Source of the DNA: a filamentous cyanobacterium Phorm 6 | GTDB taxonomy: Bacteria > Cyanobacteriota > Cyanobacteriia > Cyanobacteriales > Microcoleaceae | Assembly (NCBI GenBank): GCA_003003725.1 | Contig: PVWI01000007.1 | Span: forward strand, 1 to 44,072 | Reading direction: 5' to 3' | DNA: 44,072 nucleotides | Part shown: positions 1 to 44,072 of the stretch, piece after piece | Numbering within the stretch: position 1 is the first letter of the stretch | How the letters are laid out: every line of letters starts with the position of its first letter | Made by a program: the position numbers and the translations under genes | Notes under the pieces: model-generated | Databases searched by the model: none | What the model was told of the DNA's origin: nothing | Seen by the model: only the letters and a program-made list of their open reading frames with translations

Positions 1-1190
1 TTTTTTGCATACTCTTTGCCATTCAATCCCCGCCGTTGGCGTTCCTCTGGATTCAGAAGTGCCGATTTGATGGAATTGGCGATCGCATCTACTTCCAAAG
101 GCCCCACCCAACCTGCCTCTGCTTGCCGTATGTCTTCCGCAATGTGAATGCGATCGGAAATAGCCACAGGTACACCAGCAGCCATCGCTTCTGCTACAGC
201 AATGCCAAAGTTTTCGTAATAAGAAGGCAATACAAATAAGTCGGCATTTCTCAATAATTCACTTTTCAAATCACCGCTCACAAAGCCAGTTATTGTTGTA
301 TATCTTGCTAAAATAGAATTCTGAATTTGTACTTTAATTTGTGTTTCATAATCAGCATCTTGGGGATTTGAACCAGCTAAAATAAAGCAAAATTCTATAC
401 CTGCTTCTAAAATACTTTCTAATGCTGGAATCAGTAAATTAAGCCCTTTTTTTGGTTCAATTCGCGACATAAATAATATTATTGGCACTTGAGATTCTCG
501 CAATCTCTGAGGATAAAAATTAGCAACAGATAAGTTTGTAGTAAGGACTTCAGTCCTTTCTATATTTGTCGCATCTACCTGCGAAATAAAATGGCGATCG
601 CAATCTGCTGTCACGCCTAATGGAATTACCAAATCTTTTGGCACAGGCATCTTGCCCGTGTCCCCCAAACCAAATCTTTCAGAGATTTTAGCTTCTTGTT
701 TGCTCGTGAAATGAATTGCGGCTGCACCTGCTAAATTAGGGCGTTCTAAAAGCTTACCATAAATCTGTTTTAACTGCTTTTTCTTCTGCAAATCAGCCGG
801 ATCTAGCATACCGCAGGGACGGATAATGTACGGCAAATGATGCCCTCTGGCAATTGTGGCGGCGAGGGTAGTTACTGGCGAGAACAAAGCGTGAATGTGA
901 GCGATATCAAATTGCCGCGCATTTTCATTTAACCATTGCAATAATGAGAGTGAAAACTTATATCTGCGGAAAGGAGAACAGCGGAAATAAATAATTTGAT
1001 AGCCGTTTTGTTTTATTGGTTGATTGAGGGGAACATCTAAGGGAGGTTGACCGATATCTCCGTTAGAATTTGTGGTGATAATCGTAACATCAATGTTTTT
1101 CGCAGCGAGGGCGGCAGAAAGTCCGAGTACCTTTTGACTGGGCCCGCCGTAGACGAGGGAAATTGAGGGGATAATTTGGATAATTCGCAT
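1..1190 (-). CDS. GT4-type glycosyltransferase, C-terminus cut by window edge
   Basis: About 396 residues are readable from an ATG at 1190. The reading frame is still open at base 1, so the last part of the protein is missing. The N-terminus has the GT-B pattern, with a Rossmann-like first strand followed by VYGGPSQK, the donor/acceptor loop of GT4 enzymes. The C-terminal half contains FMSRIEPKKG, then a sugar-nucleotide-binding segment with PSYYENFGIAVAEAMAAGVPV, which carries the conserved glutamates of the EX7E motif. Such cytoplasmic enzymes move a sugar from a nucleotide donor to a lipid carrier or growing polysaccharide. The substrate cannot be told. Two palindromic repeats are embedded in frame in the linker between the two domains. 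The gene is divergent from the RloA-like gene across a gap of about 100 bp. The family call is firm; the exact role is unknown. Confidence 0.88.
   Translation of the reverse strand, partial: MRIIQIIPSISLVYGGPSQKVLGLSAALAAKNIDVTIITTNSNGDIGQPPLDVPLNQPIKQNGYQIIYFRCSPFRRYKFSLSLLQWLNENARQFDIAHIHALFSPVTTLAATIARGHHLPYIIRPCGMLDPADLQKKKQLKQIYGKLLERPNLAGAAAIHFTSKQEAKISERFGLGDTGKMPVPKDLVIPLGVTADCDRHFISQVDATNIERTEVLTTNLSVANFYPQRLRESQVPIILFMSRIEPKKGLNLLIPALESILEAGIEFCFILAGSNPQDADYETQIKVQIQNSILARYTTITGFVSGDLKSELLRNADLFVLPSYYENFGIAVAEAMAAGVPVAISDRIHIAEDIRQAEAGWVGPLEVDAIANSIKSALLNPEERQRRGLNGKEYAK
544..557. repeat. Palindromic repeat core inside a glycosyltransferase gene
   Basis: The core AGGACTTCAGTCCT is the same palindrome found in the intergenic array at 14546-14695. 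Here it is translated in frame as part of ERTEVLTT, in the loop between the two GT domains. Confidence 0.7.
640..662. repeat. Imperfect palindrome inside a glycosyltransferase gene
   Basis: GGCACAGGCA and TGCCCGTGTCC form an imperfect inverted repeat around a short loop. On the minus strand it reads GDTGKMPVPK, in frame. It lies about 80 bp from the other in-gene repeat of the same glycosyltransferase. Confidence 0.6.
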
Positions 1191-1289
1191 GGTTAGCACT
1201 TGGTGTTAGCTGAGGTAGCTGGTTGTGTTATCATAGAAAGAATTGCAAAATTTGCACGTTATACTAATTTAGGCGATCGGAGGCACGTT

Positions 1290-2579
1290 ATGCTGATTGG
1301 ATTCAGCGTCGGCAACTACAAATCTTTTAAAGAAACTGTCACTCTCAGCATGGTAGCTTCATCAATTACGGAAGAGGAAAAAGAGCTTGACGCAAATAAT
1401 GTTTTTGAAATCAATCATAAATTAAACTTGCTTAAAAGTGCTGCTATTTATGGAGCAAATGCCAGTGGCAAAAGCAACCTGATCGCTGCTATTAACTTTA
1501 TGAAGTGGTTTGTCCTCAATTCATCCAAAGAAACGCAAGTTTCAGAGGCGATCGATATTGAAGCATTCAGGCTAAGTACGGAGACAGAAAAAGAGCCGTC
1601 TTTCTTTGAAATCGTTTTTCTACTTGAAGGCAAAACTTTTAGGTACGGTTTTGAGGTGAACGCGCGGGAAGTTGTTTCTGAGTGGCTATTTCAAGCTGAT
1701 GACAGTGAAGAAGAAATGCTTTTTGAACGGAATTCTGATAATTATATATTAGATAATTTCCCAGAGGGACAAGGCATTAGCGATAAAACCCGAAGTAATG
1801 CTTTATTTCTTTCTGTTGTTGCACAATTTAATGGTAAAGTCTCTGGCAAAATTCTGCTGTGGTTCAGTAAAAATTTGCAATTGATATCAGGCTTGCAAGA
1901 TACACAATACCGCAAGGAAACTTTAGAGTCTTTTGAGAACGAGAGCCACAGACATGATATTATTGAATTTATCAAAAAATTAGACTTAGGCATTGCTGAT
2001 ATCGAAATCATCAATCTACCTGTATTTGTTGTTGCCAATAATAATACTCCAGTATACGGTAGTTCCTACGGTAGTTTATACCCTATTTCTGCAATGAAAC
2101 CAGCGGTAAAAACTGTTCACCGGAAATATGATGCTGACGGTAAGCAAACTTCTCTAGAACTATTCGATATCGAAAAGCATGAATCCGAGGGAACAAACAA
2201 ACTATTTGCATTAGCAGGCATTCTCCTGGATACTTTAAGAACAGGAAAACTTTTATTAATTGATGAACTTGATGCCAGACTTCATCCGCTGATTACTCGC
2301 GAATTAATCTGCTTATTCAATTCTAACGAGACTAATCCGCACAACGCACAGCTTATATTCACGACACACGACACAAACTTGCTCAGCAGCAAGACTTTTC
2401 GCAAGGATCAAATATGGTTTACTGAAAAGGATAACAAGGATGCTACTGATTTGTACTCTTTGGTAGAGTATAAAGTCGGGAAAGATGCCTCATTCGAGCG
2501 CGATTACATTATCGGCAAGTATGGCGCTATCCCTTTTATTGGTAATTTCAAAGAACTAATAGGTGAACTTCATGAGTAA
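1290..2579 (+). CDS. rloA: RloA-like AAA15/AAA21-family ATPase
   Basis: A 429-residue ABC/SMC-like ATPase. The ATG at 1290 is chosen over the upstream alternative at 1200 because a GGAGG lies 6-7 bases before it and the protein then begins with the family-typical MLIGFSVGNYKSFKE. Walker A is GANASGKS (about residues 55-62). Walker B is LLLIDELDARLHP (about 324-336), and the H-loop is TTHDTN (about 360). These are the features of AAA15-type ATPases such as RloA, AriA of PARIS and the ATPase part of OLD proteins. The gene overlaps the next one by 8 bp, so the two are probably co-translated. By family knowledge the ATPase would sense infection or DNA ends and control the partner TOPRIM protein. 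The family and pairing are well supported; the role in defence is inferred. Confidence 0.88.
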   Translation: MLIGFSVGNYKSFKETVTLSMVASSITEEEKELDANNVFEINHKLNLLKSAAIYGANASGKSNLIAAINFMKWFVLNSSKETQVSEAIDIEAFRLSTETEKEPSFFEIVFLLEGKTFRYGFEVNAREVVSEWLFQADDSEEEMLFERNSDNYILDNFPEGQGISDKTRSNALFLSVVAQFNGKVSGKILLWFSKNLQLISGLQDTQYRKETLESFENESHRHDIIEFIKKLDLGIADIEIINLPVFVVANNNTPVYGSSYGSLYPISAMKPAVKTVHRKYDADGKQTSLELFDIEKHESEGTNKLFALAGILLDTLRTGKLLLIDELDARLHPLITRELICLFNSNETNPHNAQLIFTTHDTNLLSSKTFRKDQIWFTEKDNKDATDLYSLVEYKVGKDASFERDYIIGKYGAIPFIGNFKELIGELHE

Positions 2580-3201
2580 AAAAAGTTCGTCTAGAAGAAA
2601 TATTGATTACTACAATCGAAAAGATAAAAGTAGAAGATGGTTTTTAATCGTGTGCGAAGGTGAGAAAACAGAACCCAACTATTTTAGAAGGTTCCCGGTA
2701 GACACAAAGGTAATTAACCTGGATATCAGAGGAGAAGGAAGAAATACGAATAGTTTAGTAACAAAAGCTATTAAGTTAAAAAACGACACAGAATTCGACG
2801 AAACAGACCGATTTTGGTGCGTGTTCGATCGCGATAAAAACCCTAAAAATCCTAACGATTCGCAAAATTTTAATTCAGCCATAACTCTTGCAAGAAATAA
2901 CGGCATTGACGTAGCTTATTCAAATGATGCTTTTGAATTGTGGTATTTGCTGCACTTCGATTTTCATAATACGGGAATTTCTCGCCAGCGTTATCAAAAT
3001 ATGCTAACCAATAAATTGGGACACAAGTATCAGAAAAACAGCGAGACGATTTATGAGGAACTGAAAAGCAAACAGCAGGATGCGATTAAACACGCAAAAC
3101 TGCTTTTACAGACATACGATCGCCCCAATCCTGAAACTGACAATCCTTCAACAACAGTACATTTGCTAGTGGAAGAACTTAACAGTTTTATGCCTGATTG
3201 A
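2572..3201 (+). CDS. rloB: RloB-like TOPRIM-fold protein
   Basis: 209 residues from the ATG at 2572, which overlaps the end of the ATPase gene; GGTGAA lies just upstream. The N-terminus is basic and is followed by LIVCEGEKTEPNYF, with the TOPRIM-type glutamate at about residue 29. FWCVFDRD then has the DxD pair at about 86 and 88. A short C-terminal region contains AFELWYLLHF, which is typical of RloB. RloB was first named as an ORF linked to type I restriction loci (with RloA). TOPRIM partners of AAA15 ATPases, as in PARIS and Gabija/OLD-like systems, act as nucleases. The target here, DNA or RNA, is unknown. The gene ends 27 bp before a convergent small gene. Confidence 0.87.
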   Translation: MSKKSSSRRNIDYYNRKDKSRRWFLIVCEGEKTEPNYFRRFPVDTKVINLDIRGEGRNTNSLVTKAIKLKNDTEFDETDRFWCVFDRDKNPKNPNDSQNFNSAITLARNNGIDVAYSNDAFELWYLLHFDFHNTGISRQRYQNMLTNKLGHKYQKNSETIYEELKSKQQDAIKHAKLLLQTYDRPNPETDNPSTTVHLLVEELNSFMPD

Positions 3202-3228
3202 TGAGGAATTTTGGCAGTACATACATCT

Positions 3229-3408
3229 TTAATTATCTGCAAAAGGCGGCCCGTCTAGCTGTTCAGCTTCCTCTCTCTTTGTTGCTGTAATTTGGGTATT
3301 GTGAGCCATTGTCTTGGAAAATTCGTACATTTCACTGGCTTTAGCTTCCGCGGCTTTCACAATTTCCAGGATTTCCAGGAGTTCGCTTTCATCTGGTAAT
3401 TGTTTCAT
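3229..3408 (-). CDS. 59-residue acidic hypothetical protein
   Basis: An intact reading frame of 59 codons starts with MKQLPDESELLEILE and ends with DGPPFADN. It is rich in Glu, Lys and Ala, contains no Cys and is predicted to be mainly helical. Its ATG overlaps the TGA of the preceding gene in an ATGA junction (3405-3408), a sign of translational coupling and good evidence that this short frame is real. No family is recognised. It is convergent with rloB. It could be the small partner of the 115-residue protein; nothing in the sequence gives a function. Confidence 0.6.
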   Translation of the reverse strand: MKQLPDESELLEILEIVKAAEAKASEMYEFSKTMAHNTQITATKREEAEQLDGPPFADN

Positions 3409-3752
3409 TGCAATACTTCTAATCTCTCAACTACTTTGTCGATCATAACTTTAGATTCGGGAGCAATATGTAGCAAGGCTGCTAAATAATCTGCTGCTTT
3501 TTGAACATCTTCATCCGGCACACCAGCCATCAATACATTGCTCACAATGTGCTCTGCTTGTAAGCGAACACCTAATACGCAAAATTTAAAATTACTGATC
3601 GAAGAAAAGTATTGCATCAGTATTTCATTTTCGGGAAAAAGAGACATGGCTCTTCTCAATACAAAAAGTCCCTCAGTTGCTTGGCGATCAGTATCGCCTA
3701 GTACCTGGTATAGTTCGTCTACCAAAGGTCGTATGTCGGAAGGAATAGACAT
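3405..3752 (-). CDS. Conserved-looking hypothetical protein, 115 residues
   Basis: A soluble, probably all-helical protein: MSIPSDIRPLVDELYQVLG at the N-terminus, then segments resembling TPR-like helices (ATEGLFVLRRAMSLFPEN, AADYLAALLHIAPESKV). There is no signal peptide or membrane segment. It forms a coupled pair with the 59-residue gene that follows. It sits 43 bp downstream of a glycosyltransferase gene on the same strand and may share its transcript. No known family is recognised. A role as a helical adaptor or regulatory protein is only a guess from the fold. Confidence 0.7.
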   Translation of the reverse strand: MSIPSDIRPLVDELYQVLGDTDRQATEGLFVLRRAMSLFPENEILMQYFSSISNFKFCVLGVRLQAEHIVSNVLMAGVPDEDVQKAADYLAALLHIAPESKVMIDKVVERLEVLQ

Positions 3753-3795
3753 TTACCACAGTTTTTATTTAACACTTGCATTATAGCGCTAAAAC

Positions 3796-4965
3796 TTACA
3801 ACAATTCTTTATAAAATTCCCACAACTGCTCAGCTAAAGCTTGATTTGTATAATTGCTCATCGCTCTATGATAACCCCGATCGCCCAAATCAGCAGCCAA
3901 CTCCCGCCGCTCCATCAATTGCCGCAAACAATCTCGCAATTTCTCGGCATTTCCTTCGGGAAATATTAAGCCCGCATCGCCGATGACATGGGGAATTTCC
4001 CCGCAGTCTGAACCAACAACCGGAATTTTGCAAGCCATCGCTTCGATTAAAACGTGGCCGAATTGTTCCTTCCAACCCACAGTAGTCAAAGTTTTGAACT
4101 TATAGCTGGTTTGCGATGGCAATACCAAACAATTCATCAAGTTGATATATGCGGGAACCTCTTCGTGGGAAACGCTTTCTACCCAGATTATTCGGTCGCT
4201 GATGCCCCATTCAATCGATTTTTCGACAAGTTGCGATCGCAATTTTCCTTGCCCTACTAACAGCAATTTCCAAGGGAGTTGTTTCAACCCATCCAAAGCT
4301 TCTCCCAAAGTTAGTAGTCCTTTTTCTTCGACAAATCTCCCTACAAATCCTACTACAAAATCGGTCGGTTCAATACCAAATCTACGCGATAAATCAGCAT
4401 CTTTAGAGGTAGGATAAAAAAATGTTTTGTCTACTCCCAATTGTGGCATTACTTTGATCGCACCTGTGTAACCACGCTGGCGCAAAATTTTAGATCCATC
4501 TAGGTTGCCGGCAATAATTCCGTCGGTGTGTTGAAGATTACAATTTTCTAACACAGAAACAGGCCATTTCAATTGATAAGGCAGATTCCACCAGGTAAAG
4601 AATATATTTTTTGCTTTGAACTTCAGGATTTTATTTAAAGCAATTAACTGAGCATAAGCCAGGGATTTTGAACCCTGTTCGACTTGAATAATCTGTGGTT
4701 GAAATTCCTGCAACAGTTGAATTATCTCTGTGCCAAATGTTAGCAATCCTTGATTATTTTGACTAAAATTAGAAATTGGTACTACTCTGAACGAACTTTC
4801 TTGATAAAATTCAGTTTCTATAATTTTATTTTGTACGCCTCCAGGTTTCCAGCGTTGTGGCACTACAATTGTTACTTCAATACCTGGTTCTAGTTTTGCT
4901 AAAATCTTGAATTTGGCGCGATTTATGTCTACAATGTAGGTGTGGCTGGCAACGAGAATTCTCAT
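3796..4965 (-). CDS. GT4-type glycosyltransferase
   Basis: 389 residues with the two Rossmann-like domains of a GT-B enzyme. The N-terminal domain starts MRILVASHTYIVD. The C-terminal domain begins around VVGFVGRFVEEKGLLTL (about residue 205), followed by LLLVGQGKLR and the donor-binding stretch EQFGHVLIEAMACKIPVVGS, with the conserved Glu residues of the EX7E motif. The end, AMSNYTNQALAEQLWEFYKELL, is typical of full-length family members, so the gene is intact. It transfers a sugar from a nucleotide donor, likely in exopolysaccharide or hormogonium slime synthesis given the neighbouring glycosyltransferases; the substrate cannot be read. Its start codon lies only a few bases from a GGAAGAA heptamer array. 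Confidence 0.9.
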   Translation of the reverse strand: MRILVASHTYIVDINRAKFKILAKLEPGIEVTIVVPQRWKPGGVQNKIIETEFYQESSFRVVPISNFSQNNQGLLTFGTEIIQLLQEFQPQIIQVEQGSKSLAYAQLIALNKILKFKAKNIFFTWWNLPYQLKWPVSVLENCNLQHTDGIIAGNLDGSKILRQRGYTGAIKVMPQLGVDKTFFYPTSKDADLSRRFGIEPTDFVVGFVGRFVEEKGLLTLGEALDGLKQLPWKLLLVGQGKLRSQLVEKSIEWGISDRIIWVESVSHEEVPAYINLMNCLVLPSQTSYKFKTLTTVGWKEQFGHVLIEAMACKIPVVGSDCGEIPHVIGDAGLIFPEGNAEKLRDCLRQLMERRELAADLGDRGYHRAMSNYTNQALAEQLWEFYKELL

Positions 4966-4970
4966 TTATT

Positions 4971-5012
4971 GGAAGAAGGAAGAAGGAAGAAGGAAGAAGG
5001 AAGAGGGAAGAA
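4971..5012. repeat. GGAAGAA heptamer tandem array
   Basis: About six near-perfect copies of a 7-bp purine unit, beginning 6 bp upstream of the start codon of the glycosyltransferase at 3796-4965. The same unit recurs at 8258, 10536, 22246 and 25038. It resembles the short tandemly repeated repetitive (STRR) sequences known from filamentous cyanobacteria. Confidence 0.85.
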
Positions 5013-5111
5013 TAGGTGTTGAAAATTTATGTTCGTTATTGATTGAGAAGGGTGGTGCTACGGGCAGCCTCTGCGATTGCTTCACTTCACTGCGTTGCAT
5101 TCGCAATGACA

Positions 5112-6083
5112 TCATTCAGTTTTTTTGTCTTGATTGGTATGAATTTGTCCGTCATTCCAGAGGGATTGGATGAGTGTCATGAGGGCACTGATAAAACCGA
5201 GGATATAAAATGCAAATCTAGTGATAATCTTAATGGGCGATCGGCTTTTGTAGCAAGGTGGATTGCCCAAAACGTGGCAGTCAAAGAGTTTGGCGAAAAA
5301 TCGCAGGCATTGAAAGACGGTTAAATTTTTCAATCCCATGAGGAAATGGTTGTGATAAAATGTGACTTGATATTTGATCGATCGCGTGCTGATGTCGTGA
5401 CACCCGCCGCTCTCTTCGCCCAAATGAACTAAACAGGCATTGGGATCGTACCAAATTTTCAGGCCAGTCGATCGCAACTTCAAACAAAAATCCGACTCCT
5501 CCCGCACCGCACTCCCTGCAAACCGCTCATCGAAACTCAACCCGTGCTCAGTAAAAACCTGCTTGCGAAAGGACATATTGCAGCCCCTAGCCGAGAGCAC
5601 CTGCTGTGGTTTGACTGTGTGTACCAAATCGATAAAATACCACGCAATGCCTGCATCCATCGCTTCTGGTGGCAAATAGTCGATCGTCAAATCGCCTCTA
5701 GAATCCCCCAACTTCATCCGATCAAAAACCCTGCCCGCCACACATCCCACATCCGGTTTTTCTAAATAGTTGTCAGCGTGAGCCGCCAAAAAACCATCCG
5801 GCAATTGTACATCATCATCAATAAATAAAATAATCTCTCCAACTGCGCGCCTCACTGCATAATTTCGAGCAGCCGGCAAACTCGCCCAATCTACTCGAAA
5901 CCACCGAATTTTGCCAGCATTTGCCAATTCTTCTAAATAAACTTCAGTTTCAAAGGAGTGAGTGCGAGTTTGATCGATTACCAGCACTTCAAAATTATGG
6001 TAATTTTGCCGAATCGTATCAGCCAATGTCTCTCGCAGGGGTTGCTCGCGGTTATAGGTGGGTATCACAACAGAAATCATCAT
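5112..6083 (-). CDS. GT2-family glycosyltransferase
   Basis: 323 residues. The GT-A fold of family 2 is clear: MMISVVIPTYNREQPLRETL at the N-terminus, FEVLVIDQT, the DXD-type metal site EIILFIDDDVQLPDGF (about residues 88-103), then a long acceptor domain with ARGCNMSFRKQVF and REESDFCLKLRSTGLKIWYDP, which matches the catalytic-base region of the family. The last 50 residues are hydrophobic (FAFYILGFISALMTLIQSLW), suggesting membrane association. The gene lies in the same direction as the GT4 gene 147 bp downstream. It probably adds a sugar during polysaccharide synthesis; the substrate is unknown. Either of two adjacent ATG codons could be the start. Confidence 0.9.
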   Translation of the reverse strand: MMISVVIPTYNREQPLRETLADTIRQNYHNFEVLVIDQTRTHSFETEVYLEELANAGKIRWFRVDWASLPAARNYAVRRAVGEIILFIDDDVQLPDGFLAAHADNYLEKPDVGCVAGRVFDRMKLGDSRGDLTIDYLPPEAMDAGIAWYFIDLVHTVKPQQVLSARGCNMSFRKQVFTEHGLSFDERFAGSAVREESDFCLKLRSTGLKIWYDPNACLVHLGEESGGCHDISTRSIKYQVTFYHNHFLMGLKNLTVFQCLRFFAKLFDCHVLGNPPCYKSRSPIKIITRFAFYILGFISALMTLIQSLWNDGQIHTNQDKKTE

Positions 6084-6130
6084 TCGTAGTTGCCACTTTT
6101 GTTATCTCAATTCCGGTTGCACCGGAATGA

Positions 6131-6168
6131 TGTTGACTGTTGATTGTTGACTGTTGACTGTTGACTGT
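6131..6168. repeat. TTGACTG heptamer tandem array
   Basis: About five units of a 7-bp repeat (one unit reads TTGATTG) lie in the 188-bp gap between the GT2 and GT39-like genes. Nothing else is visible in that gap except a short CCGGTTGCACCGG-type palindrome at about 6111-6124. Confidence 0.85.
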
Positions 6169-6271
6169 GAATCTAAAAACTAAAAATTGCGCCGAGATAG
6201 GTGGTAACTTGTAAACATCATTCATGAATTGCCCTCTAATTTATCACCTGACGATGCAGTCGCAAACGATA

Positions 6272-7910
6272 TTATTTTTCTAAACCCCAAAGCCAGACAT
6301 CGCCCGGTTGGTAAATTGGTGTGATTTTATATTTTTGCACCTTTTCTAGTTCAAATTGTAATAGCTCGGTGCTTCGGTAAAGGAATACATCGCTAAAACC
6401 ATCAGGGATTTTGACTTGCTCGGGTTTGACAGCCAGCAAAAGCTGTATTTCTGGCTTCAGCAAATAGCTGAAAGACAGTATTTTTCCTGTGAGGTTATTG
6501 CCTCCATGACAGATTACTAAAGGCTTTTTTGCTTGATTGACAATCGAGGCTACTGCGGGATTGTATTTAGTGCTAGAGGGATATTTATTCCACCAAAGTT
6601 GTGACTGAGAGCTAACTGCACAGGAAATTATTTCACTTGATATTAGTGCTATTAAACCAAGTTGCCATAGTTTTTTTTTTGGAATTGGTGGCGACTACAC
6701 TTTTAACTGTAAATAGGTAAGAAATAGCTAGTTGGATTTCCAAAATATAGGGAACCAGATAGCGATCGGCAACGCCTCCGACTGCTATTAATACTATCGC
6801 TGTAATTGCGATCGCTGTCAAGACAAACAGCCAAACTCGTTTGGGGGTTGATTTGTATATCGAGTATATTGAATATGCGATCGCTAACAGCAATACAACG
6901 GCTATCATCATTCTGATTAAATCTGTAGCCAGATTGCTCGAACCCAATTTGATGATTCCGCCCGCCCAATGCGTGTCTACAAACATTCGGCAGGTGATGA
7001 TAATTAAAGGTTTAAGTGAAGACATAAAAGACAGGGAAATGCGCGGCAATCCTACTGTTGCCTCAATTTTTTGCGAGTTATAAACTAATACACAAATCCA
7101 AGGAGCAAACATGATTGTTGCTGCCGCTGAAGCTAGTAAATAAGCAATTAATGTTTTGCTAAAACGCCAATTTTCAGTTATAATTACATAGATCCCGTGG
7201 GTAAATATTACTATAAAGAATAATAAACTAGAATACAGTCCTAACGTCAGACCGATCGCATAAATGAACCAAACAGCCTTGCTAAATTTAGATGTGGCGG
7301 GAGAATTTTTTAGGGCGATCCTCTTCGTTGGCGTAGCCCCCGTAGGGGCGGGCTTCGCTAACGCCCGTAGCAGCATTGCATTCGACAGCAAGACGAGGAC
7401 TGCAAACATCATGTACGGCCTTGCCTCTTGCGCGTACAAGACGTGAAAGGGCGAAACAGCGGTGATTGTAACAGCTATCAATCCCGCAGAGGCAGAGCGA
7501 AACAATTCCCAGCACAGCCAATAAATGCTGGGAAAAACTAGCAAACTAATCCAAGCTGAAAGACTTCTCACAGTCGCCACTTGCGGGCCGAACAACTGCA
7601 CCCAAAATCGGGCTAAAATAAAATATAGTGGCGGTAGTTGAGGTTCTTCTGTAGCTAAACCTTTAACAGTATCCAACCAACTTTTTTCGGGATTTATGTG
7701 CTGGTATTTCCGCTGCAAATCTGCGACGCTAATTGTTTTACCTTGAAAATCTTGCTGCGCCATTTCCGTCCAGGTGTAGCCAGAAATTCGCAGCGACGTG
7801 ATAGATTCGTCGAAGGAGTAGACTTTGCGATCGAGGTTTGTAAAGCGAAAAAATATCCCCGTTATTAATATGACGACAATTAAAAGTTTTAACGAAATTT
7901 GATGCACCAT
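6272..7910 (-). pseudogene. GT39-like membrane glycosyltransferase, frameshifted in an A10 tract
   Basis: The first 410 codons (7910 down to about 6681) encode a polytopic GT-C protein. It has an N-terminal membrane helix, the periplasmic loop SFDES with the Asp-Glu pair at residues 34-35 that is typical of this superfamily, and about ten further hydrophobic segments. The frame then runs into a run of ten A on the minus strand (T10 at 6671-6680) and ends 20 codons later. The next frame continues without a stop for about 135 codons, to 6272. It carries LWQLGLIALIS, a plausible last helix and soluble tail, and ends GDVWLWGLEK. Nine A would give one protein of 545 residues, the usual size for the family. 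The cause may be a real mutation, polymerase slippage or a homopolymer sequencing error. The likely role is lipid-linked sugar transfer at the membrane. Confidence 0.85.
7324..7370. repeat. Palindromic GC-rich repeat inside the GT39-like gene
   Basis: GTTGGCGTAGCCCCC and GGGGCGGGCTTCGCTAAC form nested inverted repeats. They are translated in frame as part of KPAPTGATPTKRI, a polar loop between membrane helices. This looks like a repeat inserted into a loop that tolerates it. Confidence 0.6.
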
Positions 7911-8056
7911 TTTGAATTGATTTGCTTTTCATAAAATCAGAAATGGGAAAATGAAGAAAGAAGAATTTAGTTGTTTAGTCTAGAGGGAATAAGGATGAGG
8001 GAATAAGTCTGAGAAATTGGTTTCAATATTCCCTATATTTCTCTAGAGGATTCTTG

Positions 8057-8257
8057 CCATTGGTGTCAACTTAATCTCAAGCTTAGTATTAGCCTAATGT
8101 TGATCGCGGAGGCCTATATCCCCCCTAACCCCCCTTCTTAAGGGGGGGGACAAGAGTCTGATCGACAGTCCCCCTTCTTAAGGGGGATTTAGGGGGATCT
8201 GGCTTCGGCGATCAACGAGATATACAAAGGATTTCAGACTTAAGTTGATACTAATGG
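8057..8257. mobile_element. 201-bp MITE-like inverted-repeat element
   Basis: The ends CCATTGGTGTCAACTTAA and, on the other strand, CCATTAGTATCAACTTAA match at 16 of 18 positions. Further in, GTTGATCGC(G/C) pairs with its complement, and the centre is a C/G-rich double hairpin (about 8119-8199, CCCCCTT-CTTAAGGGGG). There is no ORF inside. Related cores occur at 19073, 24278 and 42806. The rest of the 400-bp gap between the GT39-like gene and glmM holds only this element and a heptamer array. Confidence 0.7.
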
Positions 8258-8303
8258 CTTCTTCCTTCTTCCTTCTTCCTTCTTCCTTCTTCCTTCTTCT
8301 TCC
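8258..8303. repeat. CTTCCTT heptamer tandem array
   Basis: About six pyrimidine-rich 7-bp units, the complement of the GGAAGAA unit seen elsewhere. They end 9 bp from the glmM stop codon. Confidence 0.85.
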
Positions 8304-8311
8304 CATTTCCA

Positions 8312-9772
8312 TCAGATAGCTATGTGTTTCTGAACAGCTAAGACTAAATTTTCAGTCCAGAAATTAGCCAATTCGGCGCTGGCTGCTTCTACCATAACTC
8401 GGATTAGCGGTTCAGTGCCAGAAGCGCGAACCAAAATCCGTCCCTGTTCTCCCATTGCAGTTTTAGCAAGATCGATCGCCTTTTGCATTGGTTCGCACTC
8501 GTGCCATCTTAGCCGTTTTTCGCGATCGTCCACCCGCACATTTACCAACAACTGCGGATATGTTTGGAAACTGTCACTTACCAATTGTGACAAAGATTCC
8601 CCGGACTCGCGCACCAGCGAAGCTATATGCAAAGCTGTCAATAAACCATCGCCACTAATACCGAAATGCGGACAAAGAATGTGCCCCGACTGTTCGCCGC
8701 CCAACATCGCACCCGTGCGCTGCATTTCAGCATGAACGTGCTGATCTCCCACGTTCGTTCTAGTTAGTTTGCCGCCTAATTCTTCCCAAGCTCGCTCGAA
8801 GCCGAGGTTAGCCATTACAGTAGAAATAATTAAATTGGACGGTAACTGTTGGGAGGCGCGCAATTGCCGGCCCCACAGATAAAGAATGTAATCACCATCA
8901 ATCGATCGACCTTTATTGTCAACACCCAAAACTCGATCGGCATCACCATCAAAAGCAAATCCCAAATCGGCATTGTGTTCCAAAACCGCGGCTTGCAAAC
9001 TTTCGAGATGAGTAGAACCGCAATTAACATTAATACGAGATCCATCTGGAGAGTTGTGCAAACAGATCACATCCGCCCCCATTTGCTCAAATACCTGCGG
9101 TGCCAAACCAGCCGCCGCCCCCCAAGCCAAATCCAAAACCACCCGCATTCCCGACAAATTCATCTGTTGCAGCGAATCAGAGAGAGAAACAGCATAATCT
9201 TTCACCAACTCCTGGCGGTGGTAGTGTTGTCCCAAAGCAAAACTAGCAACCGGAACCTTAGCCCCCCGGATGCCGGCTTCTATTTGTTCCTGCAACTGTT
9301 GCGACAGCTTAGAGCCGTTTGAGCCAAAAAACTTAATCCCGTTATCTTCTGGGGGATTGTGGCTAGCCGAAATCATCACTCCGCCGACAGAATCCGAAAT
9401 GCTTGCCAGATAAGCAACGCAGGGAGTCGGGCACAATCCCAAATTCCACACTTCCAAACCGGCGGCTGTCAAACCCGCTGACAGCGCCATTGCCAGCATA
9501 TCACTGGAATTCCTGCTGTCTTGTCCCAAAATAACCGGGCCTTGGTTGGGGGCATTTTGGCGCATAACTTGCCCAGCCCAGAAGCCAACTTGCAGGGCTA
9601 GGGGTGCATTTAGCAATTCTCCAACTTTCCCGCGAATCCCGTCTGTGCCGAAGAGTTTTGTATTTGGCAGGGAAAGGCTATTTCCCACCAAAATCGAATC
9701 GCGTTTGGCTGGCTGTACCGAGTTAGCAGCCGGAAACTCGCTGCCACGATGGCGCGAAGGTGTCTGAACCAT
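8312..9772 (-). CDS. glmM: Phosphoglucosamine mutase
   Basis: Interconverts glucosamine-6-phosphate and glucosamine-1-phosphate in the cytoplasm, feeding UDP-GlcNAc, peptidoglycan and lipopolysaccharide synthesis. The start at 9772 is preferred over the in-frame 9802 because AAAGGAG lies at the right distance; this gives 486 residues. All four mutase signatures are seen: [13 protein letters not shown], the phosphoserine loop [12 protein letters not shown] (Ser about 137), the metal site DGDADR (275-280), and the sugar/phosphate sites GGEQSGH and [12 protein letters not shown] near the C-terminus. The first 37 residues are a non-conserved extension common in cyanobacterial copies. Flanked by repeats, with no obvious operon partner. 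Confidence 0.97.
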
Positions 9773-9899
9773 ATTCACTCCTTTAATAATATTCACACTC
9801 ACACATTTGCAACTTATGTTACAACTGAAAGTCTTTATTTTCAGCTTAAACTCGATTTATTTCGGGGATTGCTGGGGCAATTTGCTATGACTAAAGATC

Positions 9900-9986
9900 A
9901 GACGGCGGTTGAAACCGCGTCTACACAAACGATGTCCGCCGGACGCCGACTGAAGAAAAGACGGCGGTTTCAACCGCCCCGTCTTC
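9900..9986. repeat. Pair of inverted GGCGGTTGAAACCGC hairpins
   Basis: Two hairpin cores (GCGGTTGAAACCGC and its inverse GCGGTTTCAACCGC) face each other about 45 bp apart, with a third small palindrome GTCCGCCGGAC between. They sit directly beyond the rsmD stop codon and could fold in rsmD mRNA as a 3' stabiliser or terminator. Confidence 0.75.
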
Positions 9987-10535
9987 TTATCCGAACCGTA
10001 TTGGGCTATAGAAGGTTAATGCTGTATTGCCGTATACTTTTTGGCGGCAAATTTCTAGGCCGGGTATCGGTTGGGTCGATCGCTCCGGGCTGTGTTCGAT
10101 CGCGATTTCACCATCAGGTGCTAACATTTCTTGGCTGGCGATCGTATTTAACACAGGTTCGTACAAGTCGCTGGCGTAGGGCGGATCGAAGTAAATGCGA
10201 TCGAACTGCTGTCCCGCGAGAGTCGCCAATTTCGCCGTCGCGTTTCCCCGCAGAATTTGGAATACTTGAGACTCGTCTGCTACTTGCTCCCAATTTTCGC
10301 GGATAATTGCACAAGCTTTCGCCGACTGTTCAATACCCGTCACACTCGCGGCTTGGCGACACAAAGCCTCTGCACCCATCGAACCGCTGCCGGTACAAAT
10401 GTCAAGCCATCTGCAATCTGCGATCGTCCCTTGCCAAATATTAAATAAAGCTTCTCTGACTCGCGAAGGTGTCGGGCGAGTTGCAAGTCCCGGCAGAGTT
10501 TTGATTGGGCGGTTTCCATAGATTCTGATACTCAT
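9987..10535 (-). CDS. rsmD: 16S rRNA (guanine(966)-N2)-methyltransferase
   Basis: 182 residues from the ATG at 10535. A longer frame up to 10625 exists, but its extra 30 residues come from translating a GGAAGAA heptamer array and are rejected. MSIRIYGNRPIKTLPG at the N-terminus, WLDICTGSGSMGAEAL (SAM-binding motif I, about 43-58) and the catalytic YFDPPY (about 115-120) identify RsmD, which methylates G966 of 16S rRNA in the 30S subunit. No Shine-Dalgarno sequence is present; the region upstream is pyrimidine-rich repeat, so the heptamers form the leader of this mRNA. Confidence 0.94.
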   Translation of the reverse strand: MSIRIYGNRPIKTLPGLATRPTPSRVREALFNIWQGTIADCRWLDICTGSGSMGAEALCRQAASVTGIEQSAKACAIIRENWEQVADESQVFQILRGNATAKLATLAGQQFDRIYFDPPYASDLYEPVLNTIASQEMLAPDGEIAIEHSPERSTQPIPGLEICRQKVYGNTALTFYSPIRFG

Positions 10536-10582
10536 AAGAAGGAAGAAGGAAGAAGGAAGAAGGAAGAAGGAAGAAGGAAGAA
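10536..10582. repeat. GGAAGAA heptamer tandem array abutting the rsmD start
   Basis: About six 7-bp units start within 3 bp of the rsmD initiation codon. Read on the rsmD strand they are TTCTTCC units and replace any recognisable ribosome binding site. Confidence 0.85.
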
Positions 10583-10589
10583 AGTATTT

Positions 10590-10650
10590 GTAGGGTGCGT
10601 CGCCATTAAAAATCTCTAAATTCAATGGACAATCTCATAGCGACGCACCT
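10590..10650. repeat. GTAGGGTGCGTCGC inverted-repeat element, about 61 bp
   Basis: The left end TAGGGTGCGTCGC pairs with the right end GCGACGCACC. Two further copies, facing each other, form the composite element at 37253-37571. A small MITE or REP-like unit with no ORF. Confidence 0.75.
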
Positions 10651-10889
10651 TATATTACTTCCGGTAACTACGGAATTATTTAACCACAGAGAACGCAGAG
10701 AACGCAGAGGAAGAGGAGAGAAATTTATTATTCCGATGCTACCGGATTTGATATTACACTTCGGGCCAGTGGAAACAAACTACCAACTCGATTAGTACCA
10801 CTAATTTTTATAAATAATATTATAATTTGACTAAGAATAGAATTTGGAGCCGACAAAGCAGCTCCAATTTTTCGGAAAGATTGTATCAT
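10651..10889. other. Gene-free stretch with short direct repeats
   Basis: Contains CCACAGAGAACGCAGAGAACGCAGAGG (9-bp direct repeats, 10683-10709) and AT-rich sequence. No ORF, RNA gene or convincing promoter is recognised. It lies between divergent-side rsmD and a possible 46-residue peptide gene. Confidence 0.5.
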
Positions 10890-11030
10890 TTAAAACCCAG
10901 ATTTGACAGTATTTTCTGTTTGATTAGATTCAGGAACTGGTGTCTGGGCTTGTTTTACACATAATACAGTATTGCTGACCACGAGCGACAATAACACCAC
11001 TTTAACCGGAAACGAAACAGGAGTATTCAT
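10890..11030 (-). CDS. Possible 46-residue secreted peptide
   Basis: From ATG 11030 the frame reads MNTPVSFPVKVVLLSLVVSN and continues through TVLCVKQAQTPVPESNQ, ending KSGF. It has a hydrophobic helix that could be a signal peptide, and a polar tail. The upstream extension of the frame is translated TTGGTAA heptamer repeat and is rejected. The gene follows the PGYPQ-repeat protein gene on the same strand after about 90 bp. No family is recognised and there is no clear ribosome binding site, so it may not be real. Confidence 0.35.
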   Translation of the reverse strand: MNTPVSFPVKVVLLSLVVSNTVLCVKQAQTPVPESNQTENTVKSGF

Positions 11031-11035
11031 AAAGT

Positions 11036-11072
11036 TATAATTGGTAATTGGTAATTGGTAATTTGTAATTAA
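11036..11072. repeat. TTGGTAA heptamer tandem array
   Basis: Four to five 7-bp units directly upstream of the possible 46-residue peptide gene. The same STRR-like class as the other heptamers but with a different unit. Confidence 0.8.
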
Positions 11073-11122
11073 TTCCGAAGTTGGGGCAACCACCGGGGAT
11101 TGCCCCTGCGACATAACAGCGA

Positions 11123-11590
11123 TTAAAAGTTGTTGATAATCACCGGCTGGGTTTGCCGCGTCGCAGGAGATGCCGGTGCTGGGGCAGGATAAGGTTGCGG
11201 ATAAACCGGATAACCAGGTTGCGGATAACCAGGTTGCGGATAACCAGGTTGCGGATAACCAGGTTGCGGATAACCAGGTTGCGGATAACCAGGTTGTTGG
11301 GGAGTTGGGTATTGAGGCAAAGTATTGGGCTGTCCGGGATATTGAGGTGCAGTATTTCCAGGAAAAGTTTCAGGAGAACCAGCACTTCCTTGGGGAAATT
11401 GCTGTTGATTTTCTGATAGATTTTGAGGATTAGATGGAATTCCTAATATGCCTTCGACAGCGCGGCGGAGAATTGGTCTGAGGGGAATTGCTAAGCTCAT
11501 TTCGGCGGTTGAGCCGATCGCCATTACAGACAGGGCTCCGACAATAGCTAGTTTTCCGAATCCTGTTTGCAGTTGGTGTTGAGTAATCAT
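11123..11590 (-). CDS. Secreted PGYPQ-repeat low-complexity protein
   Basis: 155 residues. An N-terminal signal peptide is likely: a hydrophobic stretch LAIVGALSVMAIG with a probable cleavage after SLA near residue 34. A short charged helix LRPILRRAVEGILGI follows. The rest is Gly/Pro/Gln/Tyr-rich, with six units of PGYPQ encoded by a 15-bp perfect tandem repeat, and ends TQPVIINNF. Such proline/tyrosine-rich tails occur in secreted cell-surface or outer-membrane-associated proteins; no enzyme domain is present. It lies next to other small exported proteins (CHAP protein, 46-residue peptide), which suggests a cell-envelope cluster. The function is unknown. Confidence 0.75.
   Translation of the reverse strand: MITQHQLQTGFGKLAIVGALSVMAIGSTAEMSLAIPLRPILRRAVEGILGIPSNPQNLSENQQQFPQGSAGSPETFPGNTAPQYPGQPNTLPQYPTPQQPGYPQPGYPQPGYPQPGYPQPGYPQPGYPVYPQPYPAPAPASPATRQTQPVIINNF
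11208..11297. repeat. 15-bp coding minisatellite, six units
   Basis: GGATAACCAGGTTGC is repeated five times exactly plus once with a single change at the last base. Each unit encodes one PGYPQ block on the minus strand. Exact nucleotide identity, including third positions, implies recent expansion. Confidence 0.95.
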
Positions 11591-11702
11591 TATTTGTCTT
11601 CCTTGTCAATAGTTAGGGGGAATATTTTTAAGAGTGAGAGTTGCGATCGCACGCCGTAGAAAAAGTACAATCGCCCAACTCTACCTAAACCGAGGATTTA
11701 GG

Positions 11703-12164
11703 TCATCGCACCCAAAACGAGACATCGCGGCGGCCATTAATAGAAGTTCCAAACTGGGTAACATTGACATTGCCACAGTTGAATTCCCCGAACAAACCGC
11801 GATTTCCTTGGTTGGCACATCGAACGGCGATCGTCCCGTTACCGTTAACTCTTTCTACTACTCCAATGTGTCCGTGAGTGCGATCGGCACCTGGGAAGGA
11901 AGTCTGCATAACAACGACAGCACCGGGTTGAGGGCCAACTTGACGGAAGCCGTTACGCTGCAACACTGAACCGTAATCTTTGGCACTCCAAACATAGGGA
12001 GGACGCAGTTGAAAGCGATTGTTTACGTAGATCGGACACTGGCAAAATTGCGCTGCTACGGCTGGTTTGATGTTGGAGAAACTCGCAGTTACGACTGTGC
12101 TGGCGGCGGCGAAAGCAGTTAACAAAGCTAGAGAGATTTTGGAGGAAGAAGTAAATAATTTCAT
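11703..12164 (-). CDS. Exported CHAP-domain (amidase/peptidase) protein
   Basis: 153 residues from ATG 12164, preceded by AAGGA at 7 bases; an in-frame extension to 12227 lacks such support. A signal peptide covers about residues 1-38 (SKISLALLTAFAAASTVVTA, then AVAA before Gln39). The mature part has QCPIYVNNR (Cys about 43) and THGHIGVVERV (His about 99), the Cys-His pair of CHAP domains, and PGAVVVMQ between them. CHAP enzymes cleave peptidoglycan peptides or act as amidases outside the cytoplasm. The protein is only the catalytic domain, with no SH3 or LysM binding part. A role in cell-wall remodelling is likely; the substrate is not proven. Confidence 0.85.
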   Translation of the reverse strand: MKLFTSSSKISLALLTAFAAASTVVTASFSNIKPAVAAQFCQCPIYVNNRFQLRPPYVWSAKDYGSVLQRNGFRQVGPQPGAVVVMQTSFPGADRTHGHIGVVERVNGNGTIAVRCANQGNRGLFGEFNCGNVNVTQFGTSINGRRDVSFWVR

Positions 12165-12461
12165 GGTTGATTCCTTGTTTGTTTGCGGTTGTTTGCTTGA
12201 CTTGTTGATACTTTCGCAGAACCGCAAAAAGATTTCGCCCGAAGAAGCGGGAGTTAAACAAGGAGTTAAGGATGGGTCAAAATATTGCGATCGAGCTTTG
12301 TTCGGAAAGAGTTTCAGGCGTTATAAGATTTAAGTAACGGAGTTTGTTAACTCCCTTAAGTGCTGGGTCGAGCGACGGACGGGCGGGATGCCCATCCCAC
12401 AAGAGTTTTTGCACAGCACGGAGACGCACTCTACATATAAAATCTAAAATTAAACATCAAA
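12165..12461. other. Divergent intergenic region, CHAP gene / STAND gene
   Basis: About 300 bp between two divergent genes. It contains a GGGCGGGATGCCCATCCCACAAGAG segment (about 12381-12405) related to one at about 32682-32705. No RNA gene or clear promoter is recognised. Confidence 0.45.
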
Positions 12462-13784
12462 ATGACTTTACCCAAAGCAAGGCGCGATCGCGGCAGAATA
12501 CTCACAGACAAAGGATGGAAGAGAATCTGGGACGCAATTTACCTCAAATTTGCCGATCGCCCCGGCTTGCAAAAAATCTCGGAGCTCACAGATCCTGGAC
12601 TTAATCCAAAATCTCCCTCTTTCGTCTCCACGGATACGGTGTCTAATATATTGAATCGGCGAGCACCGGCTGACAAAGCCAAAATTGAGAGTTTGTTTGC
12701 AGCTTTTGGACTGCGACTCGAAGCTGACGATCGCACTTCGGGAGATATTTCGGGCAATCTCGCGCCCGCGACAACTCCTCAAACTCCCCAGAATTTGAGC
12801 GAATTGCCGGATATTTCGGGTTTTTGCGGCCGCCGGGAAGAATTAGGTTTGCTGAAAAACTGGATTTCGGTCGATCGCTGCCGCTTAGTTGCGATCTTCG
12901 GGATGGCGGTAATTGGCAAAACGGCACTTTCGGCGCAATTAGCCAAGCAAATTCAGCACGAGTTTGAATTCGTGATGTGGCGAAGTTTGTCTAAGGGGCC
13001 GCTTTGTCAAGATTTGGCGATCGACCTAATTAAATTTATCTGCCACTGTCAGGGCAAAAAACTGCCGGAAAACCTCAGTGACGGCATTTCGAGGCTGATT
13101 GAGCATTTGCAAGCGCACCGCTGTTTAATTGTCTTTGACGGTGTGGAAGCGATCTTAGATACGGGCGGTTTGGCTGGAAAATATCGATCGGGCTATCAAG
13201 ATTACGAAAGACTGTTTAAACAAATAGGAGAATCCAATCATCAAAGCTGTTTGTTGCTTACCTGTTCCGAAAAATCAAGAGATATTGCTTTATTAGAAGG
13301 TCAAACTCGCCCCGTACGCTCTTACAAACTCATAGGTTTAGAACCTATGGCGGCCCGGGAAATCCTGCAAGAAAGAGGATTAGTTAAAGAAAAGTCATGG
13401 GACGAATTGATTGAATGTTATGCCGGTCATCCTTTGGCACTCAGGATAGTTTCGGCAATGATTTTAGAACTATTTGACGGTAAAACCTCGGAATTTATCA
13501 GACAAAACACAGTATTTTTAGGTCAAATTAATCATATTTTATTCCAGCAATTTCAGAGACTTTCAGTGTTAGAAACAGAGGTAATAAAACATTTGGCAAC
13601 TGCTGGAATGCCAATGGATCTCGCTCAATTGCGGGGGGGACTTTCTGCACCAGTTTCCACCTCGAAGTTGATGGAAGCGCTGGAATCTCTGGGATGGCGA
13701 TCGCTCATTGAAAAAATCATAGTCAGCGGTAATGTCGCTTTCACCTTACAGCCGGTAGTTCGGAAATATGCGATCGACCGATAG
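12462..13784 (+). CDS. STAND NTPase with N-terminal helix-turn-helix, no sensor repeats
   Basis: 440 residues. Residues about 1-90 resemble the helix-turn-helix-like domain that starts many cyanobacterial WD40 or pentapeptide STAND proteins (RGRILTDKGWKRIWDAI, STDTVSNILNRR, IESLFAAFGLRLE). An NB-ARC ATPase follows: FCGRREELGLLKNWI, P-loop GMAVIGKT (about 147-154, with Ala-Val where GG is usual), Walker B RCLIVFDGVEAIL (about 225), and GHPLALRIV. A winged helix ends the protein at VVRKYAIDR. Family members normally carry a long repeat sensor (WD40, TPR) after this point; here the frame stops. It could be a regulatory or defence-type switch relying on a partner, or a shortened copy. The gene is convergent with hisH. 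Confidence 0.85.
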   Translation: MTLPKARRDRGRILTDKGWKRIWDAIYLKFADRPGLQKISELTDPGLNPKSPSFVSTDTVSNILNRRAPADKAKIESLFAAFGLRLEADDRTSGDISGNLAPATTPQTPQNLSELPDISGFCGRREELGLLKNWISVDRCRLVAIFGMAVIGKTALSAQLAKQIQHEFEFVMWRSLSKGPLCQDLAIDLIKFICHCQGKKLPENLSDGISRLIEHLQAHRCLIVFDGVEAILDTGGLAGKYRSGYQDYERLFKQIGESNHQSCLLLTCSEKSRDIALLEGQTRPVRSYKLIGLEPMAAREILQERGLVKEKSWDELIECYAGHPLALRIVSAMILELFDGKTSEFIRQNTVFLGQINHILFQQFQRLSVLETEVIKHLATAGMPMDLAQLRGGLSAPVSTSKLMEALESLGWRSLIEKIIVSGNVAFTLQPVVRKYAIDR

Positions 13785-13809
13785 ATACAGTCATGGACGC
13801 ATAACCTCT

Positions 13810-13853
13810 GTAGGGTGCGCAATGCGCACGGCCCTGCGCATTGTGCATCCTAC
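13810..13853. repeat. GTAGGGTGCGC hairpin between convergent genes
   Basis: An 18-bp imperfect stem (TAGGGTGCGCAATGCGCA with its partner) around a CGGCCC loop. It touches the hisH stop codon and lies 25 bp after the STAND gene. It is placed to act as a bidirectional terminator, but no T-run follows on either side. Confidence 0.75.
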
Positions 13854-14488
13854 TAAGCAGCTACCTTTGCTCGCACCTGACTGACAAAATTTGACAGCAT
13901 TTGCAATCCGATACTCGAAGACTTTTCCGGGTGAAACTGTACAGCCATCAGATTGTCTTTAGCGATCGCCGCTGTCACATTTTGAGTCCCGTGAGTCACC
14001 ATTGCCGATCGCACTTCCAAATCTATCGGATCGACATAATAAGAATGCACAAAATAAACCCAAGGTTGAGCAGGTAAACTTTCCCACAGTGGCAAATTCG
14101 GCTGACAAAATTCCAATTGATTCCATCCCATGTGTGGAATTGTCAACCCCGGTTCCGAGTGAAACCTGCGCACTTTCCCCGCAATCACGCCCAATCCCGG
14201 TTCTACACCTTCTTCGGAACTTTCAAACAGAATTTGCAAACCCAAACAAATGCCTAAAAAAGGTTTCCCCGAGGCGATCGCACTTTTTATCGGTTCTATC
14301 AAATTGCGCGATCGTAAATTCTGCATTGCCGGATCGAACGAGCCCACTCCCGGCAAAACCACCGCATCCGCCTGCTCGATTGTAGCAGGAGAATCCGTAA
14401 TTTGTGGCACTGCACCCACATTTTCCAAGCCCTTACAGACCGAGTGCAGATTGCCCATGTCATAGTCCACTACTGCAATGACAGACAT
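13853..14488 (-). CDS. hisH: Imidazole glycerol phosphate synthase, glutaminase subunit
   Basis: 211 residues. Supplies ammonia from glutamine to HisF in histidine synthesis. The class I glutamine amidotransferase triad is complete: FLGICLGLQ with the nucleophile Cys81, and VQFHPEKSS with His186 and Glu188. Other HisH hallmarks are VDYDMGNLHSV at the N-terminus, VVLPGVGSFD (oxyanion loop) and VYFVHSYY. The length is normal. It has no histidine-gene neighbours here, which is common in cyanobacteria, where his genes are scattered. Confidence 0.97.
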   Translation of the reverse strand: MSVIAVVDYDMGNLHSVCKGLENVGAVPQITDSPATIEQADAVVLPGVGSFDPAMQNLRSRNLIEPIKSAIASGKPFLGICLGLQILFESSEEGVEPGLGVIAGKVRRFHSEPGLTIPHMGWNQLEFCQPNLPLWESLPAQPWVYFVHSYYVDPIDLEVRSAMVTHGTQNVTAAIAKDNLMAVQFHPEKSSSIGLQMLSNFVSQVRAKVAA

Positions 14489-14545
14489 TGACTTACTTGC
14501 CTTATATTATAAATATCGCTATTATTGCACAAAATTACCGATAAT

Positions 14546-14695
14546 AAAGGTTCGTAGTGAGGACTTCAGTCCGCAAAGGTTCGTAGTGAGGACTTCAGTC
14601 CGCAAAGGTTCGTAGTGAGGACTGAAGTCCGCAAAGGTTCGTAGTGAGGACTTCAGTCCGCATCATTTTTTGAGGACTAAAGTCCTCACTACGAA
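14546..14695. repeat. Four 29-bp tandem palindromic repeats plus an inverted copy
   Basis: Four consecutive 29-bp units begin at 14546, 14575, 14604 and 14633, each AAAGGTTCGTAGTGAGGAC followed by TTCAGTCCGC; in the third the core is GACTGAAGTCC. An inverted half-copy (GAGGACTAAAGTCCTC, then ACTACGAACC) follows at about 14669-14695. There are no spacers, so this is not CRISPR. The array fills the divergent gap between hisH and the peptidase gene. Confidence 0.95.
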
Positions 14696-14729
14696 CCTAT
14701 TTAATAGCGATCCATAGACGGGACATTAT

Positions 14730-15248
14730 ATGACTAAAAAAATCCTGCTAACCTCATTTGATACTTGGCTTCCCCATCAGAAATCCAACTCTTCCGACGA
14801 CTTATTAGCCAAGATTTCTCAAATTGAATCTTTGGCTGATTCTCTAACTTTTTTGAGGAAACTGCCCGTAGATTTTCAGGAAGCGCCCAATTTGGCGATC
14901 GCCCAAATCAACCAACTCCAACCAGACACAATTATCTGCTGCGGCATGGCAGAAAGCAGACAAAAATTAACCATAGAATCCTGCGCTTGCTGCGAGACAG
15001 ATACACTGAAAACAGCAGTCAATCTCGAACCATTAATCGCTGACTTAGCAACCACCGAAATCAGTCACGAAGCCGGAAAATATGTTTGCGAAGCCCTCTA
15101 TTATGCAGTTTTAAAGCATATTTGCGATGCTCAACTTCCCGCTAAATGTATTTTCGTCCACGTCCCAATTTTAACTTCCGAAAACACCGACAAGATTGTC
15201 GCCGATTTTTTATTAATTATGCACCGCCTAACTACACGCAAGGATTAG
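14730..15248 (+). CDS. Pyroglutamyl-peptidase I-like protein (family C15), short form
   Basis: 172 residues. The three active-site regions of C15 cysteine peptidases are present: CGMAESRQKLTIESCA (Glu about 83), HEAGKYVCEALYYAV (Cys about 120) and KCIFVHVPIL (His about 144). The Cys-His spacing of 24 equals that of the classical enzyme, but the Glu-Cys spacing is about 26 residues shorter and the whole protein is about 40 shorter than the usual 215. It removes N-terminal pyroglutamate from peptides if active; the missing segment could alter substrate or oligomer contacts. The N-terminus KKILLTSFDTWLPHQKS fits the family (TGFDPFGG in most). Convergent with the flavin reductase gene. Confidence 0.82.
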   Translation: MTKKILLTSFDTWLPHQKSNSSDDLLAKISQIESLADSLTFLRKLPVDFQEAPNLAIAQINQLQPDTIICCGMAESRQKLTIESCACCETDTLKTAVNLEPLIADLATTEISHEAGKYVCEALYYAVLKHICDAQLPAKCIFVHVPILTSENTDKIVADFLLIMHRLTTRKD

Positions 15249-15414
15249 AAACCGGGTTTCTACGAATATTTTTCGTTACTCATCGCCAAAACTCGTAGAA
15301 ACCCGGTTTCTGAGATTGAGCGCAGGGACTAGAAACCGGGTTTCTGAGTGTATTTCTCGTTACTCGTCGCAAAAACTCATAGAAACCCGGTTTCTGAGAT
15401 TGAGCGCGAAACTG
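15247..15414. repeat. Tandem duplication of an 84-bp palindrome-bounded unit
   Basis: AGAAACCGGGTTTCT and AGAAACCCGGTTTCT alternate at 15247, 15297, 15331 and 15381. The period is exactly 84 bp, so two copies of one unit stand side by side between the convergent peptidase and flavin reductase genes. The AAACCGGGTTT palindrome also occurs singly near 30940 and 35850 and in the cysA upstream region. Confidence 0.93.
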
Positions 15415-15429
15415 CCAACTGCCAAGTAA

Positions 15430-15912
15430 TTAACCGCCGTAATTCCAACCAGTGGTTTCTAACAGTAACGGATCTCCCTCGCGGTGAACACCGGCACCGA
15501 TAACTTCTCCCACATAAACCGTGTGATCCCCGTGTTCTACAGCACCCACAACATTGCACTCGATGTAACCCAGAGAGTCCGAAATAATCGGACAACCAGT
15601 TTCCGCCCCAGCATAAAATTCTACATCCTCAAATTTATTGCCAACGCGCCGCTGCGGTTTAAAGAAATTTTGGGCTAACTCTTTTTGTCCTGCTTCCAAG
15701 AAACTCAAAGCAAACACACCGCTGGCTTTAATCATGGCGTGGGATTTCGAGTCTTGCTTAACGCAGTTGACGACTAAAGGAGGGGTAAAGGAAGATTGCA
15801 TCACCCAGCTAGCGGTGAAACCGTTGACTTCCTCCCCGTCTTTGACACCGCAGATGTACAATCCGTGAGGGATTTTGCGCAGGATGGTCTTTTTAGCTTG
15901 TTCGTCTAACAC
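15430..15912 (-). CDS. Flavin reductase-like, FMN-binding split-barrel protein
   Basis: 160 residues. It resembles the flavin-reductase-like domain that binds FMN and uses NAD(P)H. Seen: KIPHGLYICGVKDGEEVNGFTASWVMQSSFTPPLV at the N-terminus, a GFTASWV loop typical of phosphate/FMN contact, then CPIISDSLGYIECNVVGAVEHGDHTVYVGEV, the conserved CXXXXXXXGDHXXXXGXV pattern of the family. It is a stand-alone version of the C-terminal domain found in cyanobacterial flavodiiron proteins. It would supply reduced flavin or transfer electrons in the cytoplasm; the partner is unknown. The start at 15912 has no strong ribosome binding site. Confidence 0.88.
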   Translation of the reverse strand: MLDEQAKKTILRKIPHGLYICGVKDGEEVNGFTASWVMQSSFTPPLVVNCVKQDSKSHAMIKASGVFALSFLEAGQKELAQNFFKPQRRVGNKFEDVEFYAGAETGCPIISDSLGYIECNVVGAVEHGDHTVYVGEVIGAGVHREGDPLLLETTGWNYGG

Positions 15913-16033
15913 GGGCTTACCTGATCGATAACTCTACACCGTTCAGTTTACCAATGTCGAGCCCACAAACCCAACTGTCTTAAGGCCGATCGACAATATC
16001 ACCTTTTTCTCTTCTGTCTCTAACTTCGCGCCG

Positions 16034-16075
16034 CTTCGCGTACTGCGTCTTCGCGTACTGCGTCTTCGCGGTTCG
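16034..16075. repeat. CTTCGCGTACTGCGT 15-bp direct repeats
   Basis: Two exact tandem units (16034-16063) plus partial flanking copies (CGCCGCTTCGCG before, CTTCGCGGTTCG after) lie upstream of the flavin reductase gene and downstream of the dienelactone hydrolase gene. Confidence 0.7.
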
Positions 16076-16140
16076 TTAGATCAGCATTATTTCAGCGGGA
16101 AGCTAGTAAGTCTTAACTTACAACTCAACATTTAAAACTC

Positions 16141-16977
16141 TCAAACAACTCCGTGCTTCTTAAACCAATCTTGCAGCCGTTTCCAAGCATCATTGGCTTC
16201 TTTTTCGCGGTATGTGGGGCGATAGTCGGCGTTAAAACCGTGGGGCGCATCTGGATAAAGCACGATTTCGGAACCGCTGCTACCAGTTTTGAGAAGTTGC
16301 TGCATTTTCTCGACTGTATCGTTGGGAATTAAGTCGTCTTTGCCGCCGTAAAGCCCCAATACAGGTACTTTCAAAGTTGCTGCAAGGTCGATCGGCTGTT
16401 TGGGAGTTAAAGCCGTAGAAGCGCCAACCAAACGCCCGTACCAAGCCACTCCAGCTTTGACTTTCGGGTTGTGGGCCGCGTACAGCCAAACAATTCTGCC
16501 TCCCCAGCAAAATCCGGTAATTCCCAACTTATTAATATTGCCCTTTCCTGATTTTTGGGCCCAATTTACCGCCGCATCTAAATCGGACATAACTTGAGCG
16601 TCGGGAACTTTTGAGACAACTTTACTGACAATTTCTTGAGTATCGGTGATTTTAGAAACATCACCTTGGCGGGCAAACATCTCAGGGGCGATCGCCAAAT
16701 AGCCTAATTTAGCAAAACGGCGACAAATATCTTGAATGTGTGCGTGAACTCCGAAGATTTCTTGAATTACTAAAATGACTGGAAAATTGCTGCCGCTGGC
16801 CGGCATTGCTCTGTATGCTGGAATTTGCCCGTCTTTCACGGGAATCTTGACTTCACCTGCAACTAAATTAGTTGTATCTGTGGTAATAGTTGCCGCAGCA
16901 ATCGGATGAACTGCGAGGGCAAATCCGGCGCTTAATGCGGTGACAATAATAAATTGTCGGCGAGTTAAATCTTTCAT
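16141..16977 (-). CDS. Dienelactone hydrolase family protein, probably Tat-exported
   Basis: 278 residues from ATG 16977. An in-frame extension to 17025 is a translated AATAGGG heptamer array and is rejected. The N-terminus has a twin-arginine motif LTRRQFI followed by a hydrophobic segment and a likely cleavage after AAA near residue 29, so the enzyme should be folded and exported by Tat. The alpha/beta-hydrolase triad of dienelactone hydrolases is complete: GFCWGGR (Cys157), YGGKDDLIP (Asp about 214-215) and APHGF (His246). Family members hydrolyse dienelactone or other small lactones and esters; the natural substrate in the periplasm is not known. Confidence 0.9.
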
Positions 16978-16979
16978 CG

Positions 16980-17096
16980 GTAATGGGGAATAGGGAATAG
17001 GGAATAGGGAATAGGGCATTGGCAATTGGAACTAACCAATGACTAATGACTAATGACTACTGACTAATGACTACTGACTAATGACTAATGACTACT
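16980..17096. repeat. AATAGGG and TGACTAA/TGACTAC heptamer arrays
   Basis: Two different 7-bp arrays run next to each other: AATAGGG (about 16986-17018) and the ATGACTA type (about 17037-17096). They fill the whole gap from the dienelactone hydrolase start to the cobM stop. They overlap the last codon region of cobM by a few bases. Confidence 0.85.
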
Positions 17097-17871
17097 GACG
17101 AAACAGCCGATCGTGCTCTGGATGGTATAAGCGCGATCGACCTTCGACTTCTTTACCCAAAGCCGGACTAATCACATACATCGTCGTCCTAATCAAATTA
17201 TTTTCGCGCGTAGCAACGGCCATTTTGTCAAGAGGAACCAGCACAATTTTTTCATCCGGCCAACCCAACCGATAACAAATCGCCACAGGCAAATCAGACG
17301 GGTAATGTTCCATCAACTTAGCTTGAGCTTGTTCGACATGGCGCGCGCTCAAATACAGACACAAACTCGCTTGATGAGCCGCCAAACTAGCTAATTCTTC
17401 ACGTTCCGGCACTTCAGTTCGGCCGCTAATTCTGGTCAAAATAATTGTCTGCACAACTCCCGGAACTGTCAACTCAATTTTAAGTTTCGCTGCGGCAAGT
17501 TGGAAAGCACTAATTCCCGGAATTACCTCAAAAGCAATTCCCGCTTCAGCCAAAGCTTGCATTTGTTCGCCCACAGCCCCGTACAGACAGGGATCGCCGG
17601 AATGCAGACGGACGACGCTTTTTCCGTCGCGCACTCGCTCCACCATCAAAGGTACAATCTCTTCGAGGGTCTTATCTGCAGTTTGGATAACTTCAGCATC
17701 CGCGCGCACCCCCTCCAAAATTTGCTTTGGGATTAGGGAATCGGCAAATAAGATGACATCAGCCGCAGCTAGTAATTTTTGAGCCTTAACAGTCAACAAA
17801 TCCGGGTCTCCGGGGCCTGCACCTACAATGTATACCCCTGGAATTAGGGATGCAATCTCTGTCAAACTCAT
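17092..17871 (-). CDS. cobM: Precorrin-4 C11-methyltransferase
   Basis: 260 residues from ATG 17871; a GTG start at 17916 would add 15 residues, and neither has an ideal ribosome binding site. A uroporphyrinogen/tetrapyrrole methyltransferase: VYIVGAGPGDPDLLTVKA (SAM-binding loop), VVRLHSGDPCLYGAVGEQ and the strongly diagnostic EVIPGISAFQLAAAKL. The LTVPGVVQTIILTRISGRTEVP segment is typical of CobM/CbiF rather than of CobI or CobJ. It methylates C11 of precorrin-4 (or the cobalt form) in cobalamin synthesis. No other cob gene and no cobalamin riboswitch are seen next to it. Confidence 0.94.
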   Translation of the reverse strand: MSLTEIASLIPGVYIVGAGPGDPDLLTVKAQKLLAAADVILFADSLIPKQILEGVRADAEVIQTADKTLEEIVPLMVERVRDGKSVVRLHSGDPCLYGAVGEQMQALAEAGIAFEVIPGISAFQLAAAKLKIELTVPGVVQTIILTRISGRTEVPEREELASLAAHQASLCLYLSARHVEQAQAKLMEHYPSDLPVAICYRLGWPDEKIVLVPLDKMAVATRENNLIRTTMYVISPALGKEVEGRSRLYHPEHDRLFRQ

Positions 17872-17961
17872 GGCTGCTAAAAAATTTCCTAAATTTACCG
17901 GCGTTTCCGGATGCACCTATTTTGGTTGGAAGTAAGGGATGGTAGATGCACCCTGGTTTTG

Positions 17962-17993
17962 AACCCTAGAGACTAACGTCTCTGGGGTTTTTT
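17962..17993 (+). terminator. Hairpin with T-run beside the lgt stop
   Basis: CCCTAGAGAC and GTCTCTGGGG pair around TAAC and are followed by six T on the plus strand. It has the shape of an intrinsic terminator, but the two flanking genes are on the minus strand, where no T-run follows the stem. It may stop antisense transcription, or it may be a repeat related to the GGAGACTTTAGTCTCC palindrome at 26648. Confidence 0.5.
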
Positions 17994-18885
17994 ATTGATC
18001 CTCTGGGGATTTGCGATCGACCTTTGACTGATCGCCCGTGGGGGAGACAACATCGGGTAAAGGTCGATCGAGCAAATAAAGCCAAGCCAACCCGCCCAAA
18101 CCTAACACAATCCCAGTCAAGCTTACCATCTGTGCAGCCCGCAGTGGCCCGAACATCAAACTATCAGTTCGCAACCCTTCAATCCAGACTCTACCGGAAC
18201 TGTAAGCTGCGATGTAAACCAAAAACAAAGCACCAGTTTTTAAGCGAATTTTTCCCTGCAAATCGCGGAAAAACAAAGTCAACAGCAGCCCAAATACTGT
18301 CAAATTCCACAGAGATTCGTAGAGAAATGTGGGATGGAAATATTCAAAATTAGCGTAGGCGGGCGGGCGACTATTTGGCGGAATATAGAGTTTCCAAGGC
18401 AAATCCGTAGGACTACCAAAAGCTTCCGAATTAAAGAAATTTCCCCAGCGTCCGATCGCCTGACCAAGAATTGCCGAAGGCGCGATTAAATCTGCCAATT
18501 GCCAAAAAGAAACTCGCTGGATTTTCGCAAAAATTAAAGCTGCAATCATGCCGCCCAAAATCGCCCCGTGAATGGCAATTCCACCTTTCCAAATCGCCAG
18601 AATATCTTCTGGCCTCTGGGCGTATTGTGGCCACTCAAAAGCCACGTAGTAAATTCGAGCGCAGGGAATCGCGCCCAAAACTAGCCAAATTGCTAAATCG
18701 CCCAGCAATTCCGGGTTGACGCGGCGCTTTTCGGCCAAATATTGGGACAGACTGACCCCAATTAAGACAGCAGAAGCTATCAACAGCCCGTACCAACGGA
18801 TAGCTACGGGGCCGAGTTGAAAGACAATCGGGCCGGGGGATGTAAATTGAAACCCTAGGGGTAGCGTGAGAATATTTAGCACCAT
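17992..18885 (-). CDS. lgt: Prolipoprotein diacylglyceryl transferase
   Basis: 297 residues, an inner-membrane enzyme that moves a diacylglyceryl group from phosphatidylglycerol to the lipobox cysteine of prolipoproteins. Seven hydrophobic segments are visible. The Lgt signature [13 protein letters not shown] is complete, including the conserved Arg and Asn. [37 protein letters not shown] and the early [11 protein letters not shown] further match the family. The length is normal. The C-terminal tail ([13 protein letters not shown]) is polar and variable. It may be cotranscribed with cobM, 120 bp downstream, but a hairpin lies between. Confidence 0.96.
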
Positions 18886-19225
18886 GAAAGTTGCATTAAT
18901 TTTGGTGGAAAGCTGTCAAATTGGCATACCCTTTAACAAACTACAGAGTTTATTTTAGGTGACTACGGTCATTTACACGCAATATTTGGGGAATTTCGCC
19001 GAAAATTAACTTTGTTGCGGATATTTTTGTTGGGAGTTTTCTTTGTGATTCCACAATCAGATATCCCTGGCACACCCCTTAAAAAGGGGGGAACCGGATT
19101 ATTCTCAAAGTCCCCCTTTTTAAGGGGGATTTAGGGGGATCGAGACTTCGCCTTCTGGAGGATTTTCGGCAGTTTGGGTCGAGAAGTTTTAAGATAGAGG
19201 GTGCCTTTAAATTTTCTGATGACCT
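18886..19225. other. Divergent region lgt/rlmN with a C/G-rich repeat
   Basis: 340 bp without a gene. Positions 19073-19142 hold a copy of the CCCCTTAAAAAGGGG repeat core (two hairpins: CACCCCTTAAAAAGGGGGG, then CCCCCTTTTTAAGGGGGATTTAGGGGGATC). The rest has no recognised feature. Confidence 0.7.
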
Positions 19226-20338
19226 ATGTCTCCTACTTCCGTTTCTCAGGTGTACTCTTCTGGTAATTCCAAGGGTGCGAATCAGTCTCGCAAGACTGCT
19301 GCTTTGTCTGTTGAGTCTGGTAAAATTCCGCCGTTGTTGGGTGCGAGTTTGGCTGAGTTAACGGAGTGGGTGCAGCAAAACGGGCAACCTGCTTATCGCG
19401 GGAAGCAGTTGTACCAGTGGATTTATGAGAGAGGCGCGCGATCGATCTCTGACATTTCTGTATTCTCGAAACAGTGGCGCGAGACTGTTGCTAAAATCCC
19501 GATCGGGCGATCGACTATTCATTTGCGATCGGTCGCACCAGACGCTACGGTAAAGTATCTTCTAAAATTGGCAGACGGTCAAATCATTGAAACCGTCGGC
19601 ATTCCCACCGAAAAACGGCTGACAGTGTGCGTCTCAGCCCAAGTTGGCTGCGCGATGGGCTGCGACTTTTGCGCTACCGGAAAAGGCGGTTTCAAGCGCA
19701 ATTTAGAAGTAAACGAAATCGTCGATCAAGTCTTGACAGTACAGCAAGATTTCGGCCGCCGAGTCAGCCACATCGTATTTATGGGGATGGGCGAACCGCT
19801 GCTGAATTTCGATAACGTTGTAGCTGCTGTCAAGTGTTTGAATCAAGACGTAGGAATTGGACAGCGCAACATCACCGTTTCCACAGTTGGAATCCGCAAT
19901 CGCATCACCCAATTAGCCGAACATCAACTGCAAGTTACCCTCGCCGTCAGCCTCCACGCTTCCAATCAAAGATTGCGCGAAGAGTTGATTCCTAGCGCGC
20001 ACCCTTATCCTTTGGGTGAGTTAATGGCAGAATGTCGCGAGTATGTGCGATCGACTGGACGCAGATTAAGCTTTGAATACGTGCTCTTAGCAAACGTAAA
20101 TGACTTACCAGAACACGCAGCCGAGTTAGCAAGTCAGTTGCGCGGTTTTCAGTGTCACGTCAATTTGATTCCCTACAATCCGATTCAAGAAGCTGAATAT
20201 CAGCGGCCGACTCCCAATCGAATCAACAATTTTGTTGCGGTTTTGAAGGAGAAGAAAATTGCTGTTAGTGTGCGGTATTCTCGCGGATTAGAAGCAGATG
20301 CCGCCTGCGGACAATTGCGCGCTTCTGAGATTGAATAG
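19226..20338 (+). CDS. rlmN: Dual-specificity 23S/tRNA adenine-C2 methyltransferase
   Basis: 370 residues. A radical-SAM enzyme that methylates C2 of A2503 in 23S rRNA and A37 in some tRNAs. The iron-sulfur motif is [12 protein letters not shown] (Cys142, 146, 149). The catalytic cysteine at the C-terminus lies in DAACGQLR (about 361). Other hallmarks are [28 protein letters not shown] and NLIPYNPI. The first 35 residues are a cyanobacteria-like non-conserved extension. An ATG-proximal ribosome binding site is not obvious. Convergent with the methyltransferase gene, with a palindromic repeat in the gap. Confidence 0.97.
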
Positions 20339-20363
20339 TAGATTTTTTGTGTTAGGTAAAATT

Positions 20364-20423
20364 GGTTTGTAGTGTGGACTTTAGTCCGCTGACGGATGCG
20401 GACTAAAGTCCTCACTACGAACC
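20364..20423. repeat. Inverted-repeat element (TTTGTAGTG...CACTACGAACC)
   Basis: A stem of about 26 bp with few mismatches (GGTTTGTAGTGTGGACTTTAG side and its complement) encloses an 8-bp loop. It shares its arms with the 29-bp repeats at 14546 and with 22316-22375. It fills the gap between the convergent rlmN and methyltransferase genes. Confidence 0.88.
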
Positions 20424-20468
20424 TTTTTGATTGTGATTGTGCGAGTTGACATGATATTAGAACAAACT

Positions 20469-21602
20469 CTACAAGCGTTTAACCAGTATCCAGCGCAACT
20501 CCAACGGCGGCGTTTCTTGCACCGGAAATAAGTCGCGCCCGCTGGCCCAACTCACAAACCAAGGTGTCGGCGGCCACGCAGAATCAGGCAAATGTTTTTG
20601 TTCGTATTCAATCACCGATTCATCCGAAATAATTTCTAACGGCAAACCCTCGATTGCTGCTTGCAATTCTTGCTTTGTGATTAAATAAGACCAACATAAT
20701 TCAGACATTTGTTTTGCCATCTCATCGGGTTCGTACCCATCGACAGCTAAGAAAGTGCTGAATAAGATAAAGCCGCCACTTAACACAGCATCGGACATTT
20801 TGCCCAGGAATAAGCGGACTTGTTCGGGATAGCGGAAGTGGGAGAGAACTTCGGTAGCAATGGCTAATTTGTACCGATAGGTTTTCATTCTCAATAAAGG
20901 ATCTAAAACATCGCCTTGGGTGACATTTATCGGCAAGTTTTCGGCGGTGGCTGCTGCTGAGACTTTTTCGGCAAATATGGGCGTTAGCTCGATCGCATCC
21001 ACGGAATGCCCTAACCTGGCTAAAGGCAGACTATTGCGCCCTGGGCCCGCACCAACATCTAAAATAGGTGCTTTACCCGGTTCACCTAATTCGGCAGCAA
21101 TAGCGATGACTTTGGCATCGGGATGGCTGCCAAATAAAGGTTCGGGGCGAATATCCGGCCAGCTATGATATTTCTGGGCCATTGATTCGATTTGAATCTT
21201 GGTATTCATAGTAATCCCGCCTGCTAAACCGGTTTGGGCATTGGCGGGAAAGTATGAGACTATGAGATTAGCGTGGGGAGAATTTTTGAATCCTTCTGCT
21301 AAGGCGTTGGCGATTAATGTTCGCAAGTTTTCGGATTGAGCAGCGTCGAGGTTTTGTCCGAGAAGGTTTAAAAAGTCTGACAGTAATTTTAGATAATCAT
21401 CTAACATTGATGGCAAGCAAGGTAGATAAAATTCTCCCTTGATGCCGATGTTCTTTTTGAGCCTTTCTTTCAGTATTAATTGCAAGCGATTGCAGTCGGT
21501 CAGCGGCGGCCTTTTTTCGGGCGAGTCGCTGACTGGTAATTCCGGGACAGATGCGGAACTGGTGAGGTTTTTAGTCACAATGTTTTTGATGGGATTCGGC
21601 AA
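20469..21602 (-). CDS. Class I SAM-dependent methyltransferase
   Basis: 377 residues. SAM-binding motif I is ILDVGAGPGRNSLPLARLGHSVDAIE in the middle of the protein, followed by the motif with acidic residue DAIELTPIF and a typical motif IV-like VLSHFR. The N-terminal 130 residues are a helical region of unknown type (LPSMLDDYLKLLSDFLNLLGQ). The C-terminus has SWASGRDLFPVQETPPLELRWILVKRL, which resembles tail domains of small-molecule methyltransferases. Its start overlaps the end of purN by 32 bp on the same strand, so it is probably cotranscribed and translationally coupled with purN. The substrate cannot be deduced. Confidence 0.85.
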   Translation of the reverse strand: MPNPIKNIVTKNLTSSASVPELPVSDSPEKRPPLTDCNRLQLILKERLKKNIGIKGEFYLPCLPSMLDDYLKLLSDFLNLLGQNLDAAQSENLRTLIANALAEGFKNSPHANLIVSYFPANAQTGLAGGITMNTKIQIESMAQKYHSWPDIRPEPLFGSHPDAKVIAIAAELGEPGKAPILDVGAGPGRNSLPLARLGHSVDAIELTPIFAEKVSAAATAENLPINVTQGDVLDPLLRMKTYRYKLAIATEVLSHFRYPEQVRLFLGKMSDAVLSGGFILFSTFLAVDGYEPDEMAKQMSELCWSYLITKQELQAAIEGLPLEIISDESVIEYEQKHLPDSAWPPTPWFVSWASGRDLFPVQETPPLELRWILVKRL

Positions 21603-22242
21603 TAAGGGCGATCGCGCCTAACATAATTTTATGCTCTTGCACCTGAATTCGAGCGTGCAAGGTTTCTGCGGTATCATCCGGCAAGACAGGCACCGCAGCC
21701 TGCATTAAAATCGGCCCGCTGTCTACTTCCAAATGAGCGATGTGTACCGTACATCCGGTGATTTTAACCTTGGCGGCGAGTGCTTGTTCGACGGCGCGAA
21801 TTCCTGGGAAACTCGGCAGCAAACTGGGGTGAATGTTAATAACTTTGTCTGGAAAAGCATCGAGCAAAACTTTGGTGACGATACGCATCCAACCCGCCAT
21901 CACTACCCACTCTACATCATGGGATTGAAAAATTTTAACAATTTTTGTATCTAATTCTTCACGGCTTTTGCTATCGCGATGATTGAGCAAAATCGAGGGA
22001 ATGCCGTATTTTTTAGCTCTGGCCGCGGCTTTGGCGTCGGGATTATTGTAAATTAATACTGGGATTTGAACATTAAGTTCTTGGTTTTGGATGGCTTGAG
22101 CAATTACCTCGAAGTTGCTGCCGCTTCCTGATGCTAAAATTCCTATTTTTAAGGGAGGATGAGCCGGAGCACTCGCACTTTTGCCAATTTCAGGAGAAAT
22201 CAGGCTGGCGCTGGAATTAGCAGATACTGAATTAACTGTCAT
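21571..22242 (-). CDS. purN: Phosphoribosylglycinamide formyltransferase
   Basis: 223 residues. Uses 10-formyltetrahydrofolate to formylate GAR in purine synthesis. Signatures: KIGILASGSGSNFEVIAQ (substrate loop), VVMAGWMRIVTKVLLDAF, the catalytic NIHPSLLPSFPGI (His of the Asn-His-Asp set), and GCTVHIAHLEVDSGPIL with the catalytic Asp. The first 30 residues (SVSANSSASLISPE...) are a non-conserved extension. Its start codon is next to a GGAAGAA array. It overlaps the downstream methyltransferase gene by 32 bp. Confidence 0.96.
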   Translation of the reverse strand: MTVNSVSANSSASLISPEIGKSASAPAHPPLKIGILASGSGSNFEVIAQAIQNQELNVQIPVLIYNNPDAKAAARAKKYGIPSILLNHRDSKSREELDTKIVKIFQSHDVEWVVMAGWMRIVTKVLLDAFPDKVINIHPSLLPSFPGIRAVEQALAAKVKITGCTVHIAHLEVDSGPILMQAAVPVLPDDTAETLHARIQVQEHKIMLGAIALIAESHQKHCD

Positions 22243-22245
22243 AAG

Positions 22246-22278
22246 TAGAAGGAAGAAGGAAGAAGGAAGAAGGAAGAA
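22246..22278. repeat. GGAAGAA heptamer tandem array abutting the purN start
   Basis: Four to five purine heptamers start within a few bases of the purN start codon. On the purN strand they read TTCTTCC. Confidence 0.85.
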
Positions 22279-22279
22279 G

Positions 22280-22409
22280 TCATATCGCGTCCGGTCAATT
22301 GACCACTCTAAAATGGGTTCGTAGTGTGGACTTTAGTCCGCTCCGGGATTGCGGACTAAAGTCCACACTACGAACTATTTTTGTTATGGTAATCGACCGG
22401 ACATGATAT
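22280..22409. repeat. Nested inverted-repeat element between purN and the GNAT gene
   Basis: An inner stem (22316-22375) of the GTTCGTAGTGTGGACTTTAG family sits inside an outer inverted repeat (CGTCCGGTCAATTGACC, 22287-22303, with GGTAATCGACCGGACATG, 22386-22403). This looks like one palindromic element inserted into another. ATTAGTCATTGGTCATCAG-type degenerate heptamers follow to about 22437. Confidence 0.75.
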
Positions 22410-22520
22410 CATTAGTCATTGGTCATCAGTCATCAGCAAGAAGAAAGACAGAGAAAACTTTTTAGCGATCCGTATTTTACCTTTAATTAGGTGAATAAAC
22501 TTAAATGATATCAAAAACAA

Positions 22521-23102
22521 TCAATTAGAGTCTACAACATTCTTAAAAAACTCTTCCCTGAGAATCGAATAAATTTTCAGATCCCAATATCTGCCTTTGA
22601 CAAATAGCTGCTGTCGCAAAATCCCTTCCAATTGCATCCCCACTTTTTCCATCACCCTCGCCGAAGCAATATTGTTAACTTCACATCTACCCATAATTCG
22701 ATTTAGCAACATTTCACGAAAGCCAAATTCAATAATTGCATTGACAGCCTCGCTCATATATCCTTCACTCCAATATCTCCCAGAAAGCGCATAGCCAATT
22801 TCCGCGCGGCTGTGCGTCATGCTCCATTCCACAAATCCGCAAGTCCCGATTAACTTTTTCTCAGCTTTGTGGACAATTCCCCAATCTACAAGCTCTCGTC
22901 TCTTGTACATTTTTGTTAGAGACTTGAGAAAGTATTTCGTGTCTTCGATGGAGACATGAGTTGACCACATTGTGTATTCTGAGACTTCTGGGTTTGAGGC
23001 ATACTCAAACATATCGCTGGCATCGTTTAAAGTGATTTTTCTGAGTAGGAGCCTTTCAGTTTCAATAGTGGGTAAATTTGCTAATATATCGAGCAATTTC
23101 AT
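22521..23102 (-). CDS. GNAT acetyltransferase of the RimJ/RimL type
   Basis: 193 residues. The N-terminus has PTIETERLLLRKITLNDASDMFEYASNPEVSEY, the standard start of Acetyltransf_3 (RimJ/RimL-like) proteins. The acetyl-CoA-binding region is AEIGYALSGRYWSEGYMSEAVNAIIEFGF and the C-terminal substrate pocket is GRCEVNNIASARVMEKVGMQLEG. These enzymes acetylate N-termini of ribosomal proteins or small amines; the target is unknown. The gene is AT-rich relative to neighbours and stands alone, so it may have been acquired horizontally. Confidence 0.9.
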   Translation of the reverse strand: MKLLDILANLPTIETERLLLRKITLNDASDMFEYASNPEVSEYTMWSTHVSIEDTKYFLKSLTKMYKRRELVDWGIVHKAEKKLIGTCGFVEWSMTHSRAEIGYALSGRYWSEGYMSEAVNAIIEFGFREMLLNRIMGRCEVNNIASARVMEKVGMQLEGILRQQLFVKGRYWDLKIYSILREEFFKNVVDSN

Positions 23103-23167
23103 TGTGACATTGACCTATATTGTGAGTCTAAATCAATTGTATAATTTAGGTGAAGAAATTTTTGCTT

Positions 23168-23228
23168 GTCCGATGAGAGGAACGAAGCAATCGCCAAGAT
23201 TAAGATTGCTTCGTTCCTCTCTTCGGAC
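23168..23228. repeat. Long near-perfect hairpin, 25-bp stem
   Basis: GAGAGGAACGAAGCAATC (23175-23192) is perfectly complementary to 23204-23221, with an 11-base loop. The arms extend by GTCCGA on each side after one mismatch. It lies 5' of the divergent GNAT and ABC-permease genes and could fold in an RNA or be a mobile palindrome. Confidence 0.9.
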
Positions 23229-23309
23229 AGTTATGGACGGTTGTACAATTCACTGAGACGCGCTATATTGTGATACTATTTAAAACTACAAGCTAAAATT
23301 TATAAGCCA

Positions 23310-24200
23310 ATGATTCCGATAAAATCTGGGCGTTTTAACTGGTTGGACAATGAGTCGATCGCAGCTTGGACATTTCTAGCCCCAGCTTTGCTGTTTCTGG
23401 GTACTTTTTTGATTTGGCCGATCGCCTATTTATTTTACCTCAGCTTTACCAGCGGCAGCTTTACCCAGTCGGGAGTGCGTTTGATTGGTTTGAACAACTA
23501 CTCGCGTCTAGTCACAAACCCGGATTTTTGGCAAATTATCCAAAACACGCTCTATTTTACTACCGCCACAGTCATTCCTAGTTTAGTAATTCCGTTGGGT
23601 TTGGCAGTTTTGCTAAATCGCTCCTTTGCTTGGCGGGGATCTCTCCGCACTGCTTATTTTATCCCTTCGATTACCTCTTTGGTGGCAGTTGGCTTGGGTT
23701 GGCGGTGGTTGTTTCAAACCGATGGCCCGGTGAATAGTCTGTTAATGGCGATCGGCTTAAATCCTATTCCTTGGCTCAGCAGCACAGTTTGGGCAATGCC
23801 AGTCATAATTTTACTAAGTATTTGGAAACAATTAGGCTTTAATATGATAGTATTTTTAGCAGGATTGCAAGCAATTCCGGTAAATCGTTACGAAGCGGCA
23901 GAATTGGACGGAGCTAATGCTTGGCAACAATTTTGGTACATCACTTTACCAGGTTTGCGGCCGACTCTAGTATTTGCTACCGTGACTACAGCTATTTTTA
24001 CCCTGCGGAGTTTCGAGCAAGTTTACGTCATCACCGGCGGCGGCCCTTTGAACTCTACTAATTTGCTAGTTTATTATATTTACGAGCAAGCTTTTTCACA
24101 ATTTGATTTTGGCTATGCAGCCGCAGCGGCAACTTTTCTGATGGCTATAGCTTTGATATTAGTTTATGTTCAGCTTAAAGTTTGGGGTGAAGATTCTTAA
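23310..24200 (+). CDS. Sugar ABC transporter permease (MalF/UgpA type), orphan
   Basis: 296 residues with six hydrophobic segments, starting with a segment at about 22-45 (AWTFLAPALLFLGTFLIWP). The inner-membrane permease signature (EAA loop) is EAAELDGANAWQQFWYITLPGLRPT. IPSLVIPLGLAVLLNRS and FTLRSFEQVYVITGGGPLNSTNLLVYYIYEQAFSQFDFGYA are typical of MalF-like subunits. In an operon it would be followed by a MalG-like partner and a binding protein; none is adjacent, so the other parts must be elsewhere if the transporter works. The sugar is not known. Confidence 0.92.
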   Translation: MIPIKSGRFNWLDNESIAAWTFLAPALLFLGTFLIWPIAYLFYLSFTSGSFTQSGVRLIGLNNYSRLVTNPDFWQIIQNTLYFTTATVIPSLVIPLGLAVLLNRSFAWRGSLRTAYFIPSITSLVAVGLGWRWLFQTDGPVNSLLMAIGLNPIPWLSSTVWAMPVIILLSIWKQLGFNMIVFLAGLQAIPVNRYEAAELDGANAWQQFWYITLPGLRPTLVFATVTTAIFTLRSFEQVYVITGGGPLNSTNLLVYYIYEQAFSQFDFGYAAAAATFLMAIALILVYVQLKVWGEDS

Positions 24201-24218
24201 TTAGGTAGGGACACAGCT

Positions 24219-24510
24219 ATTGGTGTCAAGTCAAGACTAAAATCCATCACAAATCTCGCTGATAGCTTAGTCTAGAACCCCCTAAATCCCCCTTAAAAAG
24301 GGGGACTTTGAAGCTCTTATCCCCCCCCTTCTTAAGGGGGTTAGGCAGGGTGGCTTAATTGTCGGGAAAGGAAATCTGAAAGTACCGAAAGCTGGTTGGC
24401 CTGTGATCGAGCATTCCTCAAAGGTCAACGAAGTAATCAGCCTTTCAAGATTTCACCTCTCGACAATTAATCCACCCTGCCTTCTTAAGGGGGTTAGGGG
24501 GGATAGAGAG
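24219..24510. repeat. C/G-rich repeat element interrupted by a smaller element
   Basis: The left part has ATTGGTGTCAAGTCAAG, like the end of the 201-bp element at 8057. Then comes the core CCCCCTAAATCCCCC-TTAAAAAGGGGGACTTTGA, then CCCCCCCCTTCTTAAGGGGGTTAGG. This last segment is duplicated around the 134-bp insertion described separately, and the core resumes at 24480. The gap between the permease and the next gene (about 450 bp) holds only these elements. Confidence 0.8.
24346..24479. mobile_element. 134-bp MITE-like insertion with about 30-bp inverted ends
   Basis: The ends CAGGGTGGCTTAATTGTCG and, inverted, CAGGGTGGATTAATTGTCG match over about 30 bp with five mismatches. The 19-bp sequence CCTTCTTAAGGGGGTTAGG flanks it exactly on both sides (24327-24345 and 24480-24498). 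No ORF is inside. It is a non-autonomous element inserted into the C/G-rich repeat; the 19-bp duplication is longer than most target-site duplications. Confidence 0.8.
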
Positions 24511-24656
24511 GCTCATGTTAAGCCACAAAATATTGGTAACTTTTGATATTAATGCAAATAATACGTTGCGAGTTTGCATAAAACATACTTCTGATAGAGA
24601 CCAAAAAGAGCGACGATTTGTTACAGTAAAATGGTATAATTTAAATTATTCAAGCT

Positions 24657-25022
24657 ATGCCGAAAAAAGTTCGCCATCGCGCCATAAAAATCTGTCTTGT
24701 GTGTCTTGTTTGTGCCTTAGCAATTACTATTTCACCAATTTTTACGCCCGCTCAATCAACCACTCAATTAGAGTTTCGCATTACTCAATTAGAAAGTCAA
24801 ATTTCTGAACTCAGGGGACAAATCTACAGCTTGCAGTCTCAAGGTTCTGGAGTGACGCGGCCTCAGTCTCCGAACCGCCCGGGTTCTAGTCGGACAAATC
24901 CTAGAATGCTTTCGGGAGATCCGATGTTTGACAATTTAGCAACTTTGGCAATTGAAACTAAGCAAGATGTGCTCAAAATTAAAGAGCGGTTGTCTAAGTT
25001 AGAAGCTTCTAGAAGTCGTTAG
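24657..25022 (+). CDS. Exported coiled-coil hypothetical protein
   Basis: 121 residues. A signal peptide covers about residues 1-33 (basic MPKKVRHRAIK, hydrophobic ICLVCLVCALAITI, then TPAQS). An ideal coiled coil follows (FRITQLESQISELRGQIYSLQSQ), then a Pro/Ser/Arg-rich linker, and a second helical segment (ATLAIETKQDVLKIKERLSKLEASR). It is small, without Cys in the mature part, and probably periplasmic or outer-membrane-bound as an oligomer. No family is recognised. The start is ATG 24657; the region upstream is repeat DNA. Confidence 0.75.
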   Translation: MPKKVRHRAIKICLVCLVCALAITISPIFTPAQSTTQLEFRITQLESQISELRGQIYSLQSQGSGVTRPQSPNRPGSSRTNPRMLSGDPMFDNLATLAIETKQDVLKIKERLSKLEASRSR

Positions 25023-25037
25023 TCATTTGTCATTTGT

Positions 25038-25076
25038 CGGAAGAAGGAAGAAGGAAGTCGGAAGAAGGAAGAAGGA
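25038..25076. repeat. GGAAGAA heptamer array with a changed unit
   Basis: Units GGAAGAA with an internal GGAAGTC. It is followed to about 25135 by CCCACTCG and CTCTCCC direct repeats. It separates the convergent coiled-coil protein and small membrane protein genes. Confidence 0.75.
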
Positions 25077-25190
25077 AAAATTATCCTACTCGCCCACTCG
25101 CCCACTCTCCCTCTCTCCCTCTCTCCCTTCTCCCCGTCTCCGACTTTGAGGTGCCCAAAAGCAGGGTCTGCTAAAAGTCAAGTTGCAGAA

Positions 25191-25337
25191 CTATTCAATG
25201 ATATGGAAATAATAGGCTGCAACCACAAAATTGATACCTAACAGCAACAGAAACCAGGCTGTGCGAAAGGTGTAAGGGAATTTGCCCGTTTTCATCACGG
25301 AGTCGGATTTTAATTGGTTCTTTGCTATCTCTGCCAT
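25191..25337 (-). CDS. 48-residue single-helix membrane protein
   Basis: A 48-codon frame starts MAEIAKNQLKSDSVMKTGKF. After PYTFRTAW it has a membrane helix FLLLLGINFVVAAYY and ends FHIIE. TAGGAG lies 8 bases upstream of the ATG, an excellent ribosome binding site, which supports a real gene. The size and layout (basic soluble N-terminus of about 27 residues and one helix) recall the small subunits of photosynthetic or respiratory membrane complexes, but the sequence matches none that I recognise. It lacks the ExxxxR chlorophyll-binding motif of HLIP proteins. Confidence 0.75.
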   Translation of the reverse strand: MAEIAKNQLKSDSVMKTGKFPYTFRTAWFLLLLGINFVVAAYYFHIIE

Positions 25338-25462
25338 GATTCAAGCTCCTAATTCATATTGTCACTCTATTTACAAATAGCAGAGAGCGTCGCACATGAC
25401 ACAATCCTTTAGTGTTATTTTTTGTAAATAGGACTTGATACCGAGTTGAATTTAGATTGCTT

Positions 25463-26434
25463 TCAATCGATCGCTCCTGCGTGGTAGGAACTGCGGACGA
25501 GAGGCCCCGATCGCACGCGGTCAAACCCCATGTCGCGGGCGATCGACCCGAAATGGTCAAATTCGGCTGGTGTCCAGTATTTGCGCACTGGGAGGTGTTC
25601 TAGAGATGGTCTCATGTATTGACCGAGGGTGAGCCGATCGCACTTGGCATCCCGCAAATCAACCATCGCTTCCACAACCTCGGCCTCCGTTTCCCCGTGC
25701 CCCAACATCAAACCGGATTTGGTGGGAATACTTGGGTCATATTCCTTGACAATGCGCAAAACGTCGATCGACCGATCGTACTTTGCCCCCCTCCGCACCG
25801 GCCCTTGCAACCGTCGCACTGTCTCAATATTGTGGTTGTAACAAGCCGGTTTCGCCTCTACCACCGTCCGAATCCGCTCTCGCTGCAATTCATCCAAACC
25901 GGAATTCTCCGCCTCAGCAGTCCTCCCTAGTCCTCCCCAAAAATCTGGCGTTAGTACCTCAACTTCAGTATCGGGGTTTAAGTGGCGGATTTGGGCGATC
26001 GTCCCAGCAAACCAACCCGCGCCCCCATCCGGCAAATCGTCCCTCGCCACCGAAGTCAGCACCGCATAGCGCAAACCCAATAACTGCACCGCCTCCGCCA
26101 CCTTCTGCGGTTCCTCCGGGTCGAGGGGCATCGGAGAATGACCTTTATCTACTTGACAAAAAGCACAAGCACGGGTGCAAGTTGGCCCCATTAACAAAAA
26201 AGTCGCCGTTTTTTGGGCGTAGCACTCGCCCCGGTTGGGACATCTCCCCTCCTCACAAATTGTGTGAATTTGCCGCTGTTTGATAATTTTTTGGACTTCG
26301 GAAAGTTCGCTAGCTTTGCCAATGGGCTTACGCAGCCAATCCGGCATTGCCTCGATTTCACTCCGCATTTGGGCGGCAGTTGCTTTGACTGTAGGAGTTT
26401 GAGGAGTTTTGGGCGACATGAAATTAAGTGGCAT
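25463..26434 (-). CDS. lipA: Lipoyl synthase
   Basis: About 323 residues from ATG 26434; 26419 is an alternative ATG, and an upstream TTG (26467) is less likely. A radical-SAM enzyme that inserts two sulfurs into octanoyl chains to make lipoate for pyruvate dehydrogenase and the glycine cleavage system. The auxiliary cluster cysteines are in [13 protein letters not shown], and the radical-SAM cluster is [31 protein letters not shown] and [25 protein letters not shown] are diagnostic, and the RSSYHAG ending carries the conserved Ser that ligates the second cluster. A slightly enlarged loop ([21 protein letters not shown]) is present. No lipB neighbour is seen. Confidence 0.96.
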
Positions 26435-26677
26435 TGAGTTAATATACTCGATCGTATCCGAAATCAAAGTCGCTGAACTTGTAGCACTAGCGCGCGAAAT
26501 CTGAATCGCGCTGAATTTGCAGCAAAACTCAACTCGTGCAGAATTCTGGGTAGAATTCTCTTAGAGATATACTGAAGGTTGCAAATCATCAGACCACACG
26601 GTGCGCAGCTTTCCTCAGAGACTTCTGTCCTGAGACCAAAGCGACTTGGGAGACTTTAGTCTCCGTGGTCTTTGATC
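26435..26677. other. Upstream region of lipA and of the regulator, with palindromes
   Basis: Mostly non-coding sequence shared by divergent genes. Nested inverted repeats occur at 26616-26675 (CAGAGACTTCTGTCCTGAGAC region and GGAGACTTTAGTCTCC at 26648-26663, with outer AGACCA/TGGTCT arms). No gene seen. Confidence 0.55.
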
Positions 26678-27006
26678 TATAATCAGTATGCAAGTAAGTA
26701 AATTTGTCTACGTGACGAGCTATCCTAGTACGGAGAAATTCCGGCCACTTAGTAAACGCATTCAGGCGTCAAACAAAAAGAGCGAGTAATAGCAGGATGG
26801 AAAGCGTACCGAACTGGCGAAAGTGATAGACCCAAAAAGCATTTGAAAAGGATAACGTCAGCGCGATTGCAGCATCGAAAGATAGTTGTTTTGAGCGAAA
26901 ACGAGGCACTTTGACAATGCCTTTGAAGATTGGTTTCTAATCTATTCAAAAATTTCTCAGGCCCCGGCCCTGAGACCGTCAACACTCATTACTGAAGGAG
27001 TCAGTC
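26678..27006 (+). promoter_or_regulatory. Possible promoters and long leader of the response regulator
   Basis: TATAAT at 26678-26683 lies 17 bases after a weak -35 (TTTAGT). A second pair is TTGACA (26911-26916) with TCTAAT (26936-26941) at a 19-base spacing. A hairpin, TCTCAGG with CCTGAGA (26955-26975), and GAAGGAG precede the GTG start. If the first promoter is used, the leader is over 300 nucleotides. The minus-strand ORF drawn through here is not supported. Confidence 0.45.
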
Positions 27007-27564
27007 GTGGCTGGTCAAAAAATCTTGGTAATTGATGACAGTAAAGTCATCCGCGTTCGAGTTCGAGAGATGTTACCTCAAGGTAACTTTGAAGTTCTAG
27101 AAGCAAAAGACGGTGAAGAAGGACTCAAACTGATCCGCGAAGCCCGACCGAATCTAATTATGTTAGATTTCCTACTGCCCAAAGTCAGTGGTTGGGAAGT
27201 GTATCAAAAAGTGCAAGCCCATCCGGTGCTTTGCAAGATACCTTTGGTGATCATGTCGGGGCGCGAAGAAGAGGTGATGGAGAAAATTCCCAAACCCTTC
27301 GAGAAGCATTTTTTTGCATTCATCGCCAAGCCTTTTGAGAAAAAACAGCTAACCGAAGCCATCAAATCGGCGATGGTATTGGCTAAAAAGAAACCAGTAC
27401 CCGAAGCCCCAGCCGCTGCTGCTGCTGCACCAGGTTCTGGAGCCGGCGCTGCCGAAATTCAGGCGATGACTCTGAAAATGGCGAAAATGCAAGCGGAAAT
27501 TGATACGCTCAAAAAACAAATGACTCAGGTGATTACGATCATCAAGCAGATGAAAGCGAAATAA
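27007..27564 (+). CDS. Response regulator: receiver domain plus coiled-coil tail
   Basis: 185 residues, starting at a GTG with GAAGGAG 6 bases upstream. The receiver domain is complete: acidic pair Asp10-Asp11, phospho-acceptor Asp54 in LIMLDFLLPKVSG, Ser84 and Lys108 (FIAKPF). After about residue 125 there is an Ala/Pro-rich linker (EAPAAAAAAPGSGAGAAE) and then a heptad-like helix (MTLKMAKMQAEIDTLKKQMTQ). There is no DNA-binding domain, so it acts by protein contact, possibly through coiled-coil pairing. No histidine kinase is adjacent. The KIPKPFEKHFFAFIAKPF insertion-like region has an unusual repeat of KPFEK. Confidence 0.93.
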   Translation: MAGQKILVIDDSKVIRVRVREMLPQGNFEVLEAKDGEEGLKLIREARPNLIMLDFLLPKVSGWEVYQKVQAHPVLCKIPLVIMSGREEEVMEKIPKPFEKHFFAFIAKPFEKKQLTEAIKSAMVLAKKKPVPEAPAAAAAAPGSGAGAAEIQAMTLKMAKMQAEIDTLKKQMTQVITIIKQMKAK

Positions 27565-27861
27565 TTCTGCTGTCTTTTCAAGGCACTTATTTAGAAGGCA
27601 CTTATGTAGAAGGAAACTTCCACACAGTGCAACTTCTTATTAAGTCTCAATGTACTCGCTTGTATCCGCTTTTTTTTGCCAAATTTGTTGTGTGCGATCG
27701 CCAACAGCTTGCAATGAGTTTCTCAAAATCCTAGTGATAAAATCAACTGAAAGTTGAAAATTAAACCAGGGAGGAAATCAATTATTAATCTTAATTCGGA
27801 TTTTTAATTACCGTTCGTGCCAAGCTCAACTATCAACTCCTCAGTCTCATTTTTTTGGTTA
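27565..27861. other. Gap before the PfkB kinase gene
   Basis: About 297 bp. Direct repeats of AAGGCACTTAT (27580-27605) are seen; no gene, terminator or RNA is recognised. Confidence 0.45.
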
Positions 27862-28953
27862 ATGACTAACGACTATTCCGATTTTTTGCCTCAACTGCGT
27901 GCCTCAACTGAGCAATTATTGAAAAGATTAGACTGCTTCGATCGAGCGCAGGTATTAGCGATTGGAGATTTGACCTTGGACGAGTTTCTTACCGGACAAG
28001 TAGAGCGAATTTCCCGCGAAGCACCTGTGTTGATTTTGCGCTACGAAAATACTCGGCAACTACCCGGAGGAGGCGCAAATGCTGTCTACAATTTGGCCAA
28101 ACTGGGAGGCAAAGTCAAAGTTGCTGGTTTGGTGGGAAAAGACGACCAGGGAAAGGCTTTGTGCGGTATTTTTGAGGCTGCGGGAATTGATACGGCTGGC
28201 ATTTTAATCGATTCGCAGCGTCCAACTGTCACCAAAACTCGAATTTCTGGGCACGCGCGACAGTCGGTGACTCAGCAAATTGTCCGAGTCGATCGCAAAT
28301 CGGATGAGTTGCCGGATTTAGACTTGCAATTGCAATTAGCAGACTACATCCGGCAGCAAATTCCGACAGTCGATGCCGTGGTTTGTTCAGACTACGGCGA
28401 TGGAGTTTTGACTCGTTTGGCGATCGAATCTGCTGTTGTTCCGGGTAAAACAATTGTAGACGCTCAAACTGATTTGCAGCGATATTCTGGAGCGATGCTG
28501 TTTACTCCGAACTTGCCAGAAGCCGAGCAAGCAGTCGGATATTCGATCGACAATTCTCAAACTTTAATGCAAGCAGGACGGGATTTGTTGAACTTAACTC
28601 AAGCTCAAAAAATCCTGATTACTCGCGGCGATGAAGGGATGAGTTTGTTTGAAAGAGTGAACGGCGAAGCAATCAAAAATTCACCCTCTCCAACATCTAC
28701 TTGCGAAAACGGGGAATTTGCTATTCAACGTTGGGATATTCCCCCTTTTAACAAGACTGATGTGTTTGATGTAACCGGTGCTGGAGATACAGTCGTAGCA
28801 GCAATGACTTTAGCTTTGTGCGTCGGTGCATCTGGTTGGGAAGCGGCAGTTTTGGGCAATTTGGCCGCTAGCATTGTCGTGCGTCAATTCGGTACGGCGA
28901 CGACGACTGCGGAGGAAATGAAAGAATCTTTGAAAACGATGGTTTATGACTAA
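27862..28953 (+). CDS. PfkB-family sugar kinase, RfaE/HldE domain I-like
   Basis: 363 residues from ATG 27862; an upstream GTG at 27817 would add 15. It is a ribokinase-fold enzyme with VLAIGDLTLDEFLTGQVERISREAPVLI, the start typical of D-glycero-D-manno-heptose-7-phosphate kinases (RfaE domain I). PGGGANAVYNLAKLGG is PfkB signature 1 and DVTGAGDTVVAAM is signature 2, with the catalytic Asp in GAGD. ILITRGDEGMSLF binds nucleotide. It would phosphorylate heptose-7-phosphate or a similar sugar in ADP-heptose or cell-surface glycan synthesis. There is no cytidylyltransferase domain, so it is the kinase half only. Confidence 0.9.
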   Translation: MTNDYSDFLPQLRASTEQLLKRLDCFDRAQVLAIGDLTLDEFLTGQVERISREAPVLILRYENTRQLPGGGANAVYNLAKLGGKVKVAGLVGKDDQGKALCGIFEAAGIDTAGILIDSQRPTVTKTRISGHARQSVTQQIVRVDRKSDELPDLDLQLQLADYIRQQIPTVDAVVCSDYGDGVLTRLAIESAVVPGKTIVDAQTDLQRYSGAMLFTPNLPEAEQAVGYSIDNSQTLMQAGRDLLNLTQAQKILITRGDEGMSLFERVNGEAIKNSPSPTSTCENGEFAIQRWDIPPFNKTDVFDVTGAGDTVVAAMTLALCVGASGWEAAVLGNLAASIVVRQFGTATTTAEEMKESLKTMVYD

Positions 28954-28956
28954 TTA

Positions 28957-29061
28957 TTGGGAATTGGTAATTGGGCATTACTAACCAATTCCCAATTCCC
29001 AATGACTACTGATATCAATTCCGGCTGCGCCGGAATGATATAGAGGACACGGCAGTGCCGT
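28957..29061. repeat. GGGAATTGGTAATT heptamers and two hairpins
   Basis: TTGGTAATTGGG-type heptamers (about 28957-29002) are followed by ATTCCGGCTGCGCCGGAAT (29018-29036) and the ACGGCAGTGCCGT hairpin (29049-29061). The second unit (ATATAGAGGAC-ACGGCAGTGCCGT) recurs at 34907-34932. They separate the convergent PfkB kinase and CapA genes. Confidence 0.8.
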
Positions 29062-29065
29062 TTCC

Positions 29066-30811
29066 CTACTTACTCTTTTTCAAAATTTGTCCCTTGTCAT
29101 CAATCATCAAACCAGTATTGGGAAAATCGCTCTTTGTCAAACGGCGAATTAACCCCACACTCCTAAAATCATTATCAACAGACGGAATACCTCGGCTGTC
29201 AAGTTCTATCGGGATAATCTTACCAGAAACAAAATCCCCTTGCGGAGTCATTTTTACATCTAAAATCAGAGATTGACCAAGTTCTGCGGCTGTGGACAAA
29301 GTGCGATAACCCATAAAATTGCCCAGGGAATACGCAATCAATTTCCCCTTGTAAAGTTCCAAAGCTCTGGTAACGTGCGGGCCATGTCCCAAAATCAAAT
29401 CTGCTCCCGCATCAATCATTGTCCGCGAAAACAAAACCATGTTTCCCCGGTTTTCTCCGTAAAAGAATTCGTTTTTATTTCTCACATTCAGAGCTCCGGT
29501 TCCTTCGGCTCCAGCATGAACTGATATCACTACAATATCAGCCTTTTGCTTCGCTTTTTTGACTATTTCTGCCCCTGCTTTCAGTTCCAGTAAGGAGTTG
29601 TGAACTTCGCCGTAGTTGCTGAAACCGATAAAGGCAAAATTCACGCCCTTGACATTTTTGTAGACAATTTGATCTCTTTTGCCAACCGACTTCATGCCGT
29701 TGCTGTCGATGTTTTTAATTGTGTCCTTAAATCCCTGCTCGTTAAAATCGTAAGAGTGATTGTTGGCAATATTCAGAATATTAAAGCCAGCATCTTTCAA
29801 AAGTTTGGCATAACTTGGAGGTGTCCGAAATGCAAACAGCATTCCTCCGCCGCGTCCTTTGGAGCTGTAAGGGTAATCGGTCATCGTGCTTTCAAAATTG
29901 CCAAACAAGATATCTGCTCCTTTGAGTTGCGGTTTCACTGACTCAAATAAACGCTCCTTATTTTCCGGCAGTTTGTTGTAGGGAAAATTGGTGCCGGGGA
30001 TGATGTCGCCAACTGCTTTGATGCTGACTGTTGCGGGCACATTCGCAGGTTGTTTCGCAGCCTGGGAGGGAGATTTTGGAGCCGGTTGGGGTTTGGCTGC
30101 GGGTGCTGGTGCGCGCCCTTTTTGTACCGCAGGCTTTGACGTGAGAGGGTTAATCGTAGCGGTGTTTGAGGGTTTGTAAAGTTGAGAACCTAAAACAAAG
30201 CCGGATATCGGTACGATAATCAGACTCAGAGCACCAACTGACAGCCAAGATTTTTTGGTGTTAGGGCGGGTTAACGCTGGCTGGGGCGATCGCTTTTTCT
30301 GCCGTTGGTTTGTGGGTTTGGGAGTTGATATTTTCGGGGGTTTGGGCGGGGATTTTTCTGGTGTTTGAGTAGGTGCAGTTGTGAAGTTTTGAGTTTTTTC
30401 TACTTTTGGCAAAGCCGTAGAAACTGGGGAAGTGGGTGCACTGGTGGCAACTCCTGCACTCACGGCAACTGGCTGACTCACGGGTGCGAAAGTCAAGCGT
30501 TTTTTTAATTCTACTGTTTGAGTCCAAGCTGGTAATTGCTGGCCGTGGCGTCGCCCGTAAATTGTCACGGAGTAAATGTTGTTTGGTTGCAGCCGCTGTA
30601 ACCCTTTGATTGCGACTCGGAGACAGGCTTCTTCTGCGGGCAATTGTGCTGCTTCGAGTAGCAGGTGTAGGCTGTCATTCTCTAGGCTGGCTTTGGCTGT
30701 GACGCCGAAGCTTTGGAGTGCTTGGCCAATCAGAAATGCGATCGCCCTGGCATCGCCTTCTTTTGCTAAATTTAAGATATCTTGTTGGCTCACAAATGCC
30801 TCTACTCTCAC
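29066..30811 (-). CDS. CapA-family protein with N-terminal cyanobacterial domain
   Basis: 581 residues in three parts. Residues about 1-105 (MRVEAFVSQQDILNLAKEGD, AIAFLIGQALQSFGVTAKA) match a domain repeated in many cyanobacterial proteins. A Pro/Lys/Thr-rich linker with one membrane helix follows (about 200-215, WLSVGALSLIIVPISGFVLG). The C-terminal PGA_cap/CapA metallophosphatase-like domain follows: KAVGDIIPGTNFP, LFGNFESTMTD, NIANNHSYDF, VVISVHAGAEGT, GHGPHVTRALELYKGKLIAYSLGNFMG, with the expected metal-binding Asp, Asn and His. Bacterial CapA takes part in poly-gamma-glutamate capsule synthesis; in cyanobacteria the role is open. The topology puts the CapA domain outside the cytoplasm. 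Confidence 0.88.
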   Translation of the reverse strand: MRVEAFVSQQDILNLAKEGDARAIAFLIGQALQSFGVTAKASLENDSLHLLLEAAQLPAEEACLRVAIKGLQRLQPNNIYSVTIYGRRHGQQLPAWTQTVELKKRLTFAPVSQPVAVSAGVATSAPTSPVSTALPKVEKTQNFTTAPTQTPEKSPPKPPKISTPKPTNQRQKKRSPQPALTRPNTKKSWLSVGALSLIIVPISGFVLGSQLYKPSNTATINPLTSKPAVQKGRAPAPAAKPQPAPKSPSQAAKQPANVPATVSIKAVGDIIPGTNFPYNKLPENKERLFESVKPQLKGADILFGNFESTMTDYPYSSKGRGGGMLFAFRTPPSYAKLLKDAGFNILNIANNHSYDFNEQGFKDTIKNIDSNGMKSVGKRDQIVYKNVKGVNFAFIGFSNYGEVHNSLLELKAGAEIVKKAKQKADIVVISVHAGAEGTGALNVRNKNEFFYGENRGNMVLFSRTMIDAGADLILGHGPHVTRALELYKGKLIAYSLGNFMGYRTLSTAAELGQSLILDVKMTPQGDFVSGKIIPIELDSRGIPSVDNDFRSVGLIRRLTKSDFPNTGLMIDDKGQILKKSK

Positions 30812-31152
30812 ACTAAAAATTTAGCTCAATCTTATCTCAAGTTTGGCTACACAGGATTAAATAGCGATCGATTTAACTGAACTAAGTGGATCAAAATAAA
30901 CATACTGAAAATATTCGGTTTAGCAGCCTGATATAGACTCAAAAACCGGGTTTCAGGTTTCCAGATCAAATCCACATTTTCCGACTGTCGCCTAGATTTA
31001 GACAAAAGCGATCGATCGAAGGAGGCGAGGAAACAGTTAGACTTTATTGTCAGGGCGCGCGATCGGTCAAAAATCCACGGCAACCAACAATCAAGAAAAG
31101 AAAAGGCCCGGGCGTCTACAGCGCCTGAAACGACTAGCAATTAACTTTGCCG
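30812..31152. other. Gap with a single AAACCGGGTTT repeat
   Basis: AAAAACCGGGTTTCAGGTTT lies at about 30940-30960. No gene, terminator or RNA is recognised in the 340 bp upstream of the HEAT-repeat gene apart from the short ORF that follows. Confidence 0.45.
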
Positions 31153-31353
31153 ATGTCGCAGCCCAACTCGCAGCCGCCGATAATGAGCAAATTGTGTGAT
31201 TTAGATCCGCAGCGCTGCTACCTCGAACCAGAATTTTTCGCTCGAAGGAGTGCTATTTGTGAGTTAGTTGGGCACATAGCAGCTAGGATCGAGCTAACTC
31301 AAGGTTACACTAAAGCTCGTCACGCGGCGTTGCCTCTCAAAACCCCCGATTGA
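31153..31353 (+). CDS. Possible small hypothetical protein, weak
   Basis: A 66-residue frame, MSQPNSQPPIMSKL to ALPLKTPD. There is no ribosome binding site, domain or membrane segment; it ends 6 bp before the HEAT-repeat gene start. It may be only leader sequence. Confidence 0.25.
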   Translation: MSQPNSQPPIMSKLCDLDPQRCYLEPEFFARRSAICELVGHIAARIELTQGYTKARHAALPLKTPD

Positions 31354-31358
31354 GTCTT

Positions 31359-32561
31359 ATGGCGCACTACCGCTCCACTTTATGTTTATTGACTTGCATT
31401 GCCTGTCTGGGCGCTGCCTTTAGTCCAAATGCGGACGGAAGGCAACAGACTCTCAATGCGTCTGCGCGTGCTGTTTCTTGGGAAATTGCTCAGGTGGACT
31501 CTGCCTCGGACGATCGCCAGGACTCCAATCCTCCAAAACCGTCTCCAGCGCCCGATCAAAACAAATCTAAGCCGTCCAAAACGCCAAAATCCAATTCCAA
31601 AGTCCCGAAATCAATCTCTAATATAATCGTCATTTTGTCTCACCAGCGGGGGTTGTTAGTGTTGGGTTTGGCCGCCGTTGTCATCACGGCAGCGGCAGTA
31701 TTTATCATGCTCAAATTAGTTAGCAGCGACGAGTCAAATCATTCTAGACGAAGACGGGGAAGAGCCGATCGCCAAAACCTCAGAAACTCTCAATTCACCA
31801 ATCCCAATCCTCAGACAAAGTTGCAGGGAATTGGAGACAAAGGGGTTCCTTCTGGGGGACAAAAACCTGAGCCAGCATTACCCTACTCTCTTGATTTCCC
31901 CAAGGGCTATATCGACAGCAATGATGAATCTTTGCCGTCGATCCGGGAATTGCCAGAAGCAGAATCCGGGGATGGAGCTGTTGAGGGCGATCGAATTAAT
32001 TCTGACACAGTACCATTGGAAATTCAAAACAACGGCTACAGCAACACAGGTTTTAACATTCCCGAAACAACTAATCGAGCTGATTCGCTTACGGCGAGTC
32101 GGAAGAAAGAGATTTCCGTTCCTGAAACTAATGATATACCTAAACTTGATATCATTGAAGCGCTGATCGAAGATTTGCAGCATCTAAATCCGACTCAGCG
32201 TCGCAAAGCAATTTGGAAACTGGGCCAGCAGGGAGATTCTAGGGCAGTTGAACCGTTGCTCTATTTGCTAGCAAATTCTGACTCGAAGCAGTACAGTTTA
32301 ATTTTGGCAAGTCTCTCAGAAATTGGCATTCGCACGCTCAAACCGATGAATAATGCCTGGTCAATTTCGCTGCAAAATGAAAACCCTGAAGTGCGCAAAA
32401 ATGCGATTCGTGACTTGACGCGAGTTTACGAATTGGTAAATCAAATCAGTCATTTGTTGCACCGTGCTACGGACGATCCCGATGCAGAAGTTAAGGAGAC
32501 TGCTCGCTGGGCTATCAATCAGTTAAACCGCATCCATCCGCGTTCTGGGAGGGATGATTGA
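31359..32561 (+). CDS. Membrane-anchored HEAT-repeat protein
   Basis: About 400 residues from ATG 31359 (a TTG at 31350 would add three). A signal peptide-like or first hydrophobic segment (LCLLTCIACLGAAFS) is followed by a Pro/Ser/Lys-rich stretch and a clear membrane helix at about 100-125 (GLLVLGLAAVVITAAAVFIMLKLV). A basic RRRRGR patch and a low-complexity spacer follow. The C-terminal 130 residues carry HEAT/PBS-lyase-like repeats (IEALIEDLQHLNPTQRRKAIWKLGQQGDSRAVEPLLYLL, and a later copy ENPEVRKNAIRDLTRVY with DAEVKETARWAINQLN). It is a protein-interaction scaffold; no phycobilin lyase motif is strong enough to name it. Confidence 0.82.
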   Translation: MAHYRSTLCLLTCIACLGAAFSPNADGRQQTLNASARAVSWEIAQVDSASDDRQDSNPPKPSPAPDQNKSKPSKTPKSNSKVPKSISNIIVILSHQRGLLVLGLAAVVITAAAVFIMLKLVSSDESNHSRRRRGRADRQNLRNSQFTNPNPQTKLQGIGDKGVPSGGQKPEPALPYSLDFPKGYIDSNDESLPSIRELPEAESGDGAVEGDRINSDTVPLEIQNNGYSNTGFNIPETTNRADSLTASRKKEISVPETNDIPKLDIIEALIEDLQHLNPTQRRKAIWKLGQQGDSRAVEPLLYLLANSDSKQYSLILASLSEIGIRTLKPMNNAWSISLQNENPEVRKNAIRDLTRVYELVNQISHLLHRATDDPDAEVKETARWAINQLNRIHPRSGRDD

Positions 32562-32871
32562 AAATTGGGCATCGGGCATCGGGTCGAAGAGCATCGGGAA
32601 TTGGGAATGGGGAATTGGGAATGGGGAATTGGGCATTGGGAAAATCAAATAAGCTGTCGCGGATTTAAATTGTATATTTAGGGCGAGCGGGACACGCCAC
32701 AAGAGTTTTATTGTTTTTTAATATGCAATTTAAGTGCAGAACAGCTTAACCAATAACCAATAACCAATAACAAACAACAAACAACAAACAACCAATAACC
32801 AATAACAAACAACCAATAACCAATAACAAACAACCAATAACCAATAACAAACAACCAATAACCAATAACCA
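32562..32871. repeat. GGGAATTG and ACCAATA/ACAAACA heptamer arrays
   Basis: TTGGGAATGGGGAATTGGG units (about 32595-32640), a GGGCGAGCGGGACACGCC segment (32680-32698, related to 12381), and then about 130 bp of CCAATAA and CAAACAA heptamers (32740-32870), which run straight into the ATG of the next gene as CCAATGACTG. The apparent minus-strand WLFVIGY-repeat ORF through here is a translation of this array and is not a gene. Confidence 0.88.
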
Positions 32872-33945
32872 ATGACTGAATCTTTAAAACTATTATTTCT
32901 CTCAACTTCTGTCGGTCAACTCGGTTCGGGGTTGGGTGGCGGAGTCGAACTTACAGTCCTCAACATTGCTCAAGAATTGCACCGCCGAGGTCATAAAATA
33001 GCTGTTGTGGCACCAGTCGGTTCAGTTTTAGAATCAATTCGGGTAATCGAAATAACGGGAGATTTGCAGGTAACTGCGCAAACACAAGATTACAATGCTT
33101 CTATTGTGATGCCTGCCGATGCTGTGCTGGCAAATATGTGGGAATATGCTCGTAAAGTTGAGGAGGAATGGGATGTCATTGTTAACTTTGCCTATGATTG
33201 GTTGCCGTTTTATTTGACGCCGTTTTTTAGGACTCCGATCGCCCATTTTATCAGTATGGGATCACTTTCGCGATCGCTCGATCGCATCGCCGGACAAATC
33301 GCCGCCAAATTTCCCGGTACGATCGGAGTTTACACCGTTTCCCAAGCCGAAACCTTTGCCTTTGCCGACGAGTGTCAGTTGTTGGGAAGCGGCATCGATT
33401 TATTGCTGTACGAATTTTGCAGCCAACCGGAACCCAAATTAGCTTGGTTAGGTCGTATCGCCGCGGAGAAAGGCTTAGAAGATGCTGTGGCGGCCGCGAA
33501 AATTACAGGCATTCCCCTCAAAATTATGGGCAAAATGCAGGATGAGGATTATTGGCAAAAAATTTGTGCCGATTACCCGGATGCTCCGGTAGAATATTTA
33601 GGGTTTATGACAACAATCCAAATGCAGAAGCAAGTCCGAGAGTGTCGAGCCTTGTTGATGACACCGCGCTGGGTGGAAGCTTTCGGAAATGTGGCGATCG
33701 AGGCTTTAGCTTGCGGTGTACCTGTGATTTCCTACGAGCGCGGGGGGCCAGCCGAAATTGTGCGAGACGGACTGACGGGCTTTTTAGTGGAGCCTGATAG
33801 TGTAAATGGTTTGGTAAGTGCGATCGCCCAAATCGACAAAATTGACCGCCGGGCTTGTCGCAGCCAAGCAGAGGTAGAATATTCTTTAGGAGCTTTGGGC
33901 GATCGTTTTGAACACTGGTTCAAATCTATTCTAAATTTGAGTTAA
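32872..33945 (+). CDS. GT4-type glycosyltransferase
   Basis: 357 residues. The donor/acceptor loop GSGLGGGVELTVLNIA follows the first strand (LLFLSTSVGQLG). The C-terminal domain begins KLAWLGRIAAEKGLEDAVAAA and has the donor-binding helix RWVEAFGNVAIEALACGVPVISY and EIVRDGLTGFLVEPDSV, with the EX7E glutamates at its centre. It is intact and of normal length. The start codon is the last bases of the CCAATAA array, so the repeat forms the 5' leader and no ribosome binding site is visible. Map follows 44 bp downstream in the same direction. The sugar and acceptor are unknown. Confidence 0.92.
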   Translation: MTESLKLLFLSTSVGQLGSGLGGGVELTVLNIAQELHRRGHKIAVVAPVGSVLESIRVIEITGDLQVTAQTQDYNASIVMPADAVLANMWEYARKVEEEWDVIVNFAYDWLPFYLTPFFRTPIAHFISMGSLSRSLDRIAGQIAAKFPGTIGVYTVSQAETFAFADECQLLGSGIDLLLYEFCSQPEPKLAWLGRIAAEKGLEDAVAAAKITGIPLKIMGKMQDEDYWQKICADYPDAPVEYLGFMTTIQMQKQVRECRALLMTPRWVEAFGNVAIEALACGVPVISYERGGPAEIVRDGLTGFLVEPDSVNGLVSAIAQIDKIDRRACRSQAEVEYSLGALGDRFEHWFKSILNLS

Positions 33946-33989
33946 ATAAACTCTTAATCCACCACAAAAAAAAGACAACACAAAAAACT

Positions 33990-34751
33990 ATGCCAACCGA
34001 ACGTTTAGTGCTTTTATCAAGTAGAGAAATCGCAAAAATGCGCGAAGCAGGTCGGTTAGCCGCCGAACTGCTGCTACATCTAGAACCAATGATCAAACCG
34101 GGTGTTAGCACTCTCCAAATTAACGACGAAGCCGAACGTTGGACTTTGGCACACGGGGCAAAAAGTGCTCCGCTAGGTTATAAAGGATTTCCTAAATCTC
34201 TGTGCGCTAGCGTCAATCAAGTAGTCTGTCATGGCATCCCAAATGCTAAACAAATTCTCAGAGAAGGTGACATTATTAATATTGATGTAACTCCTTTGGT
34301 TGATGGTTATCACGGCGATACTTCTAAGACTTTTTTTGTTGGGAAACCTTCGGCTGTCGCTAAAAGGTTGGTGGAAGTAACTGAGGAATGTTTGAGGAGG
34401 GGAATTGCGGAAGTTAAACCAGGTTCTCGTACTGGCGATATTGGTGCGGCGATTCAAGAGTATGCGGAAGCACAAGGTTTTTCGGTTGTGCGAAATTTTG
34501 CCGGACACGGGGTACACCGAGTGTTTCATACGGAACCGGAAATTTTGCACTATGGGAAGCGGGGGACGGGAAAGAAGCTCAGACAAGGGATGGTTTTTAC
34601 GATCGAGCCGATGATTAATGAGGGAACTTACGAAGTGGAAATTCTTGCCGATGGTTGGACGGCTGTAACTCAAGATGGCAAGCTTTCGGCTCAATTTGAG
34701 CACACGTTGGCGGTGACTGATTCTGGGGTGGAAATTTTGACTTTACCGTAG
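33990..34751 (+). CDS. map: Methionine aminopeptidase type I
   Basis: 253 residues. Removes initiator Met from new proteins. All five metal ligands are visible: Asp99 (INIDVTP), Asp110 (HGDTSKT), His173 (AGHGVHR), Glu206 (FTIEPMI) and Glu237 (QFEHTLA). The substrate loop KGFPKSLCASVNQVVCHGIP is also typical. No Zn-finger extension, as expected for type Ia. It may be cotranscribed with the glycosyltransferase upstream. It has a convergent neighbour separated by repeats. Confidence 0.97.
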   Translation: MPTERLVLLSSREIAKMREAGRLAAELLLHLEPMIKPGVSTLQINDEAERWTLAHGAKSAPLGYKGFPKSLCASVNQVVCHGIPNAKQILREGDIINIDVTPLVDGYHGDTSKTFFVGKPSAVAKRLVEVTEECLRRGIAEVKPGSRTGDIGAAIQEYAEAQGFSVVRNFAGHGVHRVFHTEPEILHYGKRGTGKKLRQGMVFTIEPMINEGTYEVEILADGWTAVTQDGKLSAQFEHTLAVTDSGVEILTLP

Positions 34752-34842
34752 TCATAATTAATCAACTATAGGAAAAATCTAGGCATTGAGGCTAGTAATA
34801 GCTAATATCAAATCCTCTCTTGATCGGAATAGTAAATTCGAG

Positions 34843-34975
34843 TTAACTGTTAACTGTTAACTGTTAACTGTTAACTGTTAATACCATGAGAAGTGCAACT
34901 GGAATGATATAGAGGAGACGGCAATGCCGTGTCCCTACCAAAAATAATATTGTAGGGAGACGGCATTGCCGTCTC
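34843..34975. repeat. TTAACTG heptamers and a GGCATTGCC hairpin pair
   Basis: Five to six units of TTAACTG (34843-34881) are followed by a large inverted repeat, GAGACGGCAATGCCGTGTCCC (34912-34934 region) with GTAGGGAGACGGCATTGCCGTCTC (34951-34975). The unit recurs at 29049. It lies between the convergent map and the next gene. Confidence 0.85.
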
Positions 34976-35035
34976 CTAATTTTGGCTAATAATTCCGATG
35001 CTGCGGGATTTGATATTACTTGTCTAAAAATTTGC

Positions 35036-35707
35036 CTAAAAACGAGTTTTAGGTTCGATCCAATCTGTGCTGGCTTGAGTGCCAAAAACTAGGGGTTTGT
35101 CTTGGCTGACAGTTGTAGTTTGGCCTGTCACATCGACTGCACAAAGAGGCCAATGTCGATCGCCCAAATGGCCAGCGCGGAACAGAACTTGTCCCGGGTA
35201 AACTTGACTCCAACCCAACAATACAGCATGAGTGTAAAGACTACGAGCCGGAGCAACGGTATAGGTGTGATTATCGTTTTTGTCCCAAATGACAGCATAG
35301 TCGGACATATCGGAAGAGTTGAACAGCGCTTCAAATTCACGGGCGAGAACCCGGGAATCCTGTTGATTCCAAGAAACAGGCACTAAAATGGCGATCGTCC
35401 CAGACATATCTGTATCATCGCTAGCATACATCCCACTCTCGGCCAGTGGCGAAGCAGCCGCCACTGTTTGCAGATCCCCGGTTTTGAGATTTTCCACAAA
35501 CATGACACTGCTAACCCGACAATGGGCAAGTTCCGGCTGTATTTGCAACTCAATTCGACTGTAAGCAGCGTATTGGCCGTTAGTTGAAATTAGGGAAGGG
35601 CTGCGATAATAACGGAGGCCTGCGCCGACAGTGGAACTGACTTTAGCGTGAGTGTCATTAATCCATTCCCAAGGAACGGGATAAGAGCTATTTAAAGGAT
35701 CTGTCAT
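35036..35707 (-). CDS. Conserved hypothetical cyanobacterial protein
   Basis: 223 residues from ATG 35707, chosen because GGGAG lies at a good distance; ATGs at 35746 and 35791 would add 13 and 28. It is a soluble protein with no signal peptide or membrane helix, reading MTDPLNSSYPVPWEWINDTHAKVSS at the start. It has YYRSPSLISTNGQYAAYSRIELQIQ and PVSWNQQDSRVLAREFEALF, and ends DKPLVFGTQASTDWIEPKTRF. A beta-rich composition with Trp and Tyr hints at a WD/beta-propeller-like fold, but this is only an impression. No function can be named. Confidence 0.8.
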   Translation of the reverse strand: MTDPLNSSYPVPWEWINDTHAKVSSTVGAGLRYYRSPSLISTNGQYAAYSRIELQIQPELAHCRVSSVMFVENLKTGDLQTVAAASPLAESGMYASDDTDMSGTIAILVPVSWNQQDSRVLAREFEALFNSSDMSDYAVIWDKNDNHTYTVAPARSLYTHAVLLGWSQVYPGQVLFRAGHLGDRHWPLCAVDVTGQTTTVSQDKPLVFGTQASTDWIEPKTRF

Positions 35708-36093
35708 CGGTTTTTCTCCCAAAGGTTCTAGTGAATTATTAGACATTTCCAGAAAAGCCAGTTTTGAACAGGCAAGATGCCTATTCCACAAAAATTATTG
35801 GAGAGGTCTATTTAACAGATTCAGGCTGACACGCAGGGGATGAGAAACCCGGTTTTTGCCTTGATGTTTCGCCGCCAAACTCCAGATTTGTAGCAACCGG
35901 GTTACTTTTTGAGATTTTCGATTGGTGGACAAATCTCAAATCTCAAATCTCAAATTTTAAATCGATCGGCAAAGGTGGCAAAGTCTGCTAACTTAATTTA
36001 GTTGGTAACAGAACTTAACTCAAGTCCTAGGAAAATCCAATAGGTAAGATAGTATCAAAATACATCTGCTATGTGCACCGACAGGGAGGAAAA
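35708..36093. other. Gap upstream of the OmpA-like gene
   Basis: Divergent promoter region of about 380 bp. It carries GAAACCCGGTTTTTG and GCAACCGGGTTAC fragments of the AAACCGGGTTT palindrome family (35850-35905) and a short TCTCAAA heptamer array (35933-35956). No gene is seen. Confidence 0.5.
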
Positions 36094-37029
36094 ATGACGC
36101 CATCTTTTAACCAAAAACCTTCAATCCCCCCGGTTCGCGTCTCCAAGTCGCGGGGAAAAGGTTTGCTTGTACTGTCGCTAATATTTCGACTGTTGCTGCT
36201 GGGTGTAGGCAGTGGTTTTGCCTGGGTTTTGGGGATGGCGATCGCTCAAATTTATCCCTCTAACACCGCCCAGATGCCGATCGCCGAAAGATTGCTGCGT
36301 CTAACTCAAAATTTGACCCCCAGCCCGACCCGCGCGCCAGCAACGCCAATTCCGGCGCTGCCAGCACCAATCGCTACACCGACTCCCCAGTCAAAAGTCA
36401 GTCCGGCCCAAAAAGAGAAATTGCAATCCGATTTGAGACAGTTGCAGGGAGAGTTGAACGCGCTAATTGGGCGTACAGCGGCATTGGAGAGTCAGTTGGG
36501 TAGCAGTCGCCCGACGGAAACTTTGGAAAAGCGGTTGCAGTTGATGTCGCGGGAATTGGCTGCGCCGGAGACGGTGGCAAGTCCTACTCCTGCTTTACCT
36601 GCGATCGGCAGTAGCCCGACTCTGAACCCTGGAAGCGTGAATAATGCGCCACAGAATGCCAGTAATCCGGTGTTTGGGGGGGATGCACTGATGGTAACTC
36701 TGCCCAGCGATGTTTTGTTTGATACTGGTAGCATTTCATTGCGCGCGGGAACCAGTGCGATTTTGGACAATTTGGTGGCGGATTTACGCAATTACGAGGG
36801 GGCGACGGTGCGGGTGGGCGGCCACACTGACGACGCGGGGGAAGCGGTAGACAATCGCAAGGTGTCGTTTGCGCGGGCTCAGGCTGTGGGGCAGTATTTG
36901 TCTGGTGTGCTCGGCCAGAAATATCATTGGGTGGCGATCGGCTATGGGGAAAGTCGCCCTTCGGTGGATAATAGTTCTGATGCTAACCGGCAGCGCAATC
37001 GCCGCATTGAAGTGGCAATTAGTCCTTAG
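36094..37029 (+). CDS. OmpA-family protein with N-terminal membrane anchor
   Basis: 311 residues from ATG 36094, preceded by GGGAGGAAAA, a strong ribosome binding site; the upstream start at 36073 is less likely. A basic N-terminus is followed by a membrane helix (about 24-48, LLVLSLIFRLLLLGVGSGFAWVLGMAIA), a Pro/Ala/Thr-rich linker, and a coiled coil (QKEKLQSDLRQLQGELNALIGRTAALESQL). The C-terminal OmpA/MotB peptidoglycan-binding domain follows: VLFDTGSISLRAGTSAILDNL, VRVGGHTDDAGEAVDN, FARAQAVGQYL, GYGESRPSVDNSSDANRQRNRRIEVAI. This is the MotB/TolR-like form, anchored in the inner membrane with its binding domain outside. It probably ties the envelope to peptidoglycan. Confidence 0.93.
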   Translation: MTPSFNQKPSIPPVRVSKSRGKGLLVLSLIFRLLLLGVGSGFAWVLGMAIAQIYPSNTAQMPIAERLLRLTQNLTPSPTRAPATPIPALPAPIATPTPQSKVSPAQKEKLQSDLRQLQGELNALIGRTAALESQLGSSRPTETLEKRLQLMSRELAAPETVASPTPALPAIGSSPTLNPGSVNNAPQNASNPVFGGDALMVTLPSDVLFDTGSISLRAGTSAILDNLVADLRNYEGATVRVGGHTDDAGEAVDNRKVSFARAQAVGQYLSGVLGQKYHWVAIGYGESRPSVDNSSDANRQRNRRIEVAISP

Positions 37030-37252
37030 TTTTTAGTCATTAGTCATTAGTCACTGATCATTAGTCATTAGTCAGCGGGCTGGTTGATATGGACTTATTG
37101 CATAAATTTTTGATTGATAGTCAACCGCATATTTTAGGCATTAACACAGATTAACGCAGATAATTTCCTGAATAGTTTGTGGCTGTGGCAATCTTGTCTA
37201 GTATTTTGAATTCACTGTGCTGAATTTTAGGAAAAATCATTCAACATTATTT

Positions 37253-37571
37253 GTAGGGTGTGTCGCATTAACAGTTGACAGTTGACAGTTGACAGTTGAC
37301 AGTTGACAGGGAAGTTTTTAGGCAGGGGATTTAAGCCCCAGCCTAAAAACAATCCACCTAAAGGTGGGGGATTAAATCCCCTGTGCTTTGGTCAACAATC
37401 TCTAAATTTGACAAATAATCGAGCGGGCGACGCACCTGATACAATATTTGAGAAAACAAGACTTTGACGAGTTTGGTATTTGTGGAAATAATTTTATTGA
37501 ATGGTATCAGGTGCGTCGCTATGAGATTGTCGATATGAAAGTTAGGGATTTTTGATGGCGACACACCCTAC
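37253..37571. repeat. 319-bp composite inverted-repeat element with nested inserts
   Basis: Outer arms GTAGGGTGTGTCGC (37253-37266) and GCGACACACCCTAC (37558-37571), inner arms CGACGCACCTGATAC (37429-37443) and GTATCAGGTGCGTCG (37504-37518). These are two inverted copies of the 61-bp element at 10590. The left copy is split by an ACAGTTG heptamer array (37270-37310) and a GGGGATTTAAGCCCC / GGGGGATTAAATCCCC palindrome (37325-37382). No ORF is inside. Confidence 0.88.
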
Positions 37572-37576
37572 CACTC

Positions 37577-38689
37577 TCACGCTGAAGGTGTTATGGACGG
37601 CAAGTCAGAATTATTTTTAGATTGATTTATTATCTCTCGATGTTCGCTCCTCAGCTTCGGTTTTAAGTACAAGTTTTCAATCAAAGCTGCCACTCCCGCA
37701 AACCAAGGTGGCACAATTACCGCCCCAATAATTCCCAATACTTGAACGCCTCCCAAGACAGAAAGCAATTGATACAAAGGATGTACTCCAACTGACGAAC
37801 CAACCAGCAAAGGATCGAGGACGTAAGTTTCCAAGTTCTGGATAAATACAAATAACAATAATACCCACAAAAGTACCCAGCCACCTTTAGCTAATGCTAC
37901 GATTAATGCTGGTATTGCTCCCAATACGGGGCCGATAAATGGAATCAGATTGGTCACACCTGCGATCGCACCTAAGCCCAAAGAAAATTCGGGCATTCCC
38001 AAAATGCTCAAACCTGTGGTAATGAATATGCCTAAAATCCCAGAAACTAGGAATCTCCCGCGAATGTAACTCCCCATTCTTTGAGCAATCGGTGTAGCTT
38101 GGGCTGCTAATCTTTCGTCCCAAGGTTTTGGGAAAAACTGCACTAAACTTTTAATTAGTGTGTCACTGTCGGCAACCATGTAACCTGAAATAAATAATGC
38201 TAAAACTAAACTGAAGAAACCGCCGAGAATGCCTCTAGTTAAACTGTACGATCGCAAAACCAGTTGTTGACTCGATCGAATCAGCCAATTAGTCAACGAT
38301 TGAGTGTCCAATAACTGACTTACGAATGTTGGTGCATCGTCCGTGAGGCGACTTGCTAAGCTGGTAGCCACCGTTTCCAGGTTTTCGACATAAAGTGGTA
38401 ATTGTCGCAGCAGTAACTCTATTTGTTCGATGACTGTCGGGCCGATTAACACTACCGTCCCGCTAAATCCGCCGATCAAAGTTAAATAAACCATAATCAC
38501 CGCCAACCAACGGGGAACACGCATTGTTTCGGCCCAATTGACGATCGGGACGATCGAAGCCGCGAGCACGACTGATATCATCAGAATTACTAACAGGCTA
38601 CGCAATTGCCATAGCAAAACCAGCAGTAAGGAAGACGCTATTATTAGCAGTAAGTTAGGTAAAGAAATGGTTATCCGTTGTTCTGACAT
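37577..38689 (-). CDS. AI-2E/PerM-type membrane transporter
   Basis: 370 residues from ATG 38689. A frame up to 38842 exists but the first 51 codons translate a palindromic repeat and are rejected. About eight hydrophobic segments are seen, with the family pattern: a tandem pair of helices at the N-terminus (LPNLLLIIASSLLLVLLWQL, LLVILMISVVLAASIVPIVNW), a soluble central segment with QIELLLRQLPLYVENLE, and the conserved C-terminal core GVTNLIPFIGPVLGAIPALIVAL and LDPLLVGSSVGVHPLYQLLSVLGG. Members of PF01594 (TqsA/YdiK/PerM) export small solutes; the substrate is unknown. Confidence 0.92.
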   Translation of the reverse strand: MSEQRITISLPNLLLIIASSLLLVLLWQLRSLLVILMISVVLAASIVPIVNWAETMRVPRWLAVIMVYLTLIGGFSGTVVLIGPTVIEQIELLLRQLPLYVENLETVATSLASRLTDDAPTFVSQLLDTQSLTNWLIRSSQQLVLRSYSLTRGILGGFFSLVLALFISGYMVADSDTLIKSLVQFFPKPWDERLAAQATPIAQRMGSYIRGRFLVSGILGIFITTGLSILGMPEFSLGLGAIAGVTNLIPFIGPVLGAIPALIVALAKGGWVLLWVLLLFVFIQNLETYVLDPLLVGSSVGVHPLYQLLSVLGGVQVLGIIGAVIVPPWFAGVAALIENLYLKPKLRSEHREIINQSKNNSDLPSITPSA

Positions 38690-38710
38690 AATTAAATAAA
38701 TGTAGTCTAA

Positions 38711-38825
38711 GAGGGCGGGTTTACCCAAAATATTTAGGGTTAAATCCGCCCCGACGATGGGCTGTAGGGGCGGGTTCACAAACAATAATTGCCTAAAATC
38801 CCTAATCTCGTAAACCCGCCCCCAC
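38711..38825. repeat. Palindromic GGGCGGGTTT / AAACCCGCCCC element
   Basis: Outer arms GGGCGGGTTTAC (38714-38725) and GTAAACCCGCCCCC (38810-38823), with an inner GGGGCGGGTT (38767-38776) and AAATCCGCCCC copy. It is the leader-side sequence of the PerM-like gene and creates its false upstream ORF extension. Confidence 0.75.
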
Positions 38826-38865
38826 CCAACGGTAAATCGCAATCTACTTTTTTTAGACGATCGAA

Positions 38866-40262
38866 CTAAGGCAAATCCGTCTCACCCATCAGATAAAGGT
38901 CGCACTCGCGGGCCACGCCGCGCCCTTCATTAATCGCCCAAACAATCAAACTTTGTCCCCGGCGACAGTCACCAGCCGCGAAAACTCCCGGAATGCTGGT
39001 GGTATATTTTTCGTGCTCCGCCTTCACATTGCTGCGGGCGTCGCGTTCCAATCCCAAGTCATCCAGCAAGGGCTGTTCCGGGCCCAGGAAGCCCATCGCC
39101 AGCAACACAAGCTGCGCCGGCAACACTTTTTCGGTGCCCGGGATGTGGTTTGGAATGAACTGCCCTTTCTCGTTTTTCGCCCACTCCACCTCAACGGTAT
39201 GGACGGCTTTGACGTTGCCGTTTTCGTCGCCCTCGAACTTCGTGGCGGTGGTGAGATAGCCGCGGGGGGTTCTGAGGGCGGTTTGGGCAGGATTTCAAGC
39301 TGTACCAGGCTTTTGCAGCCGTGGCGGATGGAGGTGCCCACGCAGTCGGTGCCGGTGTCGCCACCGCCGATAATCACGATATCTTTACCTTCGGCGGAGA
39401 TGAAATTGCCGTTGGTGCTCTTGTCTAAAACTGCTTTGGTGTTCGCTGTCAAAAAGTCCATCGCGAAGTGGATGCCTTTTAATTCCCGCCCTTCGATGCC
39501 TAAGTCGCGGGGTTTTGTCGCGCCGGTACAGAGGACAACGGAGTCGTATTCTTTTAGCAGTTGTTCGGCTGGTAAGTCTTTCCCAACTTCGGTGTTGCAA
39601 ACGAATGTCACGCCTTCGTCTTCGAGGATTTTCAGGCGGCGCATCACGACTTGTTCTTTGTCTAGCTTCATGTTGGGGATGCCGTACATTAGCAGGCCTC
39701 CCGGTCGATCGGCTCTTTCGTATACAGTTACCAAATGACCTGCTTTGTTCAGTTGCGCCGCAGCCGACAAACCGGCGGGCCCGGAACCGATAACGGCGAT
39801 TTTTTTGCCGGTGCGTTTGGCGGGTGGTTCGGCAGTAATCCAGCCTTCATCCCAGCCTTTGTCGATAATTGCGACTTCGATGTTTTTGATTGTCACCGGC
39901 GGGTTGTTGATGCCGAGCACGCAAGCGCCTTCGCAGGGGGCGGGACAGACTCTGCCGGTGAATTCGGGGAAGTTGTTGGTTTTGTGGAGTCTGTCTAGGG
40001 CTTCTTTCCACAGTCCCCGATATACTAAGTCGTTCCATTCCGGGATGAGGTTGTTAATCGGGCAGCCGCTCGCCATGCCGCTGATCAGGGAACCCGTGTG
40101 GCAAAATGGGATGCCGCAGTCCATGCAGCGCGCGCCTTGGCTGCGGAGTTTGTCTTCCTCCATCGGTAGGTGAAATTCGTCCCAGTTGTGGACTCTCTCG
40201 ACTGGTGAGAGTTCTGAGGGCAATTCGCGGAGGAATTCGATAAAGCCTGTTGGTTTTCCCAT
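38866..40262 (-). pseudogene. gltD: Glutamate synthase small subunit, deletion and frameshift
   Basis: The N-terminal 330 codons (40262 to about 39270) are a normal cyanobacterial GltD: the iron-sulfur cysteines [10 protein letters not shown] and [12 protein letters not shown] loop [35 protein letters not shown], and NADPH loop [11 protein letters not shown]. The frame ends this way at [10 protein letters not shown]. Next to a run of six C (G6 on the plus strand, 39264-39269) the frame is lost. The normal C-terminus ([60 protein letters not shown]) continues in another frame down to 38866. Compared with known GltD, about 31 residues (RAPDNPWPEW to FGADPR region) are absent. The bases left at the join suggest a deletion together with one missing base. 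The NADPH-GOGAT small subunit would be nonfunctional unless the sequence is wrong; cyanobacteria also have ferredoxin-dependent GOGAT. Confidence 0.88.
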
Positions 40263-40765
40263 AGTGGTGTTTTGGTTAGAATTTACTATTCTGGTAGTTT
40301 GTCAAAGGTGAAGCTTGTATGCTTCTGAAATAACTATTGTGATATAAATTGCGGGCGATCGCAGCTCAGATTGAGCAATTCCTACCTGAAATTTTCAATA
40401 TCGCCGGGAGTCGGGGAATTGTCGGCAGCCGTCAAATTATCGATCGACAGCAAAGAAACCCGGTTTTTGAGCGGGATTAAAGATTTTAAAGGTTTTGATC
40501 CAGTATTTTCGTCGATCGAGCCCGGTTTTTGCGTATTTTCAGCATTGCTGATTCTCGGGCGATCGCCCCACCTCTCGAAACCCTCGCGGGTTAACTATTC
40601 CGACTCTTAGCCTCAACTTTCAAGCGCCGTCCCCATCAGGAGGGCTGGAAATACAATACAAAAAGTTACAGACCTTGCAAAATATTATTTTCAGGACATA
40701 CTACTGTAAATCTGTCGAGTAAGTGGGGTTTGCCTTGTTAACTCCTAAAATAGGTAAATAAACTC
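40263..40765. other. Divergent region gltD/cysA
   Basis: About 500 bp. AAACCCGGTTTTTGAGC (40456) and GAGCCCGGTTTTTG (40519) are pieces of the AAACCGGGTTT repeat family. An open frame at 40371-40610 has no ribosome binding site or family resemblance and contains the repeats, so it is not called. No riboswitch was recognised. Confidence 0.5.
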
Positions 40766-41797
40766 ATGAGCATTACAGTTCAGAACGTATCTAAACACTT
40801 CGGCTCCTTTCACGCAATTGACAACGTGAATTTGGAAATTAAAAGCGGCTCTTTAGTCGCGCTATTGGGGCCTTCCGGTTCCGGGAAATCGACTCTTCTG
40901 AGGATGATTGCGGGACTCGAACCGCCGGATACTGGTTCTATTTACCTGATCGGCGAGGATGCTACCCAGCAGTCGGTGCAGGAACGGCATATCGGTTTTG
41001 TGTTTCAGCACTACGCTTTGTTCAAACACATGACTATTAAGAAAAATATTGCTTTTGCGATGGAAATTCGCAAAGTTGCTAAAAACTCAATTAGCAGGCG
41101 GGTTGATGAACTTTTGGATTTAGTGCAGTTGACAGGTTTGGGCGACAGATATCCTTCGCAACTTTCCGGCGGCCAGCGGCAGCGCGTGGCTTTGGCGAGA
41201 GCTCTAGCAGTTCAACCGAAAGTGCTGCTGCTAGATGAACCTTTTGGAGCATTAGATGCTAAAGTTCGCAAAGAATTGCGATCGTGGCTGCACAACCTTC
41301 ACAAAGAAGTTAATATCACCACAGTTTTTGTGACTCACGATCAAGAAGAAGCTATGGAAGTAGCCGATGAAATTGTGGTGATGAACAAAGGTAGAATCGA
41401 ACAAGTTGGCACTCCTGCTGAAATTTACGACAAACCGGCAACAGCTTTTGTGATGAGTTTTATCGGGCCGGTCAATGTGCTGCCGAATACTGCGGGTTTG
41501 TTCGCCAGCAACAGTACAACGGCTCACAAAAATGGAGCCGCTCATTCTGAAGTAGTGTTTTTGCGCCCCCACGACGTGGAAATTCAAACTAAGCCGGAGT
41601 CTGGTTTTGCATTAGCAAAAGTCAGCCGCATCATTCATTTAGGGCGGGAAATTCAAACCGAGTTAGTGTTAGAATCAGATCAGGTAGTAACAGCTTACGT
41701 GAGTCGCGAGCGCTTCGATTCTCTACAGTTAACGCGAGATCAGCAGGTTTACGTCAAGCCCAAACACGCGATGACTTTCCCTGTTTATTCAATTTAA
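40766..41797 (+). CDS. cysA: Sulfate/thiosulfate ABC transporter ATP-binding subunit
   Basis: 343 residues. Walker [10 protein letters not shown] (35-43), Q-loop FVFQHYALF, signature [15 protein letters not shown], Walker [14 protein letters not shown]-loop [10 protein letters not shown]. The N-terminus [25 protein letters not shown] and the [30 protein letters not shown] region with a C-terminal TOBE-like regulatory domain ([11 protein letters not shown]) are typical of CysA. It would couple ATP hydrolysis to sulfate uptake with CysT, CysW and Sbp, none of which is adjacent. A truncated cysK lies 1.8 kb away. Confidence 0.92.
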
Positions 41798-41862
41798 ATC
41801 AGCGGCTGCATCTTACTCAAAATACTATCGGGGAGCTTTTACAAAACACTGCTGCGACATAT

Positions 41863-41953
41863 CATTACCAGGCTGGTGCTTGGTAATGCTGTCTCGTGGC
41901 TCCAAATCGGAGGAGCTTGCTCCTGAAATTAATTCCCAGGCTGTGACTGGGAA
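41863..41953. repeat. Three hairpin repeats in a row after cysA
   Basis: CATTACCAGGCTGG-TGCTTGGTAATG (41863-41888), GGAGCTTGCTCC (41912-41923) and TTCCCAGGCTGTGACTGGGAA (41933-41953). They may serve as a 3' boundary for cysA mRNA. Confidence 0.8.
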
Positions 41954-42031
41954 CGAGAAAAACGAGAAAAAGTTTCTGGTTGTCATCGGAGAATATACGG
42001 AATGTTTCTAGCTATCATCCTCCATGGGGTG

Positions 42032-42096
42032 ATTATCCCGAAAGTTTCGGCTTTTTGTTCCATCGGAGTTGACAAGACTGAAAGTTTCGGGATAAT
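42032..42096. repeat. ATTATCCCGAAA inverted repeat
   Basis: ATTATCCCGAAA (42032-42043) and its complement TTTCGGGATAAT (42085-42096) enclose about 41 bases. It stands 150 bp before the DUF6602-like gene; a small ORF drawn here on the minus strand overlaps it and has no support. Confidence 0.65.
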
Positions 42097-42247
42097 AAAT
42101 AGTTGGGTGCTCGTAGGCTATATCAAAATTCCGCATTGATTGATGCTCTTGAAGTGATACTCTTGAAGAGGTTTCGGTTAGGAAATATAGGGTTACAGTA
42201 TTGAACAACGAGTGGTCGCGCAAGCTTTAGTAAAGCAAGAGGAATGT

Positions 42248-43265
42248 ATGTCAGGCTTTGATCCAGCACAGTTCGTTAATGACATTGGGCAACGGCTTGT
42301 ATGGGAGTTCGCAAATGCAAGCAAGGGTGGTACCCCTGGACTGAAGGGGAGCGCGCGCGAACATACGGCACGTGTGCAACTCGTGAAATTATTACCGGCT
42401 CATGTATCTATGGGAACCGGTTTGCTGATCGATAGCTATGCTGGGCAGAGCAAACAACAAGATATTGTTATATTCGAGCGTGACTTTTACCCTGTCTACT
42501 CAATTAATGACGCTCCGGATGTTACCTATTTTCCAATTGAGGGCGTTATTGCAAACGGTGAAGTGAAGAGTTCGGTTAATAAAAAGGATTTATTCAAGGC
42601 ATTGGATAATATTAGGTCAGCTAAGTCGCTTCGCAGGTATGCTCACAAGACTGATGAAGGACTTGGACATCTTGCCTCATTTAGAAATTTCGGGATGGCG
42701 GTTTCCTTCGCCGCCACACCTAGTGATGAATTCAATCAATATCTCAATTTTAGAGATCAGATTTATAGCTCAATACAGTTTACTTAACACTATTTATGCC
42801 CCGGAGATCCCCCTAAATCCCCCTTAAGAAGGGGGACTTTGAGAGCTTTCTTGTCCCCCCCTTTTTAAGGGGGGTTAGGGGGGATCTCTTAAGTGAACCG
42901 TATTGATTTATAGCTTTATTCTTTGTAACTCATTTACCTCTAGTTCAGATGCAATTTTGGACAATCTCGTGGAATATCAACGCCTTCACGGACACGAATG
43001 TATGCCTAATATTATAATATCTCTGAATGACGGATTTATTCAGGGTATGCAGTCGAACAATATGAGGCGACAGTCCTCATTGCTCACCTCTGATAGCTTC
43101 TCATTTGTGCCAGCTTCGGATCGGTGCTTTGCGTACTTAGTCAATCAGCTACAACAACATGTCCGCGAAGCTCGCACTGTCCCGCTTCAAGCACTTGACC
43201 GTTATATGACATCTCTCAATGGCGCACTACCGTCTTGCCAAGAGCGTCGTTTTGAAATTCGGTAG
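42248..43265 (+). pseudogene. DUF6602-like nuclease-fold protein, split by a 135-bp element
   Basis: The start ATG 42248 is preceded by AAGAGGAA. Codons 1-174 read MSGFDPAQFVNDIGQRLVWEF to IYSSI, then the frame ends at a stop inside the inserted element. After the element the same frame resumes at 42906 as IYSFILCNSFTSSSDAILDNL and ends EIR at 43265. Removing bases 42771-42915 (element plus one target copy) joins both parts exactly in frame into 290 codons. The fold call rests on KQQDIVIFERDFYPVY (Asp about 72) and PIEGVIANGEVKSSVN (Glu about 105, Lys about 107), a D...ExK pattern of PD-(D/E)XK nucleases as in DUF6602 proteins. The function is unknown; a defence or restriction-type nuclease is possible. 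Confidence 0.85.
42771..42905. mobile_element. 135-bp MITE-like element with 10-bp target duplication
   Basis: The ends CAATACAGTTTACTTAA and, inverted, CAATACGGTTCACTTAA match at 15 of 17 positions. ATTTATAGCT (42761-42770 and 42906-42915) flanks it exactly. The interior has the C/G-rich double hairpin core (42806-42885) also seen at 8119, 19073 and 24278; no ORF is present. It needs a transposase from elsewhere. Confidence 0.9.
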
Positions 43266-43281
43266 TGCGATCGCCGATCTT

Positions 43282-43387
43282 GTAGGGTGCGTTAACGAAG
43301 TGTAACGCACCATCAAATATACACAAATGTAACGCACCATCTTTATGTTAATTTAAGGTGTGTTACGCTGTCGCTAACACACCCTAC
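43282..43387. repeat. GTAGGGTGCGTTA repeat element
   Basis: Ends GTAGGGTGCGTTA and TAACACACCCTAC are inverted (43282-43294, 43375-43387). Internal GTAACGCACCATC direct copies (43302, 43329). It begins 16 bp after the DUF6602-like gene and is a common type of palindromic repeat in filamentous cyanobacteria. Confidence 0.8.
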
Positions 43388-43392
43388 GACTG

Positions 43393-43527
43393 CTAATCAT
43401 CGCAATATCCTTGAGGTTTTTCCTTTCTGCCATCTTTACCCCAATCTGGCGGATCAATTCCCTGAGCGATAAACCGATGAACACTAGAATACTCCCAATC
43501 TTGGGGATTTTCACACAATCCATGCTT
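43393..43527 (-). pseudogene. Remnant of a REP-associated tyrosine transposase (C-terminus)
   Basis: The last 44 codons of a TnpA_REP-type (Y1) transposase: KHGLCENPQDWEYSSVHRF, then IAQGIDPPDWG and a polar tail ending YCDD. The DWEYSSVHRF segment is characteristic of RAYT proteins of the IS200 type. An in-frame stop lies just before KHGL, and the catalytic HUH and Tyr parts are absent, so only a fragment remains. The 43282-43387 palindromic repeat next to it could be a former RAYT substrate. Confidence 0.72.
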
Positions 43528-43563
43528 TCAATTTGATGTATTTGCCTTCATTGAGATGCACCC

Positions 43564-44072
43564 AATAAAATTCCCCAAGCGGAAGGAGTAGTTGCTAAAA
43601 TTGTGGTAAAATTGAAAGGAATGAATCCGGCTGCTTCGGTGAAAGATCGGATTGCGGCGAGCATGATTCATGCGGCAGAAGATGCGGGCTTAATTCAACC
43701 GGGGAAAACTATTTTAGTAGAACCGACTTCAGGAAATACGGGAATTGCTTTGGCAATGATTGCGGCGGCGAAAGGCTACAGTCTGATTTTAACGATGCCG
43801 GATACGATGAGTTTAGAACGCCGATCGATGTTAAAAGCTTACGGAGCTGAGTTGGAATTAACTCCGGGACATGAAGGGATGTTAAGCGCGATCGCCCATG
43901 CCCAAGAAATTGCCGAAGAAACCCCCGATGCTTTCATGCTGCAACAGTTTGAGAACCCCGCTAATCCCAAAATTCACCGGGAAACCACAGCGGAGGAAAT
44001 TTGGGAAGATACAGAGGATAAAGTAGATTTTTTAGTGGCGGGAGTTGGCACCGGCGGCACAATTACGGGAAT
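43564..44072 (+). pseudogene. cysK: Cysteine synthase lacking its N-terminus; C-terminus beyond window
   Basis: From 43564 the frame reads [20 protein letters not shown], then [14 protein letters not shown] (catalytic PLP lysine in SVKDR), [20 protein letters not shown] (PLP-phosphate loop) and [10 protein letters not shown] at the window end. The normal start (about 20 residues with VGRTPLVQL) is missing; an in-frame TGA precedes at 43552 and the DNA before 43562 is unrelated. Restart at ATG 43621 would remove about 40 residues, including the first strand, though the PLP lysine remains. It makes cysteine from O-acetylserine and sulfide when complete. It appears to be a truncated copy, and the join to the RAYT remnant suggests a recombination event. 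Confidence 0.82.

What the first reader, a model, noticed from the sequence alone, without database searches (positions are those of the whole stretch)
42248..43265. DUF6602-like nuclease gene split by a 135-bp element with a perfect 10-bp target duplication
The element (42771-42905) has 17-bp inverted ends (15 matches) and exact ATTTATAGCT copies on both sides. Deleting the element plus one copy rejoins 290 codons in frame, with the protein continuing IYSFILCNSF. This dates the insertion as recent and proves that both flanking ORFs are one gene. A TSD near 10 bp would fit IS4-type transposases, but the family is not established.
Basis: partly seen in the sequence, partly recalled or inferred. 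Interest (0 to 1): 0.85.

Follow-up and report, generated by a model that had tools for sequence, protein, structure and literature searches.

The report
Miniature transposon that broke a gene
A short, hairpin-shaped jumping element with no gene of its own landed recently in a probable DNA-cutting gene of a cyanobacterium and broke it, which is ordinary, although the element's family is unusual in carrying several unrelated fillings between the same ends.

Summary
Window 42771-42905 is a 135-bp MITE: 15/17 terminal match, exact 10-bp duplication, one long predicted hairpin. It splits a DUF6602 gene of 290 codons. The draft genome holds dozens of relatives; one copy is identical and has its own 10-bp duplication. 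An unbroken homologue (293 aa, Komagataeibacter intermedius) aligns to both halves without a gap (67% and 69%), so the two ORFs were one gene. DUF6602 also covers a NucC endonuclease; the motif residues D/E/K lie in the first half and the C-terminal part is cut off.

No such transposase was found in the own draft genome, so the MITEs there look orphaned.

MITE-broken genes in cyanobacteria are known, so the core finding is ordinary. What goes further: these ends enclose several unrelated interiors, and the GGGGG/CCCCC hairpin core here also sits inside elements with other ends (one at 8058-8256) and without recognised ends (19072-19141).

The parts
42248..42770 (+). 5' part of the broken DUF6602 (NucC-like) gene, with motif residues D72, E105, K107
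42761..42770 (.). left copy of the 10-bp target duplication ATTTATAGCT
   Evidence: family-wide check
42771..42905 (+). 135-bp MITE with IS4-type ends (TIR-A)
42771..42787 (+). left terminal inverted repeat
42805..42887 (+). core: GGGGG/CCCCC palindrome shared with elements that have other ends
42889..42905 (-). right terminal inverted repeat
42906..42915 (.). right copy of the target duplication
42906..43265 (+). 3' part of the same gene, out of frame with the first part
8058..8256 (.). 199-bp element with different ends (TIR-B, CATTGGTGTCAACTTAAG) around the same core, 73 of 84 aligned columns identical
19072..19141 (-). partial copy of the core (61 of 70 aligned columns identical) without recognised TIR-A or TIR-B ends

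Best explanation
A non-autonomous miniature element (MITE) was moved by an IS4-family transposase acting in trans. It recognises the roughly 17-bp ends, cuts a TATA-centred target with a 10-bp stagger, and gap repair leaves a 10-bp duplication (the duplication and target are shown by sequence; the biochemistry is inferred from IS4-family knowledge). Here it landed within codon 175 of a 290-codon DUF6602 gene and duplicated codons 172-175. The result is a stop after four whole element codons plus a frame shift, so the protein keeps the nuclease motif but loses about 116 C-terminal residues and is most likely inactive (inferred). The insertion is recent. The transposase was not found in this genome, so the copies there may be stranded (inferred from a draft assembly).
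For: Ends and exact TSD. In the own genome 40 of 201 candidates were scored; the 40 best listed matches span at least 116 of the 135 bases at 86-100% identity, and one at C53 is identical over 135 bp with its own TSD GGCTATACAA. 52 of 83 distinct elements have exact 10-bp TSDs, with T/A/T/A at positions 4-7 in 47, 41, 45 and 49 of those 52. Complete partner elements: L244:646-2131, 1486 bp, TSD ATTTATTACC, 420-aa transposase frame, PF13006 65 bits against 25 and NF033592 'IS4 family transposase' 185.8 bits against 115; and two 1511-bp copies in G122, 21 bases apart, with exact TSDs TAATATAACA and AATTATAACC, transposases 78% identical to that of L244 over 372 residues and the Y-x2-R-x3-E-x6-K signature in both. 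Unbroken homologue L091 colinear with both halves. The whole element folds as one hairpin, -76.4 kcal/mol, z -8.9.
Against: No PF13006 match and no match to the partner's N-terminal part in the own genome; the assembly has 526 contigs, so a multi-copy IS could be missing. No empty site in a close strain. The unbroken homologue is from another phylum. 31 of 83 elements lack an exact TSD, 7 of them by one base. Two longer copies have the ends but no exact duplication and broken transposase frames: the 1067-bp one in G159 (3 of 10 bases differ) and one in G024 (L245). Mobility was not tested.
Confidence: 0.95

Rival explanations
1. The element was moved by a different transposase still present in the own genome, such as the 464-aa IS4-like frame at C233, and the PF13006 elements only share similar ends by descent.
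For: The own genome holds a PF01609 protein there and no PF13006 match.
Against: A relative of that protein (L117) has other ends, CATTAGTGACAAG..., and a 9-bp duplication GTGAAAATC (read); complete elements with the matching ends and 10-bp duplication carry PF13006 transposases. The ends of the C233 element itself were not determined.
Confidence: 0.08
2. The partner is the Tn5-like transposase found between the same ends in G028 (L109).
For: TIR-A ends and an AGTTATATCC duplication surround a 477-aa Tn5-like frame.
Against: Read: that IS has its own roughly 30-bp inverted ends and a 9-bp duplication (CTTCTTAAG) inside the core, so it is a later insertion into a MITE. No match to this protein in the own genome at E 0.001.
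Confidence: 0.01
3. The two ORFs are separate working genes, or the insert is a tolerated part of the protein.
For: The second ORF has a TTG start at the element's end.
Against: Stop codon and frame shift; the homologue is continuous across the joint.
Confidence: 0.02
4. The insertion is an assembly artefact at a repeat.
For: The draft is fragmented and some contigs end inside such elements.
Against: The flanks on both sides belong to one gene and carry an exact duplication; a mis-join between two sites would not give that.
Confidence: 0.01

Closest known systems
IS4-family insertion sequences (Nterm_IS4 / DDE_Tnp_1, NF033592)
   Same: Ends, 10-bp duplication and a transposase over the curated cut-offs in complete partner elements
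   Different: The window element has no transposase and, by eye, shares only its ends with them
Nezha MITE of Anabaena/Nostoc (Zhou et al. 2008; paper not held)
   Same: Cyanobacterial MITE (similar size recalled) proposed to be moved by ISNpu3-like elements (one passage in PMC3049150)
MITEs breaking genes in Anabaena sp. 90 (PMC3542288, passages)
   Same: 147 MITEs, 15 of them inside disrupted ORFs, and no evident similarity to the ends of that genome's ISs
   Different: Other species; sequences not compared
NucC / DUF6602 nucleases
   Same: PF20247 covers both this protein and a protein annotated as CBASS NucC on a Thauera plasmid; D, E and K of the motif lie in the stretch that aligns with NucC
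   Different: About 290 aa instead of 241, a different C-terminal half, no cyclase gene seen in the little of the neighbourhood examined

Membership tests
MITE | terminal inverted repeats, short, no coding capacity | tested here: met
   135 bp, 15/17 ends, stops in all six frames
MITE | many dispersed copies with target duplications | tested here: met
MITE | a full-length IS with the same ends exists | tested here: met
   (in relatives)
MITE | such an IS in the same genome (usual, not required) | tested here: not met
   draft assembly of 526 contigs
IS4-family derivative | partner transposase of IS4 type (domains; Y-R-E-K signature, which is recalled) | tested here: met
IS4-family derivative | duplication near 10 bp (IS4 group range recalled) | tested here: met
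IS4-family derivative | transposition by that enzyme | not testable with these tools
   needs an assay
Nezha | its own TIR sequence and ISNpu3 partner | not testable with these tools
   paper not held
NucC-like nuclease (the broken gene) | DUF6602 domain and D...ExK motif | tested here: met
NucC in CBASS | cyclase partner beside the gene | tested here: inconclusive
   only one neighbour, the ORF at 40766-41797, was scanned (sulfate ABC transporter ATPase); the contig ends about 800 bp downstream of the gene

The most novel reading that the evidence does not exclude
These IS4-type ends act as an interchangeable shell. In several cyanobacterial genomes the same ends enclose unrelated interiors, at least two of which also occur outside the shell, and one of them sits in shells of two different transposon types. 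New MITE families would then arise by ends and hairpin repeats being reshuffled, not only by internal deletion of an IS. (Odds lowered from 0.4 to 0.35 on recount: three of the interiors were seen mostly or only inside the shell.)
Probability: 0.35. Interest if true: 0.5.

Novelty: new member of a known kind. Interest (0 to 1): 0.3.

Why it matters
It gives a well-bounded case of a gene lost to a MITE and ties a high-copy MITE family of these cyanobacteria to complete IS4-family elements that could be tested. The apparent orphan state in the own genome and the exchangeable interiors bear on how MITEs arise and persist. The broken gene itself (a lone NucC-like protein) is poorly known: a full-text search for DUF6602 in the held library gave 0 papers.

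Tried and rejected
Partner search by PF01609 in the own genome gave 3 matches, none with these ends (up to 4 mismatches) in the loci around them. The Tn5-like protein in L109 looked like the partner and was rejected as a nested insertion. A 2481-bp element in G004 (L234; duplication with one mismatch) has a reverse-transcriptase-like frame, judged by eye to be of group II intron type, between the ends; taken as another nested insertion (no family search was made). The DNA search for the whole gene in relatives was swamped by the MITE, so the protein halves were used. No relative of the unbroken homologue in viral contigs; no match of the second half in plasmids at E 0.01; no match to the element in phages; in plasmids 13 records match, none over 80% or more of the element. 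The structure prediction of the homologue failed (mean pLDDT 32.7 on a 3-row alignment) and is not used. Paper searches on IS4 MITEs in cyanobacteria and on chimeric MITEs (listings only, 5 and 12 papers listed) showed no title or abstract start describing the shell pattern; this is a thin search.

Full report
What is there. The stated coordinates, ends and duplication are exact. The first ORF stops after four whole codons of element sequence; the second begins with the element's last three bases. The insert of 145 bp shifts the frame as well, and the element has stops in all six frames.

One gene. A scan of genome contigs with the first half found one relative, in Komagataeibacter intermedius TF2 (a scan that finds close relatives only). 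Its 293-aa protein matches residues 1-176 of the first half at 67% and residues 2-120 of the second at 69%, both without gaps, and the second match begins at homologue residue 172. A plasmid homologue in Pseudomonas coronafaciens is also one gene, of 281 aa, 42% identical to the first half; its C-terminal part aligns in a multiple alignment but did not match our second half by tblastn at E 0.01. The gene is accessory: 1 of 23 congeners searched has any match, and that is weak; 13 of 386 genomes of the phylum sample match, the own one included.

What the gene is. PF20247 (DUF6602) matches the first half and also a protein annotated as CBASS effector NucC on a Thauera plasmid. PDB sequences of NucC type match at E 5e-7 to 5e-4. 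No NCBIfam model matched either half. The motif residues in the stretch that aligns with NucC are D72, E105 and K107 (their catalytic role is recalled). All lie before the break. Loss of the C-terminal 116 residues most likely kills the function; this is inferred.

What the element is. In the own genome the search scored 40 of 201 candidates; one full-length match is identical. Among 45 distinct elements from that genome that were held with both ends, 26 have exact 10-bp duplications, 5 differ at one base and 14 at two or more. Over all loci held then, 52 of 83 are exact, 7 differ once and 24 more than once; the shuffled control is 0.067%. The target is NNNTATANNN-like. The exact end pattern (CAATACGGTTCAVTTAA) occurs 62 times in the own genome and its reversed control 0 times; 40 of 59 genomes of the family sample have it, and 12 of 291 in the class sample, where the control occurs once, in another genome. 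As RNA the element is one hairpin.

Partner. A 1067-bp element with perfect ends in G159, without an exact duplication, holds a broken transposase with an IS4 N-terminal domain. A search with that part in 61 genomes of the family matched 10, not the own one, and led to L244, a complete 1486-bp element in a congener (G020) with ATTTATTACC on both sides and a 420-aa frame. Two 1511-bp copies with exact and different duplications lie in G122, of another family of the order. Listed Nostocales plasmid relatives of the transposase are 51-55% identical; 3 of these 4 are annotated as IS4 family transposases. One of them (Tolypothrix PCC 7601, L280) has related ends, 3 mismatches on each side, but no matching flanks; in the other two Nostocales loci examined (L279, L282) only one related end was seen. 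The own genome has neither this protein nor PF13006. The genus contains Oscillatoria nigro-viridis PCC 7112: the stretch of G019 contig 2 that I searched is identical, in sequence, place and record length, to its plasmid NC_019730.1.

Beyond the finding: shells and fillings. By simple motif classes the 83 elements fall into 60 with the GGGGG/CCCCC core, 16 with a TCATTGCGAG-type core and 7 others; exact duplications occur in 40, 10 and 2 of them. In G099 the same ends hold yet other interiors: of 7 stretches fetched, 6 show both ends, 5 of these with exact duplications and 1 with one mismatch. Conversely, of 20 core copies fetched from other congeners, 11 have TIR-B ends, CATTGGTGTCAACTTAAG, on both sides (one of the 11, L172, is poor), and 5 more show at least part of such an end by eye (L154, L159, L160, L164, L171); 9-bp duplications are exact in some (L155, L158, L163, L165, L166, L167) and not in others. 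The window holds the core in three settings: TIR-A at 42771, TIR-B at 8058-8256 (flanks 7 of 9 alike), and without recognised ends at 19072-19141. L187 in the own genome has a TIR-A left end, the core and a TIR-B-like right end, which may be recombination at the shared core or a mis-assembly.

Against a strong reading: motif classes are crude, and most loci were found through this element. Counted over the loci held, the core motif lies 56 times inside and 61 times outside TIR-A shells, and GTAGGTTGGGTT 3 inside and 10 outside, but the TCATTGCGAG motif 11 inside and 2 outside, and two further G099 motifs only inside (1 each). So only two interiors are well supported as repeats with a life outside the shell. 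Insertion of one element into another (as seen in L109 and L234) would also give mixed structures. Internal variation is known for Neisseria elements (107 and 155 bp forms, passage in PMC2229807), and small repeats nested in minitransposons were described for Nostoc (Elhai et al. 2008, recalled; not held).

Verdict. The finding is right and now explained: an IS4-type MITE in a NucC-like gene. MITE-broken genes in cyanobacteria are in print (passages, PMC3542288; PMC10969869). Interest is modest for the insertion and somewhat higher for the exchangeable interiors.

Noticed in passing
window 8058-8256: A 199-bp element with different ends (TIR-B) around the same hairpin core as the element of the finding.
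   Followed up: partly
window 43282-43387: GTAGGGTGCGT repeats in inverted arrangement directly behind the stop of the broken gene; similar repeats adjoin lone TIR-A ends in L182, L189 and L191 and interrupt an element in L188.
   Followed up: partly
L187 (G000:C231), from its position 130: Hybrid element: TIR-A left end, shared core, TIR-B-like right end followed by GGCAATGCC, the kind of site TIR-B elements use.
   Followed up: partly
L155-L167: TIR-B elements often sit inside a GGACACGGCANTGCCGTGTCC-like palindrome.
   Followed up: no
L109:301-2023 and L234:151-2631: A Tn5-like IS and a reverse-transcriptase-like gene of apparent group II intron type lie inside TIR-A elements.
   Followed up: partly
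L224:151-180: A 30-bp element made of the two ends fused, without interior and without a matching duplication.
   Followed up: no
L091:281-4764: The closest relative found for this cyanobacterial gene lies in an acetic acid bacterium, beside NA37, RelA/SpoT-domain and HNH genes, which looks like a mobile or defence neighbourhood.
   Followed up: partly
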